This document shows, piece by piece, positions 1-64,000 of a DNA stretch of 64,000 bases. Position 1 is the first letter of the stretch. Every line of letters starts with the position of its first letter. The notes under the pieces were generated by a model that had not been told where the DNA came from, searched no databases, and saw only the letters and a list, made by a program, of their open reading frames with translations. Origin of the DNA: Morinoia aosen (lineage: Eukaryota > Arthropoda > Malacostraca > Amphipoda > Talitridae); the NCBI GenBank assembly GCA_030386875.1, contig CM059563.1, positions 16,386,001 through 16,450,000 of the forward strand. The letters are read 5' to 3'. The translations under genes and the position numbers were made by a program.

Positions 1-155
1 AAACTTATTCTACTTTCACATGAATAATTCGAAACTAAACTCAAACTAAATAGGAATTAATGCATGAGCTGAAATGCAAGAACGAAGAAATAAATATGAA
101 CAGGAAAAGTGAAAGCGACTATCTTGCGCAACAAATGCGGAGGATGCGTTGGTCT

Positions 156-1299
156 TCGTTACAGCAGGCGACAAAAGCAAACAGTCATCATCCTACCTTC
201 GTTACAGCAGGCGACAGAAGCAAACAGTCATCATCCTACCTTCGTTACAGCAGGCGCTAGAGCAAACAGTCATCATCATACCTTCGTTACAGCAGGTGAC
301 AGAAGCAAACAGTCACATCATCCTACCTTCGTTACAGCAGGCGATAGAGCAAACAGTCATCATCCTACCTTCGTTACAGCAGGCAACAAAAGCAAACAGT
401 CATCATCCAACCTTCATTACAGCAGGCGACAATAGTAAACAGTCATCATCATACCTTCGTTACAGCAGGCGACAGAAGTAAACAGTCATCCTACCTTCGT
501 TACAGCAGGCGACAATAGTAAACAGTCATCATCATACCTTCGTTACAGCAGGCGACAGAAGTAAACAGTCATCCTACCTTCGTTACAGCAGGCGACAATA
601 GTAAACAGTCATCATCCTACCTTCGTTACAGCAGGCGACAGAAGTAAACAGTCATCCTACCTTCGTTACAGCAGGCGACAGAAGTAAACAGTCATCCTAC
701 CTTCGTTACAGCAGGCGACAATAGTAAACAGTCATCATCCTACCTTCGTTACAGCAGGCGACAGAAGTAAACAGTCATCATCCTACCTTCGTTACAGCAG
801 GTGACAGAAGCAAACAGTCATCATTCTACCTTCGTTACAGCAGGTGACAGAAGCAAACAGTCATCATTCTACCTTCGTTGCAGCAGGTGACAGAAGCAAA
901 CAGTCATCATCATACCTTCGTTACAGCAGGCGACAGAAGTAAACAGTCATCATCATACCTTCGTTACAGCAGGTGACAGAAGCAAACAGTCACCATCCTA
1001 CCTTCGTTACAGCAGGCGACAGAAGTAAACAGTCATCATCCTACCTTCGTTGCAGCAGGTGACAGAAGTAAACAGTCATCATCCTACCTTCGTTGCAGCA
1101 GGTGACAGAAGTAAACAGTCATCATCATACCTTCGTTACAGCAGGTGACAGAAGCAAACAGTCATCATTCTACCTTCGTTACAGCAGGTGACAGAAGCAA
1201 ACAGTCATCACCCTACCTTCGTTGCAGCAGGTGACAGAAGTAAACAGTCATCATCCTACCTTCGTTACAGCAGGTGACAGAAGCAAACAGTCATCATCC
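156..1299. repeat. 43-bp minisatellite, about 27 copies
   Basis: Tandem array with a unit of about 43 bp, with 40-bp variants lacking one atc triplet. Every unit carries the core cgttacagcaggcgacag, or the variant cagcaggtgacag. About 27 cores can be counted. Variants are clustered: caatagt units in the middle, ggtgacagaagc units on the right. Short open frames across it (about 66-110 codons) come from the repeat and are not genes. Confidence 0.95.
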
Positions 1300-1935
1300 A
1301 ACCCAGCACGTGATGACCATAAATTTTCTCCCAGAGGTCGTTCCCTAACTTGAATAAGAATAACATTGTACTTTAGTCTAGAATATGACACCCTACTCCG
1401 ACAGAATGTTTGGCTTACGCGTTCAATATTAAGCAGCTAGGTCAGTGAAAAGAATCATGGTAATATTTTCAACTTAACCTGACCGATTTTAACTCAGTAT
1501 ACTCAATCCCAACCTGACCATTCGTAACCTGTTCGCAAAGAATCAGCGTCAACGTCAGCAGCTTAAGAGCGCGCAGGAAGCGGCCACCGCACTGCTCACC
1601 ACAAATGGTCGAGGGCATTTAGGTAAACAAAATCCGCTTGGAAGAGCCGCGTTTCCTCAACGCAGAGTAAAAGTTAGGAAAGCAGTTCATTAAAACGAAA
1701 CCAATGCTCAAAAAATATGAGTCGAGTCCGTCCTCAGAAATGAACCGACTTAGTGTTTTTTGAGAGTGTCATTAACTTTTTTAAAAGAGGGTTAAGATTG
1801 TTTCTAGAGATCCCGCTAGCGAAGATGCCATTGTGGCACAGCAAGCGAGCTTGACTCGTGAAACATGGAGAGCAAAAGACCAGAGACTTAATTCTCTAAC
1901 AAACTACGCCGTCGTAGCCGAACAGATTACATTAT
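1300..1935. other. Unique A+T-rich DNA, no gene seen
   Basis: I see no repeat, long open frame or RNA gene here. It lies between the 43-bp array and the first SINE copy. Confidence 0.6.
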
Positions 1936-2313
1936 AAGTTAATGTAAGCTTCCTACCAGCAATAAAGGTGTTCCCAAGCAAGAAAGAAAGAAGGCGCCAT
2001 TTGCAATTGAAATGAAGGCACAAGGGATCTGTGCACATGATGCGTCCGCCACGCCCTGCAGCACATTAAAACAAGATTGACAAAAATTAGGAGAGGAGAT
2101 AAAAGATGAAGAAGAATGCAATGGGTGCTGAAAAAAAGACAGGAGTGGACCGAAATAAAACATAACAGAACAAAAAATCCATAACCGAACATAAAAGAAC
2201 AAAAAATTATCTTTTTGAAATCAAAAGAACCTAACATCCATTTTATCAGCTGGAGGACCTAACATCTTCTCCCTAAGAGCTCTTATTCCCATTAATACAA
2301 GAGCTGTATCCCA
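1936..2313 (-). mobile_element. SINE-like family copy (diverged)
   Basis: Diverged copy of the window's main dispersed repeat. On the plus strand it shows the family landmarks in order: cttcctaccagcaataaagg, gaaggcgccattt, gggtgctgaaaaa, gacaggagtggaccgaaa and agctgtatccc. The simple-repeat tail in better copies lies at the plus-strand left end, so the true orientation is inferred to be minus. Confidence 0.75.
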
Positions 2314-2558
2314 ACGCTACGTGATGCAGCACACAGCGCAGCTAAGTCCACTTTGAAGTTTCAACATTGCTAGCTGTGCCGGGACGACGAACTGAATTGC
2401 TCCAAAAAATCCTGCCCAGAACTTTCGAGTTGCTGACCAACTCGTGCCGGACTGCGAAAAGTAAAGTCAGTGATTACGGAAGTCTGCGGCTACAGAAACA
2501 GAGATAAATCAGTTTTGGCTGCAGCAACTCACCAAGAAGTTTTAATTGCAGCCAAGAT

Positions 2559-2786
2559 TTAACACATTTCATGCGGTGGGTTAAACTAATGTTAAATACT
2601 CACATTCATATTTAAATAAAATAGTAGTAAGCAATTTTGAAAATAGTAAACATTAACTGGTTCGTGCCTTCATTTAGCTTTCATTAAATTTTATTAAAAT
2701 TGAGGTAGTGATTGCAAGTCAGTCAGCTGCTTTATAAAAATTCCCTCGGTGACCACCGGTGGGTCGGTTCGCAAAAAAAGTGTTAA
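2559..2786 (-). mobile_element. piggyBac-type MITE, TTAA ends
   Basis: A 228-bp element bounded by TTAA at both ends, with TIR-like sequence ttaacacatttcatgcgg on the left and the inverse of ttaacac at the right. A near-palindrome gaccaccggtgggtc lies just inside the right end. It is the reverse orientation of the copy at 25149-25378. TTAA target duplication is the hallmark of piggyBac; there is no transposase, so it is non-autonomous. Confidence 0.65.
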
Positions 2787-2821
2787 CGCTCCTTGGAGTT
2801 TCACATCTTTCACATTTAAGG

Positions 2822-2955
2822 TTAGATTAGATTTAATGGCAGCTTAAGACTCCCTAATCGAAAAAAGGTGTTCCAAAGAGGGATAGGACTAGGCACCACT
2901 TAGTAAGGATTTAATGGAATGCGTAATCCGTGTACAATGTGCATAGAAACAGTAA
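2822..2955 (-). mobile_element. SINE-like copy, left part (split by a Penelope element)
   Basis: Family landmarks run from the simple tail (ggttagattagattt) through ggtgttccaaagag and catagaaacagtaa, where the copy is interrupted. It resumes at 4299. The sequence catagaaacagtaa is present on both sides of the insertion, as a target duplication would be. Confidence 0.8.
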
Positions 2956-2956
2956 G

Positions 2957-4298
2957 TAGTAAAACTAAGGCGGGTAAAAACATCTTTCACAAAATCTCAC
3001 GATGTATTTTAAAAATAGAGCTTTCGAGCATATCCATACTCATTTTCAATATCTGGAATAATAAATTGAAACATGGTAAATACGGTACATGAATACAAAT
3101 TGTTAATGGAAATTAAATGAAAAAATTAGGGCAAGATATTTAGAGGCGGAGAAGATGACATATCATTGAGACTTGGTTTAAATTGATGAATTATGATACT
3201 TTCTAGTAACTTAAGGCTATGTTTATTACAAGTTGAGACTATTTTGAAATTATCAGTGCGGATTGGATGGTCAGATTCTTTTTCTTGATCTTACTATTGA
3301 AAAAACAGATCGGTCTTTCATAACTAAAGTGTATCGTAAAAAAACAAACTCAGGGTTAGGTTTGAGATTTGACAGCGCTGTAATTTTAGATACATATTTA
3401 ATCTTATTTCATGTCTAGTTGAAAGGGCCTTCAAATTATGTTCATCTTACCTTTACTTCACAAGAGAGTTAGAATACCTGCGTTCCTATTTTGCTAAGAA
3501 CTTTTACCCAATGTCTTTCATTGAGAACACATTTCGTAATAAAATCGAATCCCTTAGAAATAGAAAAATTCCAGTCGCAAGTGCTAACAAAAAGATAGTT
3601 TATTTCACTCTGCCCTTCATCTCACGGTCGCAAAATCAAAAAATTTCTCGTGAAATTCGTTATTTATGTAATGAGTTCTATCCGCAAATTGACATACGCA
3701 TTACTTTCCGCAATTTTGTCAACATTGGCAGTTTTTTCCGGTACGGCGATAAGATGCCCACTTTGTTGCGTAGCTGCGTGGTCTATAGATATACGTGTGG
3801 CCAGTACGTGTGGGGGCCACTTATTATGGTGAGACTGCTCGCCATTTTGCAACACGCATAGTTGAGCACAAGGGGGTGTCGGTCTGTACGGGAAATAGAG
3901 TGTCAAACCCATTGCACAGCAGTATAAGAGATCATGCATTAGAATCTGACCATCCAATCCGCACTGATAATTTCAAAATAGTCTCAACTTGTAATAAACA
4001 TAGCCTTAAGTTACTAGAAAGTATCATAATTCATCAATTTAACCAAGTCTCAATGATATGTCATCTTCTGCGCCTCTAAATATCTTGTCCTAATTTTTTC
4101 ATTTAATTTCCATTAACAATTTGTATTCATGTACCGTATTTACCATGTTTCAATTTATTATTCCAGATATTGAAAATGAGTATGGATATGCTCGAAAGCT
4201 CTATTTTTAAAATACATCGTGAGATTTTGTGAAAGATGTTTTTACCCGCCTTAGTTTTACTATTTATATGTAAATTACGCTTTCCCAAGAACAAATCT
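2957..4298 (+). mobile_element. Penelope-like element, 5'-truncated, with inverted copy of its 3' end
   Basis: The body (3280-4298, plus strand) encodes the C-terminal part of a Penelope-type reverse transcriptase, a GIY-YIG domain and a 3' UTR. The last 322 bp (3941-4262) are repeated upside down at 2957-3279, directly abutting the truncated reverse transcriptase. Large inverted terminal copies and 5' truncation are known for Penelope-like elements. The whole block sits inside a SINE-like copy, flanked by a duplicated target of about 14 bp (catagaaacagtaa on the left, a one-or-two-mismatch version at 4299-4312). It is decayed and non-autonomous. Confidence 0.85.
3280..4079 (+). pseudogene. 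Penelope-like RT C-terminus plus GIY-YIG endonuclease remnant
   Basis: Read in plus-strand frames, the conserved blocks of Penelope reverse transcriptases appear in order. First come a FLDLTI-like strand, a VYRK step and GLGLRFDS; then an SQELEYLRS-like block; then LPF near 3630 with the downstream FYPQIDIRITFR; then the RSCVVYRYTCGQ region near 3770-3810. The GIY-YIG part follows, with ATYYGETARHFATRIVEHKG and a downstream SSIRDHALESDHPI. In this family the reverse transcriptase copies the element RNA and the GIY-YIG nuclease nicks the target. The blocks are spread over more than one frame and the N-terminal two thirds are missing, so this is a remnant. No host gene is indicated. Confidence 0.85.
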
Positions 4299-4527
4299 AT
4301 TATGAAACAGTAATTTATGAAGGAAGTTCATGAAACAAGGTAAAATTAGGAGAAGGGAGTAGTAGGTGATGAAAAACAAGGCAGCAGTGTTTTGAAAAAC
4401 GATGATTCTCAACAGCACAGAAAACATATTTCATTTCAACGAAAAGAAGGCCCACATCACTCTCAGCTCAGGACATATATGTTTCCCCTGGGAGCGCAAA
4501 TTCCCATATATACAGTAGTTGTAGTAA
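4299..4527 (-). mobile_element. SINE-like copy, right part (continues 2822-2955)
   Basis: Continues the interrupted copy with ggaagttcatgaaacaagg, gtaggtgatgaaaaacaagg, ctctcagctcagga and ttcccctgggagcgcaaatt. It ends near the family's usual end, with a tagttgta motif. Confidence 0.8.
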
Positions 4528-4965
4528 TGCTGAACCTTTGATACCTTCAGCCAAAGTATTAAGTCGCTAATTATGATGCAAAAAATTTGGCAGCTTTCGG
4601 ATACTATTTTGCAAAAGCTTTTAATTTTACGCTGAAAAAATATCTGCGCTTTATCAGCGTAAATACAAAGGTTGAATAAAATACTTCATTTATTAAGCAA
4701 CGGCAATTATTTCTTCTCGAGTGCGATACATATCATTTCTCTCGGATCCCCACATTACGAAGAGATAGATTCAAGTTTCCTTATCATCTCATCAAATACG
4801 GACATCTATCAAAGCCTAACAAGAAACGAACTAAGGCAGCCACATCTACAGCGTTGAGTGCAGCCACAATTACTCACCTGATCCCCAAAACATTGATGCA
4901 AACTCAATTCGCCCTTAAATGTTGTACTTTACTTCATCTTAAGAGGATTTAAAAATATCTTCATC
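4528..4965. other. Unique DNA, no gene seen
   Basis: There is no supported gene. A small hairpin-forming sequence (ttacgctga paired with tcagcgtaa) lies at about 4628-4664. Confidence 0.5.
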
Positions 4966-5098
4966 TTGAATACTTAAAAGTATTGGCCATCCTAAATACT
5001 TGAAAGTATTGGCCATTTCAAATACTTAAAAGTATTGGTCATCTCAAATACTTAAAAGTATTGGCCATCTACAATACTTAGAAGTATTTAAGTATTAT
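4966..5098. repeat. Short tandem repeat of a palindromic ~27-bp unit, about 5 copies
   Basis: Five units of aatacttaaaagtatt followed by ggccatctc or a variant. The core aatacttaaaagtatt is itself nearly a perfect palindrome, so each unit can fold on itself. Confidence 0.85.
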
Positions 5099-7449
5099 TC
5101 ATCTTTACTTAAATGACAATGTTAAAGAAGCCCCACGAACGGGCGACGGACCTCCCAGGCACCGCGCTGCACACGGTAGAAGTGAGCGCAATGAATGCGA
5201 AACAGCTCGAGTTGCACCGGGATGCAGGGGCACAACACGGGGCACGGAGGACCAAATCAGCCGGCGAGGGAATTACGGGGACTTTAGAGCTGTCCCCTCG
5301 ACAGGTCCCATTACGGAGCTGACGTACACTTTAGTTGTGAGGGACGTCCCGTTCAAGCCACCCTGGCCAGACTCCTGGTCTTACTCCTCGCCTAAGTTGA
5401 TGAATTTTTTGCTATTTTTAAAGATGAATTTTGCAGTCTCTAAACCCTGCATGGTTGGTAAATTTCTTCTTAATACACGTCAATTTGATGATATTAGTGA
5501 TAAAATTGACATTTGAAGAGGTCCTAAAATTTTGTTCATTTCAACACGTAATTTGGTCATCTGTCAGCCTTCCAACGCTTGCCATCTGGCAACTTTTGTC
5601 TCAGAATGTATAAAAATTTGACAGTAATTAGCCACAAAAACGTCTACCTCGCAGCTCAAACCGAGAATGGCAAACCACACCCAGAGGGTGAGTTCGGTTT
5701 AAGCGCACGCTGATCTCACAAGTTCTGTACACAAACACATTAAAACCAAACCATTTTTCATACTAAAATTTAATGAATTATCAATGTCTCGTTCCGGTGT
5801 AAATCTAGGGAAAATAGAAGTCGAACCCATCACCTGAGGAAGAGGAAAATTTTCACGAAGCAAAAGAAACTTTACCGAGTCTTGCCGATTGATTTTAAGT
5901 AATGAGAAAATTTCCAGTCAATGGTCTCCGGATATTCTCAAAAATCATATCATCAATGTATAACTATTATTTTAGATCCTTTACTCATCACAGAATATTC
6001 CTCAAACTGCCGAAAAAATCTCGTATAAACTACATCAAACCGGCCGGGGGAAGTAAAAAAATTAAGCAAATTCCCCGCGAACCGCCAACATCCCAGTTGA
6101 GAAGCCAATCTTGGCTGTTGTGTCGTCAGGACGGACGTTTGCGTGCCTGCAAACCAAAGCCATGCCGCCCTTGAAGAGCTGCTTTCAAGGCTCATTTTGA
6201 AGGTAATAAGGCAATTCACAGCCCCGCCGCGCCTCTCAGCAAGCACGTCTACAGCTTCCCGTCTTCCCTATGAACAACAAAATTGGCGCTGCTTGAAAAC
6301 ACGGACGCTTTTTGCGTGTACCACGTTGGGCGCAATTTTTTTTTTAATATTCTGTGAACTTTGTATGTTGACATTTGGTCTCGACATGTATCGTCATTGA
6401 AGTGGAAACGTTTATCGTTATATGTATCGTAATTGACTGCAAAATAATGATAATAATCAACCACAAGTATAAAATGTGCATTATGGTTTATTAAATATTG
6501 CATAGAATTGTGCTTAAAAAATCATTCAATAAAGTCTGTAACAGCCTATGTCTGTAATATATGAATAATGATTTTCAATTTTTACAGCATTCCCATCGAA
6601 AAAACATTTTTGGCTATCGTCATTACCGGGAAATTCGCACTGTAAGCCAATCTCACCTGAGTTATCAAGGCTCAAAAATATTTTCAATCAACTGAAATTT
6701 GAAAATATCTTGGGAATATACATAGCAGGGAAATTAACACCAAGGTAAGCTCAGAAAACCTTTGACCAAATATATACTATCACCTCATCATTCAGTGCGG
6801 ACCACAGAAGCTGTTCACTGTTTTAAAAAAACAGGAATCAGAGTATTTACTTTGAGACGAATTAGAGAACCCGCTTAGTAAGAGAGTTTTTCTGATGAAG
6901 AGGGCTTTACGTTTCACACTTCCGATTTCGTACCACGGAAGGCCTGCTGCATTTCACTACTTCAAAAACTTCCGTAGTCGGGGACTAGAATTCACGGGCA
7001 GCCGAGGCAGACTTTGACGGACTTTTTCTGTCCGACCACTCGATCAGCCTTAGCACAAGCGTCATTGATCGTTCGGTATATCGACATTTTGATTCGCAAA
7101 ACCCTTGAATAATGTCGCCCTGAAGTCGTCCTGCAATGAATTCCTCTTCTTCGCTAGCTACCGGTTCCAACGTGAAAACAGTGCTGTCAAGTGGGTAAAA
7201 TATTTAAGTATAATGTCCGCAATTAAACGTAAGCCATTATTGAAATATTTTAAGGCAAATATTGAGCTTTAAACGTAATCATTACAGATATAATACGTTT
7301 GAAAGGGGAATAAATTGTTTAAAATTCATCCACATTCCTCGTTGTCATAATGAAAACGTAAGACCAAACCATCAAGTAATACTATTCTACATCACACATG
7401 CATGAATTATCACCAGCATACTATTAAGACCTCATGGTGTGCATCCAAC
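5099..7449. other. No supported gene; one G+C-rich patch
   Basis: 5110-5360 is clearly richer in G+C than its surroundings and has a 69-codon open frame from an ATG at 5113, unrecognised. At 6985-7170 on the minus strand, a 61-codon frame with an acidic start (EPVASEEEEF) could be an exon, but no family or clear splice partner is visible. The rest is A+T-rich with short chance frames. Confidence 0.4.
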
Positions 7450-7760
7450 ATAAAATGACGACGCACAACAATCGTGTGTGCGTCATGTGTCACAAAACGA
7501 GGATACAGCGATCGTATGTCAGTCATTTATCACAAAACGAGGACACAGCGATCGATGTACGTCATGTATCGTAAAACAAGGACACAGCGATCGTATGTAC
7601 GTCATGTATCACAAAACGAGGTCACGGTAATCTTGAATATGCCATAAAGCACAAAATCTTGACACACTGCGATCTTGTGTATTGGTTTCGACCAAGTGAG
7701 AACACAGCATCGCGTGTGCTCCATTCAATACACAACGAGGACACACTCCATTTAATCCAC
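7450..7760. repeat. ~40-bp minisatellite, 7-8 copies, decayed at the right
   Basis: Units carry cacaaaacgaggacacagcg and gtatgtacgtcatgtat. The first four or five are close to each other. Those after about 7640 are degraded, keeping only pieces such as aacgaggacacac. Confidence 0.85.
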
Positions 7761-8930
7761 GGTCATCTTGGACGTAAGAGTCAAAGAATAAGAACGGCTT
7801 GTGGTGGTATATAGAGTGGCCAGTTTCACAAAACTAAAAGTGCTCAGATTTGCAGTTTTCAAATCCCGGCAATCTCAGCTCTGTTCGTTGAAACAAGACG
7901 ATACCGCAGTCGCGCCGATATAAGCTACATGCAATGCAGTCGATGCCGCTCATCTTTTGACTGCAAGTTTTAGGTGTGTGGGAAAAAAAAGACTGGCAGC
8001 TGCGGTGTGAACGAATCGTACCTCTTGTCTTTGTATTAGGATCTATCAGGATCCACTTGAATATTGCGAATTTATAGATTAGTTTGTGTTCCAAAAAAAT
8101 GCTGGTCTCTCTTGTTGGAAATTGATCAATTAGTTCATGCTTATATACTGTATGCACTCCTGAGTTTTGTTTCTGCGAATACAATGAATGATGGTGCATG
8201 GTGGTGAAAAATCTGCGCTTAAATAAAATAATCCCAAGCTCAACTCAAAAACGGCATCAGGAAATAATTCCGGTAGAAGAGATCATTTATTCAGAAGTGA
8301 TTACAAATACATACTGGACAATAAAAATACGGAAGTAAAACAGAGCTAGAGATCGGACGGTAAACAATAGTTAACACGAAGTACTCAGGATTTCTCAAAG
8401 GATAGGATTCAATTTGTGATGTAGAATGACTTAAGCTATGTTATACAATTTCAAATGCTCATCTCTCGCACCAAGAACCATTGAAAATGCTAAGAGTTGA
8501 AAATTAGCAAGGAATTATACACACAAAGTTGCTAATTTCATCTACACCGAAAAACGTTGATTTATGCTAAATCTCTTGTTCGTTAATAGCTTTTTTATTT
8601 CTATGTCTGTACCCGATCTGTATCTATAGAGCATATGTAAAAACATTCAAAATTCAACACTAATACTATACCTGAAACTAATAATACGAATCAAACATCT
8701 TTTTAGATTAACCTAAGTTGAAATTTATTAAAAAGCGCTTAAGGTAGTTTTGATGCCATAAGCTAGTCGATAATCTTCCTAAGCGCTAGAAATGAAGATT
8801 GCCTCACTTTCAAAATGAATTTCTCCAGCCATATCAAAGTAGCACCACATGCGGAGAAGCGGTAAAATCGCTTTCCTGTTTTCACTTTCAACTCCTCTGC
8901 CAGGGATGCCTTCGTCAACTACATAGACTA
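7761..8930. other. Unique DNA, no gene seen
   Basis: A 121-codon minus-strand frame at 7834-8199 has no recognisable domain and no supporting signals. I see no repeats. Confidence 0.5.
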
Positions 8931-8934
8931 CATT

Positions 8935-9130
8935 TTTAGCCCTTCATTGCCGCACTGCAGGCCAATGAAGGGATATTCATTATACGCCTTTCCCACCTGC
9001 GGTCACAATCTCAATTCTAATAAGTATTTAATCAAAACCAAACGGAGACATGATTCATTTAATATTTGTCATTTTCAATTTAAATGCTAATGTTGACTTC
9101 ATTTGAGTTGAATAGTGAATTTCAGTGTAC
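8935..9130 (+). mobile_element. Diverged relative of the TTAA MITE
   Basis: The body shares stretches with the 9353-9577 copy: ctcaattctaataa, then a run like tatttaatcaaaac, then cattttcaatttaaatgc. The terminal CCGGTGG palindrome is not preserved, so the ends are uncertain. Confidence 0.35.
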
Positions 9131-9352
9131 CCCGATGTTCTTCTCGTTGTGTTTAATATTAACACTGAAAATCAGCTAACTTATTATTTCTACACACAAA
9201 CTAGCGCATACAAAGTAAAATAACTAAAGCAAAGGTGAGATGTAAGTTGCGAGTTTCCTTAAAAAAAATTGTTAGTCTATTCTCACTTTACTTAGAATTC
9301 TGCATCAGTTACGACATCGTCACTTGATGTTTATCAAGTAATAAAAATAAAC

Positions 9353-9577
9353 TTAATACGTTTTCTGCGAAGAGGCCCACCGGTGGTCACTGAGGAGATT
9401 TTCATTATGCTGCTCCTGACCGACCTACAGTCACTAACTCAATTCTAATAAATACTTAATAAAAGTTAAATGAAAGCACGATCCAGTTAACGTTTGCTAT
9501 TTTCAGTACTGCTTACTACAGTTGACTTTAAATTTTAATTGAATATTAAACTTCTGTTTATTTCATCGCAGGGTTAA
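9353..9577 (+). mobile_element. piggyBac-type MITE, TTAA ends
   Basis: A 225-bp element between two TTAA sites. The left end reads ttaatacgttttctgcgaag followed by gcccaccggtgg. The right end, ttcatcgcagggttaa, matches the right end of the copy at 25149-25378 (tatcgcag). There is no coding capacity. Confidence 0.6.
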
Positions 9578-10020
9578 ATGAGGCAGTTCATCACTTGCAG
9601 CATGGCGCGTGCCTTCAAATGTAGTTCGACGGTCCACGTGGGAGAAAATCTGCATCTCGTCAGTCGAAGCGGAAATTTACCGACCGCAACAAGATTCGTG
9701 GGGCGACTCGACTGAACCCGAGTTTTATGATCAGCTTCTAATTACTCTGTCACAAAATCTCTCAAGGGAATTTTTGAACGACCATCCCTATAGACTTCCC
9801 TGAAAACAAGGAGAAATTCGTGGCAGAAATAAAAAGAGGTTTCATTAAGGACCGAAATGGGAAGGTAACTTCATTAGGGCGAGCTGCAGCGGAGGGAGGA
9901 GGGTATCCTTAGCTGGCTCCCTGCATGTTCAGGGGACTGATTTTCAATCAATTTACGATGTTGGTGAGGTACACCCAGAAGCATAAGCACTTCTGCGGAT
10001 TTGGCTTAGCTACGCCATTT
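9578..10020. other. Unique DNA; one short unassigned frame
   Basis: A 64-codon plus-strand frame (9609-9803) begins with ATG. I do not recognise it and it has no supporting context. Confidence 0.4.
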
Positions 10021-10081
10021 TTCAGACCAAAATCCGCAAATTTTATTTTTAAAAATACAAAATTTAGGATTTTGGTCTGAA
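10021..10081. repeat. 61-bp hairpin palindrome
   Basis: ttcagaccaaaatcc (10021-10035) is perfectly complementary to ggattttggtctgaa (10067-10081). The A+T-rich loop is itself largely self-complementary. Confidence 0.8.
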
Positions 10082-10212
10082 ACAGCACGTAGCGTACCCA
10101 AAATCGACAGAAAATTTCCGCACCTGACTCTTCTGCTACAACAATGAGAACTATTTGGCTTGAAAAACAGCATGTAGCATAACCAAATCGACAGAAAAAT
10201 TACACAGCCGGC
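10081..10212. repeat. Diverged ~85-bp direct repeat
   Basis: aacagcacgtagcgtaccc with a following atcgacagaaaa is repeated 85 bp downstream as aacagcatgtagcataacc with atcgacagaaaaa. Confidence 0.6.
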
Positions 10213-10764
10213 TGTAATGTTACAACGACGAAAGGTATTTGAAAATTTGTTCCCAAGGCGTCTTGCACAACGTAAGTCTCGCCGGCAACACACTGCTGAG
10301 CAGGCGGCTCCAGTTAGATCAGTTCAGAACACCGGAGCACACACACCATGTGTTAGGCCATGCCAAATATGAAACCATCAATGCACTATTTTTTAATCAA
10401 GTCAGGCTCCACTTTTAGGTGCGCAGTCGTAATTAAAAAGCGGGCAGAGTTTGTGTATATTTTCATCGAAAAATTTTATATTTCTATTCAACATTTACGC
10501 AAATGTTAAATATCGATTATATTACTTCGGAAACGCAGCTGGATAAGCAATTACATGATATCGAAGCTACAGCGTAGCGAATTAAGTCTCCCCTCCTCTG
10601 TGACGCACAGGCGCGCTGAAGCTGGCCGAGAGCTCGGGATTTCGAGCGCACTGAGTTGATCTTCTCAGTCGAACAGCAAAAATAACAAGTACTCTAATAA
10701 CCTAAACGTTATTAGAGAAATATTCGTGTAATTTTTAATTACGAATTCAGAAGAATGTATTGTT
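10213..10764. other. Unique DNA, no gene seen
   Basis: I see no long frame or known repeat. Confidence 0.5.
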
Positions 10765-10885
10765 TGGTTTTAAGTTAGTTTCAGCCTCCCTGAGCACAAC
10801 AAAGATGTTGAAAAAAAGGAAAGATGAAGGCACTAAATAGTATAGAATTGAAAGAAGGCGAAATCTACGTATGTACAAGGTGTGT
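10765..10885 (-). mobile_element. SINE-like copy, partial, cut by a TIR element
   Basis: Carries tcagcctccctgagcacaac, gatgaaggcac and atgtacaaggtgtgt. It then stops exactly where a TIR element begins with accatggtagac. Confidence 0.75.
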
Positions 10886-11005
10886 ACCATGGTAGACTAA
10901 AGGAGGTAAAGTCACTTCTATGGGGACGTCAATGCACATTCGCAAACTCGACTAGCCAATAGAAAGGCTTCATTTCACACAAGCCGGATGACGTCACTAG
11001 GGTTA
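10886..11005 (+). mobile_element. CRE-bearing TIR element (MITE), left part
   Basis: Starts accatggtagac, continues with gtcacttctatgggg, tagccaatagaaaggcttca and two TGACGTCA palindromes, like the copies at 57191-57731. The right end is not recognisable. Confidence 0.65.
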
Positions 11006-11604
11006 CGTGACGTCAGCAGCGGCAGCGTACTACGATGCAGCGTACTCTGCCTTCCAGACGTACGATCAGAAACAGAACCGACAGCCGGTGTTGCTTCCGC
11101 ACGACGGATTTTAGAAAAATAGAATTCCGTCCGCCTCCGAGCTTTTCCACCAGTACTAAAAGGTTATCGATCTCCGAGTTTATCATACGGACAGCTTCTT
11201 AAATTAAAAGCTCAATTGAAACAATAGGAAAATTAGTTTAATTCAGTCATACAGGGTGTTTTGATACTTCTCTATACTGATGAAGCAGACGATTGCGCGC
11301 CGTGTTCAATTGTAAAAAGGATCATATAAAATTCAACATAGAGATATCGTTTATTTGTAATAAAAAGTGCGACATAAGAATTCCGCTTATAAGTTCATGA
11401 ACTAAACAGCGGGAGAATGTATTTCCAAATGTATATTCGTTTCAAGCATTCAAATTTTTCGAGTAATGCCAACACCCTAAAAAATTGCAAAATTTTCTTT
11501 CAAGCGCCATTCCTGCTTCAATACCAAAGAAACTCGAACACATTGAGTACTTGAACACACACCCGTTATAAACTATTGCATTTCTTAAAGTTACATAACG
11601 AACA
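11006..11604. other. Unique DNA, no gene seen
   Basis: There is no supported frame, repeat or RNA gene. Confidence 0.5.
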
Positions 11605-12015
11605 GAGGGCGGATTAGATTTGATTAGATGTTAGTTTAAGCCTCTTCATCCGCAACACAGGCGATCTTGAGATCCACAGAGAAGAAGGATTAGATTAGAT
11701 GATAGTTCTAGCCTCCCAAACCGCTAAAAGAAAGGGTTCCGAAGAGAGGAAGGCACCATTTAGTATGGAGTTGTGGGAACGCGGAATCTATCCACAATGT
11801 GCGTAGAAACAGTGAGTTTAGTAAGAAGTTTATGAAATAAGATGAAATTTGAAGAAGAATGTAGTAGGTGATGAAAAACAGGACAGCAGTGAACCGTAGA
11901 AAAGATGGCCCGTAACAAAATGACAAAAGAAAACTATTCTACTTCAACGAAATGAAGGCTTACCTAACCTTTAGCTCAAGACCTCCTACATTCGCCATTG
12001 GAGTGCTAAGAACAG
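11605..12015 (-). mobile_element. SINE-like copy with a second fragment at its tail
   Basis: The main copy runs from about 11690 with gaggaaggcaccatttagta, aaacaggacagcagtgaacc and aacctttagctcaaga. A short extra fragment at 11605-11690 repeats the tail and the cctcttcatccgcaac region, as if two copies were joined tail to tail end in the same direction. Confidence 0.8.
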
Positions 12016-12134
12016 AGAGCATTGATTATTGCTATGCGGGAAAGTTAAAATCACCCGCATTTATGATACATTGTAGTACGGATTATATAAAGAAACGATA
12101 AGATAAAGAAAATATAGAAGAATTTGACATCTTT

Positions 12135-12360
12135 TAGCACCTCTCGCCGCAAAAAAAAGGAGTTTCACAAACAGGAAGAAAGAAGGCACCATTTGGCAGG
12201 GCATTAAGAGATCAGGGAATCTATGTAGAAGGTGTGTTCTTGCAGAAGATATTTTAGATGGAAGCAGCAAGGTAGGAAGTTTATGATAAAAATTATACGT
12301 TGAATATGTTAGGTTTCAAAGAACAGGATTGCAATGAACCGAGAAATAGTCGGTTCACAC
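12135..12360 (-). mobile_element. SINE-like copy, diverged
   Basis: Landmarks are gaaagaaggcaccatttgg, gaatctatgtagaaggtgtg and gattgcaatgaaccgag. Both ends are eroded. Confidence 0.6.
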
Positions 12361-12367
12361 TATACAA

Positions 12368-12690
12368 CATTATGTTAGATAATTAGTAGTACAAGCCTCT
12401 CTAACCACAACAAAGTTCTATCAAATAGATGAAGGAATCATTCAATGTCAACTTGAAAGAACGGGGAATGTATGCACAAGGTTTGTTCCCACACAAGACT
12501 CCATGCACGTAAATAATAGCAAATAAAGAGGGCAGTTCATGAAACCAGGTAATAGGTGAAGGTAAACGCCAGGAATGGTGAAAAATTGACAGCAGTGAAT
12601 CGAAATAGGATGGGCCATAATAAAAAAAAAACCTACGCTCTCTCAATAAAAAAAGTAATTTCCTAATTAGAACTCAAAGTCAGGAACCCC
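12368..12690 (-). mobile_element. SINE-like copy, diverged
   Basis: Carries agcctctctaaccacaacaa, tatgcacaaggtttgttccc, gcagttcatgaaacc and ttgacagcagtgaatcgaaa. It belongs to the subfamily with the extra ~30-bp segment after the cacaagg motif. Confidence 0.7.
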
Positions 12691-12917
12691 AATTAATTTG
12701 ATACAGATTCGTTGGGAGCGCTACACGCAGGAATACTACACTCGAGAACAGCAAGTCAGAAAATAACGGAGGAGCAGTACAAGATCGTCTCTGTACATAT
12801 TACTTATTAGGATACAAAAAAATAAACATGCAGAAAATGTGGCTGTAACACCCAGCTTAAGTAACGTACCGAGTATTTTTGTGGAGTGGGAGGGCTCCCT
12901 TTAGAATTAAAGTCCAT

Positions 12918-13289
12918 AATTATTATTATAATTATTATTATATAAGAAAGTTTTAGCCTCCCTTTACCACGACAAAGATGCTCAAAGAGAAGAAGGATGA
13001 AGGCACCATTTGGTACGGAGTTGAGGGAACGCGGAATCTATGCACAAGGGGCATAGAAACCGTAAGCTAAGAAAGAAGTTCATGAAACAAGAAAAAGTTC
13101 AAGAAAAAAGTAGTAGGTGCTGAAAAACAGGACAGCAGAGAACCGAAAAAAGATGGTCCGTAGTAAAACAAAAACCTATTCTATTTCAACAAAAAAAGCG
13201 TACCTAACCTTTAGCTCGGGCCCTCACGTAATCCCCCTGTGAGTGCTAATTCCCATAGATACAATAGTTGTATCCCCCTGAGAGGAATC
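12918..13289 (-). mobile_element. SINE-like copy, full length with target duplication
   Basis: A full-length copy bounded by the direct repeat aaagtccat (12909-12917 and 13290-13298). The left end is a TTA-rich simple tail. The right end is gttgtatccccctgaga, the family's constant end. A tail on one side, a constant opposite end and a short target duplication are what a SINE copied in minus orientation leaves. Confidence 0.85.
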
Positions 13290-13419
13290 AAAGTCCATTA
13301 TTTTGTTCATTCTCTGGTGCGTTTCCCTAAAAAAGCTACCGCATTCAATATCTATCCGAAGTTATTCCACAACATTTTTCTGTATATAAAATAATAAATA
13401 TTTAAATTGTAAATAAATA

Positions 13420-13545
13420 CAAATGACAGCAGTGAAGCGAAAGGTGGTCAGCAACGGAATCAAAAACGCATTCTATTTCAACATATGAATGGCTTAAGTT
13501 AGTCACTTGCAGGACTTTGCATGTTCTCCCTTAGAACAGCAAATT
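13420..13545 (-). mobile_element. SINE-like fragment
   Basis: Only the part from gacagcagtgaagcgaaa to the cccttagaacagc region is present. Confidence 0.55.
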
Positions 13546-13589
13546 TTCAATGTAAATACTAAAAAGTTCTGCAGATTAGCTTAGAGCAT

Positions 13590-13905
13590 GACTTGGAATC
13601 AGCCTCTTACCACAAGATATCTTTTCAAAGAGAGGAAGACACACCTTTAAGTACGGAGTACATACAGTCAATGAGGAATTAATACACAAGGTGAGTTTAC
13701 ACACCAGATACGCAACGCATAGAAACAGAAAGTTGAAGATAAAGGTTATGAAAAAAATCAGAGCTGAAGAAGAAAGCCATAGGTGATGTAAAAACAGCAT
13801 AGCAGAGCGCCACAAAACGATGGTCCTTAACAAAACGATGGTCCTTGCAATTTTTTAATTGCAACAAAAAAAAGGCCTAGCAAACTCTCAGCTCGATACA
13901 TTACA
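13590..13905 (-). mobile_element. SINE-like copy, diverged
   Basis: Carries cagcctcttaccacaagata, agagaggaagacac, an extra-segment subfamily stretch, and aaggcctagcaaactctcag. A local duplication of cgatggtccttaacaaaa occurs near 13820. Confidence 0.65.
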
Positions 13906-15576
13906 TCACAAAATTTATAAGAGTGGGGAGCAAAATAAAAGCCAACAACTCATCCATGCATAAATGAATAAATATTTTCACCACCTAAAAATGTATTTCG
14001 CTTCCAAAATCTAGACACAACGTAACTTTCGGACGATAATTAATAAAATAAACTATTTTCCTATCAAAAACAATAATTAGAACACCATCGCTCAAAGCTC
14101 GTTTCAACATTTTCCGGCTAATAAGTTCTAAAATGTACACACAAGACACAACATAAAACTGAATTCAAATCTACGAAAGAACTAGCAGTAAATAATGACT
14201 TAGAAAACATCACAGAGCGCAAAAATGGAAGCACTCTCAATACATTAAGGCATCTTCAAACATCAGTATCAGTGCTCTGCGCACCAGTAAGTAAGGAAAT
14301 ACAAAAGTAGAATGAACATTTTTAATTCTAAAAGGAAAAAAATAATATACTATAAAGACAAACGATAGAATTATCAGTTAGGATTAAAATTACTCTTTGT
14401 ATGCCAATTCTTCTAACTACCTGCAATTCTGAAGCCTATGACCTATTTTATACCAACTTTGGGAATGATGCTCGAAATTAATTGTTCATAACCGTATCAT
14501 ATTCTTCACAAACAATCGTACGATTATCAATAAGCAGAAGTAAAACCAGAGGGACGTTCAGAAGAGAAGAGCATTGATCAATAACAAAACATTATTGTGC
14601 TACAGGTAACTTTTCAAAGAGAACATAAATTCAGGACAGGCTGCTGGGAAGTCTATTCTAACATAAACTTCAGAATGTCAAAACCGGAGAGGTGACCATA
14701 ACTCAAGCTACGAGAGTATTTTCAAAGCCAGTCTAAAGCTTTTCACAGAATTCATTTTGAAACCAAAACAATGAATTTATCATAGGATTGTAAAGGTTTC
14801 CACGAGTAAGTTACAATTAACTTTTTCTGCCGAGTTCCAATTACGAGAAAAAAAACAAGGATTACAAATTGGTATGGCACTTAAATACCAAGGAATGCTA
14901 ATTTATAACGCTTCAATCTAACAATGCACTCGGCCGAACCAACAAATTAACTTTGCACTACCGTCCGTTATTGTGTTATGCAATGGACAACATTGTACCA
15001 CATAATAGTTCACAGCCTTAAATTATGAACAGACCAATTTAAAAAGGTTTATCACTAGTTCGATACCATAGACCACCTCACAACCCCATCTCTATCATTT
15101 TTTGCTTTTAGTTTATCTAACAGCTGAGTAGAGTGAGTGACACAAAGACTAAAATTAAGCTTTCTAATATTTAATCGGAATGTATGAAGTTCTAGCAGCA
15201 ACATGAAGTTATAGGTTTTAAAGAAGGAAACAGTAATTCACCCTAACTTGTTTCAAATGAAATACCGGGACACATGGCATAAAATGATTTTGCACACACA
15301 AGTGCATTCAAGTAGCAGCTCAAGAAACCATTTAAAATCAACTGAATAATTTGATCTGACACAATTCATCATATTTCACTTTAGAGCATCATGTTGCCAA
15401 GGGGTCAGGAGAAATGTGCAGTGGAATCCCTTGTGCACCATTTTATCAAGTTTACCTGTAAAACATGTACTCTGCAGAGGTCTATTGTAAGCTCTGACTG
15501 ACTGTAATGTTCTACATCTGAAGAAAAACTAAATTAAGTACATTATTATTTAAGAACAGCAGGTGAGAGATTTAGG
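13906..15576. other. A+T-rich unique DNA; possible 3' part of a gene
   Basis: No repeats are seen. On the minus strand at about 15454-15516, a stretch bounded by ttttcttcag and cag|gtaaac has an open reading (VEHYSQSELT...) that could be a further exon of the candidate gene at 15577-19062. Its phase could not be matched to the exon before it. Confidence 0.35.
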
Positions 15577-16014
15577 TCAGTTCTCATGAAATAATTCCCT
15601 AACACTTAAGCAGAAGCCTGGTGAGTGACTAATTTTATTGAAAAGATAGAGGAAAACCCTCTCACAACAAGGAATAGCATTTAAGAAAGATTTACTGCAA
15701 AATTTCAGTCTCTTGCACTGATCATCAGATTGGAGATACTTTTTAAAAGACCCAAACAGAAGGAAATTGAAATATTTTACACTAAGAATGGAACATATAG
15801 TATAGTCAGACAAAGATGTTTTTTTCTTCAGTTGTTGCTGATACACGTCTGTATTCATGGCAATGTAACCGGAGATATAAGTGGCAGCATCTTCCACTTT
15901 CACTGAAGCCAAAATTCCTCCAATATCGGTGGGTCCGTTGAATACTACAGCAGCCTTTTGCGCCCCTTCATCCATTTCAATGATGGGTGGAATTATTTCA
16001 CTTTCTTCATGTAC
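15577..16014 (-). CDS. Putative exon of an unidentified gene
   Basis: On the minus strand, a good acceptor (ttttgccttccag at 16015 onward) is followed by 145 open codons starting VHEESEIIPPIIEMDEG and ending at a stop at 15577. The first ~65 residues are acidic and look like globular protein (GPTDIGGILASVKVEDAATY). The later part (YLFNKISHSPGF) is less protein-like and may be read-through into intron or UTR. An upstream candidate exon ends in a strong donor at 18766 in matching phase 0. I recognise no family; a resemblance of the ATYISGYI segment to transposase-derived proteins is too weak to use. The exon could also be a chance frame. Confidence 0.35.
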   Translation of the reverse strand, partial: VHEESEIIPPIIEMDEGAQKAAVVFNGPTDIGGILASVKVEDAATYISGYIAMNTDVYQQQLKKKTSLSDYTICSILSVKYFNFLLFGSFKKYLQSDDQCKRLKFCSKSFLNAIPCCERVFLYLFNKISHSPGFCLSVRELFHEN

Positions 16015-16630
16015 CTGGAAGGCAAAAATAAATATTAGTGAACTTGTCACATCAATAGTTCCTGAATTAGATTTTTGGCTCAATAAGCATGCATTTCAGT
16101 TGCATTAGTGAGGGTACAGATTAAAATATGTTAGAGAAAACAAAAGGCAGAGTTATTATAATAAATTGAGGTGCAGCTGGGAGTATTTAATAAATCGGGT
16201 CAGTTATACAGAGAGAGAAACACTGAATATAAAGCAGTATTAAAATGCACACATAAGGAAATGGAAACAATGACACACTAGAGTGTAATACAAACTTTAA
16301 AAATATCAGTCGCACTGGGAGAAAAGGGAAGGAAAAAGCCGAAGAAAAATCGTTGGTGAAAAAAAGGGGAAAAAGAGAAAATTACACTATAATGGGGTAA
16401 TAGACCGGAAAGTGTGACATACATAGCTTCAGGTACAACCAAATACGTTAATTAATACACTCAAGCTAGTTTTCACAATTTTTCTTCAACAGTTAATGTT
16501 GTGTATAATATAAGTAGATTTGTTCATGATATTTAACAATACAACTAAAATCAACTAATCTAAACTACAAAAGAAAAAGTCTAAAACACACAAGCATCAA
16601 TTTTATATGACATAAAAAGGTATTTGTAAA

Positions 16631-17005
16631 GGAGAGGACCATAATCAATTTTTCAATTTTTGCTGCTAAACATAGTTAATTAGATCAAAATGAACAATTT
16701 TTCTTCTATGCCCTTTCTGTTGCAAATGAGTATTTAATGAGTTATAGCGGTATGTTAATTTTCGTCTTTGATGGCTGGAATGCGCTCGATCATCTGAGTG
16801 CGTCAAAAGGGAGAGTCCATTGTAGTCTTCACGTCCGAACAATTTCTTTCCCTTTCAAGCACTAGAGCTGCGGTCAGTAATTTCCCGCTATAACTTGTTA
16901 AATACTCATTCGTGACGGAAAGTGCGTATATGAAAAATAGTTTATTTGGATCTAATTAACTATGTTTAGGCACCGAAAAGTGGAAAATCGATTATGGTCC
17001 ACTCC
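16631..17005. mobile_element. Fold-back element, ~375 bp
   Basis: The ends are inverted repeats of about 60 bp: ggagaggaccataatcaatt on the left is matched by the inverse of gattatggtcc(a)ctcc on the right, followed by taaacatagttaattagatc and its inverse. Inner arms also pair (gagtatttaatgagttatag with ctataacttgttaaatactc). No clear target duplication and no coding capacity. Confidence 0.7.
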
Positions 17006-17172
17006 TCAACATTAACCCATAAAAAATTAAATGAAGATATGTTCTCAATTTCATTTTTGCACAGATGTTTTCGGTTTTCTACTAAGAAACAGAGAAAAGG
17101 AGACTAAGATATAAACAAAACCATAAACAAAAACAGAAAAATCTGCTTCTTCAAATTAAATATGGCTTTGTA

Positions 17173-17864
17173 GGGTCAATGTGAAGTTTAATGCAATCAC
17201 AGAAAATAATAATTGCAATCCCAGGAATCACTAAAGAAACCCAGTTAAGAACGTTTTACAAGAATGACATTCAGCTCGCTGATGCGTTATTTTTGAATAA
17301 TTGAACTTTGAAGTTGCCCTTCATGCCAAAGGAAGCGAAAGCATGAAGGAAGGAAGCGAAAGGAATTAATAACGGAAGCTATTACAAACGTAAAGAGGTT
17401 GGGTCGTGAGGGGGAGGCACAGTTCTTCTAGTGAAAATTATCAATAAAGCTTCTAACATACCCATTAGGGTGACGACCGCAATCTTGTTTACATGCGCTC
17501 CAAGATGGCGACCACCATGGGCGCCGCCATCTTGGAGCGGATGTAAACAAGATTGCGGTCGTCACCCTAATGGGTGGGTTAGAAGCTTTATTGATAATTT
17601 TCACTGAAAGGACTGTGCCTCCCCCTCACGACCCCACCTCTTTACGTTTGTAATAGGGGTTAGCTTCCGTTATTAATTAAATTCCGTTTCGCACGTTCGT
17701 TTCCTATGGCGCGCGAAGGCCAACTTCAAAGTTGAATAATTCGAAAATAACGCATCAGCGAGCAGAATGTCATTCATGTAAAACGTTCTTAAATGAGTTC
17801 CTTAAGTGATTTTTTGGAATATAATTATTATTTTCCGTAATTGCATTAAACTTCACATTGACCC
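17173..17864. mobile_element. 692-bp palindromic fold-back element
   Basis: Two arms of about 345 bp face each other around 17518. The ends are gggtcaatgtgaag and its exact inverse cttcacattgaccc. The six bases tttgta flank the element directly on both sides, a probable target duplication. The inner ~100 bp of the arms are nearly identical; the outer parts carry more differences. It is a non-autonomous DNA transposon by structure; the superfamily is not assigned. Confidence 0.85.
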
Positions 17865-18765
17865 TTTGTAGCTTCAGATGAGATTTTTGAAGCACTCCCA
17901 ATAAAACTATAATCAACAGCAAGAATTTGGCACCTTATAGGTATAAAGAAATTATTTAGCAACAAATGGAACACGATGAATGGTAAGCCTAGAAGAAGTC
18001 AGGTACCTTTAAAAATGCATTTCTAAATATTCTTAGAACAGCGTCAGTTTCAAGAAGGTAATTGCCATAAAAAGTAGCACTTACAATAGAAAATCATAGA
18101 CAAGATTTTGCATCTTGCTTGTAAACACTAGACATTTAGCTATAAGGTAGAAAGTTATTACAAGTTAATCTGAAAATTTCAGATAAGATTGGCTACACAA
18201 GATAAATAGGAGCTATTCTAAAGTTGCATCTAACATACAGTAAACAAGTTTTACTATGTGGCAGTCCAAACTAGCTTTCATGTCTGAGCATTGCAGGTTC
18301 TAAGCTTACTTCTTGCTAATTTCAATATAATGCATAGATCAAAATTTATAAAATGCCATTGAAATTTTTTACTATAAACCTGGTAAAATTTGACAGCACA
18401 TCCTACTTACAGATTAATTCACACACAGAAATTCAAATACTATGAAATCTGATAGCACCCTAGTTACCACAAGATATAGGATTTTAGGTTACCTTTCTGG
18501 AATGAAAAACTCATGAACAGTATGTCATTAATCAGCATTTAATTGTAGCACATCCTATTCCTATTTACTCGTTTCCATTAAATTTTAAATTTCACGCAAT
18601 TCAACAGCATTTATGAATGGAATTAGCATATCAAATTTGAACTGTACTACTGTATCTGGTGGCAGAGATTTGGTCAAGAGATGCCACTTCATCAAATGCA
18701 AAAATCAGTTATAAGCTACTATTTTTAAACTAGTTTCGAATAATATTCCAAATTCAATTTCTTAC
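17865..18765. other. A+T-rich DNA, probably intron of the candidate gene
   Basis: There are no frames, repeats or RNA genes. It lies between the two candidate minus-strand exons. Confidence 0.4.
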
Positions 18766-19062
18766 CTTCCAGTTCCGAACTCCTGTGATCATAAAACAAC
18801 AGCATAACACCTCTTTCCAATGTAATGTGCGTCTTAAATGCAGAGGGGATTCTTCGGAAGTCGGTCGTTTAGAAATGGCTGCCAGCAAACATAACTTACA
18901 TAAGTTCGACTTGAGATTATTTAACTAAACCTTTCCACTGGGCAAAATCAATTCTTTAAAATTGAAACCAGACCTTTGAAATATCTTGGGTAGATTTTTA
19001 GAATTATTCCGACACCAAATAAAGGAACACTTTTTTAAAAATTCAACTTGAGGCGCCGACAT
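18766..19062 (-). CDS. Putative 5' exon region of an unidentified gene
   Basis: An ATG at 19062 on the minus strand opens a 45-codon frame (MSAPQVEFLKK..., with CSFIWC). It ends at a TAG at 18925-18927. The same frame is then open again for 53 codons up to a strong donor, tggaag|gtaag, at 18766, which joins in phase 0 to the exon starting at 16014. Either the first ORF is an upstream ORF, or the stop is avoided by an unseen intron, or the gene is dead. I see no known domain; a CxxxxC pair near the start is not enough to call a zinc finger. Confidence 0.25.
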
Positions 19063-19124
19063 TGCGATTCACTCGATTCGTCAACACTTCATTAAAACAG
19101 AAATGCAACATTGTCGTACGCGTA

Positions 19125-19272
19125 ACGCTAACAGTGATGCCAGATTTCGGGTTAGCAATGTTGCCAGATGCAATTTAAGCGCTGCTATTGGTCGGATGCC
19201 TTGACGTCACTGGGGTGACACTCGATTTCATAAAAGACTGGTTTGCAGCTACCTTGTTTCGTCTGCCATGGT
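19125..19272 (+). mobile_element. CRE-bearing TIR element (MITE), right part
   Basis: Shares gtgatgccagattt, aatgttgccagatgcaa, gcgctgctattgg, a TGACGTCA site and the terminal accttgtttcgtctgcca with the copies at 57191-57731. The left half is missing. Confidence 0.7.
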
Positions 19273-19420
19273 GTGTACAAGGATGGTTATAAAACATGAT
19301 AAAAGTTTAAGGAGAAAGTTAGACAAGCTGAGAAACAGGACAGCCATGAACTGAAGAAGGACAGTCCTTACAAAAACCAACAACATATTTTACTGCAATG
19401 TTTGTTCTACTTATTCCCAA
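19273..19420 (-). mobile_element. SINE-like fragment joined to the TIR element
   Basis: Begins gtgtacaagg directly after the TIR element and continues with gaaacaggacagccatgaac. It has the same T variant in gtacaagg as the fragment at 10765-10885. Confidence 0.6.
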
Positions 19421-19546
19421 AAATCTCCATCAGAACCTCGTATCATTCCATAATTTTATTTTACCTAATATCCATCCCATAGAATCAATCAGACCCTCAG
19501 TGCTAAAGATGCGTCTACAACACAGGAGAATTAAAACTCCATAAGT

Positions 19547-20055
19547 ATCCTGATACGCCATGAGTATCCTGATACGCCATGAGTATCCTGATTCGCCATG
19601 AGTATCCTGATTCGCCATGAGTATCCTGATTCGCCATGAGTATCCTGATTCGCCATGAGTATCCTGATTCGCCATGAGTATCCTGATTCGCCATGAGTAT
19701 CCTGATTCGCCATGAGTATCCTGATTCGCCATGAGTATCCTGATACTCCATGAGTAACCTGATACTCCATGAGTATCCTGATACTCCATGAGTAATCTGA
19801 TACTCCATGAGTAATCTGATACTCCATGAGTAACCTGATAATCCATGAGTATCCTGATACTCCATGAGTATCCTGATACTTCATGAGTATCCTGATACTC
19901 CATGAGTATCCTGATACTCCATGAGTATCCTGATACTCCATGAGTAACCTGATACTCCATGAGTAACCTGATACTCCATGAGTAACCTGATACTCCATGA
20001 GTAACCTGATACTCCATGAGTAACCTGATACTCCATGAGTAACCTGATACTCTTT
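19547..20055. repeat. 19-bp minisatellite, about 27 copies in two blocks
   Basis: The unit is catgagtatcctgattcgc in the left block (to about 19740) and catgagtaacctgatactc or close variants in the right block. Because 19 is not a multiple of three, minus-strand frames of up to 195 codons run through it; they are artefacts. Confidence 0.95.
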
Positions 20056-22001
20056 AGTATCAGAAGAATTCATAAAATTAACTTTTATTGAATTACGTCG
20101 CTGGCGTTGATACCTGCCTCTAAAAATAAAAGCATATTAAATATCAAAAAAAGAGATGCATATATTTGGATGAAGTTAGAAAACAGTGGAAGGTTATATT
20201 TTGAAAGAGAAATTTTATGGCACCAAGTTGCGGCAAATGCGGTTCACAAAAAATAAATTCGAATTTGATGATTACTTTCCAGCGTGACAAGAAAACGAAG
20301 ATCAGATTACGTTTCTTAATTTATTTTTGGGTTTTCCATAAGAACAGCAGAAACAGTTATTTAAATTCAGCGTTAGTAGCATCAAACATTTTAAGACTTG
20401 AACATGTGCTAAGACAATAAAATAAGCCTCACATGAATCGCGAAATTTTAATTTGCGGACGCATGCCTAAAGCCAGACCTTTGATCGAAGCATTTTAATT
20501 GGCAGACAAAGTCTTTGTACGCTAGGCTTTCGGTCACAACTTGGCTGAAGTTCAGCATTCCGTACTTTGCGTCGAGGGGAAGAGCAACGGCGAGTTGTAA
20601 TTGTAGTGAACGCCTCGATAAAATCCCAGAACTCAGATTTTGCGAACTCGGAAATCTGAGACAGAAACGCGGGCAAGAATAGCGTCCGAGACGTGAAGAA
20701 GGCGGTCGGCCACCCACACTAAAGCGGACATAAAACTGAACAATTAAATGAATTTAGATGTTCCCGTTGCAGCAGAGCGAGTCGCGTTTTTGTGCGAGAA
20801 ATTGTTAAATTCCGCAAAAGCACCTATTCATTTAAAAGAGTCAAAATCATTTTCACTGGACTTATAATCACTCGACTTTGATGTGAATGTTAAAATTCAG
20901 AGCGCTTTCGAACAGACCACTTTCTTCCATTCATCCAAGCTCTACAACCTCTACCTCAACACTCATGAGTTAACCCCATAACACGACCGACACAGGAGGT
21001 CATTTTTAACGCTGGTTTTGACTATTTTCAAGACAGGAATGAGCAAAATAATCGATTACCCTGGACAGTGAACAGAAATATCAATACCTTTATTAAAACA
21101 AACAAAAATATGAGCTAAGGATTCATCATGGAGTACAGCAGCTGAAATAATTACCGGATATGAACAGAGGCGCCTCAGTGATACCTTCGCAGAGAAGTTG
21201 CGTCATGTGACTGGCAACCAGCCAATCACAAGACGACTTCCGCTCCAAGTTTAAATTGAAGCTCACGAGGACCTTGGCTCTTCAATTACCGGGGTTGCCC
21301 GCGCATTTTGAAGGCCCACTTTCTAATAGAATTAAAACTGAAGCCAAGAATTTTCCCTCGAAAAAAAGTACGGTGGCTACAAAGTGTCCGAACCTTTGCA
21401 GTCCCGTATAAAGACCTCCCTTATAGACATTGGTAATTATACCTAAAATTAAAGAAAAGAACGATATTGATGAATATCATACGTTACTCTTTTTTAAATT
21501 AGTGTGTCAGAAAATCCTGCCTGTTGAAAAGTGGGTTTCATTTTCGACAAATTGACGAAGTATTTGGCGTGAGTTACGCATGGCTCTCGTTATTTCTGAA
21601 TGATAGGTATTAGGCTACTAATAATCCACGATAACTCTACCCTTGACCGCTGCATAGCCCTTATGTCACTATTGGGTGTGACGTTGCCAAAATTGGGTTC
21701 ATATTTTTTCGAAGAAGAAGTGAAACAGAACCGCTTAACCTTATCAGCAGCACTGAACCTTATATTAACGTCACAGCAGTAACATTGAAAATTTTAACCC
21801 TTTCATAACAAGAAAAAAGAATACAAGTAAATCTCGCATCGGTTGTAAAAATTTTGTTAGAATGTTGGAGACTTTTCCTTGCCTATGTATGACCAATTCG
21901 TCGAGGACCGGATGAAACGATGTCTGGTTCATGGATCTGCCACCCTAATTTTTCTCGTTGTTTCCTAGCAATTTTGAGGAAGTAGCTTCCTAAGCGTCTC
22001 T
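20056..22001. other. Mostly unique DNA, no supported gene
   Basis: A G+C-richer patch at 20460-20720 has overlapping minus-strand frames of 69 and 89 codons, neither recognised. Elsewhere only short chance frames. Confidence 0.45.
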
Positions 22002-22180
22002 TTAACATGTTAACTGAGGCGAGTTGAACTGAAGTTCATTATTCAACTTAAATTTAAAGTCAAAAGTAGTAAGCAATTTTGAAAATAGTGAACATCTGGA
22101 TCGTGCCTGTATTTAGCTGTATTAACGTATTTATGAAAATTGTGTTTGTGACCACTGGTCGGTTTGCAGTAGTACATGGG
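22002..22180 (-). mobile_element. piggyBac-type MITE, one end eroded
   Basis: Starts at TTAA (22002) with ttaacatgttaactgaggcg. Shares agtagtaagcaattttgaaa with the 2559-2786 copy and ends near gtgaccactggtcggtttgc. The right TTAA is not visible. Confidence 0.55.
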
Positions 22181-22874
22181 GCAAATCAAACACCAGCGTT
22201 TTGAAAGGCTATTAAGAAAAATGAAACAATACTTACAAATTTATTTGCTGTTTCATTCGAACCAATATATAATGCTGTTTCTGTGCTTACTTTTTGCAGA
22301 TGGTAATAGGAAAACGGTGGTGACCACAGACATCTTACCATCTCCACCACAGCCGTTGCACGCCTTAGAAAACTCGAGCATTTGGTTTGCCCCAACCAGC
22401 ATGAAAATTCATCCAGTAGCTACCGGTGGGTCCCCTCGCAGGAATATTATCAATTGAAGCGCAGTCACATCGCTGGGCACGGAATGTCACCAGATTTGAC
22501 AATGTGACATTTTCTAACACGGATACATCAAGGTGCAAGTTTTCACATAACACCGTAGGTCTTTCTTTAAAAACATTTGTGGGGGCTATCACCTAAGAAG
22601 ATGTTAACGTTCCACAAAGAATGACACGAAGAACTGTAAATAACAAATTACTTGAATGAAGTATATCGCTATGAAAGGGTATTAAAAAAATACCTAGCAC
22701 TTAAGCCAATGAGTCCAAATTTCTGAAGCGCAAAAATTGTATGAGAATGCAGCGTATGCGGAACCAGACAGAAAGAGCTTGAGAGGGAATTTAAGGGTCA
22801 ATTTATTTACCTATAAAATTAGTTGCACATTCTTGTTAGCTTTTTTCACGAGTCTATGATAAAAAAGTACTTTA
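22181..22874. other. Unique DNA with a stray CCGGTGGGTC motif
   Basis: A 93-codon plus-strand frame (22176-22457) is unrecognised. A motif ctaccggtgggtcccctcgc near 22419-22438 resembles the MITE end and may be a fragment. Confidence 0.35.
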
Positions 22875-23256
22875 ATGATTGGTTATAAATTAGTTTGAGC
22901 CTCCCTTTACAACAACAAAGATGTCCAAAGAGAGGAAGGATGAAGGCACCATTTAGTATGGAGTAAAGGAAACGTAGAATCTATGCACAAAGAGTGTTCC
23001 CGCAAGAGATCATGTGTGCATAGAAACAGTAAGATAAAAAAGAAGATTATGAAATAAAATAAAAGTTGAAAAAGAAAATCAGAGGTGCTGAAAAACAGGA
23101 CAGCAGTGAACCGAAAAATATATGGTTCTTAACAAAATAAAAATCTTTTGTATCAACAACAAGGTGGGCTACCTAACTCTCAGCTCAAGACCTCACATTT
23201 TCCCCCTGGGGGTGCTAATTTCCTTAGATACAATAGTTTTATCCCCCCCCGAGGGG
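22875..23256 (-). mobile_element. SINE-like copy, full length with target duplication
   Basis: Full-length copy of the extra-segment subfamily (aaagagtgttcccgcaagag). It is flanked by similar 12-13 bp repeats: aaaaagtacttta at the left and aaaaagtgtctta at the right. It ends with the constant tatcc-rich end and gagggg. Confidence 0.85.
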
Positions 23257-25148
23257 AAAAAGTGTCTTATGCAGAGGAAAGTATACATACTGGTAACGTC
23301 CTACCTGCATCACATCATACTGAACAGTGAACACAATTATCAATTGCAAGAAAGTTTCTAACAAATAGAGCATCTCAACTCAAAAATTTACGCAATGTCA
23401 CGACGATGAAGACCACCTCCCCCACCAGGAATCTGGCGCCCCTACACACGGCCTGCGCAGAGGGCGACAGCTCCAAAAGCTCTTTCCCAACGAAAAAACG
23501 AGAATGGCTTCTCTTCATTTGCCCGTGCACTCGAGCACGCACTCAGCCAGCGACTGCAGCTTTCAGGACTACCATCAGAGAATTGCTGAGCAATCGCCGT
23601 TTTTAAGTGCACCCAGCACAAACTTTAAATGCTCTTATCAGTGTCACTCTTTTCAATCTAGGGCGAGGCACCGGGCATTCTAGAGTGGATGATACGCCGT
23701 ATCCGACCTGAGAAATGAGACTCATTAACCAGAGCACCATGGGAGACCACAAGCGTACGGACAAAGGGCCCGACTGCCCAATTAGCGAGACCAACGAGGG
23801 TCCACACCAACCCACGACATGTGATCTTCAAAGACAGGTTATGAGTACACCGCATCCTCAAAGCATGGAGCTCCCAATTAGCAAACAGCCTGGGAACATG
23901 TACGCCAGCTAAATCTATAAAGGGATACGTACATGGTGAGTCATAGTACCGTTAAATTTATATATAAGGGGTATGCGCAGGAATTGTAGCGAGTTCACTA
24001 ACATGTTTCTTCGACAGCAAGATATTAACGGCACGAGGAACCTGGAGTGCCAGTAGGATAATGACGAAGGGCATGTTGTGAAGCTATAGCCTGGGTGGAT
24101 TACGAAATTCCCCAAGAAGCGGAAATCAAATAGCACATTTTTGTAATAAGAAATTTTTTCAGTGACTAGCTACTGCCAGCGACGCAGAACATAGGATAAT
24201 TTTGCAAATAATGCGGATGGAAACTGGTAGGATCGAATCGCAAGCGGTGCCACATCTAGCGTTAGTGATGCATATCATCCAACACAAATTTACGTCTAAT
24301 TTTCCGAGCATCCGAGACAAAGCTTCGAGAGGGTAAGCCGAGGCAGATATTTCATTGACACAGCGAAGCGTTAGCTCGTGTAGGGTTATAGCTAGAGAGC
24401 GAAGGCGAGTCAAGAGTGTTCTCTCTGAAGGTATACACCTATGGTATCGACTACCTCCACCATTTAAGATAACTGCTTCATTTACCACTATAATAAAATA
24501 CAACAGTAACATTATCACACAAATCCCATACGGATCAAAGTACCAAATGAACAAGTAACTATCAGTCAAAGATCCTTCAAGAAGGGCCTCTAGATTTCCC
24601 TGCAAATGCAGCCCTCTACCGTTTAGACGCGGCAAGCTGAAGCGACGCTGCTTTTAAAAATTGCATAATAATTCTCGAGGAGATGGGTTTCCAGGCAGAC
24701 AAAGGAGCGCAGAGCCGTGCTTCAGAACTGGTCGCCAGCACCGGGCACGGTGGACCAAGTAATTAATGAAGGTCGCTGGAGACAGCACACTTCGCCCGAT
24801 TCAAGTAAGAAAGCCTGATTAAACTGAGGGGCCAATTTCTCCAGCCGCGCTTAAGAGAAAAGCGCTGTAACTCAACAACAGCGGGAGGTAAATTTGATGC
24901 TCTGCCACCGCAGAGAACTCTAATAAATGCGTGGAGAAACTCAGACTCACAGAAGCATACGTGCGCGTTCGCATGTGCAAGTCGAGCATTGTGTTTGGCG
25001 CGTTCCACCAGTTCGTCATTGTATGCGAACTCAAATTTGTATGAATGCTCATAAAGACCCTATCCCTGAAATGCCTCAATATGTAAGACATCCACCCGCG
25101 ATTGAATCATTAAATCACATTACATCCAAAAAAAATGTTGCATACATC
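23257..25148. other. Unique DNA, no supported gene
   Basis: Several frames of 60-158 codons occur (the longest on the minus strand at 24159-24635), but none has a recognisable domain, splice context or repeat origin. G+C-rich patches lie at about 23410-23620 and 24690-24990. Confidence 0.4.
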
Positions 25149-25378
25149 TTAACACATTCATTGCGGTACGACCCACCGGTGGGTCGTAGTTAGGTTTTTC
25201 CTGCTGCGAAACGACCCATTGATGGGTCGTTTTGAAAAATTCTAACAACCTTTCTAAAGTAATGGTATTTAACAGGCCCGGTTAATGTTTGATATTTACA
25301 GATTTGGTTATCACTTTTGACTTTAAATTTCATTTGAATATTGAACTTCTGTTTAACCTATCGCAGTTAACGTGTTAA
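25149..25378 (+). mobile_element. piggyBac-type MITE, best-preserved copy
   Basis: A 230-bp element with TTAA at both ends. The left end is ttaacacattcattgcggt, the right end the inverse of ttaacacgttaactgcgata. Just inside the left end is the perfect 16-bp palindrome gacccaccggtgggtc, followed by a second near copy (gacccattgatgggtc). No coding capacity. Confidence 0.8.
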
Positions 25379-26019
25379 AACTTTCACCAATATTTCGTTA
25401 CCAGACGACATGAATTTCATCCTGAAATCGAAATTATTCCACACAACCCAGAGATATATTGTTCCTCAACATGCGTGCATGATCCCCTCCAGGCACACAT
25501 CCCTTATACAGGCACACATCTCCTAAAGCAGCAACACATCGCTTTAACATCGTTCAGGACACACAGCCTCCCACGGCGCCTGCCAGAACTTCCTCAAATG
25601 TTGCCGCGTAAACATGAACTTCAGTCCTCACAAATCACGTACGCTCAAAGCTAATTCATTGCCCATAAAATGAAGTTCACGCTTAAATATTACCCAGTTC
25701 CATATTTCAAAGTAACTGCAAAAAGTTTCAACAAACGATCACCTTGGATAGAACGAGCCCGTAAAATTATACTTTTCTCTGCGCTACGGATTAGAGATCC
25801 TATCGAGTTAATCTTGGAGGCCGCCGTTCAAACGCTCTGCTCACAAAATGAGCAAGTTATGGGATTGGAAATTCTGTCGAGATTACAAGGTCAGTCTAGC
25901 CGGTATTTTGACCTACGAATATATTTGGTTTGACCATATGAAGCCCTGATACGGACCTGCAATATTGCCGACCGTGTCAAGCTTGTCCCTGCCAAGTCTC
26001 GGCTGGATGGTAGATCGAC
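25379..26019. other. Unique DNA, no supported gene
   Basis: An 87-codon plus-strand frame (25670-25933) is unrecognised. A short run repeats ggcacacatc near 25493-25530. Confidence 0.4.
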
Positions 26020-27350
26020 GATAATGCATGCGAGTGAGGCGTGCCTTGACAAATGCAATGATAGTATGAGGGTATGAGGCGTGCATTGACAAATGCAATG
26101 ATAGTATGAGGGAATATGACATGCCTTAACAAATGCAATGGTAGTATGAGGGTATGAGGCGTGCCTTGACAAATGCAATGATAGTATGAGGGAATGTGAC
26201 ATGCCATAACAAATGCAATGGTAGTATGAGGGAATGTGGCGTTCCTTGACAAATGCAATGGTAGTATGAGGTAATGTGGCGTGCCTTGACACATGCAATG
26301 ATAGTATGAGGGAATGAGGCGTTCCTTGACAAATGCAATGGTAGTATGAGGGAATGTGGCGTTCCTTGACAAATGCAATGGTAGTATGAAGGAATGTGGC
26401 GTGCCTTGACAAATGCAATGATAGTATGAGGGAATGAGGCGTTCCTTGACAAATGCAATGGTAGTATGAGGGAATGTGGCGTTCCTTGACAAATGCAATG
26501 ATAGTATGAGGGAATGAGGCGTGTCTTGACAAATGCAATAATAGGACGAGGGAATGAGGCATGCCCTGACAATTACAATGATAGTATGAGGTGTGCCCTG
26601 ATTATTAGAATGATATGAGGGAATGAGGTGTGCCCTGATTATTACAATGATAGTATTAGGGAATGAGGCGTGCCTTGATAAATGCAATGATAGTATGAGG
26701 AAATGAGGTGTGGCCTGATTATTAAAATAATAGTATGAGGGAATGAGGCGTGCCCTGATTATTACAATGATACTATGAGGAAATGAGGTGTGCCCTGATT
26801 ATTACAATGATACTATGAGGAAATGAGGTGTGCCCTGATTATTACAATGATAGTACGAGGAAATGAGGTGTGGCCTGATTATTACAATAATAGCATGAGG
26901 GAATGAGGCGTGCCCTGATTATTACAGTGATACTATGAGGAAATGAGGTGTGCCCTGATTATTACAATGATAGTACGAGGAAATGAGGTGTGGCCTGATT
27001 ATTACAATAATAGTATGAGGGAATGAGGCGTACCCTGATTATTACAATAATAGTACGAGGGAATGAGGCGAGACTTGACAAATACAATGATAGTACGAGG
27101 GAATGAAGCGTGCCCTGACAATTACAATGATAGAATGAGGGAATGAAGCGTGCCTTTACAAATGCAATGATAGTATGAGGGAATGAAGCGTGCCTTTACA
27201 AATGCAATGGTAGTATGAAGGAATGAGGCATGCTCTGACGATTACAATGATATTGTAAAGAAACGAGACGTACCCTATCATATACAGGAATAAAGAGAAT
27301 GAGGTGTGCCATGGCAACTACAATGATAATATAAGAGAATGAGGCGTGCT
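26020..27350. repeat. 40-bp minisatellite, about 33 copies in three blocks
   Basis: The unit carries gcaatgatagtatgaggg and aatgaggcgtgc. The left block has cttgacaaat, the middle block (about 26580-27060) has cctgattatta, and the right block is mixed and decays toward 27350. All three minus-strand frames are open over long stretches (148-236 codons) because 40 is not a multiple of three. These are not genes. Confidence 0.95.
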
Positions 27351-27775
27351 CTGACGAATAAAATTACTGTAATACAACAGAATTACATGTACTAATTGTT
27401 ACTCTGTAATGTAAGAGAATGCTATGAAAGAAAGCGATGTATCATTACTAAGAACTTACACCCCAAAGTACAAGGTCAGCTATGACGACAAACGAAGCAC
27501 ATAACACACACCTAATGGAAGACGAGCCGCAGGAATCTAATTACCGCCAGCCTTTGAGGAGAGATTTTACCTTAATAGGAGTGCCGGAGAAGCGCTCTGA
27601 TTCAATCACGAAGGTAAAAAAACACAAGGAAAGATTTACGGTGACTTTTAAAAACATGGAGAGCTTTCTCTGCTGGTCAACTTAGTAGGGACAGACTTCT
27701 ACGGATAAAAGAAACCATCCTTGACTGAAAACGTGAATTACAGGAGCTTCGTAGACGGAGCTAAATAGTCAATGG
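27351..27775. other. Unique DNA, no supported gene
   Basis: A 67-codon plus-strand frame (27482-27685) has no recognised domain. Confidence 0.4.
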
Positions 27776-28330
27776 TCCAATGACAAATGAACCAAATGAA
27801 TTAATGCTTCAAAGACAAATAGACCGAAAAAAAATAATGCTTCAACGACGAATCAAAAGAGTCAAGGCTTAAGTGACAAATTAACCAAAACAATTAATGC
27901 TTCAATGGCAAATAAACCAAAACAATTAATGCTTCAATGACAAATAAACCAAAACAATTAAGGCTTCAACGACAAATAAACCAAAGGGATTGATTCTTCA
28001 ATGACAAATAAACCAAAAGAATTGATGCTTCAATGACAAATAAACCAAAAGAATTGATGCTTCAATGACAAATAAACCAAAAGAATTGATGCTTCAATGA
28101 CAAATAAACCAAAAGAATTGATGCTTCAATGACAAATAAACCAAAAGAATTGATGCTTCAATGACAAATAAACCAAAAGAATTTATGCTTCAATGACAAA
28201 TAAACCAAAAGAATTAATGCTTCAATGACAAATAAACCAAAAGAATTAATGATTCAATGACAAATAAACCAAAAGAATTGATGCTTCGATGACAAATAAA
28301 CCAAAAGGATTGATGCTTCAACGACAAGCC
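27776..28330. repeat. 32-bp minisatellite, about 17 copies
   Basis: The unit carries cttcaatgacaaataaacca and aaagaattgatg. The central units are almost identical. The left units are more diverged (tgacaaatgaaccaaatgaa), giving a gradient of decay. Confidence 0.95.
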
Positions 28331-30537
28331 ATACGTCGTGAGAACCCCGAAAAATTAGTGGAGTACCCAAGGCTGTCAAAGTCATTCTGCTATAGTGAAG
28401 ATCCCAGTATAATGTCTCATTACTTCTTCCAGAGGTGAGAAATGAATAATGTAAGGTTTGTTGTTACGGGAATCTTACTGCGTTAGTGGAAACCACAGTA
28501 AATATTTTCACTGTTCTATAGAGAGGTAAAAAGTGAATTTAAGGATTGTTGCGACGAAAAAGCATCGTGAAACGTTGGTTGGAGAGTAACAAGGTGCTTT
28601 AATACTTAAAAAAAAGGATATTTGTAACTTGGTAGAGCAGCATTAAATTGGGCCGAAAACGCTACACGATAGGGGCAGACCTAGAAGAAATCGAATTAAA
28701 AATACAAGTCTGAATAAAAAAAAGGACCGCGGACACGCACGTACCTCGATCTGTACGACATTTAATAAAATGTTTTTTTACGCATATTACCCTAATAAAA
28801 CATCGCACTCAAATAACTTTGTAACAAAAATTTGCCGCGGCAGCTAGTAGAAACTCGAGCACACGAGACTTACACACGTATTGCGCACGAGACTTTCACT
28901 GCCTTGCGTTTTCTAGGAAAAATTGTCATTTCCACTCATTGAAGCTTATCAAGGATTGACTCTACTTGAAAGTTGCCACAAGGGCGGGCATGTGCAGCCC
29001 TTGACATCGTCTGCCCACTCTGCTCTGCAGTAACCTTCGTGTTCAAGACCCGGCATTTCAACCAATTCACGTTCTAACCTTACAGCTCACAGACTAAGTT
29101 CTGCATTGCAAAGGTAAAAGCTGGAAAACATAACGTAGACAAGTTCATTTAGACTAGCTTACGCTGCTAGCTCTACCGCTACGACTGTATAACTTGGCAG
29201 AAATTCCGGCAGTAGGGTTTTTGCGTGCAGCGCGCTCTAAATGTCGTCTCTGACAAATGATGCTCTGGAGGTAGGATGAATGTTACAGCAGAAGGCACAC
29301 GACACAGCTCAAAGGCAGGCAAGGACTTTTTACTTCGAGACATGCACAGCTGGTCCTAGTCTCAATTAGGGTTTTGATAAAAAAATGAGAAACAATGATA
29401 GGAATATGTTTTTTAAATAACCAAAAACATTAAACTAGCAAATACTTCATTAAACCTAATTCTGAAAACACCCATCATAATTAGTGAGAGTTGAAAAAGG
29501 CTTCTGAGGTCTCTCGTCACTCGACCTTTCAAATTCTACGATGAGGAATTGACCGTGCCAGGATGTCCACGTTCACTCTCCTGCACACGGAAAATCTCAA
29601 CAAGAAAGAACAGCAAACACCCCCCACACGCAATATACTGAACGCTCATGCATCACTGATACGTCGCGCTCAGGATTAACCAGCGAGATCAATTGTAACG
29701 CTTACATGGTTCTCGGAGCAGTTGCCGAGACCTACTCTACCCTCCTACATTTCCGCAGCCCATCTGAAGCTAAGGTAAACTATACACAGACCTTTTGCTC
29801 TCTTCCTACTTCATTTCCTGCCGTGCGACGCGCAGTACATGAAGACAAAAGAGCTGTAAATTTTTTTGCGGGCGAAAATATAGAGTGGATTTTGCCTGTC
29901 GAAATGAGCAGGAGGTGTAGAATAAGCATAAGCTCCATTCAATAAGAGGACATTGCCTTGCTACACTCAGCATATCATTTAAGGAAGTCAAACAGAACAT
30001 GTCTTCTGCTTTGATTTATACTTTTCGTATGTACTCGCACGTATATCAATTGGATGGATGCATAAGGGAAATACTTAAACTTTGTTTTGCGAACAGTATG
30101 AAAAAATAAATATATGAATGATTATTTAAGCAGCTTAGTATTTCTCGAAATTGTTTATTAGTCATTTTTTTCAAAAACTAACATTTTCAAATCCATTTCT
30201 CTCTAAAAAACTTAATATTTTATTCCAGTTACTAAAAATTCATTATATTTTGCTTCATTTTAATAATGTGTAACTAAAATTACAGATAGTTATTTTTCTT
30301 CACTTATTTTTTATTCTTTTTAGCTTTACTTTTCAATTGATAACCTGCGATTTCGTGCCTACGTTAAATACAAAATTAATTAAAACTACAATACACACAA
30401 AAAACCATCGGCAGTCTCACTTCCAGATTCATCTCGTTATACATTAATTTCCAACCTTTATAGATTAAGGTCCTTTAAGGTTGTTCACGTTTAGAAATAT
30501 ATAAAAAATGCTTCTCTGTAAAATTACTTACATTTCA
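28331..30537. other. 2.2 kb of unique DNA, no supported gene
   Basis: A+T-rich with a G+C-richer part at about 28840-29300. A 79-codon frame at 29706-29945 is unrecognised. No repeat family of this window is present. Confidence 0.5.
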
Positions 30538-30810
30538 TGCGGATTAGATGTTAATTTATCGATTCCCGTAACTCAGCAGAGGCGTTTCCACGGGAAGGAA
30601 ACGTGGACTTAAGGAAACGTGGAATCTATGCACCTTAAACAGTAAGTTGAGAAAGAAGTTTATGAAACAATAACAGTTGAAGTAGAAAATGGTAGGTGCT
30701 GCATACAGAACAGCAGTAAACCGAAAAAAGGTGATCCGTAACAGAACAAAAACCTATTCTAGTTAAACAAAAGGAAAACATACATAACCTTTAGTACGTA
30801 CCCTCCCTGG
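30538..30810 (-). mobile_element. SINE-like copy that hosts a minisatellite
   Basis: Starts with the tail region gcggattagatgttaattta. It continues with aaacgtggaatctatgcacc, gaagtttatgaaac and cataacctttagtacgtacc, reaching the ccctgggagtgctaat segment, which is then expanded into the array at 30800-31985. The SINE end follows the array. Confidence 0.85.
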
Positions 30811-31985
30811 GAGTGCTAATTGCATACCCAATTGGGAGTGCTAATAACATACATCTCTTTGGAGTGCTAAACACATACACCCCTTGGGAGTGCTAATCAC
30901 ATACACCCCTTGGGAGTGCTAATCACATACACCCCTTGAGAGTGCTAATCACATACACCCTTTGGGAGTGCTAATCACATACACCTCTTGGGAGTGCTAA
31001 TCACATATTTCCCCTGGGAGGGCAAATCACACATTCACCCTGGGAGTGCAAATCCCACATTCACCCTGGGAATGCAAATCCCACATTCACCCTGGGAATG
31101 CAAATCACACATTCCCCCTGGGAGTGCTAATCCCACATTCCCCCTGGGAGTGCTAATCACACATTCCCCCTGGGAGTGCTAATCACATATTCCCCCTGGA
31201 AGTGTTAATCACACATTCCCCCTGGGAGTGCTAATCACACATTCCCCCTGGGAGTGCTAATCACACATTCCCCCTGGGAGTGCTAATCACACATTCCCCC
31301 TGGGAGTGCTAATCACACATTCCCCCTGGGAGTGCTAATCACACATTCCCCCTGGGAGTGCTAATCACACATTCCCCCTTGGAGTGCTAATCACACATTC
31401 CCCTGGGAGTGCTAATCACACATTCCCCCTGGGAGTGCTAATCACACATTCCCCCTGGGAGTGCTAATCACACATTCCCCCTGGGAGTGCTAATCCCACA
31501 TTCCCCCTGGGAGTGCTAATCACATATTTCCCCCTGGGAGTGCTAATCACATATTCACCCTGGGAGTGCTAATCACATATTCACCCTGGGAGCGCTAATC
31601 ACACATTCCCCCTGGGAGTACTAATCACACATTCCCCCTGGGAGTGATAATCACATATTCCCCTGGGAGTGCTAATCACGCATTCCCCTGGGAGTGCTAA
31701 TCACATATTCCCCCTGGGAGTACTAATCACACATTCCCCCTGGGAGTGATAATCACACATTCCCCCTGGGAGTGATAATCACACATTCCCCTGGGAGTGC
31801 TAATCACACATTCCCCTGGGAGTGATAATCACACATTCCCCCTGGGAGTACTAATCACACATTCCCCCTGGGAGTGATAATCACATATTCCCCTGGGAGT
31901 GCTAATCACATATTCCCGTGGGAGTGCTAATCACATATTCCCCTGGGAATGCTTATCACATATTCCCCCTGGGAGTACTAATTCC
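30800..31985. repeat. 26-bp minisatellite, about 45 copies, inside a SINE copy
   Basis: The unit is cacacattccccc followed by tgggagtgctaat. This is exactly the segment that occurs once in each complete SINE copy, for example at about 23195-23220. Left-edge units (cacataca, ttgggagtgctaat) are more diverged than central ones. Confidence 0.95.
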
Positions 31986-32015
31986 CACAGAGATGATACA
32001 ATAATTATATCCACC
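31975..32015 (-). mobile_element. SINE end after the internal minisatellite
   Basis: After the last array unit, the sequence ctaattcccacagagatgat followed by acaataattatatcc is the SINE's terminal part in its normal order. Confidence 0.8.
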
Positions 32016-32840
32016 CACCAACAACATCCCCATCGTCCCAGAGGGGTACATTTCATGCAACTCTTCTTCGTTTAATATGCTCCGCCGTAAAGTGCTGTTA
32101 TGAGCAACCACAAGGAGCAGCATTATTAGCCCCAAGAATTCCAGACATTGCGGCTTCCGAAATTCCCAAGATGCTGCTACAAAATAAATGGGTTCCGGTA
32201 TGAACGAAGGTATCTTTGATACGTACAGCTTCTAAATTTGGGAGCTGAAAATAGAAATACTCTTCGATACATTTCCTATCATTTCCTCAAAGGATAGATA
32301 ACTGCTTCTTGGGTGCAAACAAACGACCATTAAGAGCTTAACTTTAGCTTTGAGTGAGAACATTTCCAGAGTCTCATATATGTTCCATTTATTATTAATT
32401 CGTCAACTAAAATGTGACAGCAGTGCTTAAAATTTCATCCAAAAAGCGTTTAAATTACTAGAAAAATGCACTACCTTTCCTCTTCTACTTGAGAGTAAAA
32501 TAATACGTCATACCTCTGTAAATGCACGTATTTTTATACTTTTTCCTATCAGTCGAAGAAAAGCTCCAAGGCGGCTAAATTTTCACGACTATAGCCTTCC
32601 TTGAAATAGTAACTAATTTTAAAGACGTGGATAAAGATATGGAAATCGCCTTTCGTATCTTCCAGCGGACTATTTTGGGTTTACTTACACTATTTTATCC
32701 ATTAATGATTCAAGGCTTAACCTACATTCCGCTGTTCAGGGATTATCACGGATAACTCAATTGAATTCGAGCTCAAGTGGAACCACGTCGGTTCAAAATT
32801 TACGTGTTCCGACCACCACAGATAGCCACGTGGCAAAAGA
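32016..32840. other. Unique DNA, no gene seen
   Basis: Only short frames. The last 13 bases (acgtggcaaaaga) are the left target duplication of the next SINE copy. Confidence 0.5.
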
Positions 32841-33220
32841 TTAATTGATTATAAATTAGTTATAGCCTCCCTCTGCTACAACAAGGATGTTCAAAGAGAG
32901 GAAGGATGAAGGCACCATTCAGTATGGAGTTAAGGGAACATGGAATCTATGCACAAAGCGTGTTCCCGCATAGATTCCCGTGCTCATAGAAAAAGTAAGA
33001 TAGGAAGGAAGGCCATGAAACCAGATAAAAGTTGAAGAAGAAAGTCAAAGGTGCTGAAAAACAGGACAGCAGTGAACCGAAAAAAGATGGTCTTGAACAA
33101 AAAAACAACGAAAAATTGATTTTAATAATAAGGCCTCCCTAAGTCTCAGCTCAGGACCTCAAATTTTCCCCGTAGGAGTGCAAATTCCCATAGATACAAT
33201 AGTTGTATCCCCTTGAAGGG
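32841..33220 (-). mobile_element. SINE-like copy, full length with target duplication
   Basis: Flanked by acgtggcaaaaga (32828-32840) and acgtggcacaaga (33221-33233). It belongs to the extra-segment subfamily (aaagcgtgttcccgcataga) and has the constant end gttgtatccccttgaaggg. Confidence 0.9.
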
Positions 33221-33439
33221 ACGTGGCACAAGAGGGCGTACGCATCTCCACGGAGAAAAAGTGAAAGTAAATATCTTAAGATGAAGGATAAGACTAAAGA
33301 ATAACAAGAACAGAAAGAAAAATAAGAATGAAGAATAAAAGACGTTGACACTCGTTCTGGTCAGTCACACAGTACGCCGATTGGAGACCCATTAAAGAGG
33401 TAGATAAGTATACAACGAAAGATGATGCCTTCCTTTTTT

Positions 33440-33680
33440 GCTAGTTCAAAATCCCCTCGTCCACAGCAAAGGCAATTTCAAGATAGCGAAGAAGATGGAT
33501 TAATTAGTATGGACTTGACAAAACAAGGAATATATGCCCATGGTGAGTTTCCACACAAGATCCCTTGCGCATAATAATAAAAGGTTAAGAAGAAAAGGCT
33601 ATGTCAAGATAGAGTGAAACGTTTGAAAACTACTATAAAAATAGCAGGCATGAAAGATCACGAAAGAACGACTCTTTAAG
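33440..33680 (-). mobile_element. SINE-like copy, diverged
   Basis: Carries cacagcaaaggcaatttcaa, ttagtatggacttgacaaaa and ggtgagtttccacacaagat. The right third is eroded. Confidence 0.6.
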
Positions 33681-35714
33681 CTGAGATAACCAATCAATAA
33701 ACTTTTTGGCGGCGGCAATCCTTGTTGCATGAATAGAGAAACCTAACTGATAGGAACCTATCGAGTATCCTATGCCTCTTGAGGGAGGTGTAAGGCCTTC
33801 CTGACCACAAATCTACATCTCCCACAAATTCTTATTGCAAGTGAAGCTAATTGCGCGTTGGGTAGCTCGAGTTCACACATTGAAGCATTAGTTTCCCAAG
33901 GTACAATGATTAGGACAGACACCATACCAACTTGAGTGTAGATTAGGAATTCTACCTGTCCTTAAAAGCACCACATTCCGAAAATCGCCGAAATACACCA
34001 CCCATCATTCAATCCTCTGGGAATTCAAATACATTCCTCAAAACCGCAGATTCCAACACCAACTACCGACGACTAAAATCAACTTTAGACATTCAATTAA
34101 CTGCAATTCAATGCCCCGATCACTCCCAAAAGATCATCTGATGAGAGCTTTTTTCAAAGCCAGCTGCGACGGACACCATTGCTCGGCCAGAACAGCAAAG
34201 CATGAATGAACGGATCCCCACCATTGCCACGTCACGGAGCTGTCGAAGCCAGATATTTTCCAGGTGGAAGCTGCTGCCGCGAGCCCCAGATCAATAATTT
34301 AATTTGGACGACACGGCTTATTATCAAAGGCAGCCACGGGGTGGCGCTAATGCGACGTGTCTCCCTACATGCAAAGCTGCTCGCCTCGTGATGTAAGCAC
34401 CACTCATTTGAGTTTCGAACGACTCCTGCAATCCCATCAACTATTCAGCCATGAACCATCATCCAATTTGCAACTAAGGACACCTATCCCCTAATTGGCA
34501 ACTATAGGCACATCTCCGATCGGCCACTGCGCCATTGCAAGACTGCAAATTAAGCAAATCAAATCGGGCGTGCTCGTCATGAGAGCCAATTTTAACTCGG
34601 CTGAGCCTAATCAGCTGGTATCCTAGATACCAATGATGTTGGTAATTATATAAATACATCCAGTGTGATCGACTTGACGAGTGCAGCTGACGTCAGCACT
34701 TCTGTCAGACGGTGCTCGAGGCGCGTGCCGAGCGTGGATAGGAGAGCGACCACAGCAACAAAGTCGGCCTTAGCTATTTTAGGTGTGCAGCTACGTGAGA
34801 AGTACTAAACTCAGTGACTCGCTATCACGGGTACCTTCGCTTTTACTAATAACGCGAATTTCCGTTGGAATAAAAGTGAACACATGTCATGTCCCTAGTA
34901 CGAACCGTTAAATTCTACCACAAGAAGGAGTGAGGACGGTTGAGCGTGAGTCCGGCATCTGGTCTGCTACAAAAAAGAAACCTGCAAATTCAGCACAACA
35001 CGGCGTGGAAGGAGCGACGCTTGCGCAGCAGTGACTTGGCGGTTATAAAAAAGAGGGACTACCCAGCCGAGGAAGGCGACGCCTGCGCTCTCAACTGGCA
35101 GCGTGATCTCAACGACGGCGCGGCCACGAGCTTACAGCAAGGGCAGGGTCGTAGCAACAGCAACAACAACAGCGATCAGCAGCAGTACACGACGATGTGG
35201 GCAGCTGCGGCAATGGTACAGCACCTGTTATAACAGTCGCGGAAGCTGCGGCAATCCCAGCAGCTCGAGAGCTATTTAAAGGGTACGACGATAGTTAGAG
35301 GGATCATTCTAGCCTGAAAATCCGCCGCTGAAAGGTCTCCTAGTGCCACTCCTTTAACTTGTTAAATTTGCATACGGCTGGCACACCGTATTAGACTCCG
35401 ATCTTGTGTTAATTTTCACGTAAATAACTTAACGTAAAATGCGAGACCCTATTAGCGTATTTCGTCATCGCTGCAGACTCCAAGCTACGTAACGGTATTG
35501 TAATAATTGTTATTCCTGAATTTGCTAGTTTCATCGATCTCTTGTCATGTGTTCATCCTTCATTAAAGCAAGAAAAATGTGTGGCCACATTGAAAGAAAT
35601 GTGTTTTCTTTCTGAAAATAACTCCTTTGATTTGAAGATCCGACTTAAAACGATTGAAAACTTGAAACGACGATAAACCTGGATTCGAAAAAAAAGTAAT
35701 GTACGACACACAAA
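33681..35714. other. 2 kb unique DNA, possible promoter region, no identified gene
   Basis: The stretch 34680-35260 is richer in G+C and contains CAG/CAA-rich sequence (agcaacagcaacaacaacag) in a frame that has no ATG start near its left end. It might be 5' UTR or coding sequence of an unrecognised gene, or part of an old LTR. I cannot decide. Confidence 0.35.
34645..34654 (+). promoter_or_regulatory. Possible TATA box
   Basis: tatataaata lies about 70 bp upstream of the G+C-rich stretch, and a TGACGTCA-like ctgacgtcagc follows at about 34688. There is no transcript evidence in the sequence, so this is only a candidate. Confidence 0.25.
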
Positions 35715-36062
35715 AGATCAACAAAACACCAGAGATCAACAGAACACCAGAGATCAACAGAACACCAGAGACCAACAGAACACCAGAGATCAACAGAACA
35801 CCAGAGATCAACAGAACACAAGAGATCAACAGAACACCAGAGATCAACAGAACACCAGAGATCAACAGAACACAAGAGATCAACAGAACACCAGAGATCA
35901 ACAGAACACCAGAGATCAACAGAACACCAGAGATCAACAGAACACCAGAGATCAACAGAACACAAGAGATCAACAGAACACAAGAGATCAACAGAACACC
36001 AGAGATCAACAGAACACAAGATATCAACAGAACACAAGATATCAACAGAACACCAGAGATCA
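35715..36062. repeat. 18-bp minisatellite, about 19 copies
   Basis: The unit is gatcaacagaacaccaga, with variants cacaaga and cagagacc. As 18 is a multiple of three, the plus strand reads as repeats of INRTPE, giving a 231-codon frame with an ATG at 35699. There is no signal peptide or other context, so I do not call a gene. Confidence 0.95.
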
Positions 36063-36772
36063 GACCCAGCCACATCCCCGTCACCCATGTCCTGCCACCA
36101 GCAATAAAACTCAGGATTAGAGGCGCGTCCCAGGGGATGTTCCCCAAGTTAACGCCGCCGTCATTCCCCAATAAAAAGGAAAAACTTGGTCCGGTGATTT
36201 GCGGTCGGCAATTTTGTGGCCGAAAGCCAGCCAGCGGAACCCACATCTTTTATTTGATTCTCATGAAAAGCTGCAATCAATCATGGGCGAATCATACCGT
36301 TTTGAATTTCGGAAACAGATGGCAAATTAAACGATGCATTATGAGAAAGCGTGCGCAAATTGTACACCTCACAAACCAAATTCCATGTGAATAATTTTTT
36401 GATTAAACATCTTGCAAATAAATTTTCACGAAACTAATTTTTTTCTTAAAAAAGCTAAAACGACAAGCGCAGCTTAAGACGCCAGCCGTCACCGAGCATT
36501 TCACGCGACCGTCGAGTTCAAATTCACCACACACACTACTTCGGCATCTAAGGATGCTGTATTTCCAATCAAGCCTGATGCATAGCATCTTGTATATTGA
36601 TTTTTTCATATGCCTTATAACTAACACTGGGACACCATGACGGTTCACCAGGCGGTAGTCCTGTTATCCGAGTTATTGTGAAACACAACATCAATAGGCT
36701 GAGGTCAACGCATGCACAGGTGGTATGACCCACAGCACCGCATTATGTCCAGCATTAGAAAGCGTGGTTACT
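36063..36772. other. Unique DNA, no supported gene
   Basis: The array's open frame runs out to 36394 through non-repeat sequence without any recognised domain. Confidence 0.4.
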
Positions 36773-37075
36773 GGATTAGATTAGATTATATTAGATTGAA
36801 CATTACCGTAAATTGGATGGTGGCTTTAGCATCTCTAACCGGAACAATGGCGTTCCGAAGAGAGAAAGAGGGAAAGCAACATTTTTTTTGGAGTAAAGCG
36901 AATGCGGAATCTACGCACAGGGTGTATAGAAACAGTAGGCTGAGAAATGAGTTCATGAAACGAGATGATAGTTGAATAAAGTTGTTGGTGCTGAAAAACA
37001 GGACAACACTGAACCGAAAAAAAAGATGGCCCGTAGCAAAACAATTTAATTCTATTCTATTTCAGCAAAAAAGGT
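36773..37075 (-). mobile_element. SINE-like copy, truncated at its head
   Basis: Clear tail of ggattagattagatta, then gcatctctaaccgga, gcggaatctacgcacagggt and aaaacaggacaacactgaac. It lacks the usual terminal part and passes into the tandem repeat at 37092. Confidence 0.75.
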
Positions 37076-37091
37076 GATAAATTATACTGTA

Positions 37092-37339
37092 GGCGGTCCC
37101 TTCTTGGGCGTCAGTTGTTGAATATTTTTATGGGCGAAGTCCCTGTTCGGGCGCCAAATTATTAAATTTGTTTTTGCGGCGTATTCTTCTTGGGCGCCAG
37201 CTAATAGATTATTTTGGTGGGCGAGTCCTGTTCGGCACAGTTTATAAGTTATTTACGGGGGGCGAGTCCTGTTCGGCCCAATTTGATAGTTAGTTAATTT
37301 GAGTTGGTCCTTCTAGGATGCCAAACATCGGTATTGTCC
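37092..37339. repeat. ~42-bp tandem repeat with tRNA-Lys 3'-end-like core, about 6 copies
   Basis: Six diverged units carry a core of the form gggcgagtcctgttcggcgcca. The second unit has gtccctgttcgggcgcca, identical to the last 18 bases of tRNA-Lys(UUU) with its CCA. That sequence is the complement of a lysine-type retroelement primer binding site. No full tRNA is present. Confidence 0.7.
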
Positions 37340-37636
37340 CTATCTTAGGGATTTCTGAGGCTTGTTATTCCTGAGGAATCTTCCTGACACTTCAGGGATA
37401 AGAGAGAAGTCAATTTTTGTAGACCTATTTTTATCAAGTTAGTTCGTCAACAGTTTTCAATTGTTGCGAATATTTCCGGTATCCTTCCGAGTTTTCGATC
37501 TGGTTACAAGTTTTGAAGATTTCGAGCTGTTTTCAAGCTTCGGAGTTTTCGAGCCGAACTAAATCAAGCTTCGGAGTTTTTCGCGCTGGTAAATTTTTGA
37601 GATGTCAAGCTTCAAATTTGAGCCAAAATGAATCAA
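37340..37636. other. Left flank of the BEL/Pao element
   Basis: Contains a short direct repeat of caagcttcggagttttcg (about 37537 and 37567). No gene is seen. Bases 37633-37636 (tcaa) are the left target duplication. Confidence 0.5.
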
Positions 37637-38701
37637 TGTTAGAAATTACGTATTTCTTAAATGTTCCCGTGAAGAAAAAGATTGTGTAGCTTAGGAAATT
37701 TACGTGTATGTGGTACGGAGCGGTAGCTGGAGTGTATTTGGGCAGACCATTAACTCATCATGGCCGATTCTTCGTAATTCCTTTTTTATTTTGAGTGATC
37801 ACTCTTTTGGTTTTCCTTAAGTTTAATTTACTTTTCGATGCATGTTTGAGCTCCTTTGAAACTTACCGAGAGGCCTAGTACGCTTTAAGCCCTACTTTGG
37901 GAATTTACTTAATCTCCTATTTATAGGAGTCCTTAAAACTTTAAACTTTAAACTTTAAACCTTAAAATGGGCCCATAGCGCCTAACCCAATGTTTCTACT
38001 TACCTCTTAATGAGAAGTTATCTTCTTATTACCTTAATATTACCTTAAACCTTAAAAGTACTAGGTCTTCTCTTACTTAACCTGTCTATTTTTCCTCTTA
38101 TGGCCGTTTATATATGTGCCTCTTGAAATGTGCTCATTAAAGTTTCAAGGTTGGTACAGCCGAGTAGCTCTTAATTGAGCAATTGAAATACTTTGAACGA
38201 TATGAAATTTATTCCTATAAAAAAGACAGCTGTGGCTGAGTTCAGAAAACTAACATGGTTCTTCTTCTTCTTTTAGAATAACTTGAAGTCGTCTGCCCGA
38301 GACTGCTTGCTTTCAAACCCTGCCCTATTGTCTCCGCCTTCGTTTCTCCGCCGCTCCTGTATGATTAACTTGTCGTCGCCTGAGCTGAGCTGTTTAATAA
38401 ACTCACCGTGGTGGTTCGATGCCAAGCCAGCCCGATCCGTAGGTGTTGAGAGTAGAGAAGTGAAATGTTATTGGAAATATCTAATATCTAAATAAATTCT
38501 GGTATAACCATATAAACAATACTTGATAACGATACGCTCTAAAATCGGTATATTCTGTTTCAGTTGTGTTGGGCTCCCAATTGCGGGTCCCGCGGATCTT
38601 GGTGGGATTTTTAACTTATACCGGCACATCAGGAGGTGGTCGAAGTTAAATAAAAATTGGTTCCTAGCTGTAAGGCTTTCTTTTCCTTTATAAGTCTAAC
38701 A
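37637..38701 (+). repeat. 5' LTR of the BEL/Pao element
   Basis: A 1065-bp direct repeat of 44239-45305, with short inverted ends tgttag and ctaaca. It contains runs of actttaaactttaaac and a ttcttcttctttt tract that differs in length from the other LTR. A 70-codon frame inside occurs in both LTRs and is not a separate gene. Confidence 0.95.
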
Positions 38702-38852
38702 CAATTTATTCTTTAAACTTTATTCTTGAAACTTTAATTGTTCTTGTTTACTAACCTTTCGCTTTCGTTCTTTCTTCGTTACTGACCTTTCATTTGACTT
38801 TCAAACTAGTTTAGTAATTAAGGGCTTTAAAATTGTCTTAACCTCTGCCGAA

Positions 38853-39845
38853 ATGGCAGAAAAGAATACAGGTGTTCGAGAGCGGAGCGAGGCGATACCG
38901 GACCAAGGCGACCATTTGGTGCGCAGGCGCGGGGCATTAAAGGGTAAGATCACCATTGCACTTAAAAAGTTAGCGTCGGAATCTCTTAATGCAGTTGGTA
39001 AAGAATTCTGCATTGCTCAAATTGAGCAGTATATGAGGGATATTGATGTCCTGGATTCTCAAATCAACGAAGTAGCGGAATATTCTGTGGAAGCTCTGGA
39101 AGAGCAGTTAAATTTTGCTATAAAAATAAAACAAACTCTTTCTACTTTCAAACTTGATCGTAGTGAGCCCTCAGATGGCAAGGTGTACGAAAAGCGAACG
39201 GAAATTAAATTGCCTCCATTACATTGTCCTACATTTTCTGGTGAAGGCGCGGGAAGTTTGGACTACCCTAATTTTTATCAGCAGTTCAGTAATGTCATTG
39301 ACAGTAGGGAATCTTTGTCGGATGCTGCTAAATTGACGTATTTAAAGTCTTTCCTTAGAGGTTATGCTTTGAAAATCGTAGATCACTTGTCTATTGCCGA
39401 CGAGAATTATTCAGAGGCCCTTAAAATGTTGGAACGCGAGTTCGTTGATAGAAAGGCTTTAGTTAATGATCTAATTCTAAAGTTGTACAACCTTAAGCCT
39501 AAATATCCTCCAGAGTATTTGGAAACTAAGATTTTCATTAACGAAGTTAGGGGCATTGTCAGCGATCTGAAGAAATGGGATTGTAATTTAATGGAAGGTA
39601 GTGGGAATACGATGCTTTCTGTTCTAATATTTAGTAAACTGCCTTATGCGGTGAAGCAGGAATTCAGTCGTAGGTACGATAATCATCCTTCGTGCTCAGT
39701 TATTTTCGAACATTATCCAGAGGTGATCCGTACTCTTAATCTCAAAGATGGTGTAAAAGATGCGAACAAAGGTGGTAATTTGTCCGTGGTAAAACCCTTT
39801 CTTTCCCAAGGCAACTCAGCGCAATGTTGGGGTTTCTCTCCCTAG
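38853..39845 (+). CDS. BEL/Pao gag-type protein
   Basis: A 330-residue frame beginning MAEKNTGVRERSEAIPDQGD. Residues about 110-300 match the DUF1759-type Gag of BEL/Pao elements: LPPLHCPTFSGEG, then YPNFYQQFSNVID, KLTYLKSFLRGYA and the ALKMLEREFVDR region. This protein forms the element's particle and packages its RNA. It lies about 150 bp after the 5' LTR and is followed at once by pol. In this family gag and pol commonly belong to one polyprotein that the element's protease cuts. Confidence 0.9.
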   Translation: MAEKNTGVRERSEAIPDQGDHLVRRRGALKGKITIALKKLASESLNAVGKEFCIAQIEQYMRDIDVLDSQINEVAEYSVEALEEQLNFAIKIKQTLSTFKLDRSEPSDGKVYEKRTEIKLPPLHCPTFSGEGAGSLDYPNFYQQFSNVIDSRESLSDAAKLTYLKSFLRGYALKIVDHLSIADENYSEALKMLEREFVDRKALVNDLILKLYNLKPKYPPEYLETKIFINEVRGIVSDLKKWDCNLMEGSGNTMLSVLIFSKLPYAVKQEFSRRYDNHPSCSVIFEHYPEVIRTLNLKDGVKDANKGGNLSVVKPFLSQGNSAQCWGFSP

Positions 39846-39861
39846 TGAGAACTTTCGTAAG

Positions 39862-42800
39862 TTGTGCAAGTTTTGTTCTTCTACTGATCATTCAATGGTA
39901 AAGTGTTTGAAATATACTCGCTATCAAAGTAGAGTAGATCGTTGTCGAGAATTAAGATTGTGTACTAATTGTTCTAGTGGTAAACATTCTGAGAGAGATT
40001 GTAAGAACAAATTAGATTATAGCTGTTTCATTTGTAAAAGTTTCAGCCACATTTCGGCTCTTTGTCCTCAAACTAAGCCTTCTCTCGTGAAGAATTGGTG
40101 TCTCAATTCTTCTTCTTCTTCTGAGAATACCGATTATTTACTTCCTACTATTTCTATCAAGGTTTCTCGAGGGAAGATTTCTACCACTGTTAGGTGTCTT
40201 TTGGACACAGGTTCCCAGCGCTCTTACTTGAGTGAAGAGTGTGTAGACAAGCTAGGTGTCACTTCTCCCTTTCACGAGAAGGAATTTTTTGTCAGCTCTT
40301 TTTTGGATCGCGGGGTGAGGGAATTTGCTGAAACAAGTGTTTACTTAGACTTTAATGACGGGTTAGGCAGTTTTCAGTTACCTGTGCTGATTGATAGGAA
40401 TTTCAAAATTAACTTCAAAATTGATAAACTGTCTGTTGCTATTGAGAATTTGCGGCAGTCCGTGGTTCTTGCGGACTGTGCTTTTCGTACTCCTTCTGAC
40501 TTTGTCGAGTTAGATGGGTTGTTAGATGTCGATGCTATTAGGCTGTTTAGAAAGTTAGAACTGGTGGCGTTGGGAGGTGGCTCGGCTTTCGCTGTGTCTA
40601 ATGGGTTGATTCCGTTTGGTAGTATCGAGAGCTTTCTGCCAAAACGTGAAATTGTTGCTAGGCGTGCGAGTTGTGAGCCGAGTCCTACGCGTCCTTCTGT
40701 GGAAACGGTGGAAGTTTCTACCGCCGCAAATCCGTCCGCGGTAAATTTCGTGTTGAATCCTATGGGATGTGAATTTGATCCGATTAATAGCGTCATTGTT
40801 GACAGTAATGTCGAAAGTAATTTAGATGGGCTTTTTAAAGTAGAAGCCTTAGGTGTAGAGGAAAGTGTATCTGATTATGATTCAAGTAAGATTTCAGAGT
40901 TTGAGCGTACCATTGAATTTAGAAACGGGGCTTATTACGTAGAAATACCGTGGGTTGAAGATAGGGTTCGAGAAGTTCCGTCAAATTTTCATATAGCTAG
41001 AAGTGTTCTCAATAGAGTTGTACGTAATCTTCATAAGCGTAACCTGTATGGCAAATATAATGAAGTCTTCCAACAGCAACTTCGTGAAGGAATCATTGAG
41101 GAAATCTGCCTCAATGAGGTTCAGGTTGACAAGCACGTGTGGATTCCTCACCGTGCAGTCGTTAAACAGGGTGAGCAAGTAACAACTAAGGTTAGGGTGG
41201 TGCTAAATTGCAGCCTGAAAACGGGACAGTCCCCTTCTTTAAATGAATCTGCGTACCCTGGAGTAAATTTATCGACCAATTTTGTGTCACTACTTCTTAA
41301 AGTAAGATTAAATAATAATTTAGTAATGTGCGATATCCAAAAGGCATTTTTGATGATAAAATTGAAAAATATTGCAGATCGAAATCAGTTTTCCATTTTG
41401 TGGCAAGACGAGCAGGGAAATCTTAAAGCTTACCGGTATAAATCTTTGGTTTTCGGATTTGTTTCGTCACCGTTCATCCTAAATTACGTAATAAAACATC
41501 ATGTAAGTAAATACCCTAGTGACAAAATTTCGGAAATTCTTGACGGAAATTTTTACGTAGATAATTTGTTCTTCACGGGCAATAACGTTCGGGAATTAGA
41601 GCAAACTGCTGAAACTATACTGTGTCGTATGGCGGAGGGTGGTTTTCACCTTAGATCATGGGCTTGTAACAATGATGTCCTTCAATCTGGTTTTGTGGAG
41701 AAAGGTATAGCAGTTTCTCACGAGGCTGAGTGTGAAAAGATGTTAGGCTATTGTTATTTTCCCCGTAGCGATACCGTGTCGGTAGCTCCTGTAACTTTTG
41801 AGAACCGTGACAGTGTCACAAAGAGAGTAGTGTTGTCAGAAATTTCTAAACTATTTGATCCTTTAGGTTTTTGCTTGCCCATTGCAGTTCGTGGTAAGCA
41901 ATTAATGAAAAACGTTTGGGCGACTAAACTGGGTTGGGATGATCCTCTGCCCTGTGAGTTAGTGTCTGATTTCGAAAAATTGAAATTAGATCTTGTCACC
42001 GTACCAACCGTTCATTTTTCTCGTAAGCTAGCAGGCGATGGAGAAGACGTTTCGTTGGTGATTTTCACTGACGCATCTAAACAGTTCTATGGTTTTAATT
42101 CGTACGTCGTGCCCGAAAGTCAGTCCCACCTTCCTAACTTGGTGTTCGCTAAAGTTAAAAATGCACCCGTTAAAGGGAAATCTTTGCCTACGCTGGAGTT
42201 AATGGCAGTGTTCCTCGCGCTAAAATGCCTTGACCTGATTTTGTCTTCGTTATCATCATTAAACGTTAAGAGGTTGTATGTAGGAGTTGATGCGCAGATA
42301 GTCTTGTCTTGGATTTCATCCGGTAAAGTAAAAGCAAAAAATCTATTCGCTCAAAACAGAGTGAATGATGTACTCATGTTGGTCGAGGAAATTCATCAAA
42401 AAACTGGGTTGCAGTGTAATTTTCAATACGTTCAGTCTGCCATGAACCCAAGTGACTTGCTCACGAGAGGCTTGAGTCTTAACGAGTGGAAAAAATCCCT
42501 ATCTTTGTGGAAACATGGTCCCGACTTTTTGAGGTTGAAGCCTCTACTGTGGCCCGATAGTAATTTGGGTGCCTTGTCTACTCATACTGTGGTCGGGGGC
42601 TCTAGTTCGAGTAACTTGCATGATTCTCTATTTAGGGTAGATAAGTTTGCTTCGTTGAATAAGCTGTTGAGAGTTACTGCAATTATTTTAACATTCACTC
42701 GTAAGCTTAAAAGAATTGTAACTGATCCAATTGAAGCTTTGGAACAGGCTAAAAAATACTGGCTTCGGTATGAGCAAAGTTTACATTTTCCTGAGGAAAT

Positions 42801-44211
42801 AAGTTTTTTGCAAGGCGATTCTTTTAAAGTTCCCCCTCCTCTAGTTAAGAATCTGAATCTTTTTCTAGATTCAGACAAGCTGTTGAGAGCTAGAGGACGT
42901 TTAGACAAATGTGAAATATTGAGTAGAGATGTTAAAGACCCTATCTTGCTCCCCAGATCCAGTTTCTTGACCTACCTGATAATATTAGAGTATCATAAAT
43001 CCGTTAGCCATATGGGCGTTGGTTCAACGTTGTGTGCTGTTCGTAATGCGGGGTTTTGGATTCCGAAGGGACGTGCCACTGTAAAGTCTGTTCTGTCTAA
43101 ATGTGTAGTTTGTAAAAAAATGAACAGCCTTCCCTTCAAATATCCCAAGGTTACAGATCTAGTTTCTAATCGCGTTAATTATGTAAAGCCATTTCAGCAC
43201 ACGGGAGTAGACTACACTGGTCACTTTTTTGTGAAATTTGGGGAAAGTACAACAAAAATGTATATCATTATCTTCACCTGTTTGAATATAAGGGCTATCC
43301 ATTTGGAATTAGTACCGGATATGACAACTGATAGTTTCCTGACTGCGTTCATCAGATTCACGAATTTGTTTTCCATTCCTGTAAATTTGTACTCCGATAA
43401 CTCAAGTACTTTTTTGCAGGCAGGTCAATTGCTTGGGCATGCATCAGCCGAGGACGAGTTCAACAGCTTCCTAATGAAGCATGGAGTAAAACACCTTAAA
43501 ATACCAAAGTTTTCTGCATGGGTCGGGTCGATGTGGGAGCGCCTCATACGCGTGGTGAAGAGTTGCCTTTATAAAACGATTGGAAGAAAAAAGCTGGAAT
43601 ATTTTCAGTTCATTACTTTACTAAGCGACATCTCCCAATCTGTTAACTCGCGTCCCCTGACCTACGTAGAAGCAGAAGACACAGCTTTCCTGCCTCTGAC
43701 GCCAAATTCGTTCCTGAAGATGGATACGGGCAAGAGCCTCGTCCTTCCCGCCACCGACGCCGTACTTGGTGCTGGTAGAGATGTGCTACTGGCATCTTTG
43801 CGGAGAAGGGACGAGCTGTTCGAACACTTCAAGTCGAGATGGTATGAAGAGTACGTCGTGTCCTTACGCGAGTCAGACAGAGACCGTTACGAGTCTTCCT
43901 GGACTGACGCGGTTAAGCCTGGGGATATCGTCCTTGTTTCGTCGCCAAATCAACATAGGTCTTCTTGGTCAATGGGGCGAGTTGTCGAGCTTCTCACTGG
44001 GTCCGATAAGAAGACGAGATGTGTGAAGCTGATGAAGCCGGACCGGTCGGAAGGAATTTATTCAATTAATCATCTGTATCCGTTGGAAATCTCTGCGGGT
44101 GTGGCAGAGAACTCGGCTCCCTGCGAAAGCATCATTGAAGGACTTACGAAAACCCGACCCATAAGGAAAGCTGCGCAAGAGTGTCTACGTAAAATTAAAG
44201 AGAGCAATTAA
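39862..44211 (+). CDS. BEL/Pao pol polyprotein
   Basis: A 1449-residue frame. Near the start are three CCHC zinc knuckles (about residues 2-15, 34-47 and 55-68; for example CTNCSSGKHSERDC). An aspartic protease follows with LLDTGSQRSYLS near residue 115. The Pao-type reverse transcriptase spans about 430-600 (VRVVLNCSL, MCDIQKAFLMI, FYVDNLF). Next comes the Pao-specific region with SKLFDPLGF. An RNase H-like part (VIFTDASKQFYGF, LPTLELMAV) lies at about 725-870. The integrase has an HHCC zinc-binding region (HKSVSHMG...CVVCKK) and a core (HTGVDYTGHF, YSDNSSTF) at about 1045-1260, and a DUF5641-like tail (VKPGDIVLV) closes it. These parts copy the RNA and insert the DNA. Domain order and content fit BEL/Pao and exclude Gypsy and Copia. 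Confidence 0.95.
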   Translation: MCKFCSSTDHSMVKCLKYTRYQSRVDRCRELRLCTNCSSGKHSERDCKNKLDYSCFICKSFSHISALCPQTKPSLVKNWCLNSSSSSENTDYLLPTISIKVSRGKISTTVRCLLDTGSQRSYLSEECVDKLGVTSPFHEKEFFVSSFLDRGVREFAETSVYLDFNDGLGSFQLPVLIDRNFKINFKIDKLSVAIENLRQSVVLADCAFRTPSDFVELDGLLDVDAIRLFRKLELVALGGGSAFAVSNGLIPFGSIESFLPKREIVARRASCEPSPTRPSVETVEVSTAANPSAVNFVLNPMGCEFDPINSVIVDSNVESNLDGLFKVEALGVEESVSDYDSSKISEFERTIEFRNGAYYVEIPWVEDRVREVPSNFHIARSVLNRVVRNLHKRNLYGKYNEVFQQQLREGIIEEICLNEVQVDKHVWIPHRAVVKQGEQVTTKVRVVLNCSLKTGQSPSLNESAYPGVNLSTNFVSLLLKVRLNNNLVMCDIQKAFLMIKLKNIADRNQFSILWQDEQGNLKAYRYKSLVFGFVSSPFILNYVIKHHVSKYPSDKISEILDGNFYVDNLFFTGNNVRELEQTAETILCRMAEGGFHLRSWACNNDVLQSGFVEKGIAVSHEAECEKMLGYCYFPRSDTVSVAPVTFENRDSVTKRVVLSEISKLFDPLGFCLPIAVRGKQLMKNVWATKLGWDDPLPCELVSDFEKLKLDLVTVPTVHFSRKLAGDGEDVSLVIFTDASKQFYGFNSYVVPESQSHLPNLVFAKVKNAPVKGKSLPTLELMAVFLALKCLDLILSSLSSLNVKRLYVGVDAQIVLSWISSGKVKAKNLFAQNRVNDVLMLVEEIHQKTGLQCNFQYVQSAMNPSDLLTRGLSLNEWKKSLSLWKHGPDFLRLKPLLWPDSNLGALSTHTVVGGSSSSNLHDSLFRVDKFASLNKLLRVTAIILTFTRKLKRIVTDPIEALEQAKKYWLRYEQSLHFPEEISFLQGDSFKVPPPLVKNLNLFLDSDKLLRARGRLDKCEILSRDVKDPILLPRSSFLTYLIILEYHKSVSHMGVGSTLCAVRNAGFWIPKGRATVKSVLSKCVVCKKMNSLPFKYPKVTDLVSNRVNYVKPFQHTGVDYTGHFFVKFGESTTKMYIIIFTCLNIRAIHLELVPDMTTDSFLTAFIRFTNLFSIPVNLYSDNSSTFLQAGQLLGHASAEDEFNSFLMKHGVKHLKIPKFSAWVGSMWERLIRVVKSCLYKTIGRKKLEYFQFITLLSDISQSVNSRPLTYVEAEDTAFLPLTPNSFLKMDTGKSLVLPATDAVLGAGRDVLLASLRRRDELFEHFKSRWYEEYVVSLRESDRDRYESSWTDAVKPGDIVLVSSPNQHRSSWSMGRVVELLTGSDKKTRCVKLMKPDRSEGIYSINHLYPLEISAGVAENSAPCESIIEGLTKTRPIRKAAQECLRKIKESN

Positions 44212-44238
44212 AATTGCTCAATCCGGCCGCCCGGAGTG

Positions 44239-45305
44239 TGTTAGAAATTACGTATTTCTTAAATGTTCCCGTGAAGAAAAAGATTGTGTAGCTTAGGAAA
44301 TTTACGTGTATGTGGTACGGAGCGGTAGCTGGAGTGTATTTGGGCAGACCATTAACTCATCATGGCCGATTCTTCGTAATTCCTTTTTTATTCTGAGTGA
44401 TCACTCTTTTGGTTTTCCTTAAGTTTAATTTACTTTTCGACGCATGTTTGAGCTCCTTTGAAACTTACCGAGAGGCCTAGTACGCTTTAAGCCCTACTTT
44501 AGAAATTTACTTAATCTCCTATTTATAGGAGTCCTTAAAACTTTAAACTTTAAACTTAAACCTTAAAATGGGCCCATAGCGCCTAACCCAATGTTTCTAC
44601 TTACCTCTTAATGAGAAGTTATCTTCTTATTACCTTAATATTACCTTAAACCTTAAAAGTACTAGGTCTTCTCTTACTTAACCTGTCTATTTTTCCTCTT
44701 ATGGCCGTTTATATACGTGCCTCTTGAAATGTGCTCATTAAAGTTTCAAGGTTGGTACAGCCGAGTAGCTCTTAATTGAGCAATTGAAATACTTTGAACG
44801 ATATGAAATTTATTCCTATAAAAAAGACAGCTGTGGCTGAGTTCAGAAAACTAACATGGTTCTTCTTCTTCTTCTTTTAGAATAACTTGAAGTCGTCTGC
44901 CCGAGACTGCTTGCTTTCAAACCCTGCCCTATTGTCTCCGCCTTCGTTTCTCCGCCGCTCCTGTATGATTAACTTGTCGTCGCCTGAGCTGAGCTGTTTA
45001 ATTAACTCACCGTGGTGGTTCGATGCCAAGCCAGCCCGATCCGTAGGTGTTGAGAGTAGAGAAGTGAAATGTTATTGGAAATATCTAATATCTAAATAAA
45101 TTCTGGTATAACCATATAAACAATACTTGATAACGATACGCTCTAAAATCGGTATATTCTGTTTCAGTTGTGTTGGGCTCCCAATTGCGGGTCCCGCGGA
45201 TCTTGGTGGGATTTTTAACTTATACCGGCACATCAGGAGGTGGTCGAAGTTAAATAAAAATTGGTTCCTAGCTGTAAGGCTTTCTTTTCCTTTAAAAGTC
45301 TAACA
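44239..45305 (+). repeat. 3' LTR of the BEL/Pao element
   Basis: A 1067-bp partner of the 5' LTR. It is followed by tcaa, the right target duplication. A short stretch after pol (44212-44238) carries no clear polypurine tract that I can point to. Confidence 0.95.
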
Positions 45306-45429
45306 TCAAGCTAATGAAATTTTGAAGTCCGTGACGGAAGTATGTTTCGCAATTATCTGTGATACGCGAGCTCAGTTATTTGCGAGGAAATAATTTTCCC
45401 GCCTGTTAAATTACAAAGGCACTAGTCGA

Positions 45430-45500
45430 CATCTTTTGGCAATAGCCTAACAAAGGCCTACCTAACCATTATCTCGGGACCTCGCATATTACCCCAGGAA
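45430..45500 (-). mobile_element. SINE-like end fragment
   Basis: Only aaaggcctacctaaccatta, tctcgggacctcgcatatta and cccaggaagc remain. Confidence 0.5.
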
Positions 45501-45554
45501 GCACGCGTAGTTACTAACTACTTCGACACCCTGCGTATACAAATAGCAAAAATG

Positions 45555-45752
45555 AAAGAATATAAAAGTTAAAGAAGAAAGCAAATGATGCTGAAATGAT
45601 AGTTGGGAACCAAAAACGGCGGTCCGTGAAGGAACAAAATAGGTGTTCTATCACAATAAAAAGAAGGTCTACCTGCACTTCAGCTCAGGACCTAACATAT
45701 TACCTTGGGAGCAGTAATCTCGATAGATAGAATAGTTGTATACTACTGAGGA
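45555..45752 (-). mobile_element. SINE-like copy (head half), abutting a minisatellite
   Basis: Carries taaaagttaaagaagaaagc, gatgctgaaatgatagt, ggtctacctgcacttcagct and the terminal atagttgtatactactgagg. The 15-bp array starts directly after this end. Confidence 0.65.
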
Positions 45753-46238
45753 AAACAGCAACAGTACCAACAGTTATAGCACCAACAGTTATAGCACCAG
45801 CAGCAACAGCAGCAATATCATCAGCAGCAATATCACCAGCAGCAATATCACCAGCAGCAATATCACCAGCAGCAATATCACCAGCAGCAATATCACCAGC
45901 AGCAATATCACCAGCAGCAACATCACCAGCAGCAACATCACCAGCAGCAATATCACCAGCAGCAACATCACCAGCAGCAATATCACCAGCAGCAATATCA
46001 CCAGCAGCAATATCACCAGCAGCAATATCACCAGCAGCAATATCACCAGCAGCAATATCACCAGCAGCAATATCACCAGCAGCAATATCACCAGCAGCAA
46101 TATCACCAGCAGCAATATCACCAGCAGCAATATCACCAGCAGCAATATCACCAGCAGCAATATCACCAGCAGCAATATCACCAGCAGCAATATCACCAGC
46201 AGCAATATCACCAGCAGCAATATCACCAGCAGCAATAT

Positions 46239-46277
<39 letters not shown>

Positions 46278-46278
46278 C
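45753..46278. repeat. 15-bp minisatellite, about 28 copies, plus an AGC run
   Basis: The unit is agcagcaatatcacc. A short irregular start (caacagttatagcac) precedes it and a run of about twelve AGC triplets ends it (to about 46278). The plus strand reads NITSS repeats and the minus strand a leucine- and valine-rich repeat. Both are artefacts of a 15-bp unit free of stops. Confidence 0.95.
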
Positions 46279-46555
46279 AGCAGCAACACCAGTTGCAGCA
46301 GCGAGAGGCAGACGCTCTGGTATCCAAGATACGCTGTACTACGCCTACCCGCGGCCTACGGTCTCCTTGAACACGCCACCAACGGAGCCAGAAGTGATCA
46401 ATACGGTGACTTGGTTTTAACGATGCGGGCACACATGAGATGTCCAACTTATGGGTACGTTTGTTCCGAGTTTGTTTCGCGATTTGAGCAGCAGGTGTAA
46501 TGTTCGGCGTGCGTACCGTCCCGGCACGTCTAATGCTTAGCTCATGATTGCCTCT
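46279..46555. other. Non-repeat DNA between two arrays
   Basis: The NITSS frame continues to 46500 through unique sequence without a recognised domain. Confidence 0.4.
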
Positions 46556-47060
46556 TGCAATGATTGGCTCATTCAACGATTGGCTCATTCAACGATTGGC
46601 TCATTCAACGATTGGCTCATTCAACGATTTGCTCATTCAACGATTTGCTCATTCAACGATTTGCTCATTCAACGATTGGCTCATTCAACGATTGGCTCAT
46701 TCAACGATTGGCTCATTCAACGATTGGCTCATTCAACGATTGGCTCATTCAACGATTGGCTCATTCAACGATTGGCTCATTCAACGATTGGCTCATTCAA
46801 CGATTGGCTCATTCAACGATTGGCTCATTCAACGATTGGCTCATTCAACGATTGGCTCATTCAACGATTGGCTCAACCAACGATTGGCTCAACCAACGAT
46901 TGGCTCAACCAACGATTGGCTCATCCAACGATTGGCTCATCCAACGATTGGCTCATCCAACGATTGGCTCATCCAACGATTGGCTCATCCAACGATTGGC
47001 TCATCCAACGATTGGCTCATCCAACGATTGGCTCATCCAATGATTGCCTCATGCAATGAT
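46556..47060. repeat. 16-bp minisatellite, about 31 copies
   Basis: The unit is ggctcattcaacgatt. Sub-blocks have tttgctcattcaacga (about 46629-46670), accaacg (about 46875-46915) and tccaacg (about 46920-47040). All plus-strand frames are open because 16 is not a multiple of three (159-199 codons); these are not genes. Every standard unit holds an inverted CCAAT box. Confidence 0.95.
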
Positions 47061-47149
47061 AGGCTCAAGCAATATTTGGCTTACGTAATTTTTAGAGCGT
47101 GTAACACAGAAGTTGTGAAATACTGGGGTCGTAGAATATTTCTATAATG

Positions 47150-47330
47150 CAATCTATACTATAATAAGAGCCGCGTCCGTCCGTCTGTCTGTCTATCCGA
47201 AGCCAGCCTGCAGTGTGTGATGAGCGTATCTGTGATACAAGCTCCAGCCCTATATATTTTGACGGGCCGTGTTCACGCGGCCTCATCAACTCTCGAGAAA
47301 TTTAATTTTTTTTATTTCTTACTGCCTCTT
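47150..47330 (+). mobile_element. Possible Helitron-like end
   Basis: tctatactataataagag follows an A, as expected for a Helitron 5' end inserted between A and T, and is followed by a gtccgtccgtctgtctgtc run. The 3' end and hairpin were not identified, so this is tentative. Confidence 0.3.
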
Positions 47331-47389
47331 TTCATTTCGCCTTCTTTCTTATTTCAAATACAGAGGGTGGACTAGTGTGTCTAATGTAT

Positions 47390-47715
47390 GATGTTTGGTC
47401 CTCACAATGTTAGGCTTATTTAATGCTAGGGTTATATATCTATTGGCTTACACAATGCATGTTTGACACACAAGACGTTTGGCTAACACATAATGCTAGA
47501 CTTGAGTCATATTCGGATTATAAAATCGTATGAAATGCTTTCCTTTTATAAAATTTGCCTTCTTTTATGTTTGCCTTATATAATGTATAGCTTACTTACT
47601 ATTAAACTTCTATAACGTTGGCTTTATATAAGGTTGGCTTACATGTTTGACATTGGCGTGCAACATGCTTAGCTCGTAAAATGTTTGCCCCGTGAAAGGC
47701 TTGGTTCTCCTTAGC
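47390..47715. repeat. Decayed continuation of the 16-bp array
   Basis: Degenerate units such as ggcttatttaatgcta, ggcttacacaatgcat, ggctttatataaggtt and agctcgtaaaatgttt recur at irregular spacing and resemble ggctcattcaacgatt. They suggest that the array was once longer and was interrupted at 47100-47390. Confidence 0.55.
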
Positions 47716-48084
47716 TTATATTTATTTCTGTTTACAACACGTAGAACTCAACTCTCTTGCAATGATTACTAACTTCTTCGTTACCCCGCGTATTTGAATA
47801 GCAAGATTGAAAGAAAATAAAAGTTAAAGACATGATTTAAACAATGATCTAGCTGCTACACCCAACATCCAAAATAAGTAAACCCAATGTGTAAAATAAC
47901 CAGGTTTCAATAGATACATTAGTGCTTTATTTTGAAGGAAAATTAACTTCATATTTTAGGGTCAGTTATGTGCGCTACAAGAGGACATTTTTAGTGGCAA
48001 GTCCACATTAAAAATTTCTGCTCAAGTCCCTTGCTGGTAACTACAAAACATTGATGAAACTGGGAACTACTTAACATTTTATAC
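47716..48084. other. Unique DNA, no gene seen
   Basis: The segment near 47760-47830 (gattactaacttcttcg, then gcaagattgaaagaaa) resembles 45505-45570, so it is probably a small shared repeat. Confidence 0.4.
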
Positions 48085-48425
48085 CGGATGTTAGATACGT
48101 TAGTAAGTCTCCCTAACCACAACAAAGGTGTTCGAAATAGGAAGGATGAAAACCCTATTCGGTATGGAGTTCAGGGAATGCGAAATCTATGCAGAAGGTG
48201 TGTTTTCACTCAAGATCCTGTGCCCATAGGAACAGTAATTTAAAAAGGAAGACTATGAAACAAACTAAAAGTTGAAGAAGAAAGTCTGAGCTGCTGAAAA
48301 ACAGGACACCAGTGAAACAAAATAAGATGGTCCTTAACTAAACAAAAACATTTCCTTTCAACGAAAAGAAGGCCTACCCAACTTTCAGCACGGGACCTCA
48401 CATTTTTCCTCTGAATGTCCTACCT
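48085..48425 (-). mobile_element. SINE-like copy, extra-segment subfamily
   Basis: Carries agtctccctaaccacaacaa, gaaggtgtgttttcactcaa, gtgctgaaa-like ctgctgaaaaacagg, and gcctacccaactttcagc. The terminal end is lost. Confidence 0.8.
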
Positions 48426-49650
48426 GCATACCAGAATGAAGGATGTGATTTCCCAGCCCACATCGGAGCCCCACAGCGGAACGTAAAATGAGGCCAATGC
48501 TAAGACGTCTCTTTTGGTTGCAGGGGAACAATACACAGGCGTTCTCTTTTGAATTCCGTCACAAAGGGATCATGCAGGACAATTTTGGCATTCTTTAAAC
48601 GGCCCAAAGCAAAGAAGTGTACCAAAATGCGCTGATGCGAGCACATTTCTCCAGTCACAGAGAAAACATTGAGCGAATCTCCATACAGAGATTTGAGCTA
48701 AAAAATATCAGGAAAAAACGTCAGTTTACGAAAACAACTCACGATCGTCACGCATCATGATGATCCACGTATCTGATGAAAGCAGCATCGAATTACAGGT
48801 GTAGGGAATAACATTATAATTAGGATGAAAAAGGGGAGCAATGTACATTGCTTATTTCAAACGTTTCGGGATATTTTAAGTTCTATCTTCAGCGCTGAAC
48901 CACGAAAGGAAAAGTCAAACTTAAAACACACATCACAATGGTTTAGGTAATCATTTCATTCATCTTCTATACTCCATGTTCTGACTTTGCTGTTCATGGG
49001 CACCAACTAATGGGGCCTATGTAGAAGTCTATTAAATGAGGTAAAAAAAACATTAATCAACGCTAGACACTAAAGAACAAGTCTGAATAAAATATCTCAG
49101 CAATAGGATTTGTAATTAATTTTAGAAATGAACAAAACTTCAATAAACGCTGAACTCAATAGAACAAATCTGACTAAAATATTCTACCAATTGCATTAGT
49201 AATAAATTTTTTAAATAGTGAAGAGACTTTATGGACTGTATTTGGCTGCTGTAAGTAAAGGCGTAGAACAAACCTACCGTCGCACGCACACTTTGCTCTC
49301 GACAGTGCAAGACAAATCTCAACGGCTGTGTTTAGCTAAATAATAACAAGGGGAGGACTAATTTCACCGAGAAATAAATGCTCCACGCACAACTCCAGTC
49401 ATGTTGTTGCTCAAAAATCTTCTATACCAAAGATTTATTCGTGAAAAAATTTGAACTGAGGACACGAGTCGGTTTACGTTTAATGGAATTATTTGCACTT
49501 GAGTCTACGAGATCCAAAGTTTTATTAACAGAACAAATAGGAAAATAAATCTAGATAAAATGATATAACTCGTCTGAGACGCAACTGCCTGAAAGAGCAA
49601 AGCACCCAGGAACGCAAGACACAAGCTAGGACCTGAAGCATGGAGACGAA
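48426..49650. other. Unique DNA, no gene seen
   Basis: Short frames only. A local duplication of a stretch like aacgctgaactc...aacaaatctgaataaaat occurs around 49050-49180. Confidence 0.45.
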
Positions 49651-49933
49651 CAATGCTGATTTAATGCTGAACAATGCTGACTTAATGCTGAACAATGCTG
49701 ACTTAATGCTGAACAATGCTGACTTAATGCCGAACAATGCTGACTTAATGCTGAACAATGCTGACTTAATGCTGAACAGTGCTGAACAGTGCTGAACAAT
49801 GCTGACTTAATGCTGAACAATGCTGATTTAATGCTGAACAATGCTGACTTAATGCCGAACAATGCTGACTTGATGCTGAACAATGCTGACTTAATGCCGA
49901 ACAATGCTGACTTAATGCTGAACAATGCTGTCT
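49651..49933. repeat. 21-bp minisatellite, about 13 copies
   Basis: The unit is aacaatgctgacttaatgctg. As 21 is a multiple of three, each frame is periodic (LNNADLM on plus, SALFSIK on minus). An irregular patch (gaacagtgctgaacagtgct) lies near 49773-49796. Confidence 0.95.
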
Positions 49934-50229
49934 CAAATACTCGTACCGCAGAAATGCCTCAAACACTTCAGAGAAGCCGCGGAAAGAGCTAAGGAGTCAG
50001 TAAGAATGTTGGGCGTCGTGAAAGTGGAAAGACGTGTTTATGGTAAACATTTAACAAAACTCAAAAAAAAATTGGAGCAGGAATGAAAGAGTGGTCTCAA
50101 AAAAGAGCTCTAATAGAAGCAGTGGTTTCAATACACTACTTGAAAAGGAGCGATAGGCCGCATTAAAAGGGCGCTAACATATGAAATTGGCCTAAAAAAT
50201 GGGTTCTAATAGAAAAGGTTAGTATCAAT

Positions 50230-50560
50230 ACGGAGCTGTAACATTAGAGAATGGCCTCAATAAAAGGCAATAACAGAAGAGGGGCCTAAATAGAGGGTAA
50301 TAACAGGAGAGGGGCCTCAATAAAGGGTAATAACATAAAAGGGGCCTCAATAGAAGGTAATAACAGAAGAGGGACCTCAATAAAGGCTAATAACAGTAAG
50401 AAGGGCCTCAACAAAGGCTGAAAACATGGAGAAGGGCCTCAATAAAGGGTAATAACAGTGAGAGGTACCTCAATAGAGGGTAATAACAGAACAGGGCCTC
50501 AATAAACGGTAATAACAGAAGAGGGGCCTCAATAAAGGCTATTAACAGTGAGAGGAGCCT
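50230..50560. repeat. Diverged ~30-bp array leading into the 22-bp array
   Basis: Units carry aggggcctcaataaagggta and ataacagaag. They share ggcctcaa and aacag with the following 22-bp unit, so the shorter unit probably arose from this one by internal deletion. Confidence 0.85.
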
Positions 50561-52917
50561 CAATACCCGGAGAGAGAGGCCTCAACAACAGAGCAGAGAG
50601 GCCTCAACAACAGAACAGAGAGGCCTCAACAACAGAGCAGAGAGGCCTCAACAACAGAGCAGAGAGGCCTCAACAACAAAACAGAGAGGCCTCAACAACA
50701 GAGCAGAGAGGCCTCAACAACAGAACAGAGAGGCCTCAACAACAGAGCAGAGAGGCCTCAACAACAGAGCAGAGAGGCCTCAACAACAAAACAGAGAGGC
50801 CTCAACAACAGAGCAGAGAGGCCTCAACAACAGAGCAGAGAGGCCTCAACAACAGAGCAGAGAGGCCTCAACAACAAAACAGAGAGGCCTCAACAACAGA
50901 GCAGAGAGGCCTCAACAACAAAACAGAGAGGCCTCAACAACAGAGAAGAGAGGCCTCAACAACAGAACAGAGAGGCCTCAACAACAGAGCAGAGAGGCCT
51001 CAACAACAGAGCAGAGAGGCCTCAACAACAGAGCAGAGAGGCCTCAACAACAGAGCAGAGAGGCCTCAACAACAGAGCAGAGAGGCCTCAACAAAAAAAC
51101 AGAGAGGCCTCAACAACAGAGCAGAGAGGCCTCAACAACAGAACAGAGAGGCCTCAACAACAGAGCAGAGAGGCCTCAACAACAGAACAGAGAGGCCTCA
51201 ACAACAGAACAGAGAGGCCTCAACAACAGAGCAGAGAGGCCTCAACAACAGAGCAGAGAGGCCTCAACAACAGAGCAGAGAGGCCTCAACAACAGAACAG
51301 AGAGGCCTCAACAACAGAGCAGAGAGGCCTCAACAACAGAACAGAGAGGCCTCAACAACAGAGCAGAGAGGCCTCAACAACAGAGCAGAGAGGCCTCAAC
51401 AACAGAACAGAGAGGCCTCAACAACAGAACAGAGAGGCCTCAACAACAGAACAGAGAGGCCTCAACAACAGAACAGAGAGGCCTCAACAACAGAACAGAG
51501 AGGCCTCAACAACAGAGCAGAGAGGCCTCAACAACAGAGCAGAGAGGCCTCAACAACAGAGCAGAGAGGCCTCAACAACAGAGCAGAGAGGCCTCAACAA
51601 CAGAGCAGAGAGGCCTCAACAACAGAACAGAGAGGCCTCAACAACAGAGCAGAGAGGCCTCAACAACAGAGCAGAGAGGCCTCAACAACAAAACAGAGAG
51701 GCCTCAACAACAGAGCAGAGAGGCCTCAACAACAAAACAGAGAGGCCTCAACAACAAAACAGAGAGGCCTCAACAACAGAGCAGAGAGGCCTCAACAACA
51801 GAACAGAGAGGCCTCAACAACAGAGCAGAGAGGCCTCAACAACAGAGCAGAGAGGCCTCAACAACAAAACAGAGAGGCCTCAACAACAGAGCAGAGAGGC
51901 CTCAACAACAAAACAGAGAGGCCTCAACAACAGAGCAGAGAGGCCTCAACAACAAAACAGAGAGGCCTCAACAACAGAACAGAGAGGCCTCAACAACAGA
52001 GCAGAGAGGCCTCAACAACAAAACAGAGAGGCCTCAACAACAGAGCAGAGAGGCCTCAACAACAGAGCAGAGAGGCCTCAACAACAAAACAGAGAGGCCT
52101 CAACAACAGAACAGAGAGGCCTCAACAACAGAGCAGAGAGGCCTCAACAACAAAACAGAGAGGCCTCAACAACAGAGCAGAGAGGCCTCAACAACAGAGC
52201 AGAGAGGCCTCAACAACAAAACAGAGAGGCCTCAACAACAGAACAGAGAGGCCTCAACAACAGAGCAGAGAGGCCTCAACAACAAAACAGAGAGGCCTCA
52301 ACAACAGAGCAGAGAGGCCTCAACAACAGAGCAGAGAGGCCTCAACAACAGAGCAGAGAGGCCTCAACAACAGAGCAGAGAGGCCTCAACAACAGAGCAG
52401 AGAGGCCTCAACAACAGAGCAGAGAGGCCTCAACAACAGAGCAGAGAGGCCTCAACAACAGAGCAGAGAGGCCTCAACAACAGAGCAGAGAGGCCTCAAC
52501 AACAGAGCAGAGAGGCCTCAACAACAGAGCAGAGAGGCCTCAACAACAGAGCAGAGAGGCCTCAACAACAGAACAGAGAGGCCTCAACAACAGAGCAGAG
52601 AGGCCTCAACAACAGAGCAGAGAGGCCTCAACAACAGAGCAGAGAGGCCTCAACAACAGAGCAGAGAGGCCTCAACAACAGAACAGAGAGGCCTCAACAA
52701 CAGAGCAGAGAGGCCTCAACAACAGAGCAGAGAGGCCTCAACAACAGAGCAGAGAGGCCTCAACAACAGAACAGAGGGGCCTCAACAACAGAACAGAGGG
52801 GCCTCAACAACAGAACAGAGAGGCCTCAACAACAGAACAGAGGGGCCTCAACAACAGAACAGAGGGGCCTCAACAACAGAACAGAGAGGCCTCAACAACA
52901 GAACAGAGGGGCCTGAA
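50561..52917. repeat. 22-bp minisatellite, about 107 copies
   Basis: The unit is gaggcctcaacaacagagca with two more bases. Variants are gaaca, aaaca and, at the right edge, agaggg. One plus-strand frame is open for 794 codons because 22 is not a multiple of three and the unit has no stop in any of the three plus phases. The peptide is a Q-, R- and N-rich 22-residue repeat. The array holds no ATG and the frame begins at a GTG, so a translated gene is not supported. Confidence 0.95.
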
Positions 52918-53875
52918 GTCCTGGCCCGCTGAAGGAAATAAATTGATACGAGCGGAGGAGTGCCGGCGCTGATAAGAGCTCTGGCGCAGCAATGTTACCC
53001 AGCGGAGGGACTCGACACCCACACGCACTCCCGACTGTGGCGACTGGCTAAGGAAATGAAAATGATGTCCACAGCGCTGTTAATGGAACAATACGGACGT
53101 ACACATTTTCACAATAGTTTTAATTTTGTTTATTTCATTTGACAGCGTAAAGATGACAAAAAAGCTACTGCATCAACAGGGTAATAAAAAAAACTAACTT
53201 TTAAGTGAACCTGACAATGAAGTTACTAAATGAACGGGATTTACTTCAGAAATAAAGCTAATAAGAAGAGCAAGCGCAACACTGGCACGGAAAATTGGGC
53301 TCTGAATATAAACAGCGAACATAAGTCACACATGCGTATCTTGACCAGCGATAAATCTGAATACTTTGTAAAAATTTATTCATGTAATTATGTATTCTGT
53401 AAAGAAATTAATGATGTATCCATTACAAAATATATGTAATGACGTATCTTGAGCTACGTAAATCAAAATGAAGAATTCTTTAAGACGTGCTCTATTTCCA
53501 TGTATATTTGATCGATAACGTCTCCCGCGTCACCTGAAAATCAAAATAATCTACGGGTTTTGAACTCAATATTTAACACTCTATTATCTACCAAATACCA
53601 ACACAGTGTAATACAGAGCAAGTAAGCAAGATATACACATCACACCAAATTCTCCCACTGCATGGTTGAGACGCACTACAGTCGAAGAAATTATTCATCG
53701 TAGCTGCAACTATAAATTAGCAAAACTTAATTTAACAAAGGCCACAGCTCCCAAAATGTTTCCAGAGCAACAAGTAGTGTTTCAGCGGGACAAAAATAAA
53801 GGACACGAACAACAGAAAAAGGTGGAGGGCATTTGAGCAGGGAGCGTGCTGCACGAAAGGCAGCCTCGACACGCT
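52918..53875. other. Unique DNA, no supported gene
   Basis: Frames of 60-69 codons only, none recognised. Confidence 0.5.
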
Positions 53876-56635
53876 CAGGTCGGAAATGGACAACAAAAAA
53901 GAGAACTTACTCACTTAGGTCAGAAATGGAATACGAAAAAGAGAACTGACACGCTTAGGTCAGAAATGGAATACGAAAAAGAGAACTGACACGCTCAGGT
54001 CAGAAATGGAATACGAAAAAGAGAACTGACACGCTTAGGTCAGAAATGGAATACAAAAAAGAGAACTGACACACTTAGGTCAGAAATGGAATACGAAAAA
54101 GAGAACTGACACACTTAGGTCAGAAATGGAATACGAAAAAGAGAACTGACATGCTCAGGTCAGAAATGGAATACGAAAAAGAGAACTGACACACTTAGGT
54201 CAGAAATGGAATACGAAAAAGAGAACTGACACGCTTAGGTCAGAAATGGAATACGAAAAAGAGAACTGACACGCTTAGGTCAGAAATGGAATACAAAAAA
54301 GAGAACTGACACACTTAGGTCAGAAATGGAATACGAAAAAGAGAACTGACACACTTAGGTCAGAAATGGAATACGAAAAAGAGAACTGACACGCTTAGGT
54401 CAGAAATGGAATACGAAAAAGAGAACTGACACGCTTAGGTCAGAAATGTAATACAAAAAAGAGAACTGACACACTTAGGTCAGAAATGGAATACGAAAAA
54501 GAGAACTGACACACTTAGGTCAGAAATGGAATACGAAAAAGAGAACTTACACGCTCAGGTCAGAAATGTAATACAAAAAAGAGAACTGACACACTTAGGT
54601 CAGAAATGGAATACGAAAAAGAGAACTGACACGCTCAGGTCAGAAATGTAATACAAAAAAGAGAACTGACACACTTAGGTCAGAAATGGAATACGAAAAA
54701 GAGAACTGACACACTTAGGTCAGAAATGGAATACGAAAAAGAGAACTGACACGCTCAGGTCAGAAATGTAATACAAAAAAGAGAACTGACACACTTAGGT
54801 CAGAAATGGAATACGAAAAAGAGAACTGACACATTTAGGTCAGAAATGGAATACGAAAAAGAGAACTGACACACTTAGGTCAGAAATGGAATACGAAAAA
54901 GAGAACTGACACACTTAGGTCAGAAATGGAATACGAAAAAGAGAACTGACACGCTCAGGTCAGAAATGTAATACAAAAAAGAGAACTGACACACTTAGGT
55001 CAGAAATGGAATACGAAAAAGAGAACTGACACGCTCAGGTCAGAAATGTAATACAAAAAAGAGAATTGACACACTTAGGTCAGAAATGGAATACGAAAAA
55101 GAGAACTGACACACTTAGGTCAGAAATGGAATACGAAAAAGAGAACTGACACGCTCAGGTCAGAAATGTAATACAAAAAAGAGAACTGACACACTTAGGT
55201 CAGAAATGTAATACAAAAAAGAGAACTGACACGCTCAGGTCAGAAATGGAATACGAAAAAGAGAACTGACACACTTAGGTCAGAAATGGAATACGAAAAA
55301 GAGAACTGACACACTTAGGTCAGAAATGGAATACGAAAAAGAGAACTGACACGCTCAGGTCAGAAATGTAATACAAAAAAGAGAACTGACACACTTAGGT
55401 CAGAAATGGAATACGAAAAAGAGAACTGACACGCTCAGGTCAGAAATGTAATACAAAAAAGAGAACTGACACGCTCTGGTCAGAAATGGAATACGAAAAA
55501 GAGAACTGACACGCTTAGGTCAGAAATGAAATACGAAAAAGAGAACTGACACACTTAGGTCAGAAATGAAATACGAAAAAGAGAACTGACACGCTCAGGT
55601 CAGAAATGGAATACGAAAAAGAGAACTGACACGCTTAGGTCAGAAATGAAATACGAAAAAGAGAACTGACACACTTAGGTCAGAAATGAAATACGAAAAA
55701 GAGAACTGACACACTTAGGTCAGAAATGAAATACGAAAAAGAGAACTGACACACTTAAATCAGAAATGAAATACGAAAAAGAGAACTGACACACTTAGGT
55801 CAGAAATGGAATACGAAAAAGAGAACTGACACGCTTAGGTCAGAAATGAAATACGAAAAAGAGAACTGACACGCTCAGGTCAGAAATGAAATACGAAAAA
55901 GAGAACTGACACGCTTAGGTCAGAAATGAAATACGAAAAAGAGAACTGACACGCTTAGGTCAGAAATGAAAGACGAAAAAGAGAACTGACACGCTTAGGT
56001 CAGAAATGGAATACGAAAAAGAGAACTGACACGCTCAGGTCAGAAATGAAATACGAAAAAGAGAACTGACACGCTCAGGTCAGAAATGAAATACGAAAAA
56101 GAGAACTGACACGCTTAGGTCAGAAATGAAAGACGAAAAAGAGAACTGACATGCTCAGGTCAGAAATGGAATACGAAAAAGAGAACTGACACGCTTAGGT
56201 CAGAAATGGAATACGAAAAAGAGAACTGACATGCTCAGGTCAGAAATGGAATACGAAAAAGAGAACTGACACGCTCAGGTCAGAAATGGAATACGAAAAA
56301 GAGAACTGACACGCTCAGGTCAGAAATGAAATACGAAAAAGAGAACTGACACGCTTAGGTCAGAAATGAAAGACGAAAAAGAGAACTGACATGCTCAGGT
56401 CAGAAATGGAATACGAAAAAGAGAACTGACACGCTTAGGTCAGAAATGGAATACGAAAAAGAGAACTGACATGCTCAGGTCAGAAATGGAATACGAAAAA
56501 GAGAACTGACACGCTCAGGTCAGAAATGAAATACGAAAAAGAGAACTGACACGCTCAGGTCAGAAATGAAAGACGAAAAAGAGAACTGACATGCTCAGGT
56601 CAGAAATGGCATACGAAAAAGAGAACTCACTCACT
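53876..56635. repeat. 40-bp minisatellite, about 69 copies, with higher-order pattern
   Basis: The unit carries aggtcagaaatggaatacga and aaaagagaactgacacgctt. Variants aatgta/ataca recur at intervals of a few units from about 54430 to 55480; aatgaa/ataCG and aatgaa/agacg variants take over to the right. All frames contain stops, so no long frame exists. Confidence 0.97.
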
Positions 56636-57185
56636 TAACGACAGCACTGAGCTAGCACGACCCCTCCATCCCATGCTGACGATGCTGTGGTACCAGTGTG
56701 GCGATAATGGTTATCTGAGCCCTTTTTATTTGTTTATTTATAATTAAGCCGTTTCCTGATTGGAATTTCTCCTTAAATTATTTGAAAATCAGACCGCTGC
56801 AAAATATTTCACAAATTTTATAAAAAAATAAATATGAAAATTTGGCTTGCTAATCAGGCAATTTTGGTGTAGTTTAACCGCTGCAACCAAGAAAAGCTGA
56901 TATCCCTTCACTGATGAGGAGAGGCCTATCTGCATCCTCATTCCCTCAAGCGCCAGGCACGAAACCCTAAAACTTCCACGAAGTCCCCATTGATACACAA
57001 CAATCCTCAGTTCCCCCACACGGAGGGGTTTAAGAGACCAACAACAGAAGAGGCTCCTATGGAGAACAATTCTCACTGTCAACAAATCGAATGGTCGCAA
57101 AACTGTCAATGAGAGTTTCCTACATTGAATTTGGGTATCAAGGATACGTTTGAAAAGCATGAACACGAAACATAATGTACCCAAG
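56636..57185. other. Unique DNA, no supported gene
   Basis: A 143-codon minus-strand frame (56789-57220) runs into the next element and shows no domain. Confidence 0.4.
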
Positions 57186-57190
57186 TCATA

Positions 57191-57461
57191 GCCACGGTAG
57201 AAGAAACAAGGTAGGGTCATTTCTATGGGGGGAAAATAAACTTCTTGTTCGGCTAGCCAATAAAAAGGCTTTATTTCAATCTGACTTTACCATGTCAACA
57301 AAACACAATGTCGTCAACCCAATAGTGGAGATGGATTTGGGGGTAGCAGTGCTACCAGATGCATATGAGCGCTGCTATTGGTTCGTTGCCGTGACGTCAG
57401 CTAACCCACACCGTAAATGGAAAAAGAATAGTTTGAACCAACCTTGTTTCCTCTACCGTGG
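57191..57461 (+). mobile_element. CRE-bearing TIR element (MITE), copy 1 of a tandem pair
   Basis: A 271-bp element with ends gccacggtagaagaaacaag and the inverse (cttgtttcctctaccgtgg). It is flanked by tcata on both sides (57186-57190, 57462-57466). Inside are tagccaataaaaaggcttta and one TGACGTCA. No coding capacity; the superfamily is not assigned. Confidence 0.8.
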
Positions 57462-57466
57462 TCATA

Positions 57467-57731
57467 GTCACGGTAGAGGAAACAATGTAGAGTCATTTCT
57501 GTGGGGGAAAATACGCCTCCTCCTGTTCGCCTAGCAATACGAAGGCTTCATTTCAAATAAACTTGATGACGTCACCATTGCGGCATTTCATTAGGCCAAT
57601 AGTGGTGCCAGATTTGGAGCTAGAAATGTTGCCAGATACGATATGAGCGCTGCTATCCGTGACGTCAGCATTGCCACGCGGTCGACGAAAAAAAAGACTG
57701 GTTTGACCCTACCTCGTTTCCTCTACAGTGG
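57467..57731 (+). mobile_element. CRE-bearing TIR element (MITE), copy 2 of a tandem pair
   Basis: A 265-bp element with the same ends, starting directly after the shared tcata and followed by a third tcata (57732-57736). It holds two TGACGTCA palindromes and the gccagatttggagctagaa region shared with the fragment at 19125-19272. Confidence 0.85.
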
Positions 57732-57939
57732 TCATATTATGGTACGAGCACAGCAAAAAGTTTAATTCAAATAGTAATAACGAACAATATAAATGATGAT
57801 GACTCATATGATGACTCTGCCTGCATAATGAACATACAGGTCTCGCTAAATATAACGGTAGGATTCTTGTTGAATTACATTATATTTACGATTAAATGAG
57901 ACTGTATATATAACAGTAAATAACATGCTTAATTGGACG

Positions 57940-58320
57940 GAAAATATATCTATATATGTGACGGATAATTTGACGGGAAATGTAGTTATATATGTAACGG
58001 CAAATATGACGGCAAATATAACGGCAAATAAGACGGCATATATGACGAGAAATAGAACGGTAAATCGAACGGTAAATCGAACGGTAAATCGAACGGTAAA
58101 TAGAACGGTAAATCGAACGGTAAATCGAACGATAAATAGAACGATAAATAGAACGATAAATAGAACGATAAATAGAACGATTAATAGAACGATAAATAGA
58201 ACGATAAATAGAACGATAAATAGAACGATAAATAGAACGATAAATAGAACGATTAATAGAACGATAAATAGAACGATAAATAGAACGATAAATAGAAGGA
58301 TAAATAGAAGGGTAAATAGA
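57940..58320. repeat. 12-bp minisatellite, left part
   Basis: The unit is agaacgataaat (also agaacggtaaat). The first ~100 bp are degenerate (aacggcaaatat). As 12 is a multiple of three, it reads INRT or LFIV repeats. A SINE copy splits the array. Confidence 0.93.
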
Positions 58321-58682
58321 TTATTATTATTATATAAGAAAGTTTTAGCCTCCCTTAACCACGACAAAGATGTTCCAAGAGAGGAAAGAGGAAGGCACCA
58401 TTTAGTATGGAGTTGAGGGAACGTGGAATCTATGCACAAGGTGCACAGAAACAGTAAGCTAGGAAAGAAGTTCATGAAACAAGAAAAAAGTTGAAGAAGA
58501 AAGTAGTAGGTTGTGAAAAACAGGACAGCAGTGAACAGAAAAAAGATGGCCCATAACAAAATAAAAACCTATTCTATTTCAACAAAAATAAAGCCTACCT
58601 AACCTTTAGCTCAGGCCCTCACATAGTCCCCCTGGGAGCGCTAATTCCCATAGATACAATAGTTGTATCCCCCTGAGGGGAA
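58321..58682 (-). mobile_element. SINE-like copy, full length, inserted in the 12-bp array
   Basis: Flanked by agggtaaataga on both sides (58309-58320 and 58683-58694), which is array sequence. The tail is a run of TTA at the left, and the constant end tgtatccccctgagggg is at the right. It is close to the family consensus and lacks the extra ~30-bp segment, so it is a good reference copy. Confidence 0.93.
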
Positions 58683-58790
58683 AGGGTAAATAGAACGATA
58701 AATAGAACGATAAATAGAACGATAAATAGAACGATAAACAGAACGATAAATAGAACGATAAACAGAACGGTAAATAGAACGGTGTCTTGT
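58683..58790. repeat. 12-bp minisatellite, right part
   Basis: Continuation of agaacgataaat units after the SINE insertion, about eight copies. Confidence 0.9.
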
Positions 58791-59104
58791 TTTTATTTAC
58801 TTTAGATCAGCCTGTAATCTAACTATGTATTCAATACTGCCTTGCAAAGCGCTCTGATGTTGCCGCTTGTCTTAATGACGAAATTAAAGGACATCTTCGC
58901 GAATTCATTTTGATTTTTTTCTCGATGGGAGAAAAACCTACGAGCTTGTGCTTGAAACGAATTTCCAGTCGGCATAGAAAATAACGCATACAGTAACCTG
59001 TCATGTGGCCGCCTGGCATCTTTTTGGTCGGCACTTAGACTTGTTTTCGCCCGACTTTTCATTTAAAATACTTACGAAGCACTAATAAAAGTCTTACCAA
59101 CAAC
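58791..59104. other. Unique DNA, no gene seen
   Basis: Minus-strand frames of 67 and 79 codons overlap; neither is recognised. Confidence 0.4.
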
Positions 59105-59250
59105 TACCAAAAGTAATCAATGAACATGCTCTTTCAATTAATACAAGTTTTAACCAGCAATTACCAGAAGTAATCTATGAACATACTCTTTCAATTAATA
59201 TAAGTTTTAACCAGCAATTACCCGAAGGAATCAAAAAACACACTCCTCCT
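59105..59250. repeat. 57-bp tandem repeat, 2.5 copies
   Basis: taccaaaagtaatcaatgaa recurs at 59162 as taccagaagtaatctatgaa and at 59219 as tacccgaaggaatc, with ctctttcaattaata and aagttttaaccagcaat between. Confidence 0.85.
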
Positions 59251-59841
59251 CCGAAGAGGAGTACGATCATGCGCCGAAGACCTGGTATCCCTGATACCCA
59301 CAATGCAGGTAATCAAGCCCCGCCGCATGATTGGCAAGATAATATAATCAATCATACGACCGCACCAGATGGCAGTATTTTCCTCGTCCTAGGCAAATAA
59401 AGAAGTGATATTCCCAGAATGCGCAGGGTCGCCGATACAGCGATGATGACTCGAGCAATACGCAGAGATTGCAACCTGCCGGTGTCTTCATAGGAAGAAA
59501 TGGGCAGTCAATCAACGTGATATTACGGTCACATCACAAGGGGGAAATAATCAACTAGTGAATGCGCACGAATAATGGGGGCATTTATTAGGAGGCTGTT
59601 TTTGCGGGAGTTGGGACAAATAGCAGCAAAACTACGAACATAGCAAATAAACCTGAAGTGCAGGTGTATTAAAAAATCTAAATACAGGGTAATTAGAAGT
59701 TCTCCTCTCATTTTAAGGGCACAAATAAAATAAATTTCAAGATCATGTGCAAAAACTACAGTTAACTGAAGAAAGAAAATTTTCTTGCGCTGTCAGTTTT
59801 AATTAACATACGGACAGGGGTAGGGACAAATTTCACTTGTA
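59251..59841. other. Unique DNA, no gene seen
   Basis: No supported frame or repeat. Confidence 0.5.
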
Positions 59842-60108
59842 GCTTAGGCCCATTTAACACTGAGCAAGCGGAGCAGTATTTACCAAGCTCGCTTGAGCTG
59901 TCTAGCAAATGGTCTGTGAGACAGGTAGGTAGGAATAGCATTGTCACCTCGCACGCTGGATGCTGGATAAAACGTGCGAGGTCAGTGTGAAGGCAACTGC
60001 TCGTTTTAGTGCTATTCCTACCTATCAGTCTCGCAGACCATCTGCTAGATAGCTCATGCGAGCTTGCTAGATGCTGCTTTGCTAGCTCAGTGTGAAATGG
60101 GCTTTAGC
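59842..60108. mobile_element. Fold-back MITE, 267 bp
   Basis: Inverted arms of about 100 bp. The left starts gcttaggcccatttaacact and the right ends with the inverse (agtgtgaaatgggctttagc). The inner parts aggtaggaatagca and tgctattcctacct also pair. No target duplication is clear. Confidence 0.75.
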
Positions 60109-60244
60109 GAACCAATTCCCTACCAAGCTATCGATCAAGGCTCCACCTAACAAATGCAAGTAACTTCAGTGTTGTGCATGACTAGCATCTAGAAAAGGTA
60201 CCCGTAACGACAGCAACTGTGCGAAGTATAAAAAAGGATATCAA

Positions 60245-60535
60245 ACGCAGTCCACATTGCATTCACCGGGAGAACGCAGTCCACACTACATCCACCATGA
60301 GAACGCAGTCCACAATCCATCTACCAGGAGAACGCAGTCCACACTGCATCCACCAGGAGAGCGCAGTCCACACTGCATCCACCAGGAGAACGCAGTCCAC
60401 ACTGCATCCACCAAGAGAACACAATCCACACTGCATCCACCAGGAGAACGCAGTCCACACGGTATCCACCAAGAGAGCGCAGTCCACACGGTATCCACCA
60501 AGAGAGCGCAGTCCACACGACATCCACCACGAGAC
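60245..60535. repeat. 29-bp minisatellite, about 10 copies
   Basis: The unit carries catccaccaggagaacgcag and tccacactg. Frames on both strands are open (up to 124 codons) and are repeat artefacts. Confidence 0.95.
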
Positions 60536-61137
60536 TAATAACGAAGTGAAGAGCGAGGACATTAACATGAAACGTAAAGTTTTCCAGTGCTAGATGCCGT
60601 GAGACTACATGTGAAATACTGCACTCGGAATGCTACGTTTGCAATGCTACTTAAGGTACTCCATGGAAAGCCAGCAAATTCAGGAAAACCTTTCCAAATC
60701 TTGGCAACTGCTCAACGTAATTGCAATCGGTGCTGCTCAATAAATGCTGAGAAATAGATTTGTTTAGTAAGAACCAATAGCTTGTAGGTTCGACACTTCA
60801 GCTGTAACAGCTCAGAAGACGGTTCAAAAATGGCCTTACTCAATGGAATTGAGTAAATCAGTTTTGGTTTCAGACGTGATTTATTCATACTTCCCACCGC
60901 GCGGGGGGATACTGCAGAGTATTAACATTTTTTGTTTTCTCTGCCGCAAAACTATAATTTCTCACAGCCATCAAATTTATGACCCCAGAACCGGCTGGAG
61001 CAAGTGCTGTGCAAACCTTAGGCCAAACAAAAATGGTCATCACGGGCTCCTTGTACACGAATTGGCTGAGATAAGCCGCAATGACACTTTACATGAAAAG
61101 TACCGCTTTTCCTTCTTGTCTTGTTGTAGTTGAGACG
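60536..61137. other. Unique DNA, no supported gene
   Basis: A 96-codon plus-strand frame (60843-61133) shows no known domain. It includes a palindrome, ttactcaatggaattgagtaa, near 60837. Confidence 0.4.
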
Positions 61138-61468
61138 GAATTAGATTAGATGTTGGTTTTAGGCCTCCCTAAACGCAAAAAAGGCGTTCCAATAAGAGGA
61201 AGGAGGAAAGTACCATTTAGTATGGAGTTCAGAGAAAGCGGAATCTAAGCAAAAGTTGCATAATAACAGTAAGTTGAGAAAGAAGTTCATGAAATAAGAT
61301 CAAAGTTCAAGAAGAAAGTAGTAGGTGGTGAAAAACAGTTCAGTAGTGAACCGAAATAAGATGGTTCGTTACAAAAAAAAACTATTCTACTTCAACAAAA
61401 GGAAAGTCGACCTAACCTTTAGCTCGGGACGACACATATTCCCCCGAAAAGCATTAATTCAGTTAAGA
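61138..61468 (-). mobile_element. SINE-like copy, near full length
   Basis: Tail gaattagattagatgttggt, then ggcctccctaaacgc, agtaccatttagtatggagt, gaagttcatgaaataagatc and gacctaacctttagctcggg. The extra ~30-bp segment is absent. The terminal tatcccc end is lost. Confidence 0.85.
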
Positions 61469-63074
61469 TGGAATATTCTAAGCAGAATCCGCGTCGACAA
61501 TTGATTATAATTATTAGCCTGAGGGTTGCCCTGTCAACCTCAGCTGCAGTGAAGACGTCAACATTATCTGAGTATTTTGCATATTAACGTAAAAATTTTA
61601 CATACTAAAAATAGATATCCACCGTAGGGTAGAAAGTATGATACTGACTGTAGGTGATGACAGAAAAGAGGAACCAGCTGAGATTTATTTTCAGCATGTA
61701 GTAAACCATGCGGAGTGTGGTTTCTTGGTGACTTGAGACTACCGGAGTTTTATTAATTCATTCATTCACTAAATTCACCAAACATTGCATTTACATAACC
61801 TTGATATACGAAACGAGGAACCATCACACTAAACGTTCAAAGTTCCATAAGAAATATTCACAATAGAATGAAGCATTTCACCCAAATATTTAGCATTAAT
61901 TCTTAGTCTTTGATCGAACGTCAATACGTACAGGAGCACTACACAAGAGTGAATACAACTTCCTCCACATTGTAGAACAATGTGAGAGGAACAAGATGAA
62001 CCATCATGTTCATTTTACCCGCAACCATCATGTTCAGGTACACCAAGTTCCATCACACGCGGCTAAAAACTGAGGACTGTGAAAAAACAATTTTCCTACT
62101 CGCTGGAATCTTTTATGAGAGCTGTGAAATCCAGCATTCTTGAGCATGCTGTTCCCTAACACCCGAAAACAAGCATTCCATTCTCATATAACTATAAATC
62201 GAAAAACTATCATCAAATGATTCTAAATTGAACTTAACAGGCCCATTTAAAGAACAATAGCGAAGAGCATCAACAAACATCAAGCTAGCAGACGACACAA
62301 ACAAAAATGTACGAGCATCTGGCAAGAAGATGATACAGAAACCAAGTACGGCCGAGGAAGCGTTAGGAGGCCACCGCAAAGGCCATCGTCAGCGGCATAA
62401 TGGCATCGTTACTGCAGGCCAGCAGCAGGACGCCTGCGACGGCGCTGCATTAGGGCCTCGGCAAGGAAGGAATTGAAGCCATTTGTGTAGTGCACATGGG
62501 ACACTTGCAAGCATATTTGCATTGCTATCAACTGTGGAAAATTGTGCTACCATACACAGAATTTTTTGAATTAGGTTAAAGGACAGCGAGTTCGTCAATA
62601 AGGTGTACTTGTGCACGTGTAACACCTTTTTATGTTTTTATGGATGCATTCAATTGTCTTCCGCGAATTTCTCCATGCGGAATTCCATTCCACACGGTCG
62701 AATTAAAGCAAGAATGACGTGCTTGTCAGAAGTCGAACAATCACAAGACTTTCGGTGCGACGTTAGAACTTTGCTGATACATTAGCAATTGCGAACATAA
62801 TACCAGCACAATGAAAGCAACATTTTTTTGCATGAGAACACAATCCCAATTAATGCTTACGCCATTCTAAAGGCTTATTGGTTCGCATCATGTAACCATT
62901 AGGAAATGTTGGAATTAGGGAAGATCGCACCCAAGTGATAGTATTGTGATAATGAAATAAAAACGAAAACTAAAACCAAAAGTTACTCCATGTATGAGAT
63001 TCAAGTGGTGTTTCGTTTGTTAAAACTTCACTCTAATCGATCACACTTATTTCAATTAGGTTAACTGAGTTACT
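61469..63074. other. 1.6 kb unique DNA, no supported gene
   Basis: Minus-strand frames of 78 and 88 codons at 62113-62625 are unrecognised. A short G+C-rich stretch lies at 62350-62470. Confidence 0.45.
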
Positions 63075-63196
63075 TTACGCTTCCATAACCACGGAAAAGT
63101 GAGGCGCAAGGCACCAATAAGGATGGAGTTAATGGAACGGAGAATCTATGCGAAAGAAATGTTCCCAGACAAGACCCTCTGCACATAGAAACTAGA
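63075..63196 (-). mobile_element. SINE-like fragment
   Basis: Carries ataaccacggaaaagtgagg, atggagttaatggaacggag and ttcccagacaagaccctctg, then stops at catagaaactagatc, where the next copy's tail begins. Confidence 0.65.
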
Positions 63197-63370
63197 TCAA
63201 GTGTTAGTTTAAGCCTCCCAACCCCAACAAAGGCATTCCAAAGTGAGGAAGGAGAAAAGCACCATTTATTATAGACTTGATAGAACGTGTAAGTTATGCA
63301 CAAAGCTCATCAAGCAAGTAAATTGAGAAAAAAGTTGATTCAAGATAATCGGTGAAGAAAAACGTGGTGA
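63197..63370 (-). mobile_element. SINE-like fragment, in tandem with the previous one
   Basis: Begins with its own tail and gtttaagcctcccaacccca, gcattccaaagtgaggaagg and aagcaccatttatta. The head half is lost. Confidence 0.7.
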
Positions 63371-63696
63371 AGAAAATCCACAGTAATATAAGTAACCGTG
63401 TCTGCAAAGAATTAATGGAAATTTCTCTTGTTATACTGTTCAATATTCGAGGCACGGTGTTGAGCTTCACAGTCAGGCTATTCGTAAATTTCTGCGCAAA
63501 ATGTCGATGAGTAACATGGCAGGCGGAAGTGCCCGCTGATGCGCTCACGATGTTAGAGAGGAATCGACATCGATTTTATACGGAGATCTCTGCTGCCTCA
63601 CACCAACATCAATCTGAGAGCTGGAAAAACTAAATCCACTGTTTGACTCTCAATAAATTTCGCATTTTCCAAGTCATTACCTTATTTATTTCAGCC
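63371..63696. other. Unique DNA, no gene seen
   Basis: An 84-codon minus-strand frame (63294-63548) overlaps the SINE fragment and is unrecognised. Confidence 0.4.
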
Positions 63697-63927
63697 GTAC
63701 GCCACATAACATCACTTTTAAATACCGCACTCGTATACAGTAACCGACCTCACTTTACCTACTATTTGATGTTACTTGTTTTTCGTTTACATTAGTAACA
63801 TTCCAGCATAGCTGCACGGCACATAGCAACACTTCGAATACCGCACTCGTGTACAGTAACCGACCTCACTTTACCTTCTATTCAATGTTATCTTCTTTTC
63901 GTTTACACTCGCCTTCCTCCACCACAG
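63697..63927. repeat. 116-bp tandem duplication, 2 copies
   Basis: aataccgcactcgtatacag with aaccgacctcactttacct (from 63721) recurs at 63837 with few changes. The unit starts near cgtacgccacataacatcac and its partner cgcacggcacatagcaacac. Confidence 0.85.
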
Positions 63928-64000
63928 AATAAGAGCTAAGCAATCAACAGGAATGCTAACTCTGTCACCGGCGGAAGGATAATTATATGCGGCCACTGAG

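Follow-up and report, generated by a model that had tools for sequence, protein, structure and literature searches.

In a 64,000-nucleotide stretch of the Morinoia aosen genome (GenBank assembly GCA_030386875.1, contig CM059563.1, forward-strand positions 16,386,001 to 16,450,000; hereafter the window), a tandem array of about 45 units is enclosed by pieces of a short retroposon. A preliminary description made from the letters alone had read positions 30538..32015 as a minisatellite born inside a SINE. The locus raises the question of whether the array really grew out of the retroposon that surrounds it, and at what time, or whether it came with the element, was there before it, or was made by the assembly.

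One insertion on both sides of the array

An exact 12-bp sequence, TACATTTCATGC, lies directly outside both retroposon ends, at 30529-30540 and at 32047-32058, and both occurrences are also present in a near-identical copy of the region (L002). Over the positions allowed, the chance expectation of such a match is about 2e-5. Because this target-site duplication directly abuts both ends, the retroposon extends over 30541-32046; the preliminary description had placed the array correctly in a retroposon, but its right limit, 32015, falls short of the true insertion end at 32046. Aligned to other copies, 30541-30808 is the 3' part of a SINE-like retroposon on the minus strand, with degenerate tail and body. 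The array occupies 30809-31982, and 31983-32046 is the retroposon 5' end, also on the minus strand, which reads TTCCCA... to ...CAGAGGGG on the plus strand, is flush with the target duplication and carries additional bases ahead of AGAGGGG relative to other copies. Which side is the tail was judged by young copies, whose ends are (TTA)n. A simple-repeat end of a retroposon is normally its 3' end, so the insertion reads on the minus strand, with the array near its 5' end; the orientation first given was not fully borne out.

By BLAST, 30604-30821 matched approximately consensus positions 89-328 and 31956-32015 matched consensus 301-355; the two ranges overlap solely within the repeated segment. 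The degraded outer ends, 30541-30603 and 32016-32046, were placed by MAFFT alone. When the flanks were joined and aligned by MAFFT with six copies from the window and six from elsewhere, they formed one retroposon copy in which one segment is replaced by the array, which agrees with the earlier statement that a left part precedes and a terminal part follows it. Ordinary copies, in the window and in the genome, hold this segment once, for example as TCACATAGTCCCCCTGGGAGCGC(T/C)AATTCCCATAG, also as first described, and the array unit is homologous to it. Thus the array has remnants of one insertion on its two sides and a single exact 12-bp duplication pair around them. Two separate insertions around an older array, each with its own duplications, would have to contend with that single identical pair, with complementary flanks and with a unit homologous to the element itself; nothing was found in its favour, and we regard this reading as practically ruled out by the TACATTTCATGC pair, unless the 12-bp match is due to chance.

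The retroposon family and the orientation of its copies

The element is short and has very many copies: the consensus is 366 bp, simple-repeat end included, and the genome contains 25,810 occurrences of one exact 20-mer of it. In young copies, the left end is (TTA)n and the right end is the fixed sequence CTGAGGGG. We aligned 21 of them and tested 19, setting aside one copy without anchor and the partial copy L076. Duplications of 12-15 bp adjoin the (TTA)n end in 17 of the 19 (three of the 17 with one mismatch), and in the other two the duplications are longer and ambiguous. The family therefore has target-site duplications and a simple-repeat 3' end. No tRNA was found among six loci searched, Rfam gave no match at E<=1 in five loci, and matches of the consensus to the A and B boxes were no better than those of a shuffled consensus. 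For lack of a tRNA, an Rfam family or a convincing A/B box in these searches, we prefer the label SINE-like; the name SINE used at first is in line with the copy number, the duplications and the simple-repeat end, and no polymerase-III head was recognised.

All 24 retroposon fragments at window positions 1924-63368 lie on one strand, and they represent about 20 insertions, not 24, because three fragments belong to the array copy. Genome-wide, the strand totals of the exact 20-mer are balanced (13,108 forward and 12,702 reverse). Among the first 100 of the 25,810 matches listed, all in C1:0.8-11.1 Mb, 74 of 99 neighbours had the same strand, against a mean of 50 and a maximum of 72 in 100,000 shuffles; pairs less than 30 kb apart agreed in 76 of 84 cases, and about one half agreed beyond 400 kb. 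After removal of the last dense cluster and thinning to more than 2 kb, agreement was 47 of 70 (p 0.002). For a second 20-mer, with which C1 was sampled to 44.7 Mb and whose matches below 11.1 Mb lie partly in the same copies as the first, 61 of 99 neighbours agreed (p 0.01), as did 15 of 17 pairs closer than 30 kb; in the part of C1 new to the sample, 11 of 13 close pairs and 48 of 82 of all neighbours agreed (p 0.06). Part of the close pairs is local duplication, two pairs being exactly 1,709 bp apart.

Nearby copies thus usually share their strand in the sampled stretch of C1, and gene direction, replication direction and insertion near older copies are candidate causes. In mouse, recently inserted intronic SINEs are 41.6% sense according to the relevant passage of PMC3446317, a bias too weak to produce the observed agreement. 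The sign of A/T skew outside retroposon and arrays matched the retroposon strand at 9 of 12 copy-bearing places (18 examined), and base skew was judged weak as a cause of strand domains. One young copy in the window (58320-58680, 96.7% to the consensus) is flanked by a 12-bp minisatellite at 57930-58320 and 58687-58781. As the 12-bp units are on both sides, this copy appears to have been inserted into an existing array, the reverse of the relation at the main array.

The array in the window and in a regional copy

The array (30809-31982, minus strand) was delimited by TRF, by a motif parse and by a junction restricted to it and its regional copy. TRF gave period 26 and 45.5 copies at 30808-31982, its rows for multiples of the period starting at 30805. 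The motif parse gave 46 motif starts from 30809 to 31971 with 29 distinct strings; 35 units are 26 bp long, nine are 25 bp and one is 27 bp, and the final motif merges into the retroposon end. These counts confirm the repetition of about 45 times at 26 bp that had been noticed before. The unit is CACACATTCCCCCTGGGAGTGCTAAT. The mean edit distance to the array consensus, per fifth from left to right, is 5.0, 1.44, 0.33, 1.67 and 1.89, so the array is degenerate at both edges, far more at the left than at the right. This gradient is consistent with central turnover and degenerate edges. The left units, which had been called older-looking, are indeed the most diverged (mean 5.0); this divergence is no proof that they are older.

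The junction between two units, searched with up to three mismatches in the 1.99-Gb genome, gave 77 matches, and all 77 lie in this array or at C8:15041253-15042756, in the near-identical copy. A query made of pure array gave three candidate loci: this array, the near-identical copy and L077 (C5:68080411), a short, diverged retroposon copy with short partial duplications. Diverged arrays could escape this query because the search skips very common words. An array of this kind at several different insertion sites was found neither with the junction pattern nor with the array-only query. The array might have been part of a mobile subfamily and already expanded on arrival, for which there is a precedent in SVA, described in PMC3389668 as a retroposon with a built-in VNTR part. 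The confinement of the junction and the lack of another array in the array-only query strongly disfavour this origin, and we hold it to be very improbable.

A widespread 26-bp array free of retroposon flanks was likewise not found by the pure-array query and the junction pattern, and was rejected on these two together with the comparison of loci. A separate dispersed 26-bp repeat, GGAGTGCTAATAGACAAACCATACGA, shares GGAGTGCTAAT with the array and occurs on C17 (71927866-71930053), C12, C16, C2 and C11 (L046, L051-L055); the remainder of its unit differs from that of this array. Of the six such loci read, five have no retroposon match and L046 has one outside its array. The 26-bp families obtained with a loose pattern, namely C17 and its relatives, C5:51834815 and C15:48292751, were rejected as relatives, their spacers being unrelated.

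From position 436 (the start of the compared stretch) to about 52.9 kb, the window matches C8 from 15010001 to 15067877, that is, a regional copy 1.376 Mb upstream on the same chromosome, with about 99.9% identity outside arrays. Two paralogous matches excluded, the 43,136 bases aligned outside arrays contain 47 mismatches, 28 of them in the three final segments (47068-50238); the lengths also differ by some hundred bases near 3.03 and 16.75 kb. In the regional copy the array has one extra unit, GGGAGTACTAATCACACATTCCCCCT, beside an identical neighbour, and the order of units is otherwise the same, giving 46 against 47 motif starts in two near-identical regions of one assembly. Between the regions, the left flank of the array (2,477 bp) has no mismatch and the right flank (3,732 bp) has one. 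It means that the array, like a VNTR, differs in length by a whole unit, as seen in two regions of one assembly. That the array length is an assembly artefact could be suspected from the presence of the region twice, about 1.376 Mb apart, where one copy may itself be retained haplotype; the same ordered string of units in both copies, except one inserted unit, makes an artefact highly unlikely.

The homology stops inside a 22-bp array ending at 52914. Two 1-kb tests of the extent of the regional copy gave no match and are uninformative, as the offset drifts. A match of 94% links a point at C8:15.300 Mb to 13.880 Mb instead, and because of it we read the regional repeat either as retained haplotype sequence or as a direct repeat on a larger scale, of about 1.4 Mb.

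The window has a very heavy minisatellite load in the TRF list, with arrays at 154, 19536, 26035, 27771, 35715, 45766, 46546, 49648, 50573 (106 x 22 bp), 53868 (69 x 40 bp), 60244 and others. Of 20 arrays merged from this list, 13 could be anchored in the regional copy. Six of these, at 19536, 27771, 30805, 45766, 46546 and 49648, have length differences of at least about one unit, with 1,956 bp for the one at 49648; among the remaining anchored arrays one differs by 1 bp and six are equal. At 37637-45309 there are open frames resembling an LTR retrotransposon; a Pfam scan of ten window ORFs gave one match, DUF1759 at 38730-39842. Candidate LTRs of that element are the stretches 37637-38704 and 44239-45309: in the regional copy, each finds a match of about 98.8% at the position of the other one.

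Origin of the array and duplications in sister copies

The flanks belong to a single insertion, the unit comes from inside the element, and the two near-identical regions differ by one whole unit. On these grounds we consider it very probable that, in this one inserted retroposon, a segment of 26 bp close to the 5' end was duplicated after the insertion and grew in place to about 45 units. The proposal of the preliminary description, expansion of an internal retroposon segment, is thus upheld by the duplication pair, the homology and the unique junction. After the insertion of the non-autonomous SINE-like element, short repeats would have led to the first duplication through slippage or misaligned repair, and slippage or unequal exchange would have brought the later growth to about 45 units. 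Homogenisation would have been strongest in the middle of the array, leaving diverged units at the edges. We place the expansion after the insertion because the junction is unique to this insertion, and the array is probably a neutral consequence of replication and recombination acting on repeat-prone DNA, with no cellular role indicated.

Template slippage during the reverse transcription of this copy, in place of later change in the chromosome, would suit a junction unique to one insertion equally well as far as the first duplication is concerned. The diverged left side, the near-uniform centre and the one-unit difference point to continued chromosomal change, and we consider this alternative unlikely. 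The exact founding event is not readable because the first unit and the left junction are degraded. In the consensus of young copies, the only direct repeat available for a 26-bp founder is CATAG, which recurs at an offset of 27, not 26, so that no clean short direct repeat stands where a starting one would be expected, although TCACATAG and TCCCATAG resemble each other. A hairpin in the unit as the cause of expansion was dropped, since the DNA folding z-scores were weak: -0.41 on the plus and -1.29 on the minus strand for three units, and -0.96 and -2.13, respectively, for a single unit.

Transposon-born minisatellites are already known, also from mammals, and this is a further, long case. 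Published examples derive from Alu, B1 and LTR elements (PMC6947457, PMC3389668), and the human figures given in PMC3389668 are 7,276 TE-derived minisatellites among 31,472 studied and an average of 2.30-2.42 units for Alu-derived repeats, some having 15 units or more, such as 17 x 52 bp. As in the Alu minisatellites of Jurka and Gentles (2006, as cited in PMC6947457 and PMC3389668), an internal segment is repeated in place; short direct repeats are thought to start the Alu arrays, according to the same two sources. The present array differs in its unrelated element, its approximately 45 units and its TTAGG-rich genome, which has 15,492 overlapping matches to this motif. TTAGG is the usual telomere motif of arthropods. 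Like the unstable B1-derived array (1998 work cited in PMC6947457), it expanded from a short retroposon; that unit is described there as 6 bp, and here it is 26 bp at one locus. It shares with SVA a tandem repeat within a non-autonomous retroposon, whereas the SVA repeat belongs to the mobile unit, as PMC3389668 describes it, and this array is confined to one insertion. In the model of Haber and Louis, as described in PMC6947457, short direct repeats bound the founder unit, an arrangement that the 26-bp unit, with CATAG at 27 bp, would fit less well.

Other copies of the family also have internal duplications. Two copies of CTGGGAGYGC close together were found 85 times, against 60 for the reversed control, a high background; from the 85 we chose by eye five loci with retroposon-like spacers and read all five. 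Each is a retroposon copy with a 17-23-bp duplication of the same segment, with differing end points. They are L082 (22 bp x1.9 by TRF, in a copy whose terminal part is missing), L083 (17 bp x2.1) and L084 (23 bp x2.9), both also by TRF, and L085 and L086 (19 bp x2 by motif spacing, with no TRF report). The look for other loci with the segment expanded, as first suggested, thus gave five short duplications. A control segment of the retroposon gave 34 matches against 0 in its control; judged by the spacers, it is duplicated at 10 to 13 loci, since 10 have the spacer of the element itself and three have variant spacers, and the remaining matches have foreign ones. With this one control segment duplicated at more loci (13 vs 5), the segment of the array was rejected as a special hotspot.

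We read two of the 13 control-segment loci. L088 has three units of 22 bp in a retroposon copy with both ends. In L087 (C17:45440980-45441382) a segment from mid-element is repeated in at least 17.5 units of 23 bp; on one side the array reaches the edge of the stretch examined and on the other is the rest of the element, so one flank is seen. At the L087 segment, the consensus has GAAAAA words exactly 23 bp from each other, as in the Haber and Louis model described in PMC6947457.

Stages of about two units, three, 17 or more, and 45 could therefore be read among copies. The value of this family lies in such a series of minisatellite birth stages within one element family: because sister copies give the exact unexpanded state, the founding step, which is usually lost, can be compared with growth. 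Tentatively, the retroposon family might be a minisatellite nursery, in which several slippage-prone segments, across tens of thousands of copies, give recurrent births of arrays at set places inside the element, few of them becoming large, and in this way feed the minisatellite load of the window.
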